Below, piece after piece: positions 1 through 64,000 of a stretch of 64,000 nt of DNA. Numbering within the stretch: the first letter of the stretch is position 1; each line of letters opens with the position of its first letter. A program made the translations under genes and the position numbers. The notes beneath the pieces are model-generated. The model was given only the letters and a program-made list of their open reading frames with translations. It ran no database searches and had not been told where the DNA came from. Source of the stretch: Spirulinaceae cyanobacterium SM2_1_0. GTDB taxonomy: Bacteria; Cyanobacteriota; Cyanobacteriia; Cyanobacteriales; Spirulinaceae. The DNA is taken from contig JAAUTY010000019.1 of assembly GCA_012031265.1 (NCBI GenBank), positions 1 through 64,000 on the forward strand, read 5' to 3'.

Positions 1-155
1 GATCGCGAATCGAAGAGCACGATCACCGCCCGCAGCGGTCGCCAGTTTCAATCCCTGAAAGAGATTAGAAGCGATCGCGAACCGCACCCTTCGCAGTGCC
101 AGTCTGCTTTGTTTTTTGTTTCAATCCCTGAAAGAGATTAGAAGCGATCGCGAAC
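1..155 (-). CRISPR. CRISPR array, leader-proximal end (subtype I-D), cut by the left edge
   Basis: Two complete 37-bp repeats lie at 45-81 and 118-154, and the last 9 bases of a third lie at 1-9. The spacers are 35 bp (10-44) and 36 bp (82-117). Read on the minus strand the repeat ends in GGGATTGAAAC, the usual cyanobacterial 5' handle side, so transcription runs leftward from a leader on the right, matching the adjacent cas operon. A short stem (AATCTC with GGGATT around a TTTCA loop) is the likely Cas6 site. The two full repeats are identical; both are followed by C (82, 155), which may make the unit 38 bp, while the partial one is followed by T. The repeat contains the genome-wide HIP1 octamer GCGATCGC. 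Array length beyond the window is unknown. Confidence 0.95.
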
Positions 156-514
156 GCGGGCGGCTGAAAGGCTTACAGTATTTGGTTTTCGAGGTTCGGT
201 TGCGCGGAGGGTTAGTTCCGAGCGCGCAATACCTAGATTGTATGATCCTTTTCCTAAAAAATAAACCCCTCAAAAGCTTAACCCGTAAGGCTTTCAGCAT
301 TTGCGCGAACCTCCTCAGCGCCACCAAAGCTGCAAACGTTCTGCCTGCCTTGCTTTCAGGCATTTGCGTCCACCTTGGCTCATCAACACCCACCCAGCCG
401 CGCAATGCAAAAAGCAAAACACAAGATTCAAAAATAGCATCAAAATCCCCATAAACACCTCCCAAGCTCAACCAGCCTGCCCAGACATACCTACAAAATC
501 GTGCCAACCTGCGC
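156..514 (-). promoter_or_regulatory. CRISPR leader region between cas2 and the first repeat
   Basis: This gap of about 360 bases between the cas2 stop and the leader-proximal repeat holds no convincing gene. Part of it (about 230-480) is A/T-rich relative to the window, as expected for a leader with the array promoter and adaptation signals. I cannot point to a specific -10 box or integration-host-factor site. Short open frames on both strands here have no protein-like composition and one runs through the repeats. Confidence 0.6.
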
Positions 515-787
515 CTAAACCAAAAAAATCGTATCGTCCCGCACCGGCACCCCACCCAACCGCTCCACCTTTTCCTGACAGCAGGCGCAGAGAAAATAGA
601 AACGGACACTATCATCAGGTGGTTGAATTAACCGATCCAAGCGATCGCGCAACCGCGCATACTGCGTCGGTGTCAAATCGCACTCAAACAAACTGTACTG
701 CATCCACTGTCCATACGAAGACAGGATTTTATGAACCTTAGTGCGCCGTTTATCATCCGAAATATCATAGCTAACCACCATGAACAC
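515..787 (-). CDS. cas2: CRISPR-associated endoribonuclease Cas2
   Basis: Cas2 forms the structural centre of the Cas1-Cas2 spacer-integration complex. The 90-residue product starts with the family pattern of a beta strand followed by Asp (VVSYDIS, Asp at about residue 8) and a basic helix (DDKRRTKVH), then GQWMQYSLFEC, all typical of Cas2. Length is normal. The start is taken as GTG at 787 because an AAGGGG Shine-Dalgarno lies 8 bases upstream; an in-frame ATG at 781 is the alternative. It is the last gene of the operon, 54 bases after cas1, and faces the leader. Identification is secure. Confidence 0.95.
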   Translation of the reverse strand: MFMVVSYDISDDKRRTKVHKILSSYGQWMQYSLFECDLTPTQYARLRDRLDRLIQPPDDSVRFYFLCACCQEKVERLGGVPVRDDTIFLV

Positions 788-841
788 AAAATTATCCCCT
801 TCCCAAAATCAACCCATATAGTTTTATAAAAGTCCCAAAAA

Positions 842-1846
842 CTAACGCAAAACTAAAGGTGGATAAAACTCAATTTGTTCCAACAAATACTGACTCAACA
901 AACGCGCTTGAATTTCAAACGCCTCCTGATAACTACATTGACGTTTCAGCACCGGATGTTTGAACTTAGACTGCTTCTTTTGCTCATAGCAACGTAAAAA
1001 GCTGGCTCTTGCCTCTGGAGTCAATGACACCGCCCGACTAATCGGTTCCGACTCAAAATCATCAGGCTGAAGCTGACCCCGATTCAGCACCGCCAGCACC
1101 ATCGCATCCACCACTAGCGGCCGAAACTCCTCCATCAAATCCAGCGCCAAAGACGGCCGACCATAGCGCTCGACATGCAGATAACCCAGATAAGGATCAA
1201 AACCGACAATATTCAGCGCCGACTGCACATCATGGCGCAACAGCGCATAGCCAAAGCTGAGCAACGAATTGACCGGATCGCGTGGTGGGCGACGATTGCG
1301 CGTCGTGAAACAAAACCCCTCCGCACGAATCAAGCGTCCAAAACAGCCAAAATAAGCCGCACTTCCAGCCCCTTCCAAACCCCGCAACGAATCAATCAAA
1401 TCAGTCTGCTCAATTGGGGCGATCGCTTGTTCAAGCCGAGTCAACGCCGCCGTCAGATCCAGCCCTTCCACCTCCCGCTGTGCCCGCAGCAACGCATGGC
1501 GATAATTCTTCAACTTCCCGCGTACAAAACCGCGCACCAGATGCACCGCCTGCTCCGTCTCCCCCGCCGCCCGCCACTGCACCCGCCGCACAAAAATATT
1601 TTTCGTCAGCTCCGGCTCTAGTCGCCCTCGATAGCGTCCCGTAGCAGTCAAAAAACTCAGCGGAATCTTGCGGCTCAACAACTCCTCAATTACCTGGGGT
1701 GAAACCGTCGCTCGCCCCAAAACCACCACCCCATCCACTTTCAAAAGCGGCACATCCAAGAGCTTTTGATGATTAACCTTAACCGTCAAACGTTCATCCG
1801 TCTTACCAATGAAAGCATCCGCCTGCGTAATATAAACCGTACCCAT
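842..1846 (-). CDS. cas1: CRISPR-associated endonuclease/integrase Cas1
   Basis: Cas1 is the catalytic integrase of spacer acquisition. The 334-residue protein has the N-terminal beta domain (MGTVYITQADAFIG) and the alpha-helical catalytic domain. The metal-binding residues can be placed at Glu158 (GLEGAGS), His224 (GYLHVERYG) and Glu239/240 (DLMEEFRP). Length and motifs are those of subtype I-D and related type I enzymes. It follows cas4 after 35 bases and precedes cas2, the standard adaptation module order cas4-cas1-cas2. No sign of damage. Confidence 0.97.
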   Translation of the reverse strand: MGTVYITQADAFIGKTDERLTVKVNHQKLLDVPLLKVDGVVVLGRATVSPQVIEELLSRKIPLSFLTATGRYRGRLEPELTKNIFVRRVQWRAAGETEQAVHLVRGFVRGKLKNYRHALLRAQREVEGLDLTAALTRLEQAIAPIEQTDLIDSLRGLEGAGSAAYFGCFGRLIRAEGFCFTTRNRRPPRDPVNSLLSFGYALLRHDVQSALNIVGFDPYLGYLHVERYGRPSLALDLMEEFRPLVVDAMVLAVLNRGQLQPDDFESEPISRAVSLTPEARASFLRCYEQKKQSKFKHPVLKRQCSYQEAFEIQARLLSQYLLEQIEFYPPLVLR

Positions 1847-1881
1847 CAGCCAACCTCAAAATTAAACCAGAAGATTATTTT

Positions 1882-2463
1882 TCAAACTGCTTCCTGATAC
1901 CGCTGCAATTGACCTGCGGCACGCGGCAGACACTGCTCCCGCAAACTACAGCCCCGGCAGCGCGGACCATAGATCGCGGGTGGCATCAGCCCCGTCAGCA
2001 ACAACTGTCGTACTGACGCGATCGCCGCGATCGTCTCCTCACGCAGCGCCGCCGAAAATTCCACAAGCTGCCGCTGATGCGACTGCGCGTAATACAAATA
2101 GCCCTGAGAAACAGACCGACCCAGCATCTCCTCCAGACAGAGCGCCTGCGCGCAGACTTGCAGCGCATCATTCCCAAACTCGCCCCGTCGTCCGCGCTTA
2201 TACTCCACCGGATAAGTCTGCCCATCACTCGTTTCCACCAGATCCGCCTTGCCCACCAGTTGGTAGCGATCGCTTCGCAACCAAATTGCCCGCACCTGCC
2301 AAGTTTCCTCACGCATTCCCTCCCCCAGCGTATGCACCCGCTCATGCAAGCTCGTCCCCTCAACCGTGTACTGATTATCCACAAACTCCCCAGCACAAAA
2401 CATCCGCCAACATCGATGCGGACAATAGCTAAATTGATTGAGCGCCGCAATCGGAATATCCAT
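1882..2463 (-). CDS. cas4: CRISPR-associated exonuclease Cas4
   Basis: Cas4 is a RecB-like iron-sulfur nuclease that trims prespacers and helps select PAM-containing ends. In the 193-residue product the first cluster cysteine is at about residue 14 (FSYCPHRC) and the last three form CRGCSLREQC near the C-terminus. The nuclease core is visible as GKADLVE followed by PVEYKRG, the D and E-x-K of the PD-(D/E)XK fold, and then a helix with Gln (DALQVCAQ). It lies between cas6 and cas1 in a tightly packed operon. Confidence 0.95.
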   Translation of the reverse strand: MDIPIAALNQFSYCPHRCWRMFCAGEFVDNQYTVEGTSLHERVHTLGEGMREETWQVRAIWLRSDRYQLVGKADLVETSDGQTYPVEYKRGRRGEFGNDALQVCAQALCLEEMLGRSVSQGYLYYAQSHQRQLVEFSAALREETIAAIASVRQLLLTGLMPPAIYGPRCRGCSLREQCLPRAAGQLQRYQEAV

Positions 2464-2519
2464 AAAACAACCTTTGAATTGGACTTTTTAGAGGCATAAA
2501 CTCAGACATTATTTGAGAA

Positions 2520-3362
2520 TTAAATTCTCAAACTCATCCCCATTCCCATCGGTGTCTTTCGCCCAACTCCCGCATAAATTGCAAAATCAGCTAGCGCATT
2601 GAGTTGGCGGATCCATTCTGGTGAAACATCACCCAGAATCTTGTAAGTGACCGTGCCCACACAACCAATAAACTTGCTGCGCGAGTCGGCAACCAACTCC
2701 GTCCGAATATCGAAATAGCTAGGAAAAAGCGACGCGATCGCCTCAGCATCCATCGGCAAATCACTATAGCGTTGCCACTTATTCAACAAACTCCGAAACA
2801 CACAGTCGCGCGTCGGTAGTGCCGAATCATAATTGCCCTGCCGAAAAGCCGTCGGCGTGCAAAACGCCAAGGTGAGATCCCGATGGCAATCACTCGCCCG
2901 TGCATACAACTCCCGATAGCTACAACTCGCCGCCCAAGGTTGCCGCGACTGCGACGTTCCCAACACACTCGTCACCACCAAGTCAGCCGCACCCAGATGC
3001 CACGGCTGCTCAGGGTTGAGATCCAGCCACAAACTCGCCAAATGTCCAAACAGCGCCTCATCAAGCAGCGAAACCCGCCACCAACAAGCAGCTCCCGCCG
3101 GGATCGGTCGTGAGTGCTGCCAGCTCAAAGCCGTCCCTTGCTGATCACCCTGATCTGATCGCTTGACAATCGATTGCCGCTCCACTTGTACAGGACTTAG
3201 CGTGAATGCCTTCTGTTGTTTTTGGGCGTGCAATTGGTTTCCTAGTTCACCATCCACGGAACTGACCAGCGTGAGAAATAGAGCGTGCAAATGCCGACCA
3301 GTCAGAAAATTAGGATAGATCGGCGATCGCGGCACAAAATTGAGGACAAGACTATAAGGCAT
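2520..3362 (-). CDS. cas6: CRISPR RNA-processing endoribonuclease Cas6
   Basis: Cas6 cleaves the precursor CRISPR RNA within each repeat. The 280-residue product has the RAMP-type N-terminus and ends with the diagnostic glycine-rich loop AIYAGVGRKTPMGMGMS. An early histidine-containing segment (TGRHLHALFL, residues about 22-31) is a candidate for the catalytic histidine; this is inference. It is in the same strand and operon as csc1, 23 bases downstream of it. The hairpin in the neighbouring repeat is the expected substrate. Confidence 0.93.
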   Translation of the reverse strand: MPYSLVLNFVPRSPIYPNFLTGRHLHALFLTLVSSVDGELGNQLHAQKQQKAFTLSPVQVERQSIVKRSDQGDQQGTALSWQHSRPIPAGAACWWRVSLLDEALFGHLASLWLDLNPEQPWHLGAADLVVTSVLGTSQSRQPWAASCSYRELYARASDCHRDLTLAFCTPTAFRQGNYDSALPTRDCVFRSLLNKWQRYSDLPMDAEAIASLFPSYFDIRTELVADSRSKFIGCVGTVTYKILGDVSPEWIRQLNALADFAIYAGVGRKTPMGMGMSLRI

Positions 3363-3385
3363 AGCTCATAAGTAAGAAAGCGGCA

Positions 3386-4090
3386 CTACCGAAAGCGATA
3401 CTCCATCTGTGCCGGTAGGCAAAGACTGCCCTCAGCCATCACATAACAGTCACCATACAAACGACTATTTTGGATCAAGCTAACAGGCGGCATATTGATC
3501 GTATCGAAACTCAGAACACGATGACCAAACATGACATCGAGCGGATTCAGCGGTAATGGAACCGTAAAATTGCTAGCACGCTTGAGTTGCGGCTCAGGCA
3601 ATTGTTGCAGAACCACCGACGCCTTGCTCGACCACTTCCCCAACCGAATCCAGCGTGGTAGCGAAAGCGCTTTTTGAGCAATGATAAAACACTCAAACTG
3701 GCTCTCCGGCGCAATTTCCTTCGCTCGCCCAAAACTCGGAATATTCTTCTGAGTTTTCTTCATCTCGACATGATAGCGATTGTCCGCATACTTCCAGGTA
3801 TGCAACACAGCCGCATGTCGCAAAGCACGCGCCGGTGTGACATAAATCCCGGCCTCATTGAGGCGCGTCAAATGTGCCTCATAGCTCGGAACTTGTGTTG
3901 AACAAAAATAGCGGTACTCACTTTCAGAATCTACACAAGTCCCGTGGCGATCGCTATCCACCAACCCCAAGGCATAGCACAGCGCATAGTTATGAATCAC
4001 CGGCTCGGTTTCGTACAAGCGACCGATCTCGCGCGTCGCAAAGTAGAGGTTATCGTGCAGTTCGAGTTGACAACGGTAAATAATCGTCAT
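3386..4090 (-). CDS. csc1: Type I-D Cascade subunit Csc1 (Cas5d)
   Basis: Csc1 is the Cas5-family subunit that caps the 5' handle of the crRNA in the I-D effector complex. The 234-residue protein begins with the conserved MTIIYRCQLELHDNLYFATR type opening and EIGRLYETEPVIHNYALCYA segment that I associate with Csc1. Its position between csc2 and cas6 is the canonical I-D order. Start at 4090 is preceded by a 48-base gap after csc2. No irregularities are visible. Confidence 0.92.
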   Translation of the reverse strand: MTIIYRCQLELHDNLYFATREIGRLYETEPVIHNYALCYALGLVDSDRHGTCVDSESEYRYFCSTQVPSYEAHLTRLNEAGIYVTPARALRHAAVLHTWKYADNRYHVEMKKTQKNIPSFGRAKEIAPESQFECFIIAQKALSLPRWIRLGKWSSKASVVLQQLPEPQLKRASNFTVPLPLNPLDVMFGHRVLSFDTINMPPVSLIQNSRLYGDCYVMAEGSLCLPAQMEYRFR

Positions 4091-4138
4091 AGGTCATTCG
4101 GATAACAGCGATCGCCATAATCAAGCATTGGCTTTTTC

Positions 4139-5164
4139 CTACCGCTTAGCCTTAGCAACCCTCTTGGCATCAGCCTTCTTGATGTACTGCCCCTCATAGT
4201 GCTTAGCTTCAGTATTGGCTTTTTCTAGCAGTGCTCGCATCCCTTCCTCAGAACTCGTCAATGCCTTCACTTCGCTCAGCAATGGCTTAAAATCATCCCC
4301 GATCAAATGCGTCTGCACAATGAACTCCTCATTTAGCAAAGCTTGAATCGCCTCAGTTGCCTTTGCCATCACCAAATCCTCATTCAACGGATCAAGAGAG
4401 TTAAGCGTTTCCAGATCAAAGCGGTCATAGATCGCCTGCGTCCAGCGCAAGTTACTCGTAATCTCACCATCTGCAAAAACCACCCCCAACAGCTCATTCC
4501 GGAGCTTACCCGTGCGCGTCGTCTGTGCCCCATAGTGCCGCGTCCGCAGGATGTTATTGAACACATACAAAAACGTCGCTTCGGTCGGATCCCGCAAGGT
4601 CACAATGCTGGGAAAAAAGACCTGAGGGCGGATGTGATCTTGCTGATTGATGCGACTCGTCACTTCCCCAGGCTTTGAGCCAGCCTCACCCTTAGAAGCC
4701 ATCGTGCCGCTCTCATAGGGAGCATTGAGTGTGAAGGTCTCGTGGGATTCATCAAAGGGCGTAATCGAGTAAGCCGTATCGACAACCACCTTCGACTTCT
4801 CCGACCCCGAATCACCAATCGCAAAGCCATAGATAATGCAGTCCGCATTATCCATGCCAAACTCAACGTTGTACTCGCATTCTGCCGCCGTCAGGAACTC
4901 ATACTTCCGCAGCAACTCGCGCCCAACCAAGCGTTCTGGCGTCGATTGCTTACGCTTGAACATCGCCAGGCGGCTAATCGGAGCACTATTTTCCGGCGTC
5001 AAACCAGCCCGAACCCGCGCCTTATTCAGCTCACTATCGGTCTGAAACAATGGATAAGATTCCGTCACTCGCACCGTCAAGAAGTGAACATATTTCCCCA
5101 TCGGCTTGTAGGGGATTTCTGCGTGGAAGTGCTTGGCAGTATCGACAGTTTTCAGCAAAGACAT
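4139..5164 (-). CDS. csc2: Type I-D Cascade backbone subunit Csc2 (Cas7d)
   Basis: Csc2 is the Cas7-family protein that forms the helical backbone on crRNA. The 341-residue product includes a Cas7-like palm with segments such as SRLAMFKRKQSTPERLVGRE near residues 60-80 and a C-terminal basic tail (KKADAKRVAKAKR) suited to nucleic-acid binding. Length is usual for the family. It lies 48 bases upstream of csc1. Unusually it is separated from cas10d by two genes, the cas11d module and a PD-(D/E)XK-like gene. Confidence 0.93.
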   Translation of the reverse strand: MSLLKTVDTAKHFHAEIPYKPMGKYVHFLTVRVTESYPLFQTDSELNKARVRAGLTPENSAPISRLAMFKRKQSTPERLVGRELLRKYEFLTAAECEYNVEFGMDNADCIIYGFAIGDSGSEKSKVVVDTAYSITPFDESHETFTLNAPYESGTMASKGEAGSKPGEVTSRINQQDHIRPQVFFPSIVTLRDPTEATFLYVFNNILRTRHYGAQTTRTGKLRNELLGVVFADGEITSNLRWTQAIYDRFDLETLNSLDPLNEDLVMAKATEAIQALLNEEFIVQTHLIGDDFKPLLSEVKALTSSEEGMRALLEKANTEAKHYEGQYIKKADAKRVAKAKR

Positions 5165-5226
5165 AATCGTAATTTCTCCGTAATGAGTTTTGGGTGTTTC
5201 GACAGATGCAAAATCAAGGCTAGAGC

Positions 5227-5835
5227 CTATAATCTCAGTGCTCGAATTGAGATTCTCAAGACAGGCTCAAGATCATCAGGAACAACATATAAATTGACAT
5301 CTTGTGTAATGTTTTGAGTCTCACGATGCAAAACTCCAAATTGCCAAATATTCCCTGTTGTCACTGCGCCTAATAGAGTTGGCTCTTCGCTGGTCGTGAA
5401 CCACTGGTCGAGAGCAATGAGTTCAACAGCTAATTGGGTAAAGCCATTGTTCATATCCTCTTTCTTAGCCTCGATCACAAGTAGAGTCTTATCTGTTCGC
5501 AGTAAGTAGTCTAAGTAGCCCTGTAGACAACTTGAGACTTTCAGAGGATATTCGATCCTCAGTTGCGCCCCTGTGTAATGCACTAAGTCAGTGACAATTG
5601 GAGCCACTAGAATTTCACGACGGGCGGCTTCAGTTCTAAGGTTGACATAGGGCAAGACTTCGCTGATCCGACGCCGAACTTCTACAAGTCGGTCAAGCTC
5701 ACCAGAATATTTGGGTAGCTCAAGTTGTTGGCGTGAGAGTGAGTAGCCAAAATCAGCAACAACATCATCCACTTCAGCATTCAGCTCAAAAATCTTGCTG
5801 AAGGTATAAGTTTGATCGGGATCAAGTACTCGCAT
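5227..5835 (-). CDS. PD-(D/E)XK nuclease-like protein embedded in the cas operon
   Basis: The 202-residue protein is not a core I-D Cas subunit. A restriction-endonuclease-like core is visible: Glu in RREILVAP (about residue 73), Asp in LQGYLDYLL (about 108) and the E-x-K signature in LLVIEAKKED, followed by a helix with FTQLAVELIALDQ. It starts only 8 bases after the cas11d stop and ends 62 bases before csc2, so it should be co-transcribed with the effector genes. A second protein with the same core (GYVDYVV, IIEAKKDDFQQGLAQ) is encoded at 16699-17328 next to bioF, so the family is not restricted to CRISPR loci. Whether it acts in interference, adaptation or as an unrelated passenger cannot be told. 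Confidence 0.75.
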   Translation of the reverse strand: MRVLDPDQTYTFSKIFELNAEVDDVVADFGYSLSRQQLELPKYSGELDRLVEVRRRISEVLPYVNLRTEAARREILVAPIVTDLVHYTGAQLRIEYPLKVSSCLQGYLDYLLRTDKTLLVIEAKKEDMNNGFTQLAVELIALDQWFTTSEEPTLLGAVTTGNIWQFGVLHRETQNITQDVNLYVVPDDLEPVLRISIRALRL

Positions 5836-5843
5836 AGTGATCG

Positions 5844-6335
5844 CTAATCTCCAGACATCTGATTTTCATGAGCCTGAGACTCTTTTTGAGCTTTACGCTC
5901 TTGGTTTTCGCGATCTTGCTCCAGGCGGTACAGAAACTCGCAGGTATCGCGAATGAGGTTGAGTTGCCGACCAGCGAGACGCGCGCGATCGCCCTTCAAT
6001 GTCTCCACAAAAACATCTCGCACAAAGTATGCTGCGAATGCCAACACTTGCTGTCGTTCGACTTCGCGATCCTTGATCACCCAACGTCCCTCAGCCGTTG
6101 AGGTACGCACCCGATCCATCAACTTACACACCTCAGCAGCAACCACTTCAACGAGATCAAAAACACCAAGGTCAGCTTTGAGGATGGTATCAGCGGCAAT
6201 ATCAATCGGTTTCAGGATGGCGTTGGCCTTCGGGTTATAGGGCTTATTTGCCCGGTAAAATTCTCGATAGAGCAGCGTCAAGTTTTTAGGATGATTGATC
6301 GGGGATCCAGTAGCATTTTGTGGGTCATTTGACAT
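5844..6335 (-). CDS. cas11d: Cas11d small subunit (C-terminal module of Cas10d) with its own translation start
   Basis: This 163-residue helical protein corresponds to the C-terminal module of Csc3/Cas10d, which in Synechocystis type I-D is also made separately as Cas11d from an internal start; that comparison is from memory. Directly visible: the sequence upstream of the start is an open frame (YLSQWARK, IRLYLYDFYP) that joins cas10d if one T is added at 6483-6486. The start at 6335 is an ATG with AAGGAG at 6345-6350, nine bases upstream. A GTG at 6377 overlapping the cas10d stop (GTGA) is a longer alternative. Typical segments are AILKPIDIAAD and RARLAGRQLNLIRDT. It should coat the crRNA-target hybrid inside the complex. 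Confidence 0.8.
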   Translation of the reverse strand: MSNDPQNATGSPINHPKNLTLLYREFYRANKPYNPKANAILKPIDIAADTILKADLGVFDLVEVVAAEVCKLMDRVRTSTAEGRWVIKDREVERQQVLAFAAYFVRDVFVETLKGDRARLAGRQLNLIRDTCEFLYRLEQDRENQERKAQKESQAHENQMSGD

Positions 6336-6344
6336 TGAGATAAT

Positions 6345-6350
6345 CTCCTT
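6345..6350 (-). promoter_or_regulatory. Shine-Dalgarno sequence for internal cas11d start
   Basis: AAGGAG on the minus strand, nine bases before the ATG at 6335. It lies inside what would be coding sequence of an unbroken cas10d. A strong site in this position supports independent translation of the small subunit. Confidence 0.7.
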
Positions 6351-6373
6351 AAGATGAGTAGATTGACGGTTGA

Positions 6374-9361
6374 TCACAACTTGCGCATCAAAGCAAGGGT
6401 AGAAATCATAGAGATAGAGCCGTATTTTGCTGGGACTCGGTGCATCTCCATCGCGCTTACGTGCCCACTGACTGAGGTAGTGAAAACGTACAGTGGACTG
6501 GTTTCGAGATTGTTTGCCAACTCAGTCAACTTGCCCCAATTCGCGTCATAGCCTGACTTCCCCCGCTTAGCATTCACATCGAGGTGAATGGCATAGGCTG
6601 CCGTCAGAATATTCAATGGGGCGGGATGTTGAGTTTGTAGCGGGTCGGTGTCTTGCCAGCCTTCGAGGAGATGGTGTAGCCGAAAGCGATCGCGCTGCAA
6701 CAACACCCGAAACGCTTGCGGCGCACTATCGAGAAACACGGTTTCCTCAAACTCAGCACCATCTCGATAGGGCGGAATCGGTGACTCGGAAACGACGGTT
6801 TTGACATCGAGAATATTGGGGAAAGCCAGCGCGAGCCAAGCGGGCATTACCCAAGACTCTGTATCAGTTGGGTCACGCCCCGGCGGCAGCGCAATAAAGT
6901 AAAAAGTCAACGGTTTGTTTTCGGGATAAGCCAGCTTGAAGGTGCGATCAATTTTGCGTTCCTTATCGCCTTCAGGGAGGTTCTGCTTACGCTTGAGATC
7001 GACATCAATGAGGAACGCATCCGCCGTCTGATAGTTCTCGCGACTGAAATCAGCGTGCAGTTGGGGACTCACAAAGTGGTTGCGGAGGTTGGTATCGAAC
7101 CGTGTTTGAGCAATATTGCTGTATGCACGAGCCAAAAAGTTGTTGGTCTCAGGGGTGAAGTAATAGGTCGGATAGAAGTAGAGATAACGATACTTGCCGT
7201 CCTCAAAACGTTTACCGGTCGCCTGGGTTTGGTTCATCAAAATCTGTCGCAACATCATCTCCACACCGGCAATACTGGAGATATTCCGCTTAGCATTCGA
7301 GCCACCCAGCATTTGCTTATTCGTATAGACTTGCGGCGTGAACAGCACTGCCGATTCCATTTGTTCACTAACGCTGTAGGGCGAGTGTGAAATGGAACAA
7401 ATCTGTTGGCGACCCCGCCCAGCCTTCTTAGCCGCCTGGTAGAACTCTAACTCTTTTAGAAATATCTCAACAGATGCCGGGGTTTCTGGTGTCTGAGTTT
7501 GTGCAGGTAAACTAACGACTTGACTCGTCCAAGCCCGCACATCATCCCAGCCATCTGGCAAATCGTATGCAGCCGCAATCGGAGCTGTGCGATTGATGAT
7601 AAAGTCGATCACCTGTATACCCAGTGCCCGCACATCCTCTTCGCTTTGACCTGGATGATTTTTGAGATATTGTGCAGCCAAGAAATACCAATCCAAGGGC
7701 ACACCACCGGTATTCCCTTTTAGCTTCAGTTCTTTGAGTGTTTCATTGATGTGCTGGATTTCGTAAATCTGGGGTAAATAATCCTCGAGTTGCCAATGAC
7801 TAGCAATTTCAGCGACTAGATTGGGGTCAGGGAGTTTGGCGATCGCCGCCTTTGCTGACTTACCTGGATGAATTGACTTCAGATGTGTGGTGATGCGATC
7901 GCGGCGATCGCCCCAAATCTTGCGTGTCACCACATCGCCAAATTCAGCAATCTGGTCAATGCGAATATCATCCTCAAACGCAAAGTCAAAATCAGCCGAT
8001 AGAACCCCTTTAGCCTGAAATTGCTGGAGGCTCTCGCTACGACTCTGAGCAACCGATTTTTTCCTGGGATTGAGGATTTTGAGTGTCGCACTGAGCGCCA
8101 CCTGCATCAGATCTCGATCCTCAAAAAATTGGCTGTAGTAATCTGCATATTTCATCCCCTTGCCAGCGCGCCCAAAACCAGTCTGTTTCTGACACAATTC
8201 ACCCGCACACAGGCTTTTGATCGCCTCCACAACACGGTCAGGCAAGCTCGCCGCATCGACGGGCGGCGCATCACGAGCCATGAGATAAATGACCCCCGTA
8301 GGCAAGTACAGCAGCGGTTGATAATGACAATCTGTACTGGTGTTGAGGTCAGTATGGGCCGCCATTACGGCATTATTCACGATGTTAGTAAGGACACCAC
8401 GATTTTCCGCAATGCTGTGATAACTCAGCCTGAGTTTTCCATCACTCAGTCGGTGCAAGATTTCAGAGAAGCGCTCTTTCTCGGTATCTTGGGGATGTTT
8501 GATGATCGAAGCGAGTGAGTCCGCCAGACAGGCCAAATCGATCAAACAATTGAGCGTGCGGTCTCGCAGTCGTGGCCGCAGCCCTCCCTCTCCTAAGTTG
8601 AGATTGGTGTCATAGCGAAGCTGGGCATTGTAAGCGATGTAGAGCAGGTCATCACAATGATCTTGCCACTGTGAGGGATTGTTGGGATCTAGAAAGCGAT
8701 CGATGCCTAGGGCTGGGACGAGATAGCGAAATAATTCTCGATGCTCATCAATGATGGTTTGATCGCTCCCGGCAAGCACGAGCTTGCGAATGTTCGTTTC
8801 CAGGCTACGGGTAATTTTTTGGTAGTGTTCCGGTAAGCTCAAGAAGCGGGAATAGTCAAACTTTTCAAAGTCATGGAGGACAAAACCGGCAACGCCTAGA
8901 CGGCGCTCAAACTCATCAATCAAACGTCGCGCATTAGTATCAAGCTGCTGCAAGCGTCGTTCGATCAGATTAGCGGGGAAGAGACCATTGAGAATGTGCG
9001 TATTGAGAGATTGGTCACCGGCATTATCGCGTCGAACGGGTGCTTTGCCTTCTTGAGCATTTCGACGATCGAGAGCTTCAAAGAACCAGCCACCCTTGGC
9101 CGTTACACCGATGGCATACTCCAGCAGTCGAGGCAGGACAAGCTCTGCAAAATCAGCCATTACCGCATCATTGGGATGATTGGCTTGAATTGACTGACGC
9201 AGCAATTGCAAGGTCAACAGTTGGCGTTCGCTTTTGACGGTGCGATCGCCCGCATCATCAACGACCCCTAAATCATCTGGATTGAGCGCATCAAAATCAA
9301 ACTCTTCGTCAGAGAAATCATCATTCCAATCATCATCGCGAGGTTTTTTTGTAGTCATCAT
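6374..9361 (-). CDS. cas10d: Type I-D large subunit/nuclease Cas10d (Csc3), frameshifted near its C-terminus
   Basis: Cas10d is the large subunit of the I-D effector and supplies the target-cleaving HD nuclease that Cas3 lacks here. The HD residues are seen as His122 (NTHILNG) and His163-Asp164 (VLHDFEKF). No GGDD cyclase motif is apparent, as expected for I-D. The frame encodes 995 residues, but only the first 960 look authentic: after Tyr-Val-Phe at 6490-6482 the last 35 residues are out of frame. Adding one T in the T4 run (6483-6486, minus strand) gives YVFHYLSQW and joins the downstream cas11d module into one 1172-residue protein ending at 5844. So this is either a real one-base deletion, a sequencing error, or recoding. 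Confidence 0.92.
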   Translation of the reverse strand: MMTTKKPRDDDWNDDFSDEEFDFDALNPDDLGVVDDAGDRTVKSERQLLTLQLLRQSIQANHPNDAVMADFAELVLPRLLEYAIGVTAKGGWFFEALDRRNAQEGKAPVRRDNAGDQSLNTHILNGLFPANLIERRLQQLDTNARRLIDEFERRLGVAGFVLHDFEKFDYSRFLSLPEHYQKITRSLETNIRKLVLAGSDQTIIDEHRELFRYLVPALGIDRFLDPNNPSQWQDHCDDLLYIAYNAQLRYDTNLNLGEGGLRPRLRDRTLNCLIDLACLADSLASIIKHPQDTEKERFSEILHRLSDGKLRLSYHSIAENRGVLTNIVNNAVMAAHTDLNTSTDCHYQPLLYLPTGVIYLMARDAPPVDAASLPDRVVEAIKSLCAGELCQKQTGFGRAGKGMKYADYYSQFFEDRDLMQVALSATLKILNPRKKSVAQSRSESLQQFQAKGVLSADFDFAFEDDIRIDQIAEFGDVVTRKIWGDRRDRITTHLKSIHPGKSAKAAIAKLPDPNLVAEIASHWQLEDYLPQIYEIQHINETLKELKLKGNTGGVPLDWYFLAAQYLKNHPGQSEEDVRALGIQVIDFIINRTAPIAAAYDLPDGWDDVRAWTSQVVSLPAQTQTPETPASVEIFLKELEFYQAAKKAGRGRQQICSISHSPYSVSEQMESAVLFTPQVYTNKQMLGGSNAKRNISSIAGVEMMLRQILMNQTQATGKRFEDGKYRYLYFYPTYYFTPETNNFLARAYSNIAQTRFDTNLRNHFVSPQLHADFSRENYQTADAFLIDVDLKRKQNLPEGDKERKIDRTFKLAYPENKPLTFYFIALPPGRDPTDTESWVMPAWLALAFPNILDVKTVVSESPIPPYRDGAEFEETVFLDSAPQAFRVLLQRDRFRLHHLLEGWQDTDPLQTQHPAPLNILTAAYAIHLDVNAKRGKSGYDANWGKLTELANNLETSPLYVFTTSVSGHVSAMEMHRVPAKYGSISMISTLALMRKL

Positions 9362-9669
9362 CCTAGTTCTAGTGGTAACTGTTCAGGGGGGGTAAGTTTT
9401 CGTGGCTTTCGAGAAGCCTTGCCATACAAGGCTTTTGGGGGGTTTTTGAAAAAAAGTGTGCTGTGCCTGACCCCCAAGATACCGTTTGTTCCTCTCCCAA
9501 GGAAACAAGGGTATTGGAAAAATGATCTGTAAAGTCAAGCGCAGGTACTTTTCTGTTCAAAGTGAACCTGATTGTATATCGGGCATTTTTACACTAACCC
9601 CCTGAATGGTTACTTCTAGTGTTGTCAGTCGTTGAAAAATATCAAATCTCGTCCTAAAACCAGTAATCT
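9362..9669. other. Gene-free stretch upstream of cas10d
   Basis: About 310 bases between the cas10d start and the truncated nuclease gene. It presumably carries the promoter for the effector operon because the cas3 gene is separated by 1.5 kb, but I see no clear -35/-10 pair. A 63-codon open frame on the minus strand has no protein-like features. Confidence 0.4.
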
Positions 9670-10143
9670 CTAGTCATCAATATCTTCTAGCAGCTTGACT
9701 ACTTGCTCCGGAGTCGGGAGCTGCGCTTGTAGATTTTGAGGGATATTTGCAAAAACGGTATAAGTCGAAACGCCAATCGGACGTTGTGAGTCCCGCAGAG
9801 CGTACTCGACAATGGTTCGATTCTTGGATTTGCACAGAATAATGCCAATCGAAGGATTTTCATCTGGCAGTTTTACTCGATCATCTAGCGCTGCTAAGTA
9901 AAATTGCATTTCCTCGGCATATTCAGGCAGAAACTCTCCAGATTTTATTTCAACTGCCACAAGACACTGAAGTCGTCGGTGATAAAGCAAAATATCTAGA
10001 AAAAATTCCTGATCACCGATCTCGAGACAATACTGATTCCCCACGAAGCTAAATTCCTCGCCCATTTCTTTCAAGAAAGACTGGATTAGTGAGAAATTAG
10101 TTGGTCTCGATACTATTGACTGGTGCAAGTCGGCTTTATCCAT
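9670..10143 (-). pseudogene. N-terminally truncated DUF1016/YhcG-type PD-(D/E)XK nuclease
   Basis: The 157-residue frame matches only the C-terminal nuclease half of DUF1016-type proteins, which are normally about twice this length. The core is clear: FVGNQYCLEIGDQEFFLDIL (Asp of the active site), then LVAVEIKSGEF (E-x-K), then GIILCKSKNRTIVEYALRD. The expected N-terminal helical domain is not found in any frame in the 220 bases upstream, and the first 17 residues look unrelated to the family. It sits between cas10d and cas3 on the same strand. I interpret it as a remnant, although a solitary nuclease domain could still be active. Confidence 0.65.
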
Positions 10144-10366
10144 ATCTTTGAATTTAGCTGATTTTTGAGAAAAGGGAGAGGGAGAAGGTTTGAATGGCTC
10201 TAAGCAATAAAGAGGGCTAACGGAGACTAAACCAGCCTTGGATTTTAAGGGGGTCGAGATTACCTATACCTGGACTTAATGCTGCAAGCTATTCACTTGA
10301 TTTTCCCTCACCCGTTTTACAGAATTTGAAGAAGCTGAGGCTCCTCCAGTTCAGTGATCGTTCCTG

Positions 10367-10573
10367 CTAAGCAACCTTTGTCACAACCAGACGATACTCA
10401 TTGTGATTATGAGAAACTGATCGCATCTCAATGCTGTAACCCTTAGCGCGGGCTTTGAAAATAGCGTCACCAAACCGAAAACTGATCTGATAAGCCAGCT
10501 CATCAGCAGAGTGCCATCGACCATCCCGCAACAGGGCAATCAGCAGATCGACCTTCGTTTTCTTTTTCTTCAT
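10367..10573 (-). CDS. Small winged-helix-like protein, function unknown
   Basis: A 68-residue basic protein starting MKKKKTKVDLL. The segment LIALLRDGRWHSADELAYQI is a good match to the first helices of a winged helix-turn-helix, with a likely wing in the NEYRLVV strand at the C-terminus. Start chosen at ATG 10573; a longer frame from 10669 adds 32 residues without protein character. It lies between cas3 and the truncated nuclease, on the cas strand. A role as a local DNA-binding or antitoxin-like protein is possible but not shown. Confidence 0.5.
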   Translation of the reverse strand: MKKKKTKVDLLIALLRDGRWHSADELAYQISFRFGDAIFKARAKGYSIEMRSVSHNHNEYRLVVTKVA

Positions 10574-10757
10574 GCTTCTACCTGTAAGTAGTAGGTACGA
10601 TCTCAGTTTGCAAATCGCGATAGCAACTGTCAATGGTTCTATAGCAATAAGTTTAGACTTATACAACAACTTTAGAATCCAAGTCCTGACGTACTCGACT
10701 CATGCAACTTGAGAAGGGTACATTATGGGTTGAGTGAGAGTTACGGCAATAGCCCCG

Positions 10758-10843
10758 ATCCCTACCAGGGATTGAAAAGAATAAGTCTGCACTTATTGCT
10801 GCAAGCTCTTCTATATAAAGCCGGAAATCCCTACCAGGGATGG
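10758..10843 (+). CRISPR. Solitary CRISPR-like repeat pair of a second repeat family
   Basis: Two copies of a hairpin-forming motif, ATCCCTACCAGGGAT, occur at 10758-10772 and 10827-10841, 69 bp apart. The first is followed by TGAAAA, so it reads GGGATTGAAA like a cyanobacterial repeat 3' end; the second continues TGGC and is degenerate. The 69-bp period is close to a repeat plus spacer. It differs from the array at 1-155, which reads CCCTGAAAGAG in the same place. It may be the remains of a one-spacer array. The second copy lies directly after the cas3 stop codon. Confidence 0.5.
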
Positions 10844-10846
10844 CTT

Positions 10847-13024
10847 TCAGACGATCCATATTTCGCCTCCGGTGTTTTTGAAGTGAAACGCGAGTGTGTC
10901 CAGCAGTAGCGCCGCCTGACCGATGGCGATCGCATAAGGCGGCGTCGCGGTATGCACACTTGTCTCGTCAGCAATGGGATAGATGGCAAAGTGCATCGGC
11001 AACCGCAAGCGTTGGCGGACTTCGGTCACCGAGCGCGGTAGCACGTAGCAGACTAGGCCTTGCGATCGCAACTCAGCATTGATCTCGGCGATCCAGGGAT
11101 TTTCCGGCTGCCAAATCTCTAACCCTGCCAATACTTGCACGCGCCAAGCATCAGCTAATTCCTGCAAGCAACCCGGATAGTAAAACCGCCAGTTCAGGCG
11201 TTCTTCGCGGTAAGCTTTTAGCTTCAGGAAGCCGAGACAATGGTGGAAACGTCCCTTTGCAATCGGTGCGCCGAGGCGATCGCTCGTCGCCGCCAACTCA
11301 CGCAAAAAACCTGCTTTCGTCCAGGTCTCGATCACTAGATTGCTGAGAATGCCCGGCAAATCATAGGTTTTGAACCGATCCAGTTCATGGGTCTCTGTCT
11401 CGTCGTACAGGCCGCAGAGCAGTGGGCTGGTGCCGCGAAAACTGGTCGCCTCTTCTAGAATTGGGTTGGTTTTCTTGCCCGATAATGCTTGCCAGTCCGC
11501 TGCCCAGCCCTTGACGCGACCATAAACGCGCCGAAACTGAGTTTCAAACACCTTTTGACAGTCTTGTTGCAGGCGATCGCGGCTGCCCGCATATTGGGAT
11601 TTGATTTGTGCGTGACCCAGATCGAAGATTAATTTAAACGACTGCACCGCTCCCCAACGCCGATAATAGCCGCGAAAATCGTTGATTTTGCGATATTCCT
11701 GCCGAATCGCCTGGTTCAGTTCCGGGCGCGTGTAGGCGTCACCCGCCGTCAAAGCGGCCGACTCCTTGGCAAATAGCCGTTCCGCGAGATAGTTGGGTAC
11801 GAGTGCATAGGCTTGGTAGCGATCAAAGGGCACAAATTTCCCTGCCCGCTCATAGCCGTCATGCCGACCGAGGCGACCGAGGCGCTGGATAAAACTGCCC
11901 GCATCCGCCGACTCAAACCAGAGCAGATTGATCTTGAAGTCCACTCCGACATCAATCGTGCTCGTGCCAATGACCAGATCCGCTTGCAGTGAGGCCGACT
12001 TCGTTTGTCGCCCCGACAGACCCGTATTCTCGCCCACCGTCAATCCTGCGCTCGTGAACTGCGCCTGAAAAAATGGCACCAAGCGCTTAACCGCCGCGAC
12101 CGAGTTGAGAATGATTGCGCCCTTGCTGCCTGGTTGGGATCGAAAGAGTTGCAAGAGGCGATCGCCATTGGCGCGCAACCATTGCTCCGAGGCTCGCGCG
12201 ACCGGTTCTAGCGGCACAAAGTTGAGCGCGATCTCACGCGCTACCTGCCGCCAGCCCCGTGTTTGCAAGGCTTGAATGGCGCTGGCGTGATCAGGAAACG
12301 CATACTTACCCGCTTGGTCGGGGGCAATGCAACGATAGCGAAACCCTGCGCGCTTGAGCCGGTCGATCAATTGCTCATCGGGGGTTGCCGACAGAAAGAG
12401 AAACTTCTTCGGTCGATTGGTCGCCCGAATCAGCAGCATCGTATTCAGTACGCTCGCGACCTGAGGCGGCGTGAAGACATGGAATTCGTCAAAGATGAAC
12501 AGTTCAAACGCCTTATCGATGCGATTCCAGAGCCGATCCGGGTTGTCGTGGTGGCGGAGATAAGCGCCGCGATGTAGGTAATGGATGATGTCCGGGTTGG
12601 TCAACAGGATCTCCGAGTTATCCCCCTGCGAGGCGATCGCCGCCGCCTTCGTCAGATTCTCCTGCTCGGCGAATAGCTCCAACTCCGGGCCGCTCAAACG
12701 GTTGACACGCGGTTCATTCGGCGGTTGGAACTGGGTAACATAGCTGCCGAGCTGTTGCGCTTGGTCGCGCGCCAGTTCATTGGTGGGGTACATTCCCAGG
12801 GCGGCGTCGCGGTCGAAGAGGACGGTGGCATATCCCGCGAGACTCTTGCCGTCTCCTGTCATCGCTGTGTTCACGACGACTTCAATCTCGGGATCGCGTA
12901 GTGCCTTCAGCGTCTCGGCCTGATGCCAGAGCAGTGACCAAGCGGGCGGCAGCACGACCCCCGCCGGGACGTCGCTGGCTGGTTCTGAATAGACTGGCTT
13001 GAGGGTGATCGTTAATTCGGACAT
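10847..13024 (-). CDS. cas3: Type I-D Cas3 helicase (Cas3', no HD domain)
   Basis: This is the superfamily 2 helicase that unwinds target DNA for the I-D complex. In the 725-residue protein the Walker A is TGDGKS at 56-61, the DEAD-like box is DEFH at 179-182, motif III is SAT at 212-214, and motif VI is QRLGRLGRH. No HD nuclease domain is present; that domain is on Cas10d, the defining arrangement of I-D. Start chosen at ATG 13024 (MSELTITL) because the longer frame from 13123 would run through the divergent promoter and its putative operators. It is divergent from the WYL regulator and 1.5 kb upstream of cas10d. Confidence 0.93.
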   Translation of the reverse strand: MSELTITLKPVYSEPASDVPAGVVLPPAWSLLWHQAETLKALRDPEIEVVVNTAMTGDGKSLAGYATVLFDRDAALGMYPTNELARDQAQQLGSYVTQFQPPNEPRVNRLSGPELELFAEQENLTKAAAIASQGDNSEILLTNPDIIHYLHRGAYLRHHDNPDRLWNRIDKAFELFIFDEFHVFTPPQVASVLNTMLLIRATNRPKKFLFLSATPDEQLIDRLKRAGFRYRCIAPDQAGKYAFPDHASAIQALQTRGWRQVAREIALNFVPLEPVARASEQWLRANGDRLLQLFRSQPGSKGAIILNSVAAVKRLVPFFQAQFTSAGLTVGENTGLSGRQTKSASLQADLVIGTSTIDVGVDFKINLLWFESADAGSFIQRLGRLGRHDGYERAGKFVPFDRYQAYALVPNYLAERLFAKESAALTAGDAYTRPELNQAIRQEYRKINDFRGYYRRWGAVQSFKLIFDLGHAQIKSQYAGSRDRLQQDCQKVFETQFRRVYGRVKGWAADWQALSGKKTNPILEEATSFRGTSPLLCGLYDETETHELDRFKTYDLPGILSNLVIETWTKAGFLRELAATSDRLGAPIAKGRFHHCLGFLKLKAYREERLNWRFYYPGCLQELADAWRVQVLAGLEIWQPENPWIAEINAELRSQGLVCYVLPRSVTEVRQRLRLPMHFAIYPIADETSVHTATPPYAIAIGQAALLLDTLAFHFKNTGGEIWIV

Positions 13025-13032
13025 GGATTTTG

Positions 13033-13114
13033 TGTCCGTAACTCGGTTGCATATCCGGATCTTGGCACTGAAAATAGGAAAAGGCAAGGAAAATACGGAC
13101 AAAGTATACGGACA
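13033..13114. promoter_or_regulatory. Putative operator set for the WYL regulator
   Basis: The octamer TACGGACA occurs at 13094-13101 and 13107-13114 as direct repeats 13 bp apart, and once inverted (TGTCCGTA) at 13033-13040. All three lie between the divergent cas3 and WYL-protein genes. The arrangement suggests a binding region for the regulator controlling both directions. Confidence 0.55.
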
Positions 13115-13129
13115 ATTTTTCAAGACCCT

Positions 13130-13996
13130 GTGACCCGAAAAGGCAAAGCAATTACGCTCTCGATCGATGACCGCGACAAAGCCGCTCTAGAGACACTGGC
13201 GGCAGAGTATGGCTGTACTTGGGGCGAAAAACCCAACATTTCCAAACTGGTCAAGGCGATCGCCCGTCACGAACTCCGTCTCGCTCGCAACACCGACTGG
13301 CAGCCCGAACGCCTGACGGCCCTCGAACGCAGCCGCCGCCAGCTCATCGATCTCGGCCAGATCGACGATGCCCTGGCGATCGCCCAGCTCCTGCTCGAAC
13401 GCCGTGAGCTAAATCTGCTCTTGCGTCAGGAAATCGAACGCTTCGTCGCCCGACCCACCCCTGCCTGGCGGCAAGAACTCGATCGCTACATCCAGCGCCA
13501 GCAACCCTTCTCGCTCGCCTACCAAGACGCGGCCGAACGTCTCTGGCAGTTTACCGTTCGCCACGCGGCCATCGTCCACCACGAAGATCGCCAGTATCTC
13601 GACTGCTGGTGCGATGAAACGGCTGGCAATCAAGACTTGCCTGAGCTGCAACACAACTGGAGTCTGCGCCTCGACCGCATTCCTGCCGAGACGGCGATCG
13701 CCCCCACCCCCGGCCCCTGGCGAGACTCGCTCGCCAGCTTGTCGGCTGAGCTACACTTCTTCGGCGGTCTCGCCTTCGCCTACCGCACCAAGTCCGATGC
13801 TGACCTCAGCAACGAATGGCATCCCGAGCAGCCACGGGTGCGCCGCGTTGTCCGGCGAGTTGCCAATTCCTTCTGGTTTTTTCGGGAGATTCGTCGCTAT
13901 GGGGCCGATTGTGAATTGGTCGCCCCCAGCGGGCTGCGCGATCGCTTCTGTCAACAACAGCGACAAATCTGCGCTCGCTACGGTCTATCCGTATAG
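13130..13996 (+). CDS. WYL-domain transcriptional regulator of the CRISPR-Cas locus
   Basis: The 288-residue protein has an N-terminal basic region with ribbon-helix-helix/HTH character (ITLSIDDRDKAALETLAAEY) and a C-terminal WYL-type ligand-sensing domain (IVHHEDRQYLDCWCDE, then LRLDRI and FFGGLAFAY). WYL proteins next to cyanobacterial CRISPR loci include Sll7009 of Synechocystis, reported as a repressor of its I-D locus; orthology here is inferred. The start is GTG at 13130 with no obvious Shine-Dalgarno. It is divergent from cas3, sharing the operator-like repeats. Confidence 0.8.
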   Translation: MTRKGKAITLSIDDRDKAALETLAAEYGCTWGEKPNISKLVKAIARHELRLARNTDWQPERLTALERSRRQLIDLGQIDDALAIAQLLLERRELNLLLRQEIERFVARPTPAWRQELDRYIQRQQPFSLAYQDAAERLWQFTVRHAAIVHHEDRQYLDCWCDETAGNQDLPELQHNWSLRLDRIPAETAIAPTPGPWRDSLASLSAELHFFGGLAFAYRTKSDADLSNEWHPEQPRVRRVVRRVANSFWFFREIRRYGADCELVAPSGLRDRFCQQQRQICARYGLSV

Positions 13997-14050
13997 TCTT
14001 AAACCAGCCGCCCTCACCAATTGCCGTTTTCTGACTGAATGCACTTTCCC

Positions 14051-14146
14051 TGGTACAAGGCGGCGGAAATGAGATCCCCATTCAGGAGCCGTAGGATGCC
14101 TATATTGTCTGCACTCATCACTCAAAACTCCGCGTAGCGGTACTAG
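14051..14146 (+). repeat. Dispersed element family A, copy 1
   Basis: A 96-bp copy that begins TGGTACAAGGCGGCGGAAAT and ends CTCCGCGTAGCGGTACTAG. The same two ends occur at 29627-29730 (inverted) and 32865-33139 (interrupted). Its last bases CTA at 14143-14145 provide the TAG stop codon of the SLH protein read on the minus strand, so insertion probably replaced the original 3' end of that gene. Confidence 0.65.
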
Positions 14147-15420
14147 TTTGGTGCGGACTCAGAGGCTGCTGCGTTTTCAGCGGCATCTTCAGTCGGTAGT
14201 GCCAGCGCTTCAGCGGCTGAAATCCCCTCAGCTAGATAGCCAAACCGCCACAAAATCGCCGCCGCCTCAGACCGTGATAGGGGCTTGCTCGGTTGAAACA
14301 GGGTCGTGTAGCCAAAGGCACGCAGGACATTGGCATCGTCGCCATTTTCATAATCAGCGAGCAGCGCTTGGCGGGTTGGGGCGGTCAATTGCTCGGCGTC
14401 TTGGAAGCCCCAGGTTTGTTGAATCGCAGCCAACGAAGCAGCGGGGAATGGCTGACGGCGATCGAGCGGCACTTTCCAGGCGATCGCCTGAGCGCGCGTC
14501 AGCGGGGCCTCGGGCCGAAACAGCAGCGCATTGGTATCACCGGTCAGTCGTGAGGGGATAATACCCGCTTCTGCCAACCCCTGGATTTCAGCAAAGCCAG
14601 GATCACCCGGCTGCACATCTTCAAAGGCCGGTTGGCTGGCTTGGGCAATGGGGCGAATTTGCTTCGTGGGGCGATCGCGATACATCTGATTGTGAGCAGT
14701 GAACAGCCAACGGGCAAATTCCTGGCGCGTCACCGCCTGTTCGGGCTGAAACTCTTGGCTGAGCGGGCTAAACACGCCCAGGGCCGCCAAATCCTGGATG
14801 TAGCGGGCAAAGCGGCGGTCGAGCGAGTTAAGGTCGCTGAACGCAGCGGTTGGTGAACCAGCAGTAGTCGGTGGGGGGTCAGTGCTCGCTGGCGCTGCGG
14901 TTTTCTGGCGGGTGTAGGTCAGCGCAAAGACCGTTCCAGAAGCCTCGGCCTCGCTCGGAAAGTCGAGCTGGACGCGCAAATTTTCTGAATCGGCGACTGC
15001 CCGCTGCGCTGTCAGCGTCGCCTCAGCCGTGGGAGTCGCGTCAAGCTGCCAGCCGTCATCGCTCAGTTGCGCGGTGTAGAATTCCTCGACCTCAGCGCGC
15101 TCAGCCTCAGTCTGCCAGAGGGTTTCGACGGCTTGGCGATCGCCCTGGGCACGCGCCCCCCGCAGATTTTTTTCCTGGCGAATCTCGAGCAGCGTCGCGT
15201 CCGGGTAGCGGGGGAGCGCTTCTGGCCAGTCGGACGGCAAGCTGGGAGTTGCGGCAGGCGAAGGAGTCTCTGCTGGTGTGGGGTCGGGAGCCGGAGCCTC
15301 TGGACTCGCTGCCGTCAGTGACGGATCGGCAGCAAACCAGCTCTCGGCGGCGCTGTCACCGCTACAGGCCGCCAATGCAATCATCAGGGGGGCGATCGCC
15401 AAGGCGCGAAACCAATTCAA
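14143..15420 (-). CDS. S-layer homology (SLH) domain lipoprotein
   Basis: The 425-residue protein has a lipoprotein signal with lipobox LAAC (Cys at about 19), a Pro/Ala/Thr-rich linker, a folded region at about 70-170, then SLH-like segments: FSDLNSLDRRFARYIQDLA, VTRQEFARWLFTAHN, FEDVQPGDPGFAEIQGLAEA and LTRAQAIAWKVPL. SLH domains bind peptidoglycan-linked polymers and in cyanobacteria tether envelope proteins. Translation probably begins at TTG 15420, preceded by GGAGGAT at ten bases. The stop codon is supplied by the end of repeat element A. Specific function is unknown. Confidence 0.85.
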   Translation of the reverse strand: MNWFRALAIAPLMIALAACSGDSAAESWFAADPSLTAASPEAPAPDPTPAETPSPAATPSLPSDWPEALPRYPDATLLEIRQEKNLRGARAQGDRQAVETLWQTEAERAEVEEFYTAQLSDDGWQLDATPTAEATLTAQRAVADSENLRVQLDFPSEAEASGTVFALTYTRQKTAAPASTDPPPTTAGSPTAAFSDLNSLDRRFARYIQDLAALGVFSPLSQEFQPEQAVTRQEFARWLFTAHNQMYRDRPTKQIRPIAQASQPAFEDVQPGDPGFAEIQGLAEAGIIPSRLTGDTNALLFRPEAPLTRAQAIAWKVPLDRRQPFPAASLAAIQQTWGFQDAEQLTAPTRQALLADYENGDDANVLRAFGYTTLFQPSKPLSRSEAAAILWRFGYLAEGISAAEALALPTEDAAENAAASESAPN

Positions 15421-15488
15421 GGCTGTCTATCCTCCGTGCCGGTCAGCTTCTACGCTAGCGCATCTCAGCCAGTCATTGGCGGGCCGCT

Positions 15489-16685
15489 TCAATTGGGGAT
15501 CGTCGTCAGCACCGCCGCCAGTTGCGCGCAGTGAGCGGCTTCATGGGTCGCCATCACGGAGAAGCGCAGACGGCTGGTGGGCACAGTCGGCGGCCGGATC
15601 GCGGGAGCAAAGATGCCCGCTTGCTGCAACTGCTGGGCGATCGCCAGGGCCTCGGCTGGCGTGCGACATTGGGCACACAGAATCGGCGACTCAGAAGGCA
15701 GTAGCGAGAAGTGGGGCGCGAGCACTTGCCGGAGTTGCGCCACATTGCGCTCGAGTTGTTGGCGACGGGCTGGCTCCTGTTGCACGATCTGCACCGCTGT
15801 CAGCGCCGCCGCCGTGTCAGCCGGTGAGAGACCCGTACTGTAAATCCAGGTGGGGGCGCGGTTGCGGAGCCAGTCGATCAGCAGCGCACTGCCCGCAACA
15901 TAACCGCCGAGGCTGCCCAGTGCCTTGCTCAGCGTGCCGACCTGAACCAGCGGCTGCCCGGTACAACCCAGGTGTTCCACCCCACCGGCTCCAGTTGCGC
16001 CGAGGACGCCAGTTGCATGGGCTTCATCCACCAGCACCATGCTGTCAAACTGGCGGGCCAATGCCAAAATTGCCGGCAACGGCGCGAGATCCCCATCCAT
16101 GCTGAAGACGCTATCGGTGATGACCAGGCAACGGCGGTGTTGCGGGCGCTGTTGGTTGAGCATTTGGTTTAAAGCCGTGCAATCGCCGTGGGGATACTCG
16201 CAAATCGTTGCCCCGCTGAGTCGCGCGCCATTTTTGAGGCTGGAGTGGTTGTACTGGTCGGCGAGGATGAGGTCGCGGGGGCCAACGAGAGCGGCGATCG
16301 CCCCCAAGTTCGCCGCATAGCCGGAGCTGAATACGAGCGCATCATCGGTTTGCTTGAGCTGGGCGATCGCTTGCTCAAGTTGCCGGTGCAAAGCACGATG
16401 ACCACTCAGCAACCGTGAACCCGTGCTGCCAGTACCGTAAGCCGCGACGGCTTCAGTCGCGGCGTGAATCAAGCGGGCATCGCCCGCCAGTCCTAGGTAG
16501 TCATTGCTGGCAAAGTTGATCACCCGGCGGCCGTCTAACTCAACAACCGCTCCGGGCAACCCAGCAATGGTTTGCACGCGACGATACCAGTCGGCTCGAT
16601 GCAGCGTCTCTAGGGCGCGCTCGATCCAGGCGTAGGGGGCGATCGCCGCTGTGCTCGTCGGGTCTTGGCAGTCAGATACTTGCAT
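15489..16685 (-). CDS. bioF: 8-amino-7-oxononanoate synthase (biotin synthesis)
   Basis: A PLP-dependent alpha-oxoamine synthase of 398 residues that condenses pimeloyl-thioester with alanine. Family motifs: [13 protein letters not shown] near residue 60, [48 protein letters not shown], and the PLP lysine in [13 protein letters not shown]. The biotin enzyme is the best match; the related 2-amino-3-ketobutyrate ligase and serine palmitoyltransferase are less likely. It lies 13 bases downstream of a PD-(D/E)XK-like gene on the same strand, so the two may be co-transcribed without a functional link. Confidence 0.9.
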
Positions 16686-16698
16686 TCACTCGTACCAA

Positions 16699-17328
16699 TC
16701 AATTTTCTGCCCGTAGCGCAATTTGTCGGGCGCTGCGTTGGAAGAGGGCGTGCAGGCGACCGAGGAGATCAGCCATGTTGCCGGTGGAGTAGAGATCAGT
16801 GGCATCGACATTGCCATCGGTGTGCAAGCAGTAAAATTGCCAGCCTTGGCCATTGGTCACAATCCCAAAAATATCAATATTCCGACCGATTGCCTGGTTG
16901 TTGGCCTGGCAAGCTTTCATTTCCACGAGGCACTGCGCTAAGCCTTGTTGGAAATCATCCTTTTTAGCCTCGATAATGCACACAAAAGGAGCTTCGAGAT
17001 AACCCTTGCGTTCAGCGACGACATAATCAACATAACCGCTCGTTAGCTCGTCCGCTAATGGTGCACCTTTCCAGATTTTTAGGGTTTGGCAATCGACAAT
17101 CGCTTCCTCGCAAATGGCATCAATCAGGAGCTTTTTGGCTTCCTCCTGACTTTGGAGATCGAAGCTGATCCTGAGGCGGCGCAGCCGTTCCTGGAAGAAA
17201 TCACTCGGCTGGCGGGGTGTGGCTGCGAAGTCCCAGGCGTTTAATTCCGTCAGGTTGAGATGCTTGAATGCCTCGGCGTAGGTAAAGCTCGAGAAGGTTT
17301 TCTTTTTCGCAGCAGTGGATCGTGCCAT
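16699..17328 (-). CDS. PD-(D/E)XK nuclease-like protein, paralogue of the cas-operon gene
   Basis: A 209-residue protein with the same core seen at 5227-5835: Glu in the ICEEAIVD helix, Asp in TSGYVDYVV, and FVCIIEAKKDDFQQGLAQ as the E-x-K plus following helix. The N-terminus is basic (ARSTAAKKK). Such proteins are usually annotated as hypothetical or as type I restriction R-subunit-like. Start ATG 17328. It is immediately upstream of bioF. No partner methylase is nearby, so a classical restriction system is unlikely. Confidence 0.65.
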   Translation of the reverse strand: MARSTAAKKKTFSSFTYAEAFKHLNLTELNAWDFAATPRQPSDFFQERLRRLRISFDLQSQEEAKKLLIDAICEEAIVDCQTLKIWKGAPLADELTSGYVDYVVAERKGYLEAPFVCIIEAKKDDFQQGLAQCLVEMKACQANNQAIGRNIDIFGIVTNGQGWQFYCLHTDGNVDATDLYSTGNMADLLGRLHALFQRSARQIALRAEN

Positions 17329-17514
17329 GAGTTGCAGCGAGTGCGTAGGAGCAGCGGAGGTCAGCAGTCGTCAGGAATCGCGTTTGACTCTGCAATCATG
17401 CAGGACGGCTGAGCCACTGGGGCGAATGCAGCCGGCCGCATTCGCCGGGGGAATCGCGCCTGCCCAACAGCTTAACGTGAGTCAGCGGGGCATCGGCTGC
17501 TCGCCTGTCCAGGC

Positions 17515-18699
17515 TCAAGCTGAATAAACCCGCCCCTTCCAGGCACCGCCGCGACCCTGCCAATGGCGGCGGGCTGAGTCCAGGGTCATCAGAGTGTAGA
17601 GCGAGGCGATCGCCGGGAGTCCCACGGCCCAGAGCGGCGATCGCTGATAAAGCCGCAGCGTCGGTGCATAGGCGATCGCCATCAGCAACCAGGCGAGGCC
17701 ACTGGCGATCGCCACGCGCCCGTCGCCCAAAAGTAAACCGAGGCCCAGTCCCACCGGCGGCACCAGGTAAATCAGACCCATGCCCAAGATCGTGCCGAGC
17801 AACAGCAGCGGCGAATAGTGCAACTGTGTGTAGGCCGTGCGCGCCACCATGTCCCAGAGGGTTGCCAGCGAATCGTAGGGGCGCAGGCTGTGGGTCGCCG
17901 TGGTCAAGCCCAGCCAGATGCGGCCTGACTGGGGCGATCGCGGATTCGATTTGATCGCTTGGGCCAGGGCGCAGTCGTCGATCAGCGCCTGACGGATGGC
18001 TCCAATGCCACCGATCTGCGTCAAGGCGTCGCGGCGAACGAGGATGCAGCCCCCCGCCGCCGCTGCCAGGGAGTGTCCCGGCTGGTTGACCCAGGGAAAG
18101 GGGTAGAGTTTTTGGAAAAAGAACACAAAGGCTGGAACCAGGAGCTGCTCCCAGAAGCTCTGGCAGCGCAACCGCACCATCAGCGACACGAGATCGCGGC
18201 GATCGCCCACAGCCTGGGCAACCAACCGCTGCAACTCGTCCGGCGCATGGGCGATGTCGGCATCGGTTAGCCAGAGATAGTCGGGGATAAATTCGCCGCT
18301 AGTCACCGCCTGGAAGCCCTGCTCGACGGCCCAGAGTTTGCCCGTCCAGCCGGCGGGGAGGGGCGCGACGGTGAGCACCTGGAGCGGGGTCAGCGACTCA
18401 GCAGCGATCGCCCGAGCCAGATCAGCCGTGCCGTCGGTGCTGCGGTCGTCGGCGAGAATGACGCGGAACTGACCGGGGTAGGTCTGTGCCAGTAGCGAGG
18501 GCAGCGTCTGCGGCAGCAGGTCGGCTTCGTCGCGGGCGGGCACGATCGCACAGACCGCAGGATAGGGGTCGAGGACAGGGAGGTTGTCTGCGGACAAGCG
18601 CTGGTTAGCTTGCCAGAATTGTCCTCGGGCAAAGATGAGACCGAGCCAAATCGCCAGGGAGAGCAGGGCGATCGCCAATACCAGTATGGATAAAGTCAC
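17515..18699 (-). CDS. hpnB: Family 2 glycosyltransferase, HpnB-like (hopanoid-associated)
   Basis: A 394-residue membrane glycosyltransferase. The N-terminal helix (residues about 3-25) is followed by a GT-A domain with VCAIVPARDEADLLPQTL, VILADDRSTDGTADLA and LWLTDADIAHAP, and the C-terminal third has several membrane helices (LLLGTILGMGLIYLVPP and following). This architecture matches HpnB of hopene-linked glycolipid loci. No hopanoid gene lies next to it here, so the substrate is inferred. GTG start at 18699. Confidence 0.75.
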   Translation of the reverse strand: MTLSILVLAIALLSLAIWLGLIFARGQFWQANQRLSADNLPVLDPYPAVCAIVPARDEADLLPQTLPSLLAQTYPGQFRVILADDRSTDGTADLARAIAAESLTPLQVLTVAPLPAGWTGKLWAVEQGFQAVTSGEFIPDYLWLTDADIAHAPDELQRLVAQAVGDRRDLVSLMVRLRCQSFWEQLLVPAFVFFFQKLYPFPWVNQPGHSLAAAAGGCILVRRDALTQIGGIGAIRQALIDDCALAQAIKSNPRSPQSGRIWLGLTTATHSLRPYDSLATLWDMVARTAYTQLHYSPLLLLGTILGMGLIYLVPPVGLGLGLLLGDGRVAIASGLAWLLMAIAYAPTLRLYQRSPLWAVGLPAIASLYTLMTLDSARRHWQGRGGAWKGRVYSA

Positions 18700-18776
18700 A
18701 GTTCAACCTCTCCCAACGACTCAGCGGCAATCGCGATACAAATTACACAGTCCAGGGAAGTTCTCAATATTGGCGG

Positions 18777-19481
18777 CTAAATTTTGGGAGCCACATCCGG
18801 GCGGCGGGCGGGTGCTGGCTTGGTAGCTCGTGGCTGGCGGGTATTTTTAAAACGGGCGATCGCCTCGCTGGCAGTGCGGATCACCTCGCCATCGCTATCC
18901 CGCAAGGCCCGTTGCAGGAGCGGCACGACGCGCGCATCGCGAATGTGGGTGAGGGCGGCGACGGCGGCTTGCCGGACTTCGCGCTCGCCATCACCGCTGA
19001 GTTGCGCCAAGGTATCGACGGCTTGCAAGACTTCGTGACGCGGCGGGTTGGCGACGGCGATCGCCCCGATGGCGATCGCCGTCTGGCAACGATAAGCCGC
19101 GCTGGGGTGATAACGGTAGTGGCTGAGCAGTGACAGGTAAACGGTCTGACCGGACTGCCCCCAAGCAATGAGATCAGCCAACTCGCGATCCTCAACTGCC
19201 GGGAGGTCTGGGGTTGGGGCAGCAGCCGACGGCGAAGCGATGGAGGCCGGCGGCGGTGTAGCAGCGGGTCGCGGTGAGGCTGCGATCGGAGCCGTGACCG
19301 AATCGGGCATCACGGCTGGCGCGGGCTGGTTCTGGCGCAGCGGCCCGGATTGCAAGCGTGCTGAGGGAGAAAGAGTTGGTGGGATGACGGCTTGTTGCTC
19401 ACGGTCGCGTCGGCGCAGTCCCGCCGTGATCACCGCGACCAGACAAGCCCCACCCAATAGGATCGCAAAAATAGTTTCCAT
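18777..19481 (-). CDS. Membrane-anchored HEAT-repeat protein
   Basis: A 234-residue protein with one N-terminal membrane helix (METIFAILLGGACLVAVIT), a low-complexity Pro/Ala/Ser region to about residue 115, and HEAT/PBS-lyase-like repeats after it: YRCQTAIAIGAIA, VRQAAVAALTHIRD and VIRTASEAIARFKN. HEAT repeats are protein-interaction scaffolds and in cyanobacteria also occur in phycobilin lyases, but no lyase feature is seen. The start is ATG 19481, preceded by a GGGGGAG ribosome site; an upstream extension to 19580 looks non-coding. Confidence 0.75.
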   Translation of the reverse strand: METIFAILLGGACLVAVITAGLRRRDREQQAVIPPTLSPSARLQSGPLRQNQPAPAVMPDSVTAPIAASPRPAATPPPASIASPSAAAPTPDLPAVEDRELADLIAWGQSGQTVYLSLLSHYRYHPSAAYRCQTAIAIGAIAVANPPRHEVLQAVDTLAQLSGDGEREVRQAAVAALTHIRDARVVPLLQRALRDSDGEVIRTASEAIARFKNTRQPRATKPAPARRPDVAPKI

Positions 19482-19597
19482 CACTTCTCCCCCCAGAACT
19501 CCGAAAATCTGGTGTCTAACGGCGATCGCCCGCCGCACTCCATGCACCCCCATCCTCGCAGAGCCGCTCAATCCACGCAATAGCGGTGCTCGCGAAC

Positions 19598-21010
19598 TTA
19601 GGGGGACGGCGGGGCATTGGGTCGCAGAGTGCCACGCTCGTTGATGGTCAGCGGCGTATTGGGAAAATCGCTGCGTGTCAACTGACGGATGAGGCGAATA
19701 CTATCGCCCTGGGGACTGGGGTACGGAATGCCGCCATCTTTGAGAAAGACAGGATGGATCTGACCGCTGACCAGATTACCCTCCGCGTCCAGCCGCACTT
19801 CGAGCACCAGTGAGTAGGCGAGGGGGCCGGCGGTAGAGAGGGTGCGGTAGCCCATGAAGTTGCCGAGCGAGTAGGCAATGAGTTTGCCGTTGTAGAGTTC
19901 AAAGGCGCGGGGCACATGTGGGCCGTGACCGAGTACCAGATCCGCGCCACTGGCAACGACACCGCGCGCAAACTGGACGACGTTGCCACGATTTTCGCCG
20001 TAAAACATTTCGACGCGATCGCGCGTATGCTGCGCCGCTGTACCCTCAGCACCACCGTGAAAAGAGACGATAGTAATATCCGCTTCCTCCTCGGCGGCGG
20101 CGATCGCCTGTCGCGCCGCATTCAAGTTCAGCAGCGAGGTATTTCCGCGCCCGGTATGGCTGTAGGCAAACCAGGCAACCCGCAGACCATTGTGCTCAGT
20201 GAATACTGGGTCACCGGCCGTTCCCACGGCAGCCATTCCTTCTTGTTGAATGTTGCGGACGGTATCCTGGAAGCCGACTTCGCCAAAATCATTGGCGTGG
20301 TTATTGGCAATGCTGAGCACATCGAAGCCCATCTGCTCCATGAGGTCGGCATATTCCGGCGGCGTCCGGAAGGCGAAGACATTAGGACGGCTGGTATCTT
20401 TGGCGGGTTGGCGCGATCGCGTCAAGGTCGTCTCCAAATTGCCAAAGACGACATCGGCATCCTGGAGCAGCGGCCGCGTCGGCAAAAACAGCTCAACTCC
20501 GCGTGGATAGAGGCGATTGTTGGGAAAATTTGTCCCCGGTACGATGTCGCCAACCGCTTTCACCACCAGCGTCGGCGGTAGCTCTGGCGTCGCTTCCGGC
20601 TCTGGTTCTGGCGGGGGCGAGAATTCGGGGCTGGGCGAGGCTTCGGGTTCCGCTACTGCGTCAGAACCAGGGGAGGGTTCCGGAGCGGGTTGCGGCGTTT
20701 CCCCCGGAGCGGCATCAACGTCGGCAGGTAGCTCTGCTAAAGTCGCCAGCAAGGTTTGACCCGTCTCACCGGTAGCCAGGCGGTCGAGACCGCTGGGAGC
20801 GAAGGCGCTGTAGCTCGTCCCGGCCCAAAAACTAAAACCGCAGAGACTCAACCGCATTAGAACGCGGTTGCTCAGGGTCAGTTGCCCAAACCAGGCTAGG
20901 GCAAACAGGGCGCTACGGCGATGCAATTGTTGGAGCTTGGCATTGACGGCGATCGCGCGATCGCGACTCGCCTGCTTGACGGCAACGTAGCGATTGCGAA
21001 GCTGAACCAC
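19598..21010 (-). CDS. CapA-family metallophosphatase-like protein
   Basis: A 470-residue protein with an N-terminal membrane helix, a Pro/Glu-rich spacer at about 95-145, and a CapA/PgsA-like domain: VKAVGDIVPGTNFPN, VFGNLETTLTRS, LSIANNHANDFGEVG, VSFHGGAEGT and LGHGPHVPRAFE. CapA proteins are associated with poly-gamma-glutamate capsule synthesis, but no capB/C partner lies here, so an envelope phosphatase role is as likely. GTG start at 21010. Confidence 0.85.
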   Translation of the reverse strand: MVQLRNRYVAVKQASRDRAIAVNAKLQQLHRRSALFALAWFGQLTLSNRVLMRLSLCGFSFWAGTSYSAFAPSGLDRLATGETGQTLLATLAELPADVDAAPGETPQPAPEPSPGSDAVAEPEASPSPEFSPPPEPEPEATPELPPTLVVKAVGDIVPGTNFPNNRLYPRGVELFLPTRPLLQDADVVFGNLETTLTRSRQPAKDTSRPNVFAFRTPPEYADLMEQMGFDVLSIANNHANDFGEVGFQDTVRNIQQEGMAAVGTAGDPVFTEHNGLRVAWFAYSHTGRGNTSLLNLNAARQAIAAAEEEADITIVSFHGGAEGTAAQHTRDRVEMFYGENRGNVVQFARGVVASGADLVLGHGPHVPRAFELYNGKLIAYSLGNFMGYRTLSTAGPLAYSLVLEVRLDAEGNLVSGQIHPVFLKDGGIPYPSPQGDSIRLIRQLTRSDFPNTPLTINERGTLRPNAPPSP

Positions 21011-21011
21011 G

Positions 21012-21340
21012 CTAAAGTCTCACTCTCACACCAAATTTCTTGTCATCTTACCCCAAGCCGCCAGGGGATGACGGTTCTGGGCGACATCCCGGGCGATCGC
21101 GCGCATTGAGCGGCTCTCACGACCTTTCATTCTGAGTCACCGCCCCAGACCGGATCGCGGCACGCATGGGTTGCGAATCTCGCGGGCAACCTTCAGATTT
21201 CCCCAGCAGTGTGCCCCACCCAACCACAGCGAGGAGCACGGTCAGCATGACCGGGAGCCGATGCCACGCTCAGTCTGTCCGCAAGCAGTTCCAAAACCGA
21301 TTGGTGCTTACAAGGCCAGAGACGGGTCAAAACAATCTAA
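21012..21340. other. Gene-free region between the CapA-like gene and tRNA-Gly
   Basis: About 330 bases with no supported gene. It should include the promoter of the CapA-like gene. I see no repeat of the families described elsewhere in the window. Confidence 0.35.
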
Positions 21341-21411
21341 GCGGGTAACGCGATTCGAACGCGCGACATTCACCTTGGCAAGGTGACGCTCTACCACTGA
21401 GCTATACCCGC
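21341..21411 (-). tRNA. tRNA-Gly (anticodon GCC)
   Basis: On the minus strand a 71-base cloverleaf begins GCGGGTATAGCTCAGTGG and ends with the complementary GTTACCCGC. The anticodon stem CACCT/AGGTG encloses TTGCCAA, giving anticodon GCC. The T arm has GTTCGAATC. CCA is not encoded. Confidence 0.95.
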
Positions 21412-21497
21412 ATTTCTATAACCTTCAGGTTCACAATTGTGACAAATCTGACTGGCATTTGTCAAGCTGGAGCCACCGGAAATCAGCCGCCAGTCGC

Positions 21498-22097
21498 CTA
21501 CACCTGGCTCGCTTCCGACGTGACGGTGGGCGCAAATGATTCTGACGTCGCGCCCGGCAGCGATGGACTCTCAGAACCCCCATTGCCAATGCGATAGGTC
21601 GGTTCATTCGCTTGCACCGCCTGTAGCCGTCGCATCAAGCTCATCATTTCTAAGGCATTCATAGCATAGCCCCAGCCCAGGTTGCTCTTGATGCCAGCGC
21701 GCTCTAGGGCTTGCTGCATCGTATCGGTAGTCAGCACCCCAAAAATCACCGGGACGCCAGTTTGAAAGCTCGCCGCTGCGATCCCTTTGGCCGCCTCCGA
21801 GGCAACGTAGTCGAAGTGGGGAGTGTGACCGCGAATTACAGCACCGAGGCAGATCACCGCGTTGTAGCGACCAGACAGTGCTGCTTGCCGCGCGACCATC
21901 GCAATCTCGAAGCTCCCCGGTACCCAAAAGTAATCAACTTGGGTGCCGTGCGGATTGGTGTCAATGCCGTGGCGCTGCAAGCAGTCTTGGCAACCCGAGA
22001 GGAGTTTGCCGGTGACCAAGTCGTTGAATCGACCAATGACGATCGCCAACCGCGATGCCGCTGTGTCGTCGTTGAATGTCCCTTCAAAGATTGCCAT
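21498..22097 (-). CDS. ribH: 6,7-dimethyl-8-ribityllumazine synthase
   Basis: The enzyme makes the penultimate intermediate of riboflavin and assembles into icosahedral particles. The 199-residue protein has the family motifs [41 protein letters not shown] (with the catalytic His) and [18 protein letters not shown]-terminal extension of about 35 residues beyond the usual end is rich in Ser/Glu and probably disordered. It is 37 bases downstream of psbZ on the same strand, a pairing often seen in cyanobacteria. Confidence 0.95.
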
Positions 22098-22134
22098 AAC
22101 TGCCTCCAGCGCAGTGAGAAAAGTGAGGCGATCG

Positions 22135-22323
22135 CTAAACGACCAAGAAGTTCAGCGTCCCCACCACGACGACCAAAACCAACCACAATCCGGAGCTGAG
22201 GAAAATCAACCGCTTGGACTGCTCCCAGTTTTGGGGGGTGGCATAGGCTACGGGCACGCCCACAACCATAGCGAAGGACAGAAATACCAAAGCAGCAAGC
22301 GCCAACTGAAAAATGATCGTCAT
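22135..22323 (-). CDS. psbZ: Photosystem II protein PsbZ
   Basis: A 62-residue protein with two transmembrane helices ([18 protein letters not shown] and [17 protein letters not shown]) joined by a short loop with [14 protein letters not shown], exactly the PsbZ pattern. It stabilises the photosystem II-antenna supercomplex in the thylakoid. It is upstream of ribH and probably in the same transcript. Confidence 0.95.
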
Positions 22324-22504
22324 CGTCTTTAATTCCCAACTACAGCAGCGAAGAACAGGCTCAGCGAGCAGACTTTATAAAAATGTATTAAGCCTTTCTC
22401 ATAGTTCTAAGCTACCAAAGATTGACCGGGCTGCAAAGCCAGTCGTCGGGAGCGGCAGGGCGTCTATGGCTCTTGGGGAGCACCGCTCAGATCGCGACGG
22501 CCAG

Positions 22505-23400
22505 TCAGCTTCGGAACAGGAGCGCAATCCCAGCCACGGCGATCGCCGCTCCCAGGATCGCCCGATAACTCAACCGTCCGCCCGTCAGGATCACCAGCGG
22601 CAGTACAAAGAGTGGACTCGTGGCAAGCAGGGTCTGAGCAATGCCGGTCGGCGCAAACTTGAAGGCGACTTGTTGCAGCCAGATGCCGAGATAGGTACCG
22701 AGTAGAGCCGCGAGGCGATCGCCCCCCAAGCCCGCCGCGACAAGTGCCGCAGCGGGGCCAACTCGCTGGGTGAGCGGAGGGTCAGGAGGAGGAGTGCCGC
22801 CGCAGTGCCGCCGCTGAGCCGCCACAAGCTACCGGTCAGGGCTGTCACATCGGTCGCCGTGAGCACGGCGCGCGACAGCACCGCCCCGCTCGCCTGCGAT
22901 AGCTCAGCCACCATCGCCCAGCCCAGACCTTGCCAAAATTGACGTGGTGTGATCCCCTCGCCCGGGGTGCGTTCGGCGATCGTCCAGGCCACACCGGCTA
23001 GAGTCACCAGGATGCCGCACCAGGCAGTCAGGGAGAGCGTTTCGCGCAGGAAGACCAGTGCCAAAATCGCGGCGAGCGGCGGGGCTAAGGTCTCGAGCAG
23101 CAGGGCGCGGCGGGCACCCAAGGCATTGAGGCTGGCGAAAAAAGCCGTATCCCCCAGACCGATGCCGAGGAGGCCACTCAGGAGAAAAAGCCCCACCGCG
23201 TGGAACGTCAGAGCGGACTGAGACGACTGGCTCAGGGTGAAAGTGACAAGCATAGCGGCGATCGCGATCACGCCCTTGAGCACATTCAGCGGTAGCGGCG
23301 ACAGGATACGACCGACGCGACCATAGATCGTGGTGGCGATCGCCCAGAGGAGCGCCCCACTGAGAGCAGCAAGCTCGCCCGTCGGCAGTTCAGAATTCAG
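22505..23400 (-). pseudogene. DMT/EamA-family permease with a one-base frameshift
   Basis: The first part (to about residue 220) has EamA-type membrane helices such as LFLLSGLLGIGLGDTAFFAS; the C-terminal helices continue in another frame (YLGIWLQQVAFKFAPTG, FVLPLVILTGG). The switch is at a run of six C at 22722-22727; one more base restores RRAWGGDRLAALLG and a single 298-residue protein, the normal length. The start appears to be CTG at 23400-23398 with GAGGAG eight bases upstream, as the frame extends 39 codons above the first GTG with good coding character (LAALSGALLWAIATT). Function is probably export of a small metabolite. Confidence 0.75.
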
Positions 23401-23639
23401 TGACTTTTCTCCTCACAGCAGCGAGCATCAATGGGCAGAGCACTGACACCAGGAGCCACCCGGCTAATCGCAAAAGTGGCTCATGAAAACTGGGGACTCC
23501 TTGACAGGGAGAGAACTGTGGTAGTCAGAACATCACGGGCGGAGACAGATGCACTGAACCAACAGCAGAGTCAGTCTTAGCAGTGAGTCGGGCGAAGTAG
23601 TTTCAACCGCGCTGCAATTCGGAAGACTCCCTAGGAAGT

Positions 23640-23855
23640 GTGGCGAAAGTTTTTGACCGATTTGATCAGCTACCCCCGCAAATGCCGATTCGTCGCCTGG
23701 GAGCTGGTAGCGGGAGAGCGCCCTGGCGAATGCTCAGCTTCTGCAAGTGTGACAACCCTAAACAGTCAGTCTGGAATCGCCGCTACAGCCAGTGGGAAAC
23801 CAACGCTACTAACAGGCGGACGGGCTGGACTCAATCAACATCAACCTCATCGTAG
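23640..23855 (+). CDS. Possible small protein of 71 residues, unknown
   Basis: A GTG-started frame (GTG at 23640, with AGGA a few bases upstream) encodes a basic peptide with segments QMPIRRLGAGSGRAPWR and CDNPKQSVWNRRY. It converges with the cyAbrB gene and overlaps its last codons. It has no recognised family and no conserved motif that I know; it could be non-coding. The surrounding stretch 23401-23830 otherwise contains nothing I can name. Confidence 0.25.
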   Translation: MAKVFDRFDQLPPQMPIRRLGAGSGRAPWRMLSFCKCDNPKQSVWNRRYSQWETNATNRRTGWTQSTSTSS

Positions 23856-24240
23856 TCATCCTCGTTGCGATCGACTTGGCGGAGATGGATATGCTTACGA
23901 CCGAGGGTGATTTCAAACTCATCTCCCGGCGAGAGACCCATTTTCTTGGTGTAGGCCGAGCCAATGAGCAAATTACCATTGACTGGACGCTAATCCGGTA
24001 GCTAGCTGAACGGCCGCCACGACCATTCGTGTCAGCACTGCTATCGAGCTGAATCCCTTCAGCATCAATCAGGGCATTGAGGAATTTCATCATGTTGACA
24101 CGCTCGACGCCATTGCGTGTCTTAGTGTAGTAGCCACAAGCTCTAGCCTTTTCTTCCTTACTCAGGTTGCCTAGCTCTTTGACTTTGTTACTCAGGGCTT
24201 CTCCCGTCAGGGGGAGGGTTTTGTCGTTGCTGCTCATCAA
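23831..24240 (-). pseudogene. cyAbrB-family transcriptional regulator, frameshifted
   Basis: Cyanobacterial AbrB proteins are DNA-binding regulators of nitrogen, carbon and hydrogenase genes. The N-terminal part is typical (PLTGEALSNKVKELGNLS, ACGYYTKTRNGVERVN, MMKFLNALIDAEGI). After RISVQS the frame is lost; one base missing near 23980-23983 explains it, because the next frame gives NGNLLIGSAYTKKMGL and SPGDEFEITLGRKHIHLRQV and stops at 23831. The repaired protein has 136 residues, the normal length. As printed, the uncorrected frame ends at 23809. calA and calB cannot be told apart here. Confidence 0.75.
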
Positions 24241-24374
24241 TCTGATACTCTCATCAATGACATCAATTCACTCGCTGCGATTGCTCAGCCACAATTGGCA
24301 TGGAAATCAACAACTTTATAAATCTACGCTACCACAATCTAATTAACTACGCTATGACAACGAGTGTCAATCAA

Positions 24375-24401
24375 TTGACAAGAATCCCTTAGAATTACTG
24401 T
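24375..24401 (+). promoter_or_regulatory. Possible sigma-70 promoter for the Rrf2 gene
   Basis: TTGACA at 24375-24380 and TACTGT at 24396-24401 are spaced by 15 bases in an A/T-rich intergenic stretch, 64 bases before the Rrf2 start. The spacing is shorter than ideal and the -10 is weak, so this is tentative. Confidence 0.25.
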
Positions 24402-24464
24402 AGTGACGAATGCTTGGCAAGCTGATAGCTCAGCCCCAGCAGTTCACATCCTCAAGCCTCAGCG

Positions 24465-24908
24465 ATGAAACTAACTACTCGCGGACATTACAGCGTCAAG
24501 GCATTACTGGATTTGAGCCTCCAGCCCGAGGGGAAACTGGCTTCGGTAACGGCGATCGCCCAACGCCAGGATCTACCGGCTGCCTATCTCGAAAAACTAT
24601 TGATCGAACTGCGACGTGCTGGCCTAGTCAATTCCGTGCGTGGGGTGCAAGGTGGCTATCAGTTAGCCCGCCCACCCGCCGAGATTTCCCTGGGAGAAAT
24701 TCTCGCCGCTGTTGGCGAGACGGTCGCCCCCTTGCCTCATCATCAGCCCGATGTTCAACAATCAGAAGACTGGGTGACCTTCAGTCTCTGGAAGCGCCTG
24801 CACCAAAAACTGCAAGCCTCCCTCGATAGCATTACCTTGGCTGATCTTTACTATGACGCCCGGAGTTGGCAAGCCTCCCAGGGTGGGGCAACGCACTTTA
24901 CCATTTAA
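24465..24908 (+). CDS. Rrf2-family transcriptional regulator without cluster cysteines
   Basis: A 147-residue protein with the Rrf2 winged-helix N-terminus: LTTRGHYSVKALLDLSL, VTAIAQRQDLPAAYLEKLL and GVQGGYQLARPPAEISLGEI. IscR-type members carry three cysteines at about 92-104 to bind an iron-sulfur cluster; in this protein I find no cysteine in that segment, so it is probably cluster-free, as in CymR-like members. No cysteine biosynthesis or isc genes are adjacent, so the regulon is unknown. Confidence 0.85.
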   Translation: MKLTTRGHYSVKALLDLSLQPEGKLASVTAIAQRQDLPAAYLEKLLIELRRAGLVNSVRGVQGGYQLARPPAEISLGEILAAVGETVAPLPHHQPDVQQSEDWVTFSLWKRLHQKLQASLDSITLADLYYDARSWQASQGGATHFTI

Positions 24909-25087
24909 AGGATTCGCACGATCATCGGCGTTGCTGCCGAATGATATGAATCGGGCTTTGCTGGGATCAACCGCTCGGGAGAGACGTTGCGGATTAATGG
25001 TGCGAATCCGGCTTTGCGGGCACAACATTTTTACCCTAATCTACGCAGGGGTGAGCTGATTCTGTCCGGTGACCGGCAAAACCCAGG

Positions 25088-26086
25088 TTAGCCGTGTCGC
25101 TGCTGGTGCCACTGCCACGCATGGCTAACGATGGTGTCGAGGTCACCATAGCGGGGTTGCCAGTTGAGGATGCGGCTGGCTTTGGCGCTGCTGCCGACGA
25201 GGATCGGTGGGTCACCGGGGCGGCGATCGCGCTCAACAATCGCAAATGCCTTGCCCGAGATGCGCTGCGCGGTTTTCAACACCTGCCGCACCGAGAAGCC
25301 ACTACCATTGCCGAGGTTAAATTGGTCGGTCTGGCCGCCTGCCAAGAGGTACTCCAGCCCCAGGACGTGAGCATCGGCAAGGTCGCTGACATGGATGTAG
25401 TCGCGGATGCAGGTGCCATCCGGGGTCGGGTAGTCGGTGCCAAAGATATAGATCGCCTCGCGCCGACCCAAGGCGGTGTGTAATGCCAGCGGGATAAGGT
25501 GTGTTTCCGGGTCGTGGTCTTCGCCGGAGCGGCCTTCAGGATCGGCCCCAGCGGCGTTGAAATAGCGGAAGGAGACCGAGCGCAGGCCGTAGGCGCGGTC
25601 GAAATCGGCTAACATCTGCTCGACCATCAACTTGGTGAGGCCGTAGGGGTTGATCGGCTTTTGGGGATGGTCTTCGGTGAGCGGCAAGACCTGGGGGGTG
25701 CCGTAGGTGGCGCAGGTGGATGAGAAGACGAGTTGGTTTACACCCGCTGCCTGCATCGCTTCCAACAGTGTCAGCGTCCCGACGACATTGTTGCGATAGT
25801 ACTTGTCCGGCGCACTCATCGACTCGCCAACGTAGGTGTAGGCGGCGAAATGCATCACCGCCCCGAACGCGCGGCTGGCAAAGAGCTGGTCGAGGAGCGG
25901 GCGATCGCTCGTATCGCCCTCGATCAATTCCACCTTGAGCACATCGGTGACCAATGCCCGGTGACCGTAGATCAGATTGTCGAGCACAACGACCGGATAG
26001 CCAGCTTGCTGCAAAGCGAGCACGGCATGAGAACCGATATAACCCGCGCCGCCGGTCACAAGGATGGTGGGTTTGCTTTGAGACAC
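25088..26086 (-). CDS. galE: UDP-glucose 4-epimerase
   Basis: An extended short-chain dehydrogenase that interconverts UDP-glucose and UDP-galactose for envelope polysaccharides. The Rossmann motif TGGAGYIGSH lies at the N-terminus; catalytic Ser and Tyr-x-x-x-Lys are in SSTCATYG and YGLTKLM; the substrate site includes YFNAAGAD and RDYIHVSDLA. Start taken at GTG 26086 giving 332 residues, close to family length. A longer frame from 26227 would add 47 residues that do not match the family. Confidence 0.9.
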   Translation of the reverse strand: MSQSKPTILVTGGAGYIGSHAVLALQQAGYPVVVLDNLIYGHRALVTDVLKVELIEGDTSDRPLLDQLFASRAFGAVMHFAAYTYVGESMSAPDKYYRNNVVGTLTLLEAMQAAGVNQLVFSSTCATYGTPQVLPLTEDHPQKPINPYGLTKLMVEQMLADFDRAYGLRSVSFRYFNAAGADPEGRSGEDHDPETHLIPLALHTALGRREAIYIFGTDYPTPDGTCIRDYIHVSDLADAHVLGLEYLLAGGQTDQFNLGNGSGFSVRQVLKTAQRISGKAFAIVERDRRPGDPPILVGSSAKASRILNWQPRYGDLDTIVSHAWQWHQQRHG

Positions 26087-26462
26087 GCTATTGATGAGAC
26101 GACGGCGAACCGCCGCAATGACTGGTTGCAAATGAGGGAGCAGGGTAAAGGCGATCGCGGCTGGCAGAGTCTGAGCCGATGCTGGCAATCCAGCTTGAGT
26201 ATAGCGGCGCAATGCCAGCGCAGCCAAGCACTCCTGCCTGCGACCGACATTGAGTAATTGTGCCTAGGCTAGGCAGAGAAATATTAAGTTAGGTAAGATT
26301 TTTGTTAAGTAAAGTAAATAAAACCTAGTTTTACTCTCATAATCTCTAACTTTTGTAACGTTTTTGCCCGCTTATCAGTGCTCGCCTTAATAATTCAAAG
26401 CGCGGCACTGAAACCGTGAGTCGATTGTCAGCCGCGTACCACCTAACTTTTCAAGCGCGATT

Positions 26463-26900
26463 ATGTTGCAACCTTTCATCCTGGCTCCCCGTTACCGTCT
26501 TGACGATGCATCTCCGTGGCTAGTAGGCATCGATCCCGGCTGCCGCTACTGGCTCTCGGTCAATGGGGTTGAGGAGCAGCGGGTGTCGATTCCGGGCTTA
26601 TTACTCACCGATCTAGATGACTGGAAGCAAGCAGTCCGCAACTTCCGCGCGCTCCAGCCGAGCGAGAGTATGGATTTGACTCGCCCGTCGGCGGCGCTCA
26701 CTCTGCACTGCATCAGTGAGAACTGCTACGCGATCGCCCACCACATCAACGGTGCCCCCGTCTGGCATCTTTTCGACCGCGAGACAGTGGACAGCTTGCT
26801 GATGACCAGCCACCCGGACTGGCAATGTGCCGCCTGCGATCTCGACCTCAGCCGTGAGTTGCTCGCGCAGTCCTTTTGCCAACCGGCAGCGGTTGCTTAG
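26463..26900 (+). CDS. Hypothetical protein, 145 residues
   Basis: No family recognised. The sequence is soluble, mildly acidic and contains six cysteines, four of them in the C-terminal half (ENCYAIAH, WQCAACDLD, SFCQP). ATG 26463 follows an A/T-rich 236-base intergenic region that should hold its promoter and that of galE. The following gene is on the opposite strand. Confidence 0.6.
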   Translation: MLQPFILAPRYRLDDASPWLVGIDPGCRYWLSVNGVEEQRVSIPGLLLTDLDDWKQAVRNFRALQPSESMDLTRPSAALTLHCISENCYAIAHHINGAPVWHLFDRETVDSLLMTSHPDWQCAACDLDLSRELLAQSFCQPAAVA

Positions 26901-26923
26901 GTCAGTTGCGGGAACACTTCACC

Positions 26924-26950
26924 GAGTACAAGGCGGCGGATTCAGATGAG
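26924..26950 (+). repeat. Partial copy of element family A
   Basis: GAGTACAAGGCGGCGGA followed by a GATGAGA-like segment matches the left end of the element at 14051, 29730 (inverted) and 32865. The other end is not recognisable, so this is a remnant between two convergent genes. Confidence 0.4.
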
Positions 26951-26974
26951 AAACCGGGTTTCCGTACCGTCGTT

Positions 26975-28048
26975 CTAAGCAATCAGGGGGCGAATTTGGT
27001 CAGCGAGCCGCTGGGCTGCACCGTCAGCGGTGATGATCTCGATTTGCTCAGCGCTGCTCGCTCCGAGACCCAATTCGACCGCGCGTTGGATCTGCGCTAG
27101 TTCCCAGACGGAGCCGCTCTCGACCTCGGCTGTGGTGCCCAGTGAGCGCAGCATCCCCAGAGCGACGACATCAATCGCCACGCGATCGCTCCCAGCCAGG
27201 ATCATGTTCGCGGCAACCTTGTCACCATTGGCCGGGCCGCCCTTGACAAACGCTTCCACACCATCGAGCAAGACCAGCGCGGGCCGGTAGGCAGCATTGA
27301 TCTCGGCAATCATCAGCCGCTGGTGTGGTGAGGAATGCAGGTCGCCCATATAGTTGAAATCGTCGCCGGGGACGTACTTCGCGACCATGCCAACAGAATT
27401 TTTCAGCGCTAGGGTGAAGTGGCCGCCGTAGCGGTGCGTTTTCAGACAACAAGTATTGATCACAGCGCCAGCATCGAGCACCGGCCGCGCTACCGCAAAA
27501 CCACGCTGCCAATGCGTGCCCTCGGCGTCAAAGTACTGCCAAGCTTCGGCGGGCAATTCATCAAAGACAATGGCCTCTAAGCCGTACTGCTCCGCGAGTG
27601 CGAAGACGCCCTTTTGCTCCATCGCGGCGCGCGTGGTCGCCATGCCGGAGCGATCGCCGATCGTCATCGCTCCGGCTCCTGCCGCCTGGAGTTCCTGGAT
27701 CAAGGTTTCGAGCAAGGGTGTATCGGTGGCTGCCGGGGCCGGATCGCCCGTGTTGTAGTTGGGCTTGAGCAATACCGTTTGGTCGGCGATGCCTTCGGGT
27801 TGCAGCAGGTCAAGCGCTTGCTTGGTTCCCGCGACGCGATCGCTGGTCTGCACGAGCACCACGCGGCTGCTGCGACTCGCATCGCTAGCGCTGCCGCCGC
27901 TGGCTTGCGGCGACGGACTAGGACTCGACCCCGCCGAATCGGTTGGGCTGACCGAGCGACAGGCAGTGGGCAAGAGAGCAGCCCCGGCGGCAAAACTGGC
28001 GAGCTTCAAGACCTGGCGACGGGGAAGAATGGGGCGATCGCGGTTCAC
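26975..28048 (-). CDS. DUF362-domain protein with twin-arginine/lipoprotein-like leader
   Basis: The 357-residue protein begins with a twin-arginine-like leader (PRRQVLKLASFAAGAALLPTAC), the Cys suggesting lipidation. A Ser/Pro linker follows to about residue 60, then the DUF362 domain: VLLKPNYNTGDPAPAATD, MTIGDRSGM, INTCCLKTHRYGGHFTLALK and ALVLLDGVEAFVKGGPANG. DUF362 proteins often accompany iron-sulfur proteins, but no 4Fe-4S CxxC cluster is seen here. Exported, probably periplasmic; activity unknown. Confidence 0.8.
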   Translation of the reverse strand: MNRDRPILPRRQVLKLASFAAGAALLPTACRSVSPTDSAGSSPSPSPQASGGSASDASRSSRVVLVQTSDRVAGTKQALDLLQPEGIADQTVLLKPNYNTGDPAPAATDTPLLETLIQELQAAGAGAMTIGDRSGMATTRAAMEQKGVFALAEQYGLEAIVFDELPAEAWQYFDAEGTHWQRGFAVARPVLDAGAVINTCCLKTHRYGGHFTLALKNSVGMVAKYVPGDDFNYMGDLHSSPHQRLMIAEINAAYRPALVLLDGVEAFVKGGPANGDKVAANMILAGSDRVAIDVVALGMLRSLGTTAEVESGSVWELAQIQRAVELGLGASSAEQIEIITADGAAQRLADQIRPLIA

Positions 28049-28132
28049 GGCAACAAACTCCAGTTAACAGCGCTGACGTCTCCTACCATAGCGCTCACCT
28101 CTGGCGGTCAACGCTTAGGAATGGATGAGTTT

Positions 28133-28200
28133 TAAGTTCTTAGTTTTGAGTTTTGGGTGGCAGAGCTGACTCAAATTCAAAACTCAAAATTTGGAACTTA
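28133..28200. repeat. Imperfect inverted repeat (stem-loop) between divergent genes
   Basis: Arms at 28133-28155 and 28178-28200 are complementary over about 23 bases with three mismatches; each contains TTTTGAGTTTTG or its complement. The same motif type occurs inside element family A (29641-29665). It lies in the 320-base spacer between the DUF362 gene and cobU, which otherwise has nothing I can identify. Confidence 0.55.
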
Positions 28201-28368
28201 ATTAAGTCTCACTCCTTAGCCGCAAATCTGGCCAGGCTCGCCAGACGCCTCGCGCTACGATCGACGCTGGGTGGGCGAACATCACCGCCGATCTTGGCAT
28301 GATCACATGATCAGCCGCCTGCCGGTCGCATTCCCCTGCTCGTCTCTCCCCTCGGGATTGAATAGCCA

Positions 28369-28959
28369 GTGACCGATCGCCTAGAGCACGAGACCCCACG
28401 TCGCCAAATCATGCTCGTGACCGGCCCGGCCCGCTCTGGCAAGAGCGAGTGGGCGGAGCAACTGGCGCGAGACAGCCATCAATCCGTGCGTTATGTCGCC
28501 ACGGCCCAAGCCGATGCCGATGATCCGGAATGGCAGGCGAAGATCGCGCGTCACATTCAGCGCCGTCCGGCGGACTGGCAGACGCTAGCTGTGCCGCTGG
28601 AATTGGCTGCACCCTTCGCCGATCAGGATGCCGACTGCTGCTGGTTGGTGGACTCGCTGGGAACTTGGACGGCGAATGGGTTGGCGCTGTCGGCGGTCGA
28701 GTGGGACGCCAGGGTAACGGAATTCTTGGCGGCGATCGCCCTCGGTCGCGGCACAGTCATCTTAGTGGCGGAGGAGACCGGCTGGGGAGTTGTGCCCGCT
28801 TATCCGCTGGGGCGGCAGTTTCGCGATCGCCTCGGTCATTTGACCCGTCGGGTCGGGGCGATCGCCACCGCTGTTTATCTCGTCACCGGCGGCTACGCGA
28901 TTGATTTGGTACAGCTCGGTCAGCCGTTGCCCCAGGGCGCGGTTGAGGATTTGTCCTAA
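28369..28959 (+). CDS. cobU: Adenosylcobinamide kinase / guanylyltransferase
   Basis: A 196-residue bifunctional enzyme of the cobalamin nucleotide-loop pathway. The P-loop is TGPARSGKSEWAE at about 18-30, then the family segments VRYVATAQADADDPEW, ARHIQRRPADW and LVAEETGWGVVPAYPLGRQFRD. GTG start at 28369. It stands alone with no cob neighbours, which is common in cyanobacteria. Confidence 0.92.
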   Translation: MTDRLEHETPRRQIMLVTGPARSGKSEWAEQLARDSHQSVRYVATAQADADDPEWQAKIARHIQRRPADWQTLAVPLELAAPFADQDADCCWLVDSLGTWTANGLALSAVEWDARVTEFLAAIALGRGTVILVAEETGWGVVPAYPLGRQFRDRLGHLTRRVGAIATAVYLVTGGYAIDLVQLGQPLPQGAVEDLS

Positions 28960-29057
28960 ATGTTTTAACGTCCCGATCCCTCTCGGTTCGTTAGGATCGA
29001 GATGTCGTCATGATTGTCCGCAAGTATGGCGACTGAACCCTAAACGGGACGGATCTC

Positions 29058-29474
29058 ATGGCTTCTCAGGCTCGCGTCAAGGAATATCTCGCTTGTTGGT
29101 TTCAACTGGGCAAGGCGGTCACGGTTGATGGTGGCTCAGCCAGCCTGCTGCCGCAGCCGATTTTTCAGGGCGATCGCTACTCACCGACCTTTGAGCAGTG
29201 CTGGCAAGAGATGATCCTACCGAACAGCGATCGCTGCGTGCTGTCAGGAACGGATCAGACGATCGGCGAGCTGCTATCGCCCGTGTGGCAGATTCTACCT
29301 TGCGCTCGCTGCACGATGCCCGCCCCGCAGCCCGAACTCGGTATGCCCGCAGAGACCTGCCCTTGTGCGGACTTGCCGGAATGGCCCGACTTTGAACTGC
29401 CGCTGCCGCGTGTACCCGCCGACCGACAGCGAGCATTAGGGCGAATTCGCGATCGCCTCGGTCACACCCCATAG
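29058..29474 (+). CDS. Hypothetical protein with a cysteine cluster
   Basis: 138 residues, no family that I can name. The N-terminal half includes YLACWFQLGKAV and FQGDRYSPTFEQCWQEM; the C-terminal half has four closely spaced cysteines (PCARC, TCPC) within about 25 residues, a possible metal site. ATG 29058. It is followed by a 380-base spacer that contains repeat element A and the urease promoter. Confidence 0.6.
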   Translation: MASQARVKEYLACWFQLGKAVTVDGGSASLLPQPIFQGDRYSPTFEQCWQEMILPNSDRCVLSGTDQTIGELLSPVWQILPCARCTMPAPQPELGMPAETCPCADLPEWPDFELPLPRVPADRQRALGRIRDRLGHTP

Positions 29475-29626
29475 CTCGATAGTTTTCAGACCGCGAGCGG
29501 CTCCCTGAACCGGCAATATTCGGTCAAACCGCAGCCTGCAAGCATAGCGATTGGCTGCTGAGGATTACCGTCGCCCGATTGCAACAAGAACGAATCTCCC
29601 TCAGCCGTGCGAGCAAGATTGCGGGG

Positions 29627-29730
29627 CTAGTACCGCTACGCGGAGTTCTGAGTTTTGAGTTCTGAGTGCCTGCAATACGGGAATCTTGGGGATTTTGAAT
29701 GGGCATCTCATTTCCGCCGTCCTGTACTAG
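29627..29730 (-). repeat. Dispersed element family A, copy 2 (most complete)
   Basis: A 104-bp element bounded by perfect CTAGTAC/GTACTAG inverted ends. Read on the minus strand it starts CTAGTACAGGACGGCGGAAA, then an ATGAGATGCCCATT segment, a TGCAGGCACTCAGAACTC segment, and ends CCGCGTAGCGGTACTAG. It is inverted relative to the copies at 14051 and 32865. It lies about 130 bases upstream of ureC. Confidence 0.7.
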
Positions 29731-29857
29731 AAGCCATAGACCGTCAGCAATTACTGGCAGACCGAGGCATTTGCGTCCATTTTGCCGCTTGGGAATCGTG
29801 GTAAAGTAAGGCGCGAATTTTACGATGCCTTGCTCGCTGAGACCCAGGAATTGCCCT

Positions 29858-31567
29858 ATGAGTTATCGCATGGATCGCCGCGCTTATGCTGACACCTTTG
29901 GGCCGACGGTAGGCGATCGCCTGCGTCTCGCCGATACCGAGTTGATCATCGAAGTCGAGCGCGACTTCACCACCTACGGCGACGAAGTGAAATTTGGCGG
30001 CGGCAAAGTGATTCGCGATGGCATGGGTCAGTCGCCGCTCTCGCGCGATGACGGCGCGGTCGATCTCGTCATCACCAATGCGCTGATCCTCGACTGGTGG
30101 GGCATCGTCAAAGCCGATGTCGGCGTCAAAGACGGCAAAATTGTCGCCATCGGCAAAGCGGGCAATCCCTACATTCAGGACAACATCGACATCATCATCG
30201 GCCCCGCCACCGAGGCGATCGCCGGTGAAGGGCAAATCCTCACCGCTGGCGGCATCGATGCCCACATCCACTTCATCTGTCCGCAACAAATCGAGACGGC
30301 GATCGCCTCCGGGATCACGACCATGATCGGCGGCGGCACTGGCCCCGCCACCGGCACCAATGCCACCACCTGCACACCGGGAGCCTGGAATATCCACCGG
30401 ATGCTGCAAGCCGCCGACGCCTTCCCGCTCAACTTCGGCTTCCTCGGCAAGGGCAACAGCAGCCAGCCCGACGGTCTGGTTGAGCAGGTCAAGGCGGGCG
30501 CAGTGGGTCTCAAGCTACACGAAGACTGGGGCACGACCCCGGCGGCGATCGATACTTGTCTCAGCGTCGCCGACGACTACGATATCCAGGTCGCCATCCA
30601 CACCGACACCCTCAACGAGTCTGGTTTCGTGGAAGATACAATCGCGGCGTTCAAAAATCGCGTCATTCACACCTACCACACCGAAGGCGCGGGTGGTGGC
30701 CACGCCCCCGACATCATCAAAGTGTGCAGCGAGGCAAATGTGCTGCCATCTTCCACTAATCCCACCCGCCCCTACACGGTCAACACCCTGGAAGAGCACC
30801 TGGATATGCTGATGGTCTGCCACCACCTCGACCGCAGCATTCCCGAAGATGTCGCCTTCGCCGAGTCCCGCATCCGCCGCGAAACGATCGCCGCCGAAGA
30901 CATCCTCCACGATCGCGGCGCGTTCAGCATGATCGCCTCCGACTCCCAGGCGATGGGGCGCGTCGGTGAGGTAATCCTCCGCACCTGGCAGACGGCACAC
31001 AAAATGAAGGTGCAGTTCGGTCCGCTGCCCGAGGACACGGAGCGTCATGATAATTTCCGCGCCAAGCGCTACGTGGCGAAATACACGATCAATCCCGCCA
31101 TCTGCCACGGCATCGCCAACTACCTTGGCTCGGTTGAAGTCGGCAAGCTCGCCGATCTGTGTCTCTGGAAACCGGCCTTCTTCGGGGTCAAACCCGAACT
31201 CATCCTCAAGGGCGGGATGATCGCCTGGGCACAGATGGGTGATCCCAATGCCAGCATCCCGACGCCGCAGCCGGTGCATATGCGACCGATGTTTGGCAGC
31301 TTTGGGGGGGCGATCGCTGCCACCTCGCTCACCTTTGTCTCCAAAGCCGCTATGAAAGCGGGCATCGCCAAAAAGCTCGGCCTACAGAAACCCGTCGCTG
31401 CTGTCGGCAATATCCGCCAGCTTGGGAAGGCGGACATGAAGCTCAATGACCAGCTACCAAATATCAGCGTCGATCCGGAAACCTACGAAGTGCGCGCCAA
31501 TGGGGAATTGCTCACCTGCGAACCGGCGACGGTACTGCCGATGGCACAGCGTTATTTCTTGTTCTGA
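29858..31567 (+). CDS. ureC: Urease alpha subunit
   Basis: The catalytic subunit hydrolyses urea at a di-nickel site. At 569 residues it has full length. Nickel and catalytic residues are in [11 protein letters not shown], the carbamylated lysine in [38 protein letters not shown] and the flap [15 protein letters not shown]. Start chosen at ATG 29858 ([11 protein letters not shown]) with an AGGA site; an upstream in-frame ATG at 29825 adds eleven unlikely residues. ureA, ureB and accessory genes are absent, so urease genes are scattered in this genome. Confidence 0.97.
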
Positions 31568-31585
31568 GCGACGAGTAGACGCGGG

Positions 31586-32776
31586 TTACGGCTCGCTAAA
31601 TTGTGAATTGTTGATAAATGCTTCATCCGTCAAAGCATTCAAAAACGCCAGCAAGTCTTGCTGCTCCTGAACCGTGAGCGTGAAGCCTTGAATGAAGTGG
31701 CTCTTGAGCGGGTTATCGCGCCCCACGCCCGCGTCGGGGCCGCTGCTCAGGGTACGCCCCCCAGCGGCATAGTGTTCAATGGCATCTTCTAGCGTCGGGA
31801 CACTGCCGTCGTGCATATAGGGCGCGGTCAAGGCAATATTGCGGAGGGTTGGCGCTTTGAAATGTCCCATATCTTCGGGGCGATGGGTGATTTCTTCGAC
31901 CCCCGTATTCGGCGGCGGATAAGCACCGCGACCGTCGAGATTATAGAGTCCCGTATTGTGAAAAGCGATTTCGGTAAAACCGGAGCGTTCATGAACCGTT
32001 GAGTCGCTAAAATTCAACCCACCGTGGCAGTGAAAACACTCTAGGCGCTCGCTGTGAAATAGCTGCTCACCGCGTCGGGCGGCAGCAGAAATGGCAGCGC
32101 GATCGCCCTCGTAACGGTAGCGATCATAGGGCGAGCTGAACGAGACCAAACTGCGCTCGAAGCTGGCGATCGCCCGTGCCAAGTTGCGGATACTAATCGG
32201 CTGACTTTCATCGGGAAAAGCCGCCACAAATCGCTGGGCGTAGTCTACATCCTGCGCCAACATTTGCAAGATTTGCTCCTCTTTTCCCGCCATCCCCAGC
32301 TCCACCGGCTCTTCACCAAACAGAGGTGTCAGCATCTGCTGCTCCAGATGCCGCATCAGCGGGTTCGCCCAGGTCAGCACCGAGTTGTAGCCCACATTCG
32401 TCAAGCTCATCGAATTGCGCGGATGCGGCTCCCCCGTCGTGCCGACCGAGACGGGTTTGCCGTCGCTGAAGGCGAGTTTTTGCAGATGGCAAGAGGCACA
32501 GGACTGCTCGCCATTCACTGACAGCCGCCGCTCGTAGAAGAGATGCCGACCCAACTCCACCTTCGCCGCCGTCATCGGATTGTCGGCGGGCACTCGGGGT
32601 CGGGGTGCCCAGTCGGGCAGTGGCCAGACATACTCAGGCGGTGGCGTGGCGACTGCCGTCTCCACAGTCAATAGTTGACTCAAGACGATGCCACAGCTAC
32701 AGGCGAACAGCGCCAGGGTGCTGTAGAGCAACCAGCGCGATCGCCACGGCCGGACGAGACTAGCGAGCTTCAACAT
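31586..32776 (-). CDS. Di-haem cytochrome c peroxidase-like protein, MauG/MbnH type
   Basis: A 396-residue exported protein (membrane helix at about 17-36) with two c-type haem sites, CASCH at 93-97 and CFHCH at 247-251, and late conserved segments FKAPTLRNIALTAPYMHDG and TLEDAIEHYAAGG. The family includes bacterial cytochrome c peroxidases, MauG and MbnH. Assignment to the MbnH branch rests on its partner at 33136-34092, an MbnP-like protein on the same strand. Known MbnH oxidises a tryptophan of MbnP to create a copper site; that activity is inferred here. Confidence 0.85.
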   Translation of the reverse strand: MLKLASLVRPWRSRWLLYSTLALFACSCGIVLSQLLTVETAVATPPPEYVWPLPDWAPRPRVPADNPMTAAKVELGRHLFYERRLSVNGEQSCASCHLQKLAFSDGKPVSVGTTGEPHPRNSMSLTNVGYNSVLTWANPLMRHLEQQMLTPLFGEEPVELGMAGKEEQILQMLAQDVDYAQRFVAAFPDESQPISIRNLARAIASFERSLVSFSSPYDRYRYEGDRAAISAAARRGEQLFHSERLECFHCHGGLNFSDSTVHERSGFTEIAFHNTGLYNLDGRGAYPPPNTGVEEITHRPEDMGHFKAPTLRNIALTAPYMHDGSVPTLEDAIEHYAAGGRTLSSGPDAGVGRDNPLKSHFIQGFTLTVQEQQDLLAFLNALTDEAFINNSQFSEP

Positions 32777-32864
32777 GGGGAACGGCAGGTGAATCAGTTT
32801 CTCGACCCAGCTTGGGAAAACAGACTCAGTGAGAGGATAGCGCAGCGGAACAAGAGGTGTGCCG

Positions 32865-33139
32865 AGTACAAGACGGCGGCAATGAGAGTCCCACAGGACT
32901 TACGCAGTTCAAGACGGAAGACACTGTCGGTGGTGGCAGAATCCCCCCTGCCCCCCTTATCAAGGGGGGGGCGAAGCCGGGGGGATATCAAAAAGGGTGG
33001 CAACGCCGGGGGAGCTTTCAACCCACTGAAGTTTTATTCAGTGCGTAAGTCCGATCCCATTTAAAATCCCTAGAATTCCTGGATTGCAGGCACTCAGAAC
33101 TCAAAATTTAGAACTCAAAATTCCGCGTAGCGGTACTAG
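32865..33139 (+). repeat. Dispersed element family A, copy 3, interrupted by a second element
   Basis: The left end is AGTACAAGACGGCGGCAATG (32865-32884) and the right end runs from about 33053 to GCGTAGCGGTACTAG at 33139. The middle is split by the 157-bp element at 32896-33052. The terminal CTA at 33136-33138 supplies the stop codon of the MbnP-like gene, as copy 1 does for the SLH gene. Confidence 0.65.
32896..33052. mobile_element. Miniature inverted-repeat element inserted in element A
   Basis: A 157-bp sequence with perfect 11-bp terminal inverted repeats GGACTTACGCA and TGCGTAAGTCC. Inside is a strong C-run/G-run palindrome around TTATCAA (about 32950-32970). It encodes nothing. Flanks (agtccca and gatccca) are similar and may be an imperfect target duplication. 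The ends resemble those of non-autonomous elements common in cyanobacteria; the parent transposase is not in this window. Confidence 0.7.
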
Positions 33140-34092
33140 GGAGTGCGATCGCCCATTCGGAAAAAGGTTTGCCCGGGTGTGGCTTGCCCGCCGAAGGTCA
33201 GACCAAAATTGTGCATGATCCCCAGACAATCACCATCATTGGGGCTGGACATACAACCGACCGGCGTATTCGGTGCATTGGTCATTAGAGTGTTGTCACG
33301 CACCAAGGCGGCGAGATCAGCAATGACCACATTCGCAGCCGGATCGAAGTCTGCAAAGGTCACGGTAACGCGATTGGGGTTGCTGCACGCCGTCGGCTGC
33401 TGGCTGCCTGCCGCCGCTTGGCAGCCAGTGCTGCCGAGATGAATCAAGAAGCCTGCACCACCCGTCGGGTGACCATTGCCGTGTCCCGAATGCCCGCCAC
33501 CGTGCGAACCCTGTCCGCCCTCGCTCTTAGTCGCAGATGGAGACGCCGCCATCTTGCCCGTTTCGAGATCAATGCGGACAAACTTGTAGCCGCCGCGCCA
33601 GTTCCACCACATTGAGGTCAGGTTAAGCGGTGAGGGGGCGAGGGCGGCGTCGGCATGGTTGAGCGCGAAGGGGATGCCGAGGGTGAAACGCAGCCCCACG
33701 TAGTCGCCGACGGGGACTGTGCCGGTGACGCGATCGCGCGTCTCGGTCGTGCCATTCGCACAAGCCCCGGTTTTGTCCTCAAAATCCAGCAGCGCTACAT
33801 TCTGGTACTGCCATTGACCATCCTGCTCGAGCGTCATGGGCATGGCATTGCCAGCCGTATCGATCAATTCTACTTCCGAGACGTAGAAGCGAAAATCAGC
33901 CGGTGTCGTCAGTATCGACTCACGGCCCAAGGGATAGCTTTCGCCGCAACGAAATAGGGTGTCCCCCGCGACGCCCTGAAATTGAATCGTGACTGGTTGT
34001 GTGTCGCTCGCTTGCAGCCGTTGGCGAGCAACTAGACTGACTACAGCGGTCAGTGACAGAGTAGCTAAGCAAAGAGAAATGATTTTATTCAT
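33136..34092 (-). CDS. MbnP-like four-cysteine metal-binding protein
   Basis: A 318-residue exported protein. After a signal peptide (MNKIISLCLATLSL) it has the MbnP-type domain: VTIQFQGVAGDTLFRCGE, DFRFYVSEVELIDTAGN, VALLDFEDKTGAC, GLRFTLGIPFALNHAD and LTSMWWNWRGGYKFVRID, with tryptophans that in known MbnP include the kynurenine precursor. Cysteines in FRCGE, TGACAN, STGCQ, TACSN, VGCMS and DGDCLG fit the four-Cys motif of this family. A His/Gly-rich loop (GGHSGHGNGH) may bind metal. Its stop codon comes from element A. It pairs with the di-haem protein downstream. Confidence 0.8.
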   Translation of the reverse strand: MNKIISLCLATLSLTAVVSLVARQRLQASDTQPVTIQFQGVAGDTLFRCGESYPLGRESILTTPADFRFYVSEVELIDTAGNAMPMTLEQDGQWQYQNVALLDFEDKTGACANGTTETRDRVTGTVPVGDYVGLRFTLGIPFALNHADAALAPSPLNLTSMWWNWRGGYKFVRIDLETGKMAASPSATKSEGGQGSHGGGHSGHGNGHPTGGAGFLIHLGSTGCQAAAGSQQPTACSNPNRVTVTFADFDPAANVVIADLAALVRDNTLMTNAPNTPVGCMSSPNDGDCLGIMHNFGLTFGGQATPGQTFFRMGDRTP

Positions 34093-34162
34093 GATCTTAC
34101 GGATCAGTGGCGACAGTCGCGATCGCCAGGTAAATTCCAGACCAGCAATGAGTGGGTACGGT

Positions 34163-34495
34163 CTACCAGCCTTGCTCAGCTTGGGCGAGGACATAGCTCG
34201 CCACAGCCTGGATTTGCTCGTCGGTGAGACGGCCCAAGAATGCCGGCATTGCCGCTTTGCCCTTCGTGACTTGGGTGGCGATCGCTTCTAGGGAGTCCAT
34301 GCCATATTTCTCTAAGTCAGCCTTTTTCAAGGTTTTCATAGAATTGACGACATTGAGGCCGCCCGCATGGCAAGCCGCACAGTTGGCGCTAAAAATTTGC
34401 GCGCCCTTGGCCGCGTCGGCGGCGCTCGCTGGCTGCACCAACAACACTGCGAAGCTCAAGACCGCCACCAGCAAACTGGTTAAGAAAATCTTCAT
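34163..34495 (-). CDS. petJ: Cytochrome c6
   Basis: A 110-residue lumenal electron carrier between cytochrome b6f and photosystem I. It has a signal peptide cleaved near ASA-ADAA (about residue 25), the haem site CAACH at 39-43, and the axial Met in [11 protein letters not shown]. In many cyanobacteria it replaces plastocyanin under copper shortage. It is 70 bases upstream of the MbnP-like gene on the same strand, which suggests a common transcript and a copper or electron-transfer link; that link is inference. Confidence 0.95.
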
Positions 34496-34638
34496 TGACT
34501 CCTCTTGCGAATACAGTTCTCAGCTACCAATTTTCAATGCCCTGTCGGACAGCCGTCAAAAGACAGGCTGTAAAACTTGGGGCAATGCTGCCAGGGACAA
34601 GAGCTGACCTGCCAAATGAGTCAATCTCGGCAGCATGG

Positions 34639-36363
34639 CTAAGGCGATCGCAGAATCTGTTTCAGCGGCGACAGATCAGCCGCACCGAAGTACATACTGA
34701 AAGCGAGGTTTTGGTTTTCCAGAACCTTGATCAGCCATGGGACTTCCGACTGTAGCGAGGCTTCGTAATGCTCAAACAGAATCGTGAATCGCTTTTCGAT
34801 TTCGGGCAAGACGGGCGAACAGATGAGTGTGAGACGGAGCAGTAAACCCACGGTCATCGTGGCACCCAGGTTCGCAATCAGGTCAATGAAGACGTAGTGT
34901 TTGGAATTATATGGCTCGATGATCAAAAAATTCACAAGCTTGGTGGCAGTTCGTAGCAGCAGCGACTCGTCAAGTTTTTGTTGGTCGTGGCGGACGAGCG
35001 TGGCGGCAATCTGGGCTTGGAGGCGATCGCCAAATTGCTGCTGACAGTAAGGGTGATCCGCAATCGAGGTCATCAGATAAGCATACAGGGTCGATTTGAA
35101 GGCGGCATAGGTCGGCTGGCTGTCGAGGCTGTAGAGAAAGCGCTGTGCCAAATCACGATGGTTGCAGGGCGTATCCGGCAGGCGGCTGAAGAAATATTTC
35201 AGAGCACCAGCCAGCTCACGGTTGCCCAGCAAGGTTGGGTTCGGCTCGCGCCGCATCAGACGACCGGCACCACTCGACAACTGGCGCGCCTTCGCCACTT
35301 GCGCCAGGCGAACCTGGTAAGTGACAAAGCGCGTCAGGGCAAACTCGATGTGGTGCTGCACCCGAGACTGAATTTGCTTGACCGTTTGTTGGTCTTCATA
35401 GATGCTCTCTTCGTTGAGCAGGCAATGGCGGTACAGGAACGGGTAGCGATGGATGAGGTCGCCGAAGCTTTGGGTCTCGCGATCGCCCTTCGCAACCGAG
35501 CGCGGATTGAGAACCCGTGCCAACCGTTGCAGCATTCGGTACTGCTCGGTCTCAGTAAACTCCCGCGACGCCTGCCGCATGAAGCGCACGCGCCGCGACT
35601 GCTTCATGCCGGGTTCGGGAACTTGGCGGAACAAGTCGAGCAAGTCGAAGACATAGGGGCAGCGATCAGGGTCAAACTGCCAATAGTCAATGACAATGTA
35701 ACAACAATGGTTGAGAAAAATCGGGAAATGTTCAGCCGCACCGGGGGCGAGGACGATGCGCTCGAGGGTCGCCTGAATCGTTAGGTCTTCATAGTTTGTC
35801 GCTTCGATGAACAGGTGATGAAAGCGATTCAAGGTTTCGGCCGGCGTGTCTTTGAATAAGCAATCTTGGAGGTGGCTGTAGAATGCTCGTTCTTCACGAT
35901 CACTCTCTTTGATCGGTTCTATCCGCCGCTCAGGTGTTACCTGCGGCTGTGGAGGCGGAGGCAGGGGTGGGGCAGGGGCTTGTTGCATCTCACGCGCAGC
36001 GAGATGGTGAGCACGCTCGTGTGCCTGTGCCGCTGCAACCCGGCGGTAGCTGGTAGTTTTCTGCACATTGCTGACCGGCACACCGAGCAGCATCGCCAGT
36101 TGCTTGGAGCGCCAGAGGGCATGGATGCGTTTAAAGCCGTCGCGGCTGCCGTGGAGGTTGAATGTCGCCTGCGCGGCGTCGAGATCGTGGAGTAACAAGT
36201 CCGGGTCACCCGCCACCTGTCCCAAGCGCTTGAGAATGTCCGCTGCTTGAGAGGCGACTTCGTCGGCGGCGAGGGAAGTTGCCAGCGACCAAGACACATG
36301 GTCAACAGCCGCATTCAGTGGCGTTGAAAGATTGCGCTCGGGGTACTTGTCTGACCCTGGCAT
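34639..36363 (-). CDS. Large helical protein of unknown function
   Basis: 574 residues, mostly alpha-helical by composition. The N-terminal 120 residues have a DnaJ-like segment spacing (DILKRLGQVAGDPDLLLHDLD, FKRIHALWRSKQLAMLLGV), then a Pro/Gln linker at about 130-145, then a long helical domain (FYSHLQDCLFKDTPAETL, LRLTLICSPVLPEIEKRF). No enzyme motif or signal peptide is visible. It is probably a conserved cyanobacterial protein, but I do not recognise a named family. Confidence 0.7.
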   Translation of the reverse strand: MPGSDKYPERNLSTPLNAAVDHVSWSLATSLAADEVASQAADILKRLGQVAGDPDLLLHDLDAAQATFNLHGSRDGFKRIHALWRSKQLAMLLGVPVSNVQKTTSYRRVAAAQAHERAHHLAAREMQQAPAPPLPPPPQPQVTPERRIEPIKESDREERAFYSHLQDCLFKDTPAETLNRFHHLFIEATNYEDLTIQATLERIVLAPGAAEHFPIFLNHCCYIVIDYWQFDPDRCPYVFDLLDLFRQVPEPGMKQSRRVRFMRQASREFTETEQYRMLQRLARVLNPRSVAKGDRETQSFGDLIHRYPFLYRHCLLNEESIYEDQQTVKQIQSRVQHHIEFALTRFVTYQVRLAQVAKARQLSSGAGRLMRREPNPTLLGNRELAGALKYFFSRLPDTPCNHRDLAQRFLYSLDSQPTYAAFKSTLYAYLMTSIADHPYCQQQFGDRLQAQIAATLVRHDQQKLDESLLLRTATKLVNFLIIEPYNSKHYVFIDLIANLGATMTVGLLLRLTLICSPVLPEIEKRFTILFEHYEASLQSEVPWLIKVLENQNLAFSMYFGAADLSPLKQILRSP

Positions 36364-36491
36364 GGCTCTTCCGGTCGGTTAATCTGTTAAGAAGACTTGA
36401 TCAATAGTCTGGCTTCCATGATAAGGCAAAGCCGTGAGGGCGGTGATTTTCTCCTCAAATTGCAGCTAGCACCTTGTCTCGGTGGCTAGTT

Positions 36492-37955
36492 TTAGGCAGC
36501 AGATTCCATAACATTTTGCCCATAAGTGCGTACCGATTCGCCATCGTAGTCGTAGACAAAGCTCGCTGCTTCAAAAAAGGTGAAGGGAACCTGAGCATCG
36601 ACGGCTCGGACGCGGCGGAAGTTGATCGCCACATCGGGCGGCGTGACCAGACCAATGGGCAGATCACCCGGCGCAATCTCGCCGCGCAGGACACGAATGG
36701 CGTACAGCGAAGTGATGTAGGAGGTATTGCGGAAGTGACCACCGATTGAGATCGTCGCACTGTCGTCGCCTTCGGTGACCACATCAGGCAGCGTCGCGAT
36801 CACGGGGATCTTGTCAGCGAACCGGTTAATCGTCGCGATTTCGCGATAGACCGAGACGCTGCCAGTGAGGAAAAAGATGCTGTTTTTCAGGTCAGGGTCG
36901 TCTTGGCGCATTTCGGCAACGGCGCGGGGAATCAGGTTCGCCAATTCGCTACGGGCGTTAACACGATTTTGGACGCCGTAGCGCCGGGCTTTGATGCCGA
37001 GTTCGCGGGCGAGCGTCACCATCGGTTCGACCTGGGTTTCGACGGCACTCTGATTTTCTTCGGCGTAGAGAATGGCAATATTCTCCAAATCCGGCTTGAG
37101 TTGCAACAGATAGGTTTGGAGCGTCTTGAACGGCACGCTAAAGGTGGTGTAAGCGATATTCGTGCCGCTGCCCTGGTCGTAGGCAGCCACCTGGTTGAGT
37201 ATGACCGGATCTTTGGTATTGCCGACGACGGGAACAGTTTCGTTGCGGAAATGCTCAGTGGCGAGGTCGGTGGCGATGGAGCCAGTCGCGAGAATCAGAT
37301 CGATGCGATCGCGCTTCGCCTGTTCCAACAGCGCCAAGCCGTAGTCTTCGATGGAACCGTAGTTCACGATCGTGAAGGTCGCCGCAATATTCTTTTCGCG
37401 GAACAAGCTGAGGTTGGTGGATATCGCAATACTGTAGACCTCAGACTTGATCGGAATCAGCACCAAGATAGATCGTCCATGGCTCGACATGGCTTGCCAC
37501 TTCGGCGTGACGATCAGCGTCGCCGGATTGTCTGGCACAGTTTGGACATTCCAGTCTGCCAGCACTTCCTCATCGAGCTTGAGCCAGTCGAGAACCGGCA
37601 GCTCGTCATCTGCGGCTGCGAAGTCAGCCGCGCGTAGGCCGCTGACCGAGTTGGCAAAACGATTGGTCGGTGGGGCGGTCTGGGGGTCTGGTGTTGCCGC
37701 CGTCTCGGCATCCGCCGCATCCGCCTGGTTCGGATTATTCAAATCCGCCGTGCTGGCTGGCGCGGAGGTTCCTGCCTGACTCCCCGCGTCGCGGTTTTGA
37801 GCAGCGGGTGGGTTATTCGCCGGGACAGGGAGTGCGCCGTCGTCGGAGGCGCTGACTGTCGAGACGGTCAGGGTCAGGCTGAGGGCGGCGACCAGCAGCA
37901 AGAAGGGGAGCGCACGACGCCAGTGCCGGAACCAATGCGGGCGAGCGGGAAGCAT
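36492..37955 (-). CDS. Periplasmic ABC substrate-binding-like protein (PF04392 type)
   Basis: A 487-residue exported protein. After an N-terminal helix (residues 15-33) and a low-complexity Ala/Asp/Asn/Pro region to about 100, it has an ABC-substrate-binding fold: SILVLIPIKSEVYSIA, LLEQAKRDRIDLILATGS, VVGNTKDPVILNQV, ENIAILYAEENQS and FFLTGSVSVYREI. Such proteins usually work with permease and ATPase subunits, none of which is adjacent. The ligand is unknown. Confidence 0.8.
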   Translation of the reverse strand: MLPARPHWFRHWRRALPFLLLVAALSLTLTVSTVSASDDGALPVPANNPPAAQNRDAGSQAGTSAPASTADLNNPNQADAADAETAATPDPQTAPPTNRFANSVSGLRAADFAAADDELPVLDWLKLDEEVLADWNVQTVPDNPATLIVTPKWQAMSSHGRSILVLIPIKSEVYSIAISTNLSLFREKNIAATFTIVNYGSIEDYGLALLEQAKRDRIDLILATGSIATDLATEHFRNETVPVVGNTKDPVILNQVAAYDQGSGTNIAYTTFSVPFKTLQTYLLQLKPDLENIAILYAEENQSAVETQVEPMVTLARELGIKARRYGVQNRVNARSELANLIPRAVAEMRQDDPDLKNSIFFLTGSVSVYREIATINRFADKIPVIATLPDVVTEGDDSATISIGGHFRNTSYITSLYAIRVLRGEIAPGDLPIGLVTPPDVAINFRRVRAVDAQVPFTFFEAASFVYDYDGESVRTYGQNVMESAA

Positions 37956-38320
37956 AGTTTTTGAGCGGGATGGGTTCGGAGTGCGGATTGGGGCTGATTG
38001 ACAAACCTCCGCAAGGACTCAATCTTACTTTACGAGCTACGTCGGGCGTGCCCGGAGACTGCCGTGAACAATGATGGCGATCGCGCTTTTGACCCTGTTA
38101 CACGCTCGTCACTCTGCCCAGTGAGGACCAGTCGGGCAAGTGTCACGGCCGCCAGTCGGCGGAGGGCGATCGCATTTTTTTCGGCTTTTTCACTGTTCTC
38201 GCTGGTTAGGGCCTGAAGTTAGGGTCATGACAGCTCTGGCTATCTGCTTTCAGAGCACATCTGCTGGGTTCTGCATCTGCTGTTCTGTTTGCAATTCACC
38301 GCTCAAGGGTAAGCAAGGTC
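37956..38320. other. Gene-free divergent promoter region
   Basis: About 365 bases between divergently oriented genes. It should contain promoters for both. I see no repeat or hairpin that I would name. Confidence 0.35.
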
Positions 38321-39192
38321 ATGACAGCACTGAGTTCACTGCCTCATTCACATTCACTCACCCATCAAGTTCTGCCCCGTGTCGAAGCCAAGCTACTCGG
38401 CACCAAAACCTATCAGCAAGCCCTGACGGCCCTGGATACTGAAACACCACCGGCTCGTTCGGTTCTCGAAGCGCACCTGCGCGCCATCAGTCGGACGAGC
38501 ATTCGTCTGATGTTGGCGGAGTTGCAGGCGGGTGAGCCACCGGCATCTCCTCCCTCCTCGCAACTCGAACCGACACCGCCAACCCTAACCATCGCCCCCC
38601 CAGCTCGCTCATCCTCCGGGGCGAAGCCGACATCAACATCAACTCCAGAGCGATCGCCCGCCCCCAGCCCACTGCAATTCCGCAAGTGCCGCCGCCCCCA
38701 GCCGCCAATGAGCGGGAAGCCGCTTGCCAAGCGGTGGGGAGCGCCCTCAAGCAAGCACGCCTGAAGCGATCGCTCAGCCTCGAGCAGGTGGCCAGTCGCA
38801 CCCTGATCCAGCCGCACCGGATTGCTGCCTTGGAGGCGGGTCAACTCGCCCAAGTCGAGGACGACATCTACCTACGCGGTTTCGTTCGTCGCCTCGCCCA
38901 GGCGCTCGAGCTAGAGCCGCCCGCCCTGCTGGCGATGCTGCCCGAGACCCCGCCGCTGGTGCGTCCGAGCTGGTATCGCGACGAACCAGAAGTGGATCGC
39001 GAACAAACGGCGCTGCGCTATGTCAGCTACACGGCTGCGGTAGCGACGTTGTTGGGTGGGCTGGCTTGGGCCGCAGAGCAGGCCGCTGCAACCCCCCAGA
39101 TCACCGCCCCGGCTCCCCAAACCCAGGTGCAGCCGGTTGCGAAGACGGCGATGCCGCTACCGAGCTTCAGCATCGCCCCGCCAGAAGTCTAG
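38321..39192 (+). pseudogene. RodZ-like helix-turn-helix membrane protein, probably one gene with a frameshift
   Basis: Two overlapping frames look like one gene. The first (38321-38764) encodes an N-terminal region (LPRVEAKLLGTKTYQQAL, LEAHLRAISRTSIRLML). The second (GTG 38686-39192) has the HTH: LKQARLKRSLSLEQVASRT, IAALEAGQLAQVEDDIYLRG, and one membrane helix (YTAAVATLLGGLAWAAE) near the end. The second frame stays open upstream to the run of seven C at 38595-38601; one extra base gives a single 290-residue protein. The HTH with a following membrane anchor resembles cytoskeletal RodZ, but the periplasmic part is very short. Confidence 0.6.
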
Positions 39193-39327
39193 CCCTAGCG
39201 GCTCGGCTGCACTAGTACGCTGGCTTGCGTCTGCCAGCCCGACTTCCTGCCCCTTGACGCTCCTGCCTTCTTGATCGTGACCCTGCGCTGCCCAATCGGC
39301 GCTGTGCATTGCCCGACTGACACCGTC

Positions 39328-39506
39328 TCATTCATCAAAATCGGGATACTGGCGGGGCGCTTGGACTTTGGCTTCCAGGATTTCTCCCAGTGAATGCTGG
39401 GAGCAGAAGCCAGGAACGCATTGATGGTATCAGCAACATAGTCCTCTAGCAGCGGCTCAACCTCGTCGTCGTCGAGACCAACCCGCAAACGGAGATTAAA
39501 AGCCAT
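39328..39506 (-). pseudogene. Small conserved-type protein with a frameshift near its end
   Basis: The frame starts MAFNLRLRVGLDDDEVEPLL and DYVADTINAFLASAPSIHW, acidic and helical. After IHW the printed frame runs on to 39195 as unnatural basic sequence; adding one base in the three-C run at 39386-39388 gives GEILEAKVQAPRQYPDFDE and a stop at 39328, a natural-looking 59-residue protein. Function unknown. Confidence 0.55.
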
Positions 39507-39593
39507 GGGGCAAAGGAGTGAGAGGGCGGCAGACGATTGGTAAAAGCCTACCGAATTGACGTTTATAGCCGCAACGCTGACCTTGGCTGGGCT

Positions 39594-41306
39594 TCACTCG
39601 CGACGCCACTGGGCAATGTTCCAAACATTTAGATCCCACGGTGTCAGGTTCACCCCTTGTAAACTTTGGCTCACCCCCGCCGTCTCCGCCCGGTGCACGA
39701 GGGGGATCACGTGAGCACCCGTGATCAGGATTTGGCTCAGCTCCGCTAGTTGCTCACGGCGCTGGTCGGGGTCGAGTTCGCGGAGCGACTGTTGCCAGCG
39801 TTCGTCATAGTCAGGATTGCAATAACGTGAGGGATTGTCGCCCGTCCAGCCATTGGCTTCGGTGGGGATCTGGTCGCAGGTGTAGTTTTGCAGATAAGCG
39901 CCGGGATCGGGACTGGTGTTGCCGGTGGTGTACATTTGCAGGTCAGCGCGAAACCGCTCGACTGTATCGGTATTAGCGGGATCGCCAGAGAAATAGACGC
40001 TGGGGTCGATGCTTTTCAGTTCGACGACTAGGCCTAATTCTGCCAAGTTTTGTTTGATAATTTCCTGAGTCTTTTGGCGGAGCGGGTTGACCGAGGTTTG
40101 GAAGACCAGTTGCATTTCTACACCATCGCGATCGCGGCGGCCATCGCCATTGCTATCCACCCAACCGGCCGCGTCCAGCAATTCTGCGGCCTGCTCCAGA
40201 TCCTGGGCGTAGTCGCCCTCGGTGACGAATTGCGGCGGGGCGACGACAAAACTGGCGGTCGGTTGACCGGTGGCCCCGTAGAGCTGCGAGGCGATCGCCT
40301 CGCGGTCGATGGCGAGAGCGATCGCCTGCCGCACTGGTTCTTCACTGAGGAAAGGATGCGGCGCATCCAGGCGCGAATCCTGAGCCGGATCGCTATGGTT
40401 GATCACGATCCGCTCCATCAGCGAGCCGAAATTGGTGGCCAACTCGCCCTCCCCCGCCGCCACCAGTTCGTCGAGCACACTGGCCTCGACTTGGAGATTG
40501 TAGGCAAAGTCGGCATCACCGGTTTGCAACACGGCGCGCGCCGCTGAGGCCGCATCACCACCCCCTTTGAGCTCGAGGGTCTGAAAACCGAGGTCATCGG
40601 CCTCACGATACTCCGGATTGGCTTCGTAGAGCACGACATCACCGGGTTTGAACTCGGTGACGCGGTAGGGGCCGGTGCCGATCGGCATCAGGTTGGCGGG
40701 GGCTTCGCGTGCTGCCTCGCCCACGTAGTCCGCAAAGGCGTGTTCAGGGAGAATCATGCCCTCGGTGCCGACGAAGACCAGAAACCAAGCGGGCGTCACG
40801 TCGGTGAAATTCACCCGGACGGTATGGTCATCCAGGGCTTCGACACTCGCGATCGCCTCATAAGTCCCAGCACTGGTCGCGCCCGTCGCGGGATCGCTGA
40901 TGAATTCGTGGGTGAAGACGACATCCTCAGCCGTGAAGGGTTCGCCGTCTGACCAAGTAACGCCTTCTTTCAGTTTCCAGGTCACCGAGCGACCATCTTC
41001 AGCCAAGCCGCCATTCTCGAGCGTCGGGATCTCCGCCGCCAGAAAGAGTTGCATCTCGCCCTCGGCGTCGAAGCTAGCTAAAGGTTCGAGGGTGATGCGG
41101 CTGGCTTCGGCATCTTTGAAGCCAGTCGAGAGGTGCGGGTTGAGGATCGTCGGCGCTTGCCAATAGAGCAGGCGTAGGGTGTCGTCGGCGCTGGCGGCCG
41201 GACTACTTTCCGTGGTCTCGGAGGCTGGTTGCGGGTTGCAGGCGGCCAAGACGCCGGACAAGAGTAGGGAGCCGCAGAGGAGAGTGGGGGCGATCGCGCG
41301 TTTCAT
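39594..41306 (-). CDS. Family 5 peptide/nickel-type ABC substrate-binding lipoprotein
   Basis: A 570-residue lipoprotein (lipobox LAAC near residue 22) of the DppA/OppA family: LRLLYWQAPTILNPHLSTGF, WSDGEPFTAEDVVFTHEF, GTGPYRVTEFKPGDVVLYEA and QAIALAIDREAIASQLYGA. It captures peptides or similar solutes in the periplasm. ATG 41306 chosen for the signal peptide. It lies next to a paralogue at 41432-43191 on the same strand; permease and ATPase genes are not adjacent, and the nearest related permease is at 58368. Confidence 0.9.
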   Translation of the reverse strand: MKRAIAPTLLCGSLLLSGVLAACNPQPASETTESSPAASADDTLRLLYWQAPTILNPHLSTGFKDAEASRITLEPLASFDAEGEMQLFLAAEIPTLENGGLAEDGRSVTWKLKEGVTWSDGEPFTAEDVVFTHEFISDPATGATSAGTYEAIASVEALDDHTVRVNFTDVTPAWFLVFVGTEGMILPEHAFADYVGEAAREAPANLMPIGTGPYRVTEFKPGDVVLYEANPEYREADDLGFQTLELKGGGDAASAARAVLQTGDADFAYNLQVEASVLDELVAAGEGELATNFGSLMERIVINHSDPAQDSRLDAPHPFLSEEPVRQAIALAIDREAIASQLYGATGQPTASFVVAPPQFVTEGDYAQDLEQAAELLDAAGWVDSNGDGRRDRDGVEMQLVFQTSVNPLRQKTQEIIKQNLAELGLVVELKSIDPSVYFSGDPANTDTVERFRADLQMYTTGNTSPDPGAYLQNYTCDQIPTEANGWTGDNPSRYCNPDYDERWQQSLRELDPDQRREQLAELSQILITGAHVIPLVHRAETAGVSQSLQGVNLTPWDLNVWNIAQWRRE

Positions 41307-41431
41307 GGGCAAGATTTTGACTGAATTTAGCCAAGGTAAAGATGTCAGCTCGATAGGGTCAAGCAACGGCTGGACAAGCGCAGAGAGGCGCGAGTCAGCG
41401 TCGCACCTCCCTAAATCACCACATCAGACGG

Positions 41432-43191
41432 TTATTCTGCCGCTCGTCGCCAGTTCTTGATGTCCCAGGTATTGGCATCCCAGGGACTGGGTTCTACCCC
41501 TTCGAGGCGATTGCTGACCCCATTGGTATTGGCACGATCCACGATCGGCATCACCGCCACATCTTCCATGAGAAACTCATCCATCTGCTTGAACAGATCA
41601 TTGCGAGTCTCTGGATCGAGTTCGGTCGCCGAGGCTTCCCAGAGCGCATCATACTCCGGGTTGCAGTAGCGAGCGTTGTTTTCGAGTTGCCAGTCGTTTT
41701 CCATCTGGGCGATCTGGTCACAAGTCCACCACTTCATGTAGGGGCCGGGATCGGGGCTGTCGTTGCCGGTGTTGTACTCCTGCATATCGGCGTAGAAGTG
41801 GTTGATCGTATCGGTATTCGCCGGGTCGCCGGAGAAGAAGATGCCCGCATCAATGCTCTTAAGTTCAACACCAACGCCGATCGACTCCAGCGATTGCTTG
41901 ACGATTTCCTGAGTCTTCTGGCGGACGGGATTGACCGAGGTTTGGAAGACGACATTCATCTCCACGCCATCCTGGTCACGCACGCCGTCGTCGTTGGTAT
42001 CTTCCCAACCGGCTTCGTCGAGCAGGGCTTCGGCTTGTTCGAGGTTGTACTCGTAGCTGATGTTGTCGCTGGCGATCGCCCCCGGTGAAACCAGCAGTTG
42101 ACCCGTGGCGCGGCCGGTGGGGCCGTAGAGTTGCTCGGCGATCGCGTCGCGATCGATGGCGAGGGTAAAGGCCTGTCGCACGCGCTTGTCGGTAAAGAAG
42201 GGGTGGGGATTTTCCAAACTTGACCGCTCGCCATCAGCCGTTTCAGCATTCGGGTCGGTGAAGTTGAACATGATCCGCTCAACGTAGGGGCCGAACACGG
42301 CCGAGACCCGACCTTGACCGGCCGCTTCGAGTTCTTCGAGAATGTTGGCTTCAACTTGCAGGTTGTAGGCATAGTCCGCATCGCCGGTTTGCAAGACCGC
42401 CCGCGCGGCAGAGGTCGCATCGCCACCGCCCTTGACTTCAACGCGGTTAAACGGCGGCGCGCCGTCCCAGTAGTCGGCGTTGGCTTCCAGCACTACGAGG
42501 TCGCCGGGTTTGAATTCCACAACTTGGTAAGGGCCAGTCCCGACGGGCATTTGGTTCGCTGGCGCTTCGCGAGCATTCGCGCCATTGAATTCGGCAAAGA
42601 TGTGCTCCGGCAGGATCATGCCATTCTGACCGGTGAATGGAACTTCCCAGCCCGGCGTGACATCTTTGAAATTCACTTGAACTGTGTAGTCGTCGATCGC
42701 TTCGACACTTTCAACGGTTTCATAGTTGGCAGTGGAAGCAGCCGCTACATCCGGGTTTGACAAATACTCGTAAGTAAAGACGACATCCTCAGCGGTGAAG
42801 GGTTCGCCGTCGGCCCAGGTGACATCTTCCTTCAGTTTCCAAGTCACCGAGCGGCCGTCTTCAGCGACGCCGCCATTCTCGCGGCTCGGCGCTTCCGCAG
42901 CGAGAAAGAGCACAAATTCGCCATTCTCGTCCTTGCTTGCCAGCGGTTCGTAGACGATACGGGCGGCGTCGAAGTCTTTGAAGCCCGTGGCTAAGTGAGG
43001 ATTGAGAATCGTCGGTGCTTGCCAATAGAGCAGGCGCAGGACATCGTCGTCAGCCGCCGCACTCTCATCAGCCGGTGCGGTCTCTTCAGTGGATTCTGTG
43101 GGAGTCTCGGCTGGGGGTTACAGGCGGCGATCGCCAATGTCCCCACGAGTGACAACAAGACGAGGGGTAGAAAAAAGCGACGGAGATTCAT
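41432..43191 (-). pseudogene. Second family 5 peptide-binding lipoprotein, frameshifted in the leader region
   Basis: Close paralogue of the downstream gene. The signal peptide and lipobox (AIAACNPQ) are in one frame from ATG 43191; the rest (LFLAAEAPSRENGG, WADGEPFTAEDVVFTYEY, GTGPYQVVEFKPGDLVVLEA) is in another, beginning openly near 43110. One missing base at the five-G run 43113-43117 explains it: with it the protein is 586 residues and continuous through LLYWQAPTILNPHL. As written the main frame begins only at 42913. Probably intact in the living organism. Confidence 0.8.
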
Positions 43192-43318
43192 TTTCTTCAA
43201 GTTCGCGAGCCTCTGTGAGTTCTAGGTGTCTCTCAAATTGATCGCCACATTGTAGAGAAAAGCGCGAACTTGAAGTGCTAAAACGACAACAAAATTTACG
43301 CGACCTAGCCATCGCCGG

Positions 43319-43935
43319 TTAAAACTTCGCAGCAGTCTGGGCTTCGAGATCGAACTTGAAGCGGCGCGGGTAGTTAGTCTGGCCGTAGAGATTGAAGGAA
43401 ATCGTCGGCGATCGCCCAGTGCCTGCACGCGATGGATGGTCTCGGGGAGAAAGGTCATGATGTCACCCGGCTTCAGCACACACTCGGCCGTCGCGGTCAG
43501 GCGGTCAGGGTGCTCCGCATCACCCGCCCGCCGCCAAAAGTTGTTGCGCTCCTCACCATCCAGCATCGCCACCAAGCCCCAAGTCGCGTGGTTATGAACG
43601 AGCGACTGCCGACCGGCAGCCCAGGCGACCATCTGCACGGTCGGGATGTAACCGGGTTCGTCGTAGAGCATCGTCACCGACCACCCCTTCTTGGCATCAG
43701 GCGGCACACCCGCGAGCTGAATCCAACTCGAATCCGCCAGCAAGCGGCGCACCAGTGGGCAGATGAGTAGTAGACGCTCACGGTCGTCGGGCACGCTGTC
43801 GAGGATGTCTTCCAGATCGGTCAGGAAGCGATAGAGGCGGTAGGGTTCTTTAAGGTCAAGTAATTCACAATCCTCTACGGGCAGCGGCTCACAAATTCCC
43901 GCCTCCGTTGCGAGTAAGGTCTGACCAGTCTGCAA
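43319..43935 (-). pseudogene. Cysteine dioxygenase-like cupin, frameshifted near its end
   Basis: A cupin with the iron-binding HNHATWG motif at about residue 118 and DGEERNNFW, then CVLKPGDIMTFLPETIHRV, a pattern of cysteine/thiol dioxygenases. After ALGD the printed frame is wrong; one base missing near 43406-43410 gives PTISFNLYGQTNYPRRFKF and a natural end at 43319, total 205 residues. The printed frame runs on to 43222. Substrate is probably a thiol, but this is family inference. Confidence 0.75.
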
Positions 43936-43974
43936 GATGCTGCTCCTCTGCGTGCTTGCCGCTCAATGTAGCAC

Positions 43975-44466
43975 TCAGTTGACGACCACTGGGTAATCCG
44001 GGGTGGGATTCAGCGGACAACTGAAGACGTAGCTCCCTGGCTTGAGCGTGATCTCATATTCTTGGGTTGTTCCCTCGGTCAGACCGCCGCCGCTGACTTT
44101 GGGCAGCGTCGCGGTGCTGGCACCCGCGCCCCGGAGATAGAAGCCGAGTTCATAGGGCACATCAGTATTGGTGACGCGAAAAGTGTAGGTTCCCGCCGCG
44201 AGTTCCAGCGGCTCAAACTCAGCCTCACGCTCGGCGAGGGTGTCCGCGTTGATCTGTTCGCAATCTTCGGCGCTAGTGGGTGCGTAGCCGCGATCGCCAC
44301 TCTCCGTCTCGAGAAACTGGCAGCCGGTCTGTGTCAGTTCGATGATCTGAGGCGCGGCGTCGGCATTGCCATCAGCGGGCGGCTGGGCTTGGCAGCTCAA
44401 CAGCAAGCCCGTGGTCAGTAGGAGACTTCCGAACGGGAGCATCTTGCGGGGTTGAATCAGCATCAC
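43975..44466 (-). CDS. Cupredoxin-like lipoprotein
   Basis: A 163-residue lipoprotein (lipobox LLSC near residue 25). The C-terminal half has a beta-sandwich cupredoxin look: LAAGTYTFRVTNTDVPYELG, then GTTQEYEITLKPGSYVFSCP, where the Cys of the final loop corresponds to the copper ligand position. The usual ligand His in that loop (C-x-H) is replaced by Pro-Leu-Asn-Pro, so copper binding is uncertain. Two more cysteines (GCQF, DCEQ) may form a disulfide. Confidence 0.65.
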   Translation of the reverse strand: MMLIQPRKMLPFGSLLLTTGLLLSCQAQPPADGNADAAPQIIELTQTGCQFLETESGDRGYAPTSAEDCEQINADTLAEREAEFEPLELAAGTYTFRVTNTDVPYELGFYLRGAGASTATLPKVSGGGLTEGTTQEYEITLKPGSYVFSCPLNPTPDYPVVVN

Positions 44467-44872
44467 TCAAAAAACTCTAGATAACGATGGAGGCAAACAA
44501 TTCAGCGAACGACTGTCGTGTACATCGCTGCTTAATTCTAGGGTTATCAAATAACATCAAGTTGAGTTTATACACAGACCCAGCTTAGAAAAAAAATATT
44601 TATTTCTCAGGACATTTTCAGAAAAATATAGCTAGACTAAGGCGCAACGAGGATGCGTCGCTTTTCGGGATGATCACGATCCGAATGCTGGCGTCAGCCG
44701 TTGGCAAATGGGTGGTGATCGCCGAATTGGCTCAGAACGTGTCAGTCAAGTCTCTCAGGCAATTCTCAGCCTAGCTTTGCAGACTACCGCTATCCTCCTG
44801 AGAGGAATCGTTCTTGCGGTTTGACTTGCTTTCCTAGGCGTTGAGTTCATTTATTTTTTTAGGAGAAACACG
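44467..44872. other. A/T-rich intergenic region before the EDPCAA lipoprotein
   Basis: About 406 bases between divergent genes. The part at 44560-44640 is markedly A/T-rich (runs of A and TATTTATT) compared with the rest of the window and is the likely promoter region. A TTAGGAGA ribosome site lies at 44860-44867. No gene is seen. Confidence 0.4.
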
Positions 44873-45256
44873 GTGAAAGTTCGTTACTTAACCACTTTAG
44901 CAACGGTAACCCTGCTGAGTTTGGGGATTGCGGCGGGTTGTGCCAACCCGGGTGCCCAGGATGCCGAGACCAGCACCCCAACTGAAGAGACTGATGCCGC
45001 TGAAGATCCTTGTGCCGCCGCTGAAGATCCTTGCGCGGCGGGTGAGGATCCCTGCGCCGCGGCTGAAGATCCTTGTGCAGCAGCCGAGGATCCCTGCGCC
45101 GCGGCTGAAGATCCTTGCGCGGCGGGTGAGGATCCCTGCGCGGCGGGTGAGGATCCCTGCGCCGCGGCTGAAGATCCTTGCGCGGCAGCCGAGGATCCCT
45201 GTGCTGCGAAGGATGAGGCAGGTACTTCGCAGGACGATCCCTGTGCCGGTAGCTAA
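44873..45256 (+). CDS. Cysteine-rich tandem-repeat lipoprotein (EDPCAA heptads)
   Basis: A 127-residue protein starting at GTG 44873. A lipoprotein signal ends in AAGC (about residue 23), followed by an acidic Thr/Glu linker and ten consecutive heptads of the form (A/G)EDPCAA encoded at 44999-45208, then a degenerate DDPCAGS end. Every heptad has one Cys and two acidic residues, so eleven regularly spaced thiols project from the outer surface. I do not recognise the family. Metal binding or disulfide cross-linking in the envelope is a plausible role. A strong terminator follows. Confidence 0.8.
   Translation: MKVRYLTTLATVTLLSLGIAAGCANPGAQDAETSTPTEETDAAEDPCAAAEDPCAAGEDPCAAAEDPCAAAEDPCAAAEDPCAAGEDPCAAGEDPCAAAEDPCAAAEDPCAAKDEAGTSQDDPCAGS
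44999..45208 (+). repeat. Ten tandem 21-bp coding repeats
   Basis: Ten in-frame copies of a 21-bp unit, each containing GAAGATCCTTG or GAGGATCCCTG. The copies differ mainly at silent third positions, and GCT/GCC alternates with GGT at the first codon. Some pairs are identical, so recent duplication or unequal exchange is likely and copy number may vary between strains. Confidence 0.9.
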
Positions 45257-45298
45257 GCGCGTCGCGGTGAATGGCTAATCGGCCAGCCGCTTGGCTTG

Positions 45299-45332
45299 AC
45301 GAGCACGTCCGTTCTGGGCGTGCTCGTTTGTT
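45299..45332 (+). terminator. Rho-independent terminator
   Basis: A 9-bp stem ACGAGCACG (45299-45307) with CGTGCTCGT (45319-45327), an 11-base loop and a T-rich tail (TTTGTT). It is 43 bases after the EDPCAA gene. Confidence 0.75.
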
Positions 45333-45441
45333 GTGGCTGCGGACTTAGGTGATGCTTGGCGATCGCCAGCCAGATGACAGCCTTAACCCCGACGCCCCCT
45401 GTAGAATAAGCCTTGACTTTTACCCTCAGTTTCCCCACAAG

Positions 45442-46605
45442 ATGTACAACCTGAAAGCAATCGTCGTTGGCGCGGGCATCGGCGGTCTCACCACGGGCAT
45501 TGCCCTGCGGCGCGCGGGCTACGCGGTTGAGGTTTATGAAAAGACGCGCGAACTGCGACCGGCCGGAGCCGGTATTTCCCTGTGGTCAAATGGGGTGAAG
45601 GTGCTGAATGCCCTGGGACTGGGCGATCGCCTCGCCGCGATCGGCGGTCAGATGAACGCCATGACCTACCGCAGTCACACCGATGAACTGCTCAGCGAGA
45701 TTTCCCTCCAGCCGCTGATCGCCACCGTCGGTCAGCGTCCCTATCCTGTGGCGCGCACTGATTTGCAGGTGCTGCTCTTGACCGCGTTTGGCGAAGCCGA
45801 TGTGCATTTGGGGAAACATTGTGTCGCTGTGGAGCAAACTGCCGACAGTGCCACCGCCATCTTTGCCGATGGCAGCTGCGCCACGGGCGATCTACTGATC
45901 GGTGCCGACGGCGTCCGCTCGACCGTGCGCCAATATCTGCTCGGTCGCGAGCAAGCGCCGCGCTATGCAGGCTATGTCAATTGGAATGGTCTCGTCCCTG
46001 CCAGTCCTGACTTGGCTCCCGCAGATGTCTGGGTGATCTATGTCGGTGAGGGCAAGCGGGCATCCATGATGCCGGTGGGGGGCGATCGCTTCTACTTTTT
46101 CTTTGGCAGCCCGATGTCCGCTGGCACCACGGTCGAACCGGCCCAGCGCCGCGACGAACTCGCCCAACAGTTTGCCGGCTGGCCCCAGCCCGTGCAGCGC
46201 TTGATTGAACGTCTGAACCCGCTGCAAACCAACCGCCTGGAAATCTCCGATCTGGAGCCACTGGAGCACTTGGTCAACGGCCGCATTGCGCTGCTGGGGG
46301 ATGCCGGTCATGCGACCACCCCGACCCTCGGACAGGGCGGCTGTCAGGCGATCGAAGATGCGGAGGTGCTGTGGCGATCGCTCGTCACCACCAATATCAG
46401 CGTCGCCGATGCCCTGCAACGCTACGAGCAGGCGCGCAAAGAACGCACCGCCAATCTGGTGCTCAAAGCCCGCAAGCGCACGGCGACCATCTACGGCAAA
46501 GACCCCGACCAGACACAAGCCTGGTATGACCAGCTCAAAGTGGAGTCCCCCAGTGATGTCACTGATGCGCTGGCGAAGGTGATTCTAGCGGGGCCTTATG
46601 GCTGA
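45442..46605 (+). CDS. FAD-dependent monooxygenase, urate hydroxylase-like
   Basis: A 387-residue flavoprotein. It has the dinucleotide motif VVGAGIGGLTTGIALRRAG at about 8-26, the LLIGADGVRSTVRQ motif, and LLGDAGHATTPTLGQGG near residue 290. The class A aromatic hydroxylase fold and short length fit HpxO-type urate hydroxylase or a salicylate hydroxylase-like enzyme; the substrate cannot be fixed from sequence. Start ATG 45442 (MYNLKAIVV); a longer frame from 45349 adds 31 unlikely residues. Confidence 0.85.
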   Translation: MYNLKAIVVGAGIGGLTTGIALRRAGYAVEVYEKTRELRPAGAGISLWSNGVKVLNALGLGDRLAAIGGQMNAMTYRSHTDELLSEISLQPLIATVGQRPYPVARTDLQVLLLTAFGEADVHLGKHCVAVEQTADSATAIFADGSCATGDLLIGADGVRSTVRQYLLGREQAPRYAGYVNWNGLVPASPDLAPADVWVIYVGEGKRASMMPVGGDRFYFFFGSPMSAGTTVEPAQRRDELAQQFAGWPQPVQRLIERLNPLQTNRLEISDLEPLEHLVNGRIALLGDAGHATTPTLGQGGCQAIEDAEVLWRSLVTTNISVADALQRYEQARKERTANLVLKARKRTATIYGKDPDQTQAWYDQLKVESPSDVTDALAKVILAGPYG

Positions 46606-46751
46606 GAGGATTTCAGAAAAGTGCTCAGAAATTGATGACAAGAAAAGCACTGAATACTTGGGTGATCCAGAACAAGGAAATGGATTGTCTCCCCAGGTCA
46701 AACAGGGGGGTCTTCAGGAACTGGACAAAACGTTCAACCTCGCTGCCATCA

Positions 46752-49124
46752 TTATTTGAGCGATTGACCCAACAGCCAGTAGGCTTCCATTTCACCCTTG
46801 CCCTTCACGTGCACGCGACCACGCGGCTCGAACTGATAGTCAGCACGCAAGCGTTCATAAGTTGCAGCCGATACCTGAATGCGGCCCGGTTCGCCGGAGG
46901 ACTCCATGCGACTGGCGAGATTGACCGCATCGCCCCAGAGATCGTAGATGAACTTGCTCGTGCCGATGACACCGGCCACAACCGCGCCGGTATTGATGCC
47001 GATACGGATTTGAAACGCTTCGCCCTGGGCATTGCGATAAGCCTTGACCGCCGCCTGCATTGAGAGCGCCATCTCGGCGATCGCCTCGGCATGGTCACTC
47101 CGGGGCACCGGCAGCCCTGCCGCCACCATGTAGGCATCGCCGATGGTCTTGATCTTTTCGAGCTGCAACGTACCTGCCAGTGCATCGAACTGGGAAAAGA
47201 TGTCATTGAGCAGATTCACCAACTCCAACGGCTGCAAGCGGGCCGACAGCGGCGTGAAGCCGACGATGTCGGCAAAAAGGATTGTGGCATCGTGGAAGTA
47301 CTGGGCGATCGCGCCGGGATCTTCCTTGAGTTGGTTCACGATCGGTTCCGGCAGGATATTGAGCAAGAGCTGTTCCGACTTCTGCTTCTCCGCCCGCAAC
47401 GCTTCCTCTGCCTGCTTGCGGCGGGTGATGTCCTCCACCGAGCCTTCATAACACAGCAAATGCCCCTCGGCATCGCGAACTGCATGAGCATTTTCCGAGA
47501 TCCAGATGATGCTGCGATCGCGGCGGTAGACCTGTGACTCAAAGCCGTACACTGCGCCTTGTTGGTCGATGGCATCCATGAACTCCTGTCGCCGTGTCGG
47601 TTCAACATACAGTTGCTCAGCAGGCCGATTGAGGCAAGCGATGAGTTCTGCGGGCGAATCGTAGCCGTAGAGGTGCGCCAGGGCCGGGTTGGCATTGATG
47701 TAGCCATCTTCCGGTGAGGACTGAAAAATGCCTTCGATCGCGTTCTCAAAAATGCTGCGATACTTCGCCTCGGCCTCAGCGAGCGAAGCGGTGCGGCGGC
47801 GGACGCGATCCTCTAGCTCCGCATTGGCCTGAGCTAGGGCGGCGAAGGAGGCCCGTAATTGGTCTGCCATGCCATTGAACGAGTCGCCCAGCCCGCGCAA
47901 CTCGCGAATACGGCTGCGATTGACGTGCTGATCGAGTTCGCCACTGGCGATCGCCTCCGTCGCCGCACTCAACCGCATTACTGGCCGGGTGATCCAGCGC
48001 GAAGTCATGATCCCGATCGCGATCGCCAGCAGCAACGCCGCGATGCAGACTGCGATCGTCAGGCGAGTATTGGCATGGATCTGTGCCATAAAATCCGCTT
48101 CTGGGATCGCCACGACGATCAGCCACTCCAGATTGCGACCGACGGAGAAGGGCACGACTTGCACGAACTGACGCTGCCCATCGACGGTCAAATCCAGTTG
48201 CTGGCTGGTCTCGATGCGGGCGAAGTCTCCGTAGCGGGTTGCGAGGGCGCGAGTCAGGGCGGCAATCAAGGGATTGTCGGACTCAACTGCCGCCAGCCGC
48301 TCCGGGTCAGCCTCGCTGCCATCGCCGAGTTTGTGGGGAACCGAGGCGGCCACGAGCAACCCTTGGTGATCGATAATGAAGGTCTCGCCCGATTTGCCCA
48401 CTTCCAATTCTTGTAGAAAGTTGTCGATGTGGACGAGCACAAAATCAACCCCCACGACGCCGAGGAACTGGTTGCGACGCGAGACGGGCTGCGCGAGCGT
48501 GACTTTAAGGCGGCGCTCCTTGAAATCGACATAGACATCGCTCCAAACCGGGCTGTCAGCGGCGATCGCCGCCTTGTACCAGGGCCGAATGCGTGGATCG
48601 TAGGGACGGCCGCGTTCGAGTAAGCGCCCCCATTCACCGGTCGCCGTGGTGGCATAGCTGTAGAAGCGATTGTCCGTTTCTGGAGCCGCCCGACCGACTT
48701 GCCAGGTGTTGTCGCTCTGGAACCCGAGACCGATGAAATCCCCCTGGCTCCCCCCGAGGTAAATGGCCGAGACATTCGCCGGGGTAAACAGTTCGCGCTG
48801 CTGCCAGAAACGGCGGGTCAGGGCGCTGGGATCGCTGGGATCGATCTCGCCGGATGCGATGGCGCTGGCGTTGAACTGGTTGATCGCTTGCGGGACTTCG
48901 AGATAGTCGCTGAGCCGCTGTTCGATGCGATCGCTGATCTCATCGCGCAGCTCTTCGGTCACCTCGCGCACGGCTTGGCGGCCGTTACGGAGCGAGAGCC
49001 AGCCCGTCAGGCTGACAATGGCGAAAATCTGCACCACAAAGGGAATCACCAATACCCACCGGAGTGGTAACTGAGTGGTTGTCAGGGGCGATCGTCCGGG
49101 GCTTTTGCGGCGCTGCATTTTCAT
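46752..49124 (-). CDS. Membrane adenylate cyclase with Cache, HAMP and PAS domains
   Basis: About 790 residues. A first helix (LVIPFVVQIFAIVSLTGWL) leads to an extracytoplasmic Cache-type sensor (VWSDVYVDFKERRLKVTLA), a second helix near residue 350, a HAMP region, a PAS domain with PAC end (YRSIFENAIEGIFQS to CYEGSVEDITRRKQ), and a class III cyclase. The metal Asp is in FADIVGFTPL; the adenine-selecting Lys and Asp are in KIKTIGDAY and DLWGDAVNLASRM, predicting cAMP rather than cGMP. Start ATG 49124 is preferred over GTG 49136 for its AAGGTGAG site. It is divergent from a histidine kinase with a related sensor. Confidence 0.9.
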   Translation of the reverse strand: MKMQRRKSPGRSPLTTTQLPLRWVLVIPFVVQIFAIVSLTGWLSLRNGRQAVREVTEELRDEISDRIEQRLSDYLEVPQAINQFNASAIASGEIDPSDPSALTRRFWQQRELFTPANVSAIYLGGSQGDFIGLGFQSDNTWQVGRAAPETDNRFYSYATTATGEWGRLLERGRPYDPRIRPWYKAAIAADSPVWSDVYVDFKERRLKVTLAQPVSRRNQFLGVVGVDFVLVHIDNFLQELEVGKSGETFIIDHQGLLVAASVPHKLGDGSEADPERLAAVESDNPLIAALTRALATRYGDFARIETSQQLDLTVDGQRQFVQVVPFSVGRNLEWLIVVAIPEADFMAQIHANTRLTIAVCIAALLLAIAIGIMTSRWITRPVMRLSAATEAIASGELDQHVNRSRIRELRGLGDSFNGMADQLRASFAALAQANAELEDRVRRRTASLAEAEAKYRSIFENAIEGIFQSSPEDGYINANPALAHLYGYDSPAELIACLNRPAEQLYVEPTRRQEFMDAIDQQGAVYGFESQVYRRDRSIIWISENAHAVRDAEGHLLCYEGSVEDITRRKQAEEALRAEKQKSEQLLLNILPEPIVNQLKEDPGAIAQYFHDATILFADIVGFTPLSARLQPLELVNLLNDIFSQFDALAGTLQLEKIKTIGDAYMVAAGLPVPRSDHAEAIAEMALSMQAAVKAYRNAQGEAFQIRIGINTGAVVAGVIGTSKFIYDLWGDAVNLASRMESSGEPGRIQVSAATYERLRADYQFEPRGRVHVKGKGEMEAYWLLGQSLK

Positions 49125-49381
49125 CCGCGATCTCACCTTGTGCTGGAGGTCTTTTTAAGCCATACCACGCGATGTTCCCTCAATCGGTAATTTTAGACCG
49201 AGCCGTCGAAGATCTGGCAACCAACCCGCCAGACTGACGGTTCACCTTGCGGCATACTCCTAGAAGTTGAGGTATCGGGCGATACCCCAGAATTCGCTTT
49301 TGCGGATTTGCCCTAACCTAGAGAGGATAGGCATAGGGTGGCTACGATGATTATCGAAACTCTCCAGAATTTGGTAGAGAA

Positions 49382-52300
49382 ATGCTCCGGAAAATATCGG
49401 CACGCTTAACAAGCGCCAAGGGACGGCGCGTCTCTCGCTGGCCGTTGCGCCGTGTTCTCGCTGTCGCCTTCCTCATCCAGATTCTCCTCGCCGTCAGCTT
49501 CACGGGCTGGCTCTCGCTCCGCGACAGCCACGAGGCAACGGCCCGGCTAGCGGGGCAGTTGCAGGGACAAGTGACACAGCGGGTGGAACAGCATCTCGAT
49601 AGCTATCTCCGCATCCCACACTTAATCAACCAAACCAATCAAGATGCCTTGGCGCTCGGCTGGCTCGATCCCAACGATCTGGCCAGCCTCGAACGGCACT
49701 TCTGGCAGCAGATGCAGGTATTTCCAGAAGCCGGGTTCATCTACTATGCCAATGCCGCTGGTGACCTGATCGGTGTCGAGCGTTTGGATAGTGGTGAGTT
49801 GCAGATCGATGTCATCGAACCCAGTCATCGCAACCGTTTTCGACTCTATGCCACCGACGCCCAGGGCCGCCGCACGCAGCTCAAGCGGGAAGTCGATGGC
49901 TTCGTGCCTAGCGAACGGCCCTGGTATCAGGCGGCGGTGGCGGCGGGTGGGCCGACCTGGAGCGAAATCTTCACCTATCGGGGTGCGCCGCGACTGGCGA
50001 TCGCTGCGGTCAGTCCGATCCTGGATGCGGCTGGCAATGTGCAGGGGGTCATCGCCAGTGACCTGCTGCTCTCCCAACTCAACGACTTCCTCCAAGACCT
50101 CAAGGTCGATACCGCCGGGATCACCTTCATTGTGGAGCGATCGGGCTTGCTGGTAGCCAGCTCGACGGATGAGCCGCCGTTCTTGGTCACCGACGGGCAA
50201 CCCCAGCGCCAAGCCGCCACGGTAGCCAGTAACGGACAACTCCGGGAAGCCGCCACGCTACTGGCAGAACAATTTGGCGATCTCGCCAGGATTACGGGCT
50301 GGCGGTCTGGCGCTTTCCCCAGCTTAGCGGGCAACCAGTTTCTACAAGTGTTTGCCTACAACGATCCCTATGGCTTGGATTGGCTGATCGCCGTGACCAT
50401 TCCCGCCAGTGATTTTGCCCCGTTGCTCCTGGCCCAGACCCGCAATACGGTGTTGCTCGCCTTGCTGGCCTTGGGGGGGGCGATTGGGTTGGCGATCGCT
50501 ACCTCGCGTTGGCTCGCCCAGCCGATTCTGCGCTTGAGTGTAGTGAGCCAGGCGATCGCCAGCGGCCGGTTTGACCAGCCACCGATGGGCGGGTCATTCA
50601 TTGCTGAACTGGATACTCTCGCCCGGGGCTTCAACCGCATGAGCGCCCAGCTTCAGTCTTTCTATCAGCAAATGGCGGACTATTCGCGCTCGCTGGAGCG
50701 TGAGGTGACGGCGCGCACCAATGAATTGCAGGAAAGTGAGGAGCGCTTCCGGCTGGCGGTTCAGAGTGTCAATGATGGCATCTGGGATTGGCAGCGCGAT
50801 CGCGCTGCCATCTACTATTCGCCCCAGTGGAAGGCGATGCTCGGCTACGAGGATCACGAGCTGCCCAACGAAGCGAGCGTCTGGCTGGATCTCCTGCATC
50901 CCGATGACCGTGCCCGCGCCGTGATGATCCAGGAAACCCAGTTGTCTCGGCTGAATGATGCCTTTCAACAGGAGTTCCGTCTCTGCTGCAAGGACGGGAG
51001 CTATCGCTGGATCCTGTCGCGCGCTAAAGTGATCGAGTGTGATACCGAGGGCAATCCCACCCGCATCGTCGGCTCGCATACGGACATCAGCGAGCGCAAG
51101 CAATCGGAAACGGCGCTGCAAGCGGCGAAGGAAGCGGCTGATGCGGCCAACCAGGCCAAGAGCGAGTTTCTCGCCAACATGAGTCACGAGTTACGCACCC
51201 CGTTGAACGGCATCTTGGGCTATGCCCAGATCCTGCATCATGCCCGTGACCTCAACGAATATCGTCAGGGTGTGGAGGTGATTCAACAGTGCGGCACCCA
51301 TTTGCTGATGCTGATCGAAGATATCCTCGACTTGGCCAAGATCGAAGCCCACAAGTTGACCCTGCACGATCGCGATTTCCACCTGCGCGCCCTTTTGGCG
51401 AGCACAGTTGAACTGATGCGCCTGCGCGCCCAACAGAAAGGCCTCGCCTTCAACGCCTACTTTGCGCCCGATTTGCCCGAGCAAGTCCGGGGGGATGACC
51501 GCCGTCTGCGCCAGGCGATCGTCAACTTGCTCAGCAATGCCATGAAGTTCACCGATACAGGCAGTGTCACCTTCGAGGTGCGGCGCGAGTGCGAAACCCG
51601 GCTCTGGTTTGCGGTGCGGGACACCGGCATTGGCATTGCCTCGACGCATTTGAGCAAAATTTTTCAGCCCTTTGAGCAAATTCACACCGACGACCGGCAG
51701 GCTGAAGGCACGGGTCTCGGCTTAGCGATTAGCCACCAAATCGTCGCCGCGATGGGCGGGGAGCTACAGGTGGCGAGTACGCCGGGTGCGGGCAGCCTTT
51801 TTTGGTTTACGGTGGAAATGCCGCCGGTGCTTGAGTACCAGGCGATCGCGCCCCCAGCGACCGAGATGAGGGTTGCCCATGCCTATGTCGGTGCTACCCG
51901 CACCCTCCTGGTCGTGGTTGACAAGGACGCCGAGCGGGTCTTTTTGGTCGAGCTGTTACAGAACTTGGGCTTCGAGGTGTTGGCGGCAGCGGATGGCGAG
52001 GCGGCTTTCGCCGCCATTGCGACCGCCCCCCAACTCCCGGCACTCGTGCTGGCCGATTTGCAATTGTCGCCGCCGCTCGACGGCTTGGTGCTGGTGCAGC
52101 GGCTCCGCGAGCAATACGGCACCGCCCTGGCAATCATCGGGCTCAATGCCCAGGCACAGGCGAGTGAACGTCAAATTGCCGCCGCCGCTGACTGCGATCG
52201 CCTCCTCAGTCAACCGGTGGAGGCGACTGCACTCCTGCATAGCTTGCAGATGCAGCTCAATCTGACCTGGCAGCACGATGTGAAGTCGGCTAGCGCGGCC

Positions 52301-52546
52301 GTGGCCCCCCCCGAACTAGATGACTGGCAAGTGCCCCCCGCCTCTGAACTGACCACTCTGAATCATGCGGCGCGCATTGGCGACATCGAAACGGTGGAAA
52401 AAGAGGCGAAACGTCTGGAAGCCCTCGACAGCCGCTACAGAGACTTCGGTCGGCGCTTGTATGCCTTGGCCGATGATTTTGATGATCGCGGCATCCTCGA
52501 ACTGCTCCAGCACGCCCTGGAATCACAGCCCACCGCTGACGACTGA
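49382..52546 (+). CDS. Hybrid sensor histidine kinase
   Basis: A 1054-residue kinase: membrane helix (VAFLIQILLAVSFTGWL), Cache-type sensor (TWSEIFTYRGAPRLAIAAV), second helix, HAMP, PAS-PAC (FRLAVQSVNDGIWDWQ), dimerisation domain with phospho-His602 in MSHELRTPLNGIL, ATPase domain (NLLSNAMKFTDTGSV, DTGIGIA, GTGLGLAISHQIV), receiver with Asp892 (VLADLQLS), and a helical tail. The receiver lacks the usual conserved Lys (LLSQPVEA), so it may be altered. N-terminal half is related to that of the divergent cyclase. Confidence 0.9.
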   Translation: MLRKISARLTSAKGRRVSRWPLRRVLAVAFLIQILLAVSFTGWLSLRDSHEATARLAGQLQGQVTQRVEQHLDSYLRIPHLINQTNQDALALGWLDPNDLASLERHFWQQMQVFPEAGFIYYANAAGDLIGVERLDSGELQIDVIEPSHRNRFRLYATDAQGRRTQLKREVDGFVPSERPWYQAAVAAGGPTWSEIFTYRGAPRLAIAAVSPILDAAGNVQGVIASDLLLSQLNDFLQDLKVDTAGITFIVERSGLLVASSTDEPPFLVTDGQPQRQAATVASNGQLREAATLLAEQFGDLARITGWRSGAFPSLAGNQFLQVFAYNDPYGLDWLIAVTIPASDFAPLLLAQTRNTVLLALLALGGAIGLAIATSRWLAQPILRLSVVSQAIASGRFDQPPMGGSFIAELDTLARGFNRMSAQLQSFYQQMADYSRSLEREVTARTNELQESEERFRLAVQSVNDGIWDWQRDRAAIYYSPQWKAMLGYEDHELPNEASVWLDLLHPDDRARAVMIQETQLSRLNDAFQQEFRLCCKDGSYRWILSRAKVIECDTEGNPTRIVGSHTDISERKQSETALQAAKEAADAANQAKSEFLANMSHELRTPLNGILGYAQILHHARDLNEYRQGVEVIQQCGTHLLMLIEDILDLAKIEAHKLTLHDRDFHLRALLASTVELMRLRAQQKGLAFNAYFAPDLPEQVRGDDRRLRQAIVNLLSNAMKFTDTGSVTFEVRRECETRLWFAVRDTGIGIASTHLSKIFQPFEQIHTDDRQAEGTGLGLAISHQIVAAMGGELQVASTPGAGSLFWFTVEMPPVLEYQAIAPPATEMRVAHAYVGATRTLLVVVDKDAERVFLVELLQNLGFEVLAAADGEAAFAAIATAPQLPALVLADLQLSPPLDGLVLVQRLREQYGTALAIIGLNAQAQASERQIAAAADCDRLLSQPVEATALLHSLQMQLNLTWQHDVKSASAAVAPPELDDWQVPPASELTTLNHAARIGDIETVEKEAKRLEALDSRYRDFGRRLYALADDFDDRGILELLQHALESQPTADD

Positions 52547-52591
52547 GGCCATCATCGCCACACAATCAACCAGAGCGGCTAGCGCGTCAGC

Positions 52592-53080
52592 CTACCACAG
52601 CCCTGGAATCGCTTGCCGCCTGAACACTAAGACGCCGCTGCCCGTCTCCGTCTGATAGCGCAGTTCCAGGGTGCCGCCTGCGGTCAGGGCATAGGTTTGG
52701 AGGTTTTCGAGCGCGCTGAGGTATTGCAACTCTTGCGCGGCGATCGCCTCAGGGCAGGCCCGCCGGGAGGTGGCGATCGCTCCCAGCGAGAGCATCATCC
52801 CGTCCGTCGTATAGGTTGTGAAATAGCGGTTGCAGCCGGTCGAACCTGTGAGGCGCGTGCCGTCAAAATCGGCGGTAATCGTTGTACCCACGACGGGAGG
52901 CGTGAGGTCATCAGCATCCCCCCAGCCCACCAGTTGCCAGCTTCCGGACAGTGAGCGGGCGGCTTGCGACCACAGCATCGGTGCGGCGATGGCGGCCGCA
53001 GGCAGCAAAGGAATTGTGCTGGTGATCGTGGCCCCGATCAGCCAACCAAAATGCCAAATGGTGGCTGGCTTACTCATCAC
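52592..53080 (-). CDS. META-domain (HslJ-like) exported protein
   Basis: A 162-residue protein with a signal sequence (to about residue 33) and a META domain: LSGSWQLVGWGD, ITADFDGTRLTGSTGCNRYF, LGAIATSRRACPEAIAAQE and LQTYALTAGGTLELRY. META domains occur in heat-shock-inducible outer-membrane or periplasmic proteins; function is poorly defined. Its GTG start abuts the stop of the VanY gene, so the two form an operon. Confidence 0.85.
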   Translation of the reverse strand: MMSKPATIWHFGWLIGATITSTIPLLPAAAIAAPMLWSQAARSLSGSWQLVGWGDADDLTPPVVGTTITADFDGTRLTGSTGCNRYFTTYTTDGMMLSLGAIATSRRACPEAIAAQELQYLSALENLQTYALTAGGTLELRYQTETGSGVLVFRRQAIPGLW

Positions 53081-53935
53081 TTAGTCTCCAATCGGCAAAA
53101 TTTCAGCGTCAGTCGCTTGCTCCGGCAACTGCTGTGCGCGGTAAAAGGTTTCCAGACTCTCGATGTCGCCCACAAAACGCCAGTGCCACGGCTCGTACTG
53201 GATACCCTGCGGATTGCCGCGCGGGAACGAGAGTTCAAAGTTGAAACGTGGCGCATTCGCCTCTAGCCACTTAAACGCAGGCGTATTTTCAAAATCGGGG
53301 CTGAGATTAGTCGCCGGTACATTGCCATCGCCGATGTCAATGGCGTAGCCCGTGTGGTGCTCGCTAAAGCCGGGTGGGGCGCTCACTTCCGCCCGCTTTG
53401 CCGCCCCTTGGCTGCGCTCCGCTTTGATGTCAAAAAAGAGGTATTCCTGCTCTGCTTGGCTGCGGTAGCCCGAAAGTGCCGCGAGGACAATGCCGTCGCG
53501 CCGCGCCGCTTCCACCATCTCGATAAACTTCTGTGCGGCTGTCGGCTGCAAACGCACCCGCCCATCGGCTGTGACCGATTCCATCCCAGTTGGATCCGCT
53601 TCCTCGTAGGGCAAGTGACCGAGGACATTATCGATTTCAGCCGCCGTCCCTGTCGCGGTTGGGGTTGAGGGCGTTGGGGTCGGGCTAGTCTCGCCCGAAG
53701 TGACGGCAGAGCTAGCCTCGCTGTCGGTCGTTTGGCTCGAAATCGCGGCTTGGTCCCAAAACATGAAGCCAACGACGAGTGCAACCGCACCGAGGCCCAG
53801 GCTGGTTCCCACCAAGAGCGCCGGAATCAGGGGAAAGCGCGACGGCGTTGCCGGAGCTTCCCGTTGGGCGATGGGGATTTCTTCAGCCGGGAGGGCTGAC
53901 TTCTTGCTCTTAGATGACACGCTTGCCTTACTCAC
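53081..53935 (-). CDS. VanY-type D-alanyl-D-alanine carboxypeptidase
   Basis: A 284-residue M15 peptidase. One membrane helix (LIPALLVGTSLGLGAVALVV) anchors it; the catalytic domain contains LAALSGYRSQAEQEYLF, the zinc-binding SEHHTGYAIDIGDG and EPWHWRFVG. It trims the terminal D-Ala of peptidoglycan stem peptides. The start is a GTG at 53935. It is upstream of, and directly adjacent to, the META-domain gene. Confidence 0.92.
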   Translation of the reverse strand: MSKASVSSKSKKSALPAEEIPIAQREAPATPSRFPLIPALLVGTSLGLGAVALVVGFMFWDQAAISSQTTDSEASSAVTSGETSPTPTPSTPTATGTAAEIDNVLGHLPYEEADPTGMESVTADGRVRLQPTAAQKFIEMVEAARRDGIVLAALSGYRSQAEQEYLFFDIKAERSQGAAKRAEVSAPPGFSEHHTGYAIDIGDGNVPATNLSPDFENTPAFKWLEANAPRFNFELSFPRGNPQGIQYEPWHWRFVGDIESLETFYRAQQLPEQATDAEILPIGD

Positions 53936-54087
53936 ACCATCTACCTTGGCATCGACAATTAGCTTAAAGCACTTTCGTCAAATTGGCGACGGGCCAATGC
54001 CCGGCTGTATTTTAGCCGCTCGACCGTCGTGGTGGCGATCGCCCTTAACATGGGAGCGACCTCACTCGCCGTCTCGCCGCTCGCGTC

Positions 54088-54990
54088 ATGCTCCTCGCCC
54101 TCTATCTTCGTTTGGCTAGCGGCGTCTTGGTCGGCTGGCTACTGGGCCGCTGGCTGCCGCCGCGTGCGTCCCGTTGGCTCGGTTTGAGCCTCTTTTGGTT
54201 GGGAACCCCTCTGAGTAACTTCGTTTTTCTGCGGCGGGCTGACCTGTCCGGAGCGATCTGGCTTGCTCCAGTCACCGCTTGGGGCGCGATTTTGCTGGGG
54301 GCTGGCACGATCTGGCTGTGGTTGCATCGGCGCGCCGACGCGCGATCGCGCCCCACCCAAGGCAGCCTGATCCTGGCGGCGATGGTCGGCAATACCGGCT
54401 ACTTCGGCTTCCCGATCTCCCTCGCTCTCGTCGGCGAGCAATATTTCGGCTGGGCGGTTTTCTACGATCTGCTCGGCACGACCCTCGGCGCCAACAGTCT
54501 CGGGGTGCTGCTCGCCGCCTACTTCGGTCACCAAGCCAAACGCCGCTGGCAACTCGGTTTCGCGGTGCTGAAAAATCCCGTCTGGTGGGGCGTTGCGGCT
54601 GGACTCCTCGGTCGCCGCTATACCTTTGCACCTGCCGTCGAAACCAGCTTCCTCGCTCTGGGCTGGACGATCGTCGGTCTCTCGCTGATTTTGATCGGGA
54701 TGCGCCTCAGCCAGCTCACCTCCTGGCAGCAGGTGCGCGGGGTCTGGCCAAGCGTGGCGCTGAAGATGGTTGTCATTCCCTTGCTCGCTGGGCTGGGGCT
54801 GGCGATCGCCGGTCTGCGGGGCGCTCCGCAGTTGGCGATTGTTTTGCAAGTGGCGATGCCGCCTGCTTTTGGTACGTTGGCGATCGCCGAAGCCTTCGAC
54901 CTCGACCGCGAAGTGACGACCGCCGCCCTCGCGGCGGGTTCCGTCAGCCTCTTGGTCACGTTGCCGCTCTGGGTGATGCTATTTGGCTGA
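54088..54990 (+). CDS. AEC-family transporter (auxin efflux carrier type)
   Basis: A 300-residue membrane protein with about ten hydrophobic segments. Family segments include SLILAAMVGNTGYFGFPISL near residue 95, LGTTLGANSLGVLL, and the C-terminal LQVAMPPAFGTLAIAEAFDLD. AEC proteins export or import small organic anions; the substrate is unknown. It starts at ATG 54088 and is followed after 28 bases by nnrD/E. Confidence 0.85.
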   Translation: MLLALYLRLASGVLVGWLLGRWLPPRASRWLGLSLFWLGTPLSNFVFLRRADLSGAIWLAPVTAWGAILLGAGTIWLWLHRRADARSRPTQGSLILAAMVGNTGYFGFPISLALVGEQYFGWAVFYDLLGTTLGANSLGVLLAAYFGHQAKRRWQLGFAVLKNPVWWGVAAGLLGRRYTFAPAVETSFLALGWTIVGLSLILIGMRLSQLTSWQQVRGVWPSVALKMVVIPLLAGLGLAIAGLRGAPQLAIVLQVAMPPAFGTLAIAEAFDLDREVTTAALAAGSVSLLVTLPLWVMLFG

Positions 54991-55018
54991 GCTTTAGTCA
55001 AAATGAGCCTGTGGTTCA

Positions 55019-56590
55019 ATGTCCTCAAAATCTCGCGTGCAACCAGAAACTCCCCCCACCGCCATCGTCACGGCTGAGCAGATGCGCCAGATCGAGGCGC
55101 GACTGTTTGACGCTGGGATGCCCGTACCAGCGCTGATGGAAAAAGTCGCCGGACAGCTTACCGCGCGACTGATGAGCCTGTACCCGCGTGCCCAATTTCC
55201 CCGCGTCGGGGTGATTGTCGGGCCGGGTCACAATGGCGGTGACGCTCTGGTCGTGGCGCGTGAACTGCATCTCAATGGCTACACCGTCTGCTGCCACCAG
55301 CCCCTCGCCAAACTCAAGGAACTCACCGCCAGCCACGCTCGCTACGCCGATCATCTCGGCATTCGCCAATGCGAGCAGCTCAGCGAGCTGCGCGATTGCG
55401 ATTGGCTGCTCGATGGCTTGTTCGGGTTCGGGCTGACCCGGGACATCAGTGGCGGGCTGGCGACGCTGGTGGACACCCTCAACAGTTGGTCGCAACCGAT
55501 CGCCAGCATCGATCTGCCCTCCGGCTTGCAGACGGATACGGGCGCTGTTCTGGGGGTCGCGATCCGGGCAGCACACACCTTTTGTCTGGGTCTATGGAAG
55601 CGGGCTTGTTTCCAAGATCCGGCGCTGGCTTACCTGGGACAAGTCGAGTTGATCGATTTCGGCATCCCCGCGCGCGATCGCCAAGCCATTCTCGGCAGCC
55701 CGCCACCGCTGCAATGCCTGACCGCTGCCCAGGCCCGGGTCGCCTTGCCGCCGCCACGTCCCGCCGTGACACACAAATATCAGCAAGGTCACCTACTGTT
55801 AGTCTGCGGCTCGCAGCGTTTCGCGGGCGGGGCGATCTTGACCGGTTTGGGGGCGCGGGCCAGTGGCGTTGGGATGCTCTCGATCGCCGTTCCGGCGACA
55901 CTGAAGCTGTTGCTGGTCAGCCAGTTGCCCGAGGCGCTGATTTTTGCTTGCCCGGAAACCGAGTCGGGGGCGATCGCTCACTTACCGGCTGATCTGGATC
56001 TGGACCGTTTCAGCGCGATCGCCTACGGGCCGGGTCTGACGACGGCAGTGCCTGAATTGCTCGCTACTGTTCTCGCCACAACAGCCCCTCTGATCCTCGA
56101 CGCCGATGGCTTGAATCAGTTGGCGGCACGCTCCCCCAAAAAAACCCTCGCCGCCCGCTCCGGCGCGACCATCCTCACGCCCCATGCCGGTGAGTTTCAG
56201 CGCTTGTTTCCAGCAATTGACCCGGCTGACCGCCTCGTTGCTGTCCGGGCGGCCGCTGAGCAGAGTGGCGCGACGGTCTTGCTCAAAGGTGCGCGCACGG
56301 CGATCGCTGGGCCAGAAGAAGATTCGACTTGGGTCGTACCGGCGAGCACTCCCGCCCTCGCCCGAGGCGGCAGCGGCGATGTCCTCACCGGTTTGCTCGG
56401 CGGCTTGCTCGCCCAACCGGCTCCTGCTGGGGCCTCAGTGGCGCTGCGAACCGCTGTCGCCGCTTGGTGGCACGCCCGCGCCGGTTGTCGCGCCGCTGCT
56501 GAGCAGACAGAGTTGGGGGTCGATCCCTTAGCCTTAAGTCGCTATTTGATCGGCAGCCAAACGGTTGAGGGCGATCGCTCGCTAAAATAG
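55019..56590 (+). CDS. nnrD: Bifunctional NAD(P)H-hydrate epimerase / ADP-dependent dehydratase
   Basis: A 523-residue repair enzyme that restores damaged NAD(P)HX. The N-terminal epimerase half has VGVIVGPGHNGGDALVVARE at about 63-82 and ASIDLPSGLQTDTGA; the C-terminal kinase-like half has ILTPHAGEFQRLFP and ARGGSGDVLTGLLGGLLAQ. Fusion of both activities is the usual bacterial form. It is 20 bases upstream of thiM and likely co-transcribed. Confidence 0.92.
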   Translation: MSSKSRVQPETPPTAIVTAEQMRQIEARLFDAGMPVPALMEKVAGQLTARLMSLYPRAQFPRVGVIVGPGHNGGDALVVARELHLNGYTVCCHQPLAKLKELTASHARYADHLGIRQCEQLSELRDCDWLLDGLFGFGLTRDISGGLATLVDTLNSWSQPIASIDLPSGLQTDTGAVLGVAIRAAHTFCLGLWKRACFQDPALAYLGQVELIDFGIPARDRQAILGSPPPLQCLTAAQARVALPPPRPAVTHKYQQGHLLLVCGSQRFAGGAILTGLGARASGVGMLSIAVPATLKLLLVSQLPEALIFACPETESGAIAHLPADLDLDRFSAIAYGPGLTTAVPELLATVLATTAPLILDADGLNQLAARSPKKTLAARSGATILTPHAGEFQRLFPAIDPADRLVAVRAAAEQSGATVLLKGARTAIAGPEEDSTWVVPASTPALARGGSGDVLTGLLGGLLAQPAPAGASVALRTAVAAWWHARAGCRAAAEQTELGVDPLALSRYLIGSQTVEGDRSLK

Positions 56591-56610
56591 CCGCTAACTC
56601 TATTCGCAAG

Positions 56611-57426
56611 GTGACAGGCGTGGACGCCGACTCTCTCTGGCAAGATTTGCAAACCATCCGGGAAACCCAGCCGCTGGTTCACAACATCGCCAACTACGTG
56701 ACGATGAACTTCGCAGCCAATGCACTGCTGGCGCTGGGTGCATCCCCGGTGATGGCGCACGCCAGTGGCGAAGTCGCCGCGATGGTCGAGCTTGCTGACG
56801 CGCTAGTGATTAACATCGGGACTCTGGACGATCCCTGGCTGGCGGCGATGGAGCAGGCGATGCAGACCGCCCGTCAACTGGGGAAGCCGATTGCCCTTGA
56901 CCCAGTTGGGGCTGGGGCGACGCCCTATCGCACGCTGGCGGTGCGGCGGTTGTTGAGTACCGCCAAGCCCGCCGTGATTCGCGGCAATGCCTCGGAGATC
57001 CTCGCCGTAGCCGCCGAAGCCAGCCATACACGCGGCGTCGATAGCACCCAAGCGCCGGAGACGGCGATCGCGGCGGCGCAGCGTTTATGCCAGATGTTGG
57101 GGAGCACGGTGGCGATCACTGGCGCGGTGGACTACATTTTGCAGGGCGATCGCCTCACGACGGGCAAAAATGGTCATCCGCTGATGACGAAGGTGACCGG
57201 CATGGGCTGTATCTCGACGGCATTAATCGGTGCATTCCTCGCCATCCAGCCCGATGCACCGCTGCGCGCCGCGACCCACGCCGTCAGTCTGGTAGGAATT
57301 GCGGGCGAAATTGCGGCGGAAAACGCCTGCGGGCCAGGCAGTTTGCAATCGCATTTTCTCGATACGCTCTACGCGATGACTGGCGACCTCATTGCTCAGC
57401 GACTGAAGCTGAGCGAATTGGCCTAG
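56611..57426 (+). CDS. thiM: Hydroxyethylthiazole kinase
   Basis: A 271-residue enzyme that salvages thiazole for thiamine. Motifs: PLVHNIANYVTMNFAANALL near the start, PIALDPVGAGATPYR, IRGNASEILAVA, and TKVTGMGCISTALIGAFLA with the catalytic Cys. Start GTG 56611. It follows nnrD/E closely. Full length and intact. Confidence 0.95.
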   Translation: MTGVDADSLWQDLQTIRETQPLVHNIANYVTMNFAANALLALGASPVMAHASGEVAAMVELADALVINIGTLDDPWLAAMEQAMQTARQLGKPIALDPVGAGATPYRTLAVRRLLSTAKPAVIRGNASEILAVAAEASHTRGVDSTQAPETAIAAAQRLCQMLGSTVAITGAVDYILQGDRLTTGKNGHPLMTKVTGMGCISTALIGAFLAIQPDAPLRAATHAVSLVGIAGEIAAENACGPGSLQSHFLDTLYAMTGDLIAQRLKLSELA

Positions 57427-57472
57427 GAGGCTGGGGCGCTCGTCCCTCCCACCCATTGGGTAGGCAAGGGGT

Positions 57473-58114
57473 TTACTCCCCTTGGGGGTGATAGCTCTGC
57501 AAGTAACTGAGTGTGAAGCGCTTGGTCTCGGCCACCAACCGTTCGCGGCAGGCTGGCTCCTGTCCTAGCGATAGCCAGAGTAACAGGCCGATCGCTTTGA
57601 CCAAGACGAAGGCGATCGCCTCGCAATCCGCCACACTCAAGCTCGGCTGGCGTTGCCTTAGCGTGACGGCCCAGTCGGCGATGAACTGCGCGTCGGCCGC
57701 ATTTTCAAGTTCTGCCAGCTCCGGCAGCGTCCCCTGCACCTGAATGAAGATGGCATGGTAGCCTGGACAGTCCGTGAAAAACTGGTTGGTCGTCTCCACG
57801 GTGCGTTCGACAAACTCCGGTAGAGACAGCTTCATCATCTCAGCAGTTTCGAGCGTAGCGATCTGCTGGCGCAACTGCTCCGAGTAGCGTTCCCAAAGCG
57901 CAAAGAGAAGCGCCGCTTTGTCTGGAAAGAACTGGTAGAGCGAGCCAATGGGCACTTCGGCGCGGGTGGCAATCTCAGTGGTCGTCGTTGCCTCGTAGCC
58001 CGTCTCGATAAATAGTTGTTCGGCGACATCTAGAATCCGGTTGACCCGTTCCTGACTGCGGGCTTGACGGGGTTTGCGCCGCATCCCCAGCGGATTGCCG
58101 CTCTTGGTTGCCAT
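57473..58114 (-). CDS. TetR/AcrR-family transcriptional regulator
   Basis: About 213 residues. The N-terminal HTH is typical: RVNRILDVAEQLFIETGYEA, TTTEIATRAEVPIGSLYQFF and PDKAALLFALWERY. The C-terminal domain is a helical ligand-binding region with a Cys near the middle. Start ATG 58114 is favoured because GGGAG lies nine bases upstream; ATG 58120 and a longer frame from 58198 are alternatives. A perfect 10-bp-arm palindrome lies 83 bases upstream. It is convergent with thiM. Confidence 0.88.
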   Translation of the reverse strand: MATKSGNPLGMRRKPRQARSQERVNRILDVAEQLFIETGYEATTTTEIATRAEVPIGSLYQFFPDKAALLFALWERYSEQLRQQIATLETAEMMKLSLPEFVERTVETTNQFFTDCPGYHAIFIQVQGTLPELAELENAADAQFIADWAVTLRQRQPSLSVADCEAIAFVLVKAIGLLLWLSLGQEPACRERLVAETKRFTLSYLQSYHPQGE

Positions 58115-58196
58115 GATCATTTTCTCCCAATTCGGTAGGACATGAGAATTGCGCGCCTTTAGTTTGACAAAACATGAGTAGTCCTCGTAATATAAC

Positions 58197-58219
58197 AAAT
58201 GTGAGCATCGCTCACATTT
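58197..58219. promoter_or_regulatory. Palindromic operator candidate for the TetR regulator
   Basis: Perfect inverted repeat AAATGTGAGC (58197-58206) and GCTCACATTT (58210-58219) separated by ATC. It lies upstream of the TetR gene in an A/T-rich patch, the position and shape expected for autoregulation. The region to 58368 contains no gene. Confidence 0.6.
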
Positions 58220-58367
58220 TCAGCAGTAGTTAAGCCTCCGGCTCACAACGACCAATTTGCGGCTGCCCCGCAAAGCACCGGTTTTGCACCCAACCCTCAT
58301 GCCGGAATGACCGCAGAATCTGACGCTCGCATTTGCTATCCAGAAGCCGGTCAGGGAAATTTCTGGC

Positions 58368-59393
58368 TCAGTAGCGGATGCGGGGATCGATGTAGGCATT
58401 CACGATGTCGATGGCGATACTGACGGTCACGACGATGACGCCGAAAAAGACCAAAATTCCTTGAACCGTAGGATAGTCGCGTAGCTCGATCGCTTGGTAA
58501 AGTTGCATCCCTAAACCCGGCCAGGAAAAAGTTACTTCCGTGAGCACAGCCCCGCCGAGCAAGCCCGCGATCGTCAAGCCGAGCACGGTGATCACGGGGA
58601 TCATCGCGTTCTTGAGGGCGTGGACAAAGAGGATGCGACGCTCGGGGATGCCACGTGCCCGTGCCGCTTCGACATAATCGGCGACGAGGGTTTGCTTGAG
58701 GTTGACGCGGACGATGCGCTCAAAGACGCCGCTTTGGAGCAAGCCGAGGGTGAAAGCGGGGAGGATGAGATGGTGCAGGGCGATCGCCACTTGTCCGAAA
58801 TTCGCACTCAGCAGCCCGTCAAGGCTGTACAAGCCCGTAATCTCAATCGGGAGCCCCGCATTCGCCGGATAGCGCCGACCGAGCGGAAACCAGCCCAACC
58901 ACACCGCAAATAGCAGTTGTAAAATCATCCCCAGCCAGAACAGCGGCAGCGAGTAAGTGACGATGCCAAACAAGCGGCCGCCGACATCGAAGATCGTGCC
59001 CTGCCGCGCTGCCGCCAGTGTGCCGACCCCAAGACCAATGACACTCGCCACCGCCATCGCAAACAAGGTTAGCTCCAGTGTGGCTGGGAAATGCTGCCAG
59101 ACGACATCCCAGACGGGTCGCCCCTGGCTGGTGAGCGAAGTACCGAGATCAAGACGCAGCAGGTTGCCGAGATAACGCAGATATTGCAGGGCGAGTGGAT
59201 CGGAGAGGCCGAGCTGTTCGCGCAGGGCGGCCTTGGCGGCTTCGGGGGCGCGGTTGCCGAGGATGGCATCCGCCGGATCACCCGGCGTCGCTCGCAAGAT
59301 CAGGAAGACGAGGGTGACAATCGTCCACAGCATCAGCGGTGCTAGGGCGAGGCGCGCGAGGATGTAGTACTGGAGTGCCTTGGCTCGGGACAT
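58368..59393 (-). CDS. Oligopeptide/dipeptide ABC transporter permease, DppB type
   Basis: A 341-residue permease with six predicted membrane helices. Characteristic segments: LILRATPGDPADAILGNRAP at about 30-49, LRLDLGTSLTSQGRPVWDVV, and the ATPase-contact loop EAARARGIPERRILFVHALK, followed by NAMIPVITVLGL. It is the first of the two permeases of such systems but stands alone here; the substrate-binding paralogues lie at 39594-43191. Start ATG 59393. Confidence 0.9.
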   Translation of the reverse strand: MSRAKALQYYILARLALAPLMLWTIVTLVFLILRATPGDPADAILGNRAPEAAKAALREQLGLSDPLALQYLRYLGNLLRLDLGTSLTSQGRPVWDVVWQHFPATLELTLFAMAVASVIGLGVGTLAAARQGTIFDVGGRLFGIVTYSLPLFWLGMILQLLFAVWLGWFPLGRRYPANAGLPIEITGLYSLDGLLSANFGQVAIALHHLILPAFTLGLLQSGVFERIVRVNLKQTLVADYVEAARARGIPERRILFVHALKNAMIPVITVLGLTIAGLLGGAVLTEVTFSWPGLGMQLYQAIELRDYPTVQGILVFFGVIVVTVSIAIDIVNAYIDPRIRY

Positions 59394-59510
59394 CAGCAGC
59401 GTTTCAGAGTCAGTGATCAGTTAATTTTCATCCGCAAGCGGCCGTTTAGCTCGACTGCATCACCGCCTTAGTCGGCGGTGCGACTTCCGCGAGTCTCGTG
59501 CCGGTTACCG

Positions 59511-61748
59511 CTAACCGGCTAGCTCAACGCGGAAAGACTGGAAGGCCTGCAAGATCGGCAGCATCGGCAGGACGCGCCGTTGGAGGTTTTCAACATCCTC
59601 GTGGCTAAAGCCTTCGGTGGAAGACGAGTTGAGCAGGCGGGCGATCGCCACATAATTTTGCTCCTCGTCCAACATCGGCAGCAGCAAAATGCTGTTCAGG
59701 TCTTCCTGCTGCTGGGCATCGAGACCAATCCGCACGAAATCGTCGGCGATCTGGGCAACCTTGCTGCTTTTCTTGGCTTGGCGGTCGAGCAGCACCTTCG
59801 CTGCGACGCCGCGATCAGCGGGCATGACCAGTTCGGTCACGGCTTGATTGTGGGGATCGGCGGCGAGTGTCCAGAGTTGGCGGCGATCGCTATCGACGAG
59901 GAAAATGTGGACGTGTTCAGCGGCGATCGCCTGTTGCAAAGCGCTCGTCAGTAGATGGAGCAGCGTATAGAGCACCGTGTAGCGCCCCGCCCCGTTTGCC
60001 AGCACGCGACTCAGCACCGAGCCATAGAGCAGCAGGGTTTGATGCACAGCATCGCGCGGCTCGACCTGCGCCGACTGCTTCAGCGTCTCGTGGGCTTGGG
60101 CAAACTGGAGGATCGCCCCGACCCGCTCGTTAAACACCTGCATCGCCTGACGGTCGGCCTTATCAAAGCTGGTTTTGAAAAACTCCGGCACCCGTGGGTA
60201 CATACCCGGATCATAGGCCTCGGTATTCCCAGGCTTGCGCTTGTTGACCAACTGCGTGACCCCAAGCAAATCGCCATCCGGACTCAAAACCGGCATACAG
60301 AGCAAGCTACAGGTGCGATAGCGGGTCTGAGCATCGGTTTTTTTCGCGTTTTCGGCGCTGGGGTCATCATAGAGGTCAAACGGGACAATTTTTGGCTCGC
60401 GCGTCTCCGCCACTTGCCCCGCGAAGCCAACACCGATCTCGCAGCGAAGCTTGCCCTGGGTGGACAGTTCCGTCCAGAGATCACCGCGCTGGCGGTCGTA
60501 GAGCCAGAGGGTGCTGCGGTCGGCGTTGAGGAGTTTTTTCGCTGCGCCCATGACCCGCTCAAGGATCGCGTCGGTGCTGAGGTTGACTTGGTTGAGCGAT
60601 CGCGTCGCTTCCGCCAGCGCCGCCGTCGCCTGAGCCTTGCGGATGCCCTCGTAGCAGTTCTGGCAGCTCTCGAGAATGCGCCGAATCGGGAGCACACATT
60701 TGGCGAGACTTTCGAGATCCTGATGCGAGAATCCGGCGGGCTGTCCGGCATCTTTCTGGATCTTGTTGAGCAACTGGATGACCGCAACGATTTCAAAGTC
60801 ATCGTTGAGGATCGGAAAGGCGAGGATATTGCGCGTTTTGTAATTAAAGCGTTGGTCGGCTTCCTTGACGCGCGCCGAACGCAGGTCATCGTAAACATTG
60901 TCGGGAATATGGATGACCTGCTTATTGAGCGCCACCTGACCAGCGATGCCGTCGCCGACGCGCACACGGATATCAAGCAGTTCGCCGGTTTCGCTTTCGG
61001 CGACCAGTGACCAGAGTTCCGTTTTTTCGTCATTGAGCAAAAAGATCGTCGTGCGATCAGCCCCCACCATGTAGCCGACGCGAGCGGTGACATCACGGAG
61101 CACTTCGTAGAGCGGTTTGCTGGCATCCTGGACTTCTTGACCATCTTCGATGCGGGCGACGATCTCGGTCTGCGATGTGTAGAGTTTACGTTCGAGGACT
61201 TCAAAGTCTTTGAGAATGTCCTCTTCGCTGCGGGCCAGTTGTTCGCGGATGGCGTCGAGGGTTTTCTCTACCCAGGTTTGGTCGAAGACTTCACGGTAGA
61301 TCGGGTTGTGGATCTTAAGCCGCCCCTGCTGCTTCGTCACCAGGCCGAGCATCCGTAGTTCGCGCTGCTCGGGTGTGTTGCTGCTCATCACGATCTCGTT
61401 GTTGAGCAGCCGTTGATAAATAGTCAGTAGCGCAAAGCCACGCTGTTTGGTCGCAACGATGCGATCGCTAATATTCTGCAATGGTCGCAAGGCTGGATCA
61501 CTATCCCAGCAAGCGATGATGCGCGTCCGCACCATTTGACCCACCCAGGCGGCTTCTTGCCCCTGTAGGGGAGACGGCGTGTTGGGGTCGGTCATCGTCC
61601 GCAGCAGCGCCTGGGTCAAAAACGGCTCCTTGCCCGTCCACTGTAAAGCAAGGGCGAGCAGCTTTTTGTGGTTGGCAAAGCGGCCTTTTAAATCACGTGC
61701 AATCTGCACGCCAGCTACAGTACCGCTTTCAAGTGTGTTGGAATTCAT
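59511..61748 (-). CDS. Multi-GAF-domain protein with an AAA-like/winged-helix N-terminus, no output domain
   Basis: A 745-residue cytoplasmic protein. The N-terminal 160 residues resemble the winged-helix end of AAA-like cyanobacterial proteins (LLALALQWTGKEPFLTQALL, LRMLGLVTKQQGRLKIHNP). Then come GAF domains: LYEVLRDVTARVGYMVGADR (about 210), ILERVMGAAKKLLNADRST (about 400) and a third from about 590 (LLHLLTSALQQAIAAEHVHI). No kinase, cyclase or GGDEF domain follows. It probably signals through another protein. No bilin-binding Cys is evident. Confidence 0.85.
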   Translation of the reverse strand: MNSNTLESGTVAGVQIARDLKGRFANHKKLLALALQWTGKEPFLTQALLRTMTDPNTPSPLQGQEAAWVGQMVRTRIIACWDSDPALRPLQNISDRIVATKQRGFALLTIYQRLLNNEIVMSSNTPEQRELRMLGLVTKQQGRLKIHNPIYREVFDQTWVEKTLDAIREQLARSEEDILKDFEVLERKLYTSQTEIVARIEDGQEVQDASKPLYEVLRDVTARVGYMVGADRTTIFLLNDEKTELWSLVAESETGELLDIRVRVGDGIAGQVALNKQVIHIPDNVYDDLRSARVKEADQRFNYKTRNILAFPILNDDFEIVAVIQLLNKIQKDAGQPAGFSHQDLESLAKCVLPIRRILESCQNCYEGIRKAQATAALAEATRSLNQVNLSTDAILERVMGAAKKLLNADRSTLWLYDRQRGDLWTELSTQGKLRCEIGVGFAGQVAETREPKIVPFDLYDDPSAENAKKTDAQTRYRTCSLLCMPVLSPDGDLLGVTQLVNKRKPGNTEAYDPGMYPRVPEFFKTSFDKADRQAMQVFNERVGAILQFAQAHETLKQSAQVEPRDAVHQTLLLYGSVLSRVLANGAGRYTVLYTLLHLLTSALQQAIAAEHVHIFLVDSDRRQLWTLAADPHNQAVTELVMPADRGVAAKVLLDRQAKKSSKVAQIADDFVRIGLDAQQQEDLNSILLLPMLDEEQNYVAIARLLNSSSTEGFSHEDVENLQRRVLPMLPILQAFQSFRVELAG

Positions 61749-62211
61749 GGTGCAGCCTGACCTGGTTGGGAGTCGGCAACGACATTGTTTCGGGAGCCAC
61801 GCACCAGCAAACCGCCGCTGTGGTGCTGAACTGCGCCCAGTTTAGCCTAACTCGGATTGGGTGAATCGAGTCGCAGGGGAATCCGGCTGGGGATGAGGGA
61901 GGCGGCTTGGGTGCCAAGCACAGGATTGGAGATCTAATGACCGATTGAATCGCATCGCCATTGATGCCGTCCTCTACTAGCGGTAATGGAGGCATCTAAA
62001 CCTGACAAGTGGTCTTTGAACAAGCATAGAAATTCGAGGTGGCTGCTGAGAGCTTGCGCAAAAACAGGGTGAGGATGCGGTAATCCTGAGAATTAGGTTC
62101 GACCCCCGAATAGACTGCCCTTACTCCTCAGGACTACCCATAGGGCAAGTGCCGCTTTATGATTTGAGGAGCTGCTCGAACCAACCAAGGCTGGATAAGC
62201 CTTCCTCGCCG
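61749..62211. other. Gene-free region with a possible element A remnant
   Basis: About 460 bases between divergent genes. At 61963-61980 the sequence GCCGTCCTCTACTAG resembles the end of element family A (inverted), with poor conservation beyond. No gene is seen here, although a GTG-started extension of the channel gene begins at 62149. Confidence 0.35.
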
Positions 62212-62883
62212 ATGAGATTTGCTCGCAGACCCGGGACAAAAAAGTATTGGCAGCTTCTAATTATTTTGGTGATGAATTTTTTGGTTGCCCCCTTTCTAGA
62301 GGCTGGGCTGGGTCAGGTTTTTTCTTCGTTTCTGTTGCTTTATGCCATCATTCTCATTGTCAGAAGTTTTCCATTATCCAGAATCTTCCTGGCGGTCTAT
62401 GTGATGATTGCTGTTCTGGCTTTTAGCCTAGAGGCAATGGTCGAGCTTGGAGCCATACCATCACTCAATCAGGTCTTTAGCATAACAGCTCAAATTATTT
62501 TTGCACTATACCTCGGCGGTGCTGCCTATCTGATTAGCCAAGATATATTCAGAGCACCTAAGATTACTGGCGATATGGTGAGAGGTGGGGTCAGTGTCTA
62601 TCTGCTGTTGGGGTTTGTCTGGGCGCTATTTTATGGCATCATTGCAACTTTAGACCCGCAAGCATTTTCTCAGCCATTGCTATCAGGGGGATCTTATCTT
62701 GATGCGTTCCACTTTAGCTTTACAACGCTGACAACTCTCGGGTATGGCGATATTTATCCAGTCAGTGAAGCAGCGCGTGTTCTGGCCAATTTAGAGGCGA
62801 TCGCCGGGCAGATGTACTCGACGATTTTTATCGCGATTTTAGTGGGCGGCTACCTTTCGGAGCGTACCAATGACGCTGTGTAG
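62212..62883 (+). CDS. Potassium-channel-like membrane protein
   Basis: About 223 residues from ATG 62212. Hydrophobic helices include LLIILVMNFLVAPFLEAG, VYVMIAVLAFSLEAMVEL and LLLGFVWALFYGIIATL; the pore loop carries the selectivity filter TTLTTLGYGDIYPVS, and a final helix is TIFIAILVGGYLSE. This is the ion-channel (two-TM pore) signature, here with extra N-terminal helices and no regulatory RCK domain. The gene is noticeably richer in A/T than its neighbours, which may mean recent acquisition. Confidence 0.85.
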   Translation: MRFARRPGTKKYWQLLIILVMNFLVAPFLEAGLGQVFSSFLLLYAIILIVRSFPLSRIFLAVYVMIAVLAFSLEAMVELGAIPSLNQVFSITAQIIFALYLGGAAYLISQDIFRAPKITGDMVRGGVSVYLLLGFVWALFYGIIATLDPQAFSQPLLSGGSYLDAFHFSFTTLTTLGYGDIYPVSEAARVLANLEAIAGQMYSTIFIAILVGGYLSERTNDAV

Positions 62884-62893
62884 TCATGGCAAT

Positions 62894-64000
62894 TCATATC
62901 TGCATTACCGACACTAGGTCACCAGCGGCGATCGCCGTCCGTCCCACTGGCAACACCGCAAAACCGCTGGTCTGAGCTAAATTGATCAAGTTGCCAGAGT
63001 TGTGCTGGCCGCTGGCGAGGGCAAATTCAAAACTGCCATCGACGAGCTGCAACTGTCCCCAAAGGTAAGTCTCGCGCTTGCCGTCGGCCCGCAAGTCGTG
63101 GCGCGATCGCGCGGTCACAAACAGCGGTCCCCAATGGTCGGCCAAACCCGATCGTTTTCGCAGCGCCGGTTGCACGAAGCGATAACAAGTCGCTAAGGCG
63201 GACACGGGGTTGCCGGGAATACCGAAATAGAGGCAGTGCCGACCGTCACGCTCGAAAGTCGCAAAGGTTAGCGGTTTGCCGGGTTTGATCGCCACTTTGC
63301 GGAGGTGGATTTTGCCGCCCAGTTCCTGGATGGTTTGGTCAATAAAGTCGTATTCGCCGACGGAGACGCCGCCCGTGGAAAGAACGATATCAGCGGTGCT
63401 GGTAGCCTGGGCGATCGCCGCTCGAATCCGCTCTGGCTGGTCGCGAATGATGCCCAGCGGCAGCGGGATCGCACCGAGCCGCCGGACAAAGGCGGTCAGC
63501 GCATACTGATTGGAATCGACAATCTGACCCGGTTGCAACGCCTGATCCGGCAAAATCAACTCATCACCCGTGGAAAAAATAGCGACTTGCAAGCGACGAA
63601 AAACCTGTAAGCGGCTGCATTGCGCGGTAGCCAACACGGCAACATCGGCGGGGCTGACCGCAATTCCCGGCGTGAGCAACGGTTGTCCGGCTTGGTAAAA
63701 GTCTCCTTGCCGCCGCACAAATTGACCAACGGCGGGCGCGGCTAAAATCTTGACTGTGGTACCGTCGCGCACCGTATTTTCTTGCATCACCACCGTATCC
63801 GCGCCTGCTGGCATCACCGCACCCGTGAAGATGCGAGCGGCTTGCCCCGGCAGCAGGGCCTGCGTCGCGGGCTTACCGGCTGGGATCTCGCTGGCAACTT
63901 CCAAGGTAACCGGTTGTGCGGCTGTTGCCTGGGCGACATCCGCATGGCGTACTGCATAGCCATCCATGGCCGAGTTGTCCCAGTAGGGGAAGTCGCGATC
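62894..64000 (-). CDS. moeA: Molybdopterin molybdotransferase MoeA, partial (right edge)
   Basis: MoeA inserts molybdate into adenylated molybdopterin. The visible part covers most of the protein: the frame continues past the window edge as YWDNSAMDGYAVR, the classic N-terminal motif, then ARIFTGAVMPAGADTVVMQE, STGDEL, VLSTGGVSVGEYDFI and IPGNPVSALATCYRFVQP. The ATG at 63967 is internal, not the start; about 50-60 N-terminal residues should lie beyond 64000. It converges with the channel gene. Confidence 0.93.
   Translation of the reverse strand, partial: DRDFPYWDNSAMDGYAVRHADVAQATAAQPVTLEVASEIPAGKPATQALLPGQAARIFTGAVMPAGADTVVMQENTVRDGTTVKILAAPAVGQFVRRQGDFYQAGQPLLTPGIAVSPADVAVLATAQCSRLQVFRRLQVAIFSTGDELILPDQALQPGQIVDSNQYALTAFVRRLGAIPLPLGIIRDQPERIRAAIAQATSTADIVLSTGGVSVGEYDFIDQTIQELGGKIHLRKVAIKPGKPLTFATFERDGRHCLYFGIPGNPVSALATCYRFVQPALRKRSGLADHWGPLFVTARSRHDLRADGKRETYLWGQLQLVDGSFEFALASGQHNSGNLINLAQTSGFAVLPVGRTAIAAGDLVSVMQI

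Follow-up and report, generated by a model that had tools for sequence, protein, structure and literature searches.

A cyanobacterial family of predicted envelope proteins with arrays of single cysteines, its linked thiol-dioxygenase-type cupin and a tandem operator

Among the described systems that come close to the locus studied here are the bufferins and the EGKCG/oxazolin (HvfA-type) copper-binding RiPPs, exported cysteine-repeat proteins for which a role in metal buffering has been proposed (PMC12452194). The locus lies in a stretch of 64,000 nucleotides (the window) on contig C101 of a 5.03-Mb cyanobacterial draft genome that is 99.98% complete, and it encodes an array protein which recalls these systems in its exported cysteine repeats, in that some members are predicted lipoproteins, and in the DoxX-like genes found in both contexts. 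Those proteins need an MNIO enzyme (PF05114); the array carries the motif PCA[GAS]K and not EGKCG, and its partners (a thiol dioxygenase, a two-component system, thioredoxin and YHS domains) differ from the bufferin setting. The Buf1, Buf2 and EGKCG precursor families of Pfam and NCBIfam gave no match to the array, whose unit reads EDPCAA or NPCAGK; the window genome contains no match to PF05114, on which ground a bufferin/MNIO identity was rejected, and the MNIO of 14 of 59 relatives has no evident link to the arrays.

The bacterial metallothioneins (SmtA/BmtA, MymT) are likewise thiol-rich and small, but they are cytosolic and built on CxC/CxxC, whereas the array is predicted to be exported and anchored, with one cysteine per 5–8 residues and almost no histidine. 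Neither CxC nor CxxC occurs in the arrays, and a classical metallothionein was discarded because of the spacing of 5–8 residues or more, the predicted signal peptide, and the lack of any Pfam match. The TlpA/ResA-like thioredoxin lipoproteins associated with CcdA resemble the thioredoxin-fused relatives of the array, which also have WCxxC and CcdA neighbours but add a PCAxK array, and the YHS (seleno)proteins of NF041384 resemble the YHS-fused relatives, which add an N-terminal array; the window protein has neither a thioredoxin nor a YHS domain. With CopMRS/CopBAC, the copper regulon of Synechocystis PCC 6803, the array family has in common an OmpR-type regulator, half-sites of the TTCAT kind and an extracytoplasmic sensor kinase (PMC4182526), but it differs in half-site spacing, in target genes and in having no RND exporter. 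Finally, the partner cupin shares with 3-mercaptopropionate and mercaptosuccinate dioxygenases a 3-His iron site and overall homology, but reads SxNxY for SxHxY and is divergent from the array gene.

The array gene and its family

The features of the locus, in window coordinates, are:

43222–43935, minus strand: thiol-dioxygenase-type cupin by homology, its frame broken near 43405–43410; the C-terminus goes on in another frame to 43319
43975–44466, minus strand: cupredoxin-like lipoprotein, divergent, a conserved partner of stand-alone arrays (Pfam, alignment, locus counts)
44605–44621, plus strand: distal candidate operator TCTCAGGACATTTTCAG, two half-sites, 11-bp period (pattern search)
44753–44769, plus strand: proximal candidate operator TCTCAGGCAATTCTCAG, two half-sites, 11-bp period (pattern search)
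44861–44866, plus strand: AGGAGA ribosome-binding site, 6 nt before the GTG (sequence)
44873–45256, plus strand: cysteine-repeat lipoprotein gene, GTG start, 127 aa (ORF call, homologs)
44873–44941, plus strand: predicted signal peptide and lipobox (MKVRYLTTLATVTLLSLGIAAG followed by C23), from the sequence, the N-terminus being conserved family-wide in alignment
44999–45208, plus strand: ten 21-nt units encoding (A/G)EDPCAA (TRF, unit comparison)
45236–45253, plus strand: terminal DPCAGS, the eleventh array cysteine (sequence, unit comparison)
45298–45328, plus strand: post-stop hairpin with a T-rich tail, a possible terminator (folding calculation)

The first-pass annotation had described a lipid-anchored protein of ten EDPCAA heptads, and the ORF list and TRF agree with it exactly: the frame runs from 44873 to 45256, the repeat from 44999 to 45208 has a 21-nt period, 10.0 copies and a score of 231, forming part of the strongest array of the window, and all ten units are perfect (A/G)EDPCAA, separated from the lipobox by a short linker and followed at the C-terminus by an eleventh DPCA. 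The lipobox, IAAGC23, predicts a lipoprotein; the single-sequence AlphaFold model is of low confidence (pLDDT 56). No Pfam or NCBIfam family matches the protein, as that annotation had supposed in finding no name for the repeat. Its view that silent variation reflects selection on the protein is upheld by the comparison of the ten units, where synonymous changes make up 143 of the 164 pairwise differences (pS = 0.64, pN = 0.03), and thus the array has existed long enough for silent changes to accumulate under constraint on the peptide. The acidic residues said to flank each cysteine are present on one side, E and D standing two to three positions before it, whereas on the other side the neighbour is alanine. 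A sigma-70 scan gave no promoter match upstream of the gene; beyond the stop codon, the segment 45285–45345 folds at −34 kcal/mol (z −4.7), and the hairpin within it was not listed by a consensus terminator scan. Directly downstream (45349–46605, plus strand) lies an FAD-dependent monooxygenase gene whose product scores 598 bits against the NCBIfam model of the urate hydroxylase HpxO, for which the cut-off is 500.

Homologs, whose absence from related genomes had been named as a refuting result, proved abundant, with array matches in 107 of the 391 genomes of the order, although these genomes are related, so that the counts are not independent events, and the profiles used (A2, A3) were built from the loci found first. 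Full-length relatives begin with a common N-terminus, MKVRYLTTLA..LSLGLAVGCANPCA, and continue with [N/D]PCA[G/A/S]K units; the window protein belongs with them, having the conserved N-terminus and at least three [ND]PCA[GAS] units. The consensus unit is [N/D]-P-C-A-[G/A/S]-K/x, usually with a lysine and at a spacing of 5–8 residues. Across 97 distinct array proteins, 661 cysteines stand in PC[AGS] and 6 others occur inside the arrays, which are nearly free of histidine (2) and methionine (1); spacing of 7 is the most frequent, then 6, 5 and 8, with extremes of 5 and about 14. The arrays have between 3 and 16 repeats, and their number of cysteines is neither fixed nor even. From these counts, what is conserved is a single thiol in a Pro-Cys-Ala context and not a heptad or acidity, which are seen in the window as described but are local details; in its residues the array presents itself as a chain of thiols alone, variably spaced.

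The relatives fall into three architectures, in which the array stands alone, precedes a thioredoxin-like domain with WCxxC (lying between this and the signal peptide), or forms the N-terminal PCAGK part of a YHS protein of the NF041384 (seleno)protein type (155 vs a cut-off of 70 bits). The lipobox pattern was found in 40 of 47 stand-alone, 20 of 31 thioredoxin and none of 19 YHS forms. Searches of the literature by repeat motif and by PCC 7002 locus tags found nothing on the array family, which is undescribed and named by no annotation, while being widespread and sometimes plasmid-borne in cyanobacteria.

Among other matches, those judged spurious were weak repeat matches (such as L015, L016, L024 and L029), which are translations of low-complexity or heptanucleotide repeats; those on Borrelia plasmids (E 3e-4 or weaker), which are artefacts of composition; and one to the LpqS copper lipoprotein (E 0.018, below cut-off), probably due to shared low-complexity composition. 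A separate set of small lipoproteins (L021 1501–1683 in G003, L022, L017) has the same signal peptide and repeat tails that are acidic or poor in cysteine (e.g., DEEPMEEGEAMEEGE); conservation is higher in the signal region than in the tail.

Linked genes and the tandem operator

The first-pass annotation had mentioned neither the cupin nearby, nor the fusions to thioredoxin and YHS domains, nor the common operator. In 98 loci, the array was found stand-alone in 45, with thioredoxin in 24, with YHS in 14, with both in 4, and as YHS plus stand-alone in 1, while the remaining 10 held no array passing the filter. CcdA/DsbD_TM is encoded in 26 loci (18 thioredoxin, 4 thioredoxin plus YHS, 2 YHS, 2 without a passing array) and in none of the 45 stand-alone ones; 10 loci, all of the thioredoxin type, also encode a TrxB-like reductase, and the complete chain of TrxB, CcdA and thioredoxin occurs in L037 and L042 as well as on a Pseudanabaena plasmid.

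The cupin is present in 75 of the 98 loci and in all architectures, and lies within 5.5 kb of the array in 74 of the 107 array-bearing genomes, a count made with a cupin set that omitted weaker matches near 1e-80, mostly of family f33; 72 of 78 such places are divergent. Owing to that omission, the distances are relied on here but the Fisher value calculated with them is disregarded. Its best solved relatives are 3-mercaptopropionate dioxygenase (3uss, E 1.7e-17), mercaptosuccinate dioxygenase (4e-15) and cysteine dioxygenases, and the three iron-ligand histidines are aligned (HNH and a third His). The Ser-His-Tyr motif is absent: in all intact members aligned, SxHxY reads SxNxY (SFNLYG), with His replaced by Asn. 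In the window copy a frameshift precedes this position, near the 3′ end of the gene and inside gcgatcgccgacg; its relatives are intact, and either an assembly error or real decay may be the cause. A second, intact cupin of the thiol-dioxygenase type, of another subgroup and not beside an array, is encoded elsewhere in the window genome (G000 C109:2569–3174). Adjoining the dioxygenase locus, at 39594–42913 on the minus strand, are two tandem family-5 solute-binding proteins of the peptide type.

A sensor kinase is encoded in 39 of the 98 loci, always with the cupin, the two being same-strand neighbours in 35. Its extracytoplasmic domain has one invariant cysteine in 34 of 34 sequences, kept also in the ortholog that the window genome encodes on another contig (C19; 44% identity), and among NCBIfam subfamilies the kinase comes nearest to the heavy-metal kinases cztS/silS/copS, scoring under the curated cut-off. 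The cupredoxin-like lipoprotein gene that had been reported as adjoining and divergent is at 43975–44466 on the minus strand and recurs in 12 of the 98 loci, 11 of them with a stand-alone array (11 of the 45 such loci). Its product matches Cupredoxin_1 of Pfam below cut-off (E 0.034), has one conserved C-terminal cysteine and no invariant histidine, and gave a single-sequence model of pLDDT 50.

A direct repeat of TCA(G/T) with an 11-bp period, YTCAK-N6-YTCAK, is present in 51 of 86 non-redundant array promoters, against 4.7 ± 2.2 in dinucleotide shuffles and 3 and 2 at periods of 10 and 12; since the pattern was picked once k-mers had been explored in an overlapping promoter set, this first comparison does not count as independent. 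Evidence that does comes from control tiles, where the operator is not enriched (11/319 vs 12.9), and from the strict pattern, of which the taxonomic family of the window has 67 sites and the window genome 6, where the reversed pattern has 26 and 0, respectively. The promoters of the linked dioxygenases score in 23 of 27 cases, partly re-using the same intergenic DNA as the array promoters. The half-site resembles the TTCAT of CopR, the copper regulator of Synechocystis, for which TTCATN4-5TTCAT has been reported (PMC4182526); the period here is 11, and a period of 10 is not enriched.

Beyond the arrays, the operator precedes arsS in six genomes of the window's family, two of them with a relaxed site; the target in the window genome matches TIGR04167 above cut-off, and the link was seen only in this family, ArsS as such being found almost throughout the order. 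Other targets are a DUF547 lipoprotein gene in four genomes (G000 C25 (L309), G006, G008, G010), the unlinked thiol dioxygenase of G006, a DoxX-like gene and a GST under one operator, a single SOD and a single peroxiredoxin; no metal-efflux gene was seen among the recurrent neighbours or the operator targets. A triple half-site, i.e., two overlapping operators, stands before the gene of a protein of ~460 aa with an N-terminal hydrophobic segment in G006 C213 (L320) and G010 C108 (L337). An ArsN1-like N-acetyltransferase gene, below cut-off, follows the operator in G006 C330 (L323) and G010 C17 (L342), with, in G006, a CDO_I-like cupin after it and a glutathione-synthetase-like ATP-grasp gene before it.

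What the arrays may do

The best reading of the family, to which we would give not quite an even chance, is that of a reducible polythiol of the envelope that buffers thiophilic metals and metalloids. The array protein would be a membrane-anchored, extracytoplasmic and probably unfolded chain of single cysteines, whose gene, under the OmpR-type operator of 11-bp period, is usually divergent from a cupin that often shares a putative operon with the two-component system. Thiol-reactive metal(loid)s (Cu(I), As(III), Hg, Cd) arriving at the envelope would be sensed by the kinase, and the array would be induced, presumably through binding of the linked regulator to the operator; the thiolates would then bind the ions, and the proteins of the envelope and the thylakoid lumen would be spared their attack. 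In some species, fused thioredoxin domains fed by CcdA would keep the arrays reduced, and in others the YHS fusions and the cupredoxin-like lipoprotein may be pointers to metal handling, while the cytoplasmic dioxygenase could dispose of small thiols or thiol adducts within the same response. An inducible metal(loid)-binding polythiol is suggested because the recurrent parts handle thiols (array, dioxygenase, thioredoxin/CcdA, kinase with its sensor cysteine) or plausibly metals (YHS, the cupredoxin-like protein, the CopR-like half-site and arsS). Against this stand the absence of a metal-efflux gene, the kinase match below cut-off, an operator spacing unlike that of CopR, a dioxygenase that is not obviously a metal gene, and an arsS link found only in the family of the window; moreover, the thioredoxin/CcdA partners and the targets SOD and peroxiredoxin would be just as expected of a redox role.

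Such a role is the main rival, less probable but with a substantial share of the likelihood: the arrays would serve the periplasm or the thylakoid lumen as a reversible thiol/disulfide store, which takes up oxidising equivalents from peroxide, hypohalous acids or disulfide stress and is re-reduced by CcdA-supplied thioredoxin-like domains. The frequency of thioredoxin fusion (24–28 of 98 loci), of CcdA and of TrxB-like reductases, the loci with the full chain, the DoxX-like gene and GST sharing one operator, and the possible sensor cysteine of the kinase all agree with it, but the stand-alone forms, the commonest ones, are never near CcdA, the YHS fusion and the cupredoxin-like partner point to metals, and the number of cysteines is neither fixed nor even. 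The two buffering roles are not exclusive. It is improbable, though worth stating, that we are dealing with one regulated envelope circuit, in which the two-component system, the SNY-type dioxygenase and exchangeable arrays (alone, thioredoxin-fused or YHS-fused) would both sense and control the state of the periplasm or lumen with respect to thiols or oxygen; the dioxygenase would have as its substrate either the arrays or their small-thiol partner. A direct action of the linked enzyme, oxidising array cysteines to sulfinates in an oxygen-dependent modification as ADO does, seems scarcely probable. ADO acts on N-terminal cysteines, whereas those of the array are internal; a signal peptide is lacking from the cupin but predicted for the array, and related enzymes use small thiols. 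In its favour are the highly consistent divergent pairing across all architectures and the SNY motif. In a bacterial MDO, the substitution H157N lowers kcat ~20-fold and raises the KM for oxygen (PMC10966181), and the raised KM could suit an oxygen-responsive enzyme. Very unlikely too is a structural or incidental origin, in which the array would be a lipoprotein of low complexity, cross-linking the envelope through disulfides and drifting neutrally in repeat number: the wide range of repeat numbers and spacings and the low-confidence fold prediction, made from a single sequence, would be compatible with this, but it fits poorly with the strong purifying selection on the unit, the dedicated partners and conserved operator, and the recurrent fusion to catalytic domains.

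Should the arrays of the preferred metal(loid)-buffering reading bind copper or arsenic, oxygenic phototrophs would own an envelope polythiol buffer without the MNIO enzymes of the bufferin type. The operator and its linked genes offer a direct way to test, in a model strain, which signal induces the arrays.

Copies on plasmids

Homologous modules occur on plasmids of Picosynechococcus PCC 7002 (pAQ7), [Synechococcus] NIES-970, Leptolyngbya BL0902 and Pseudanabaena galeata CCNP1313, the last adjoining Tn3 and IS elements; a constructed query of a Sec signal followed by NPCAAK gave no match to plasmids. On pAQ7, the gene table omits the array gene (L133 13279–13586; record 183278–183585) and has instead an opposite-strand hypothetical protein, RS16885, over the array ORF. 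A few kb from this module, at L133 5804–8112, are egtD and egtB, of ergothioneine biosynthesis and so also thiol-related.
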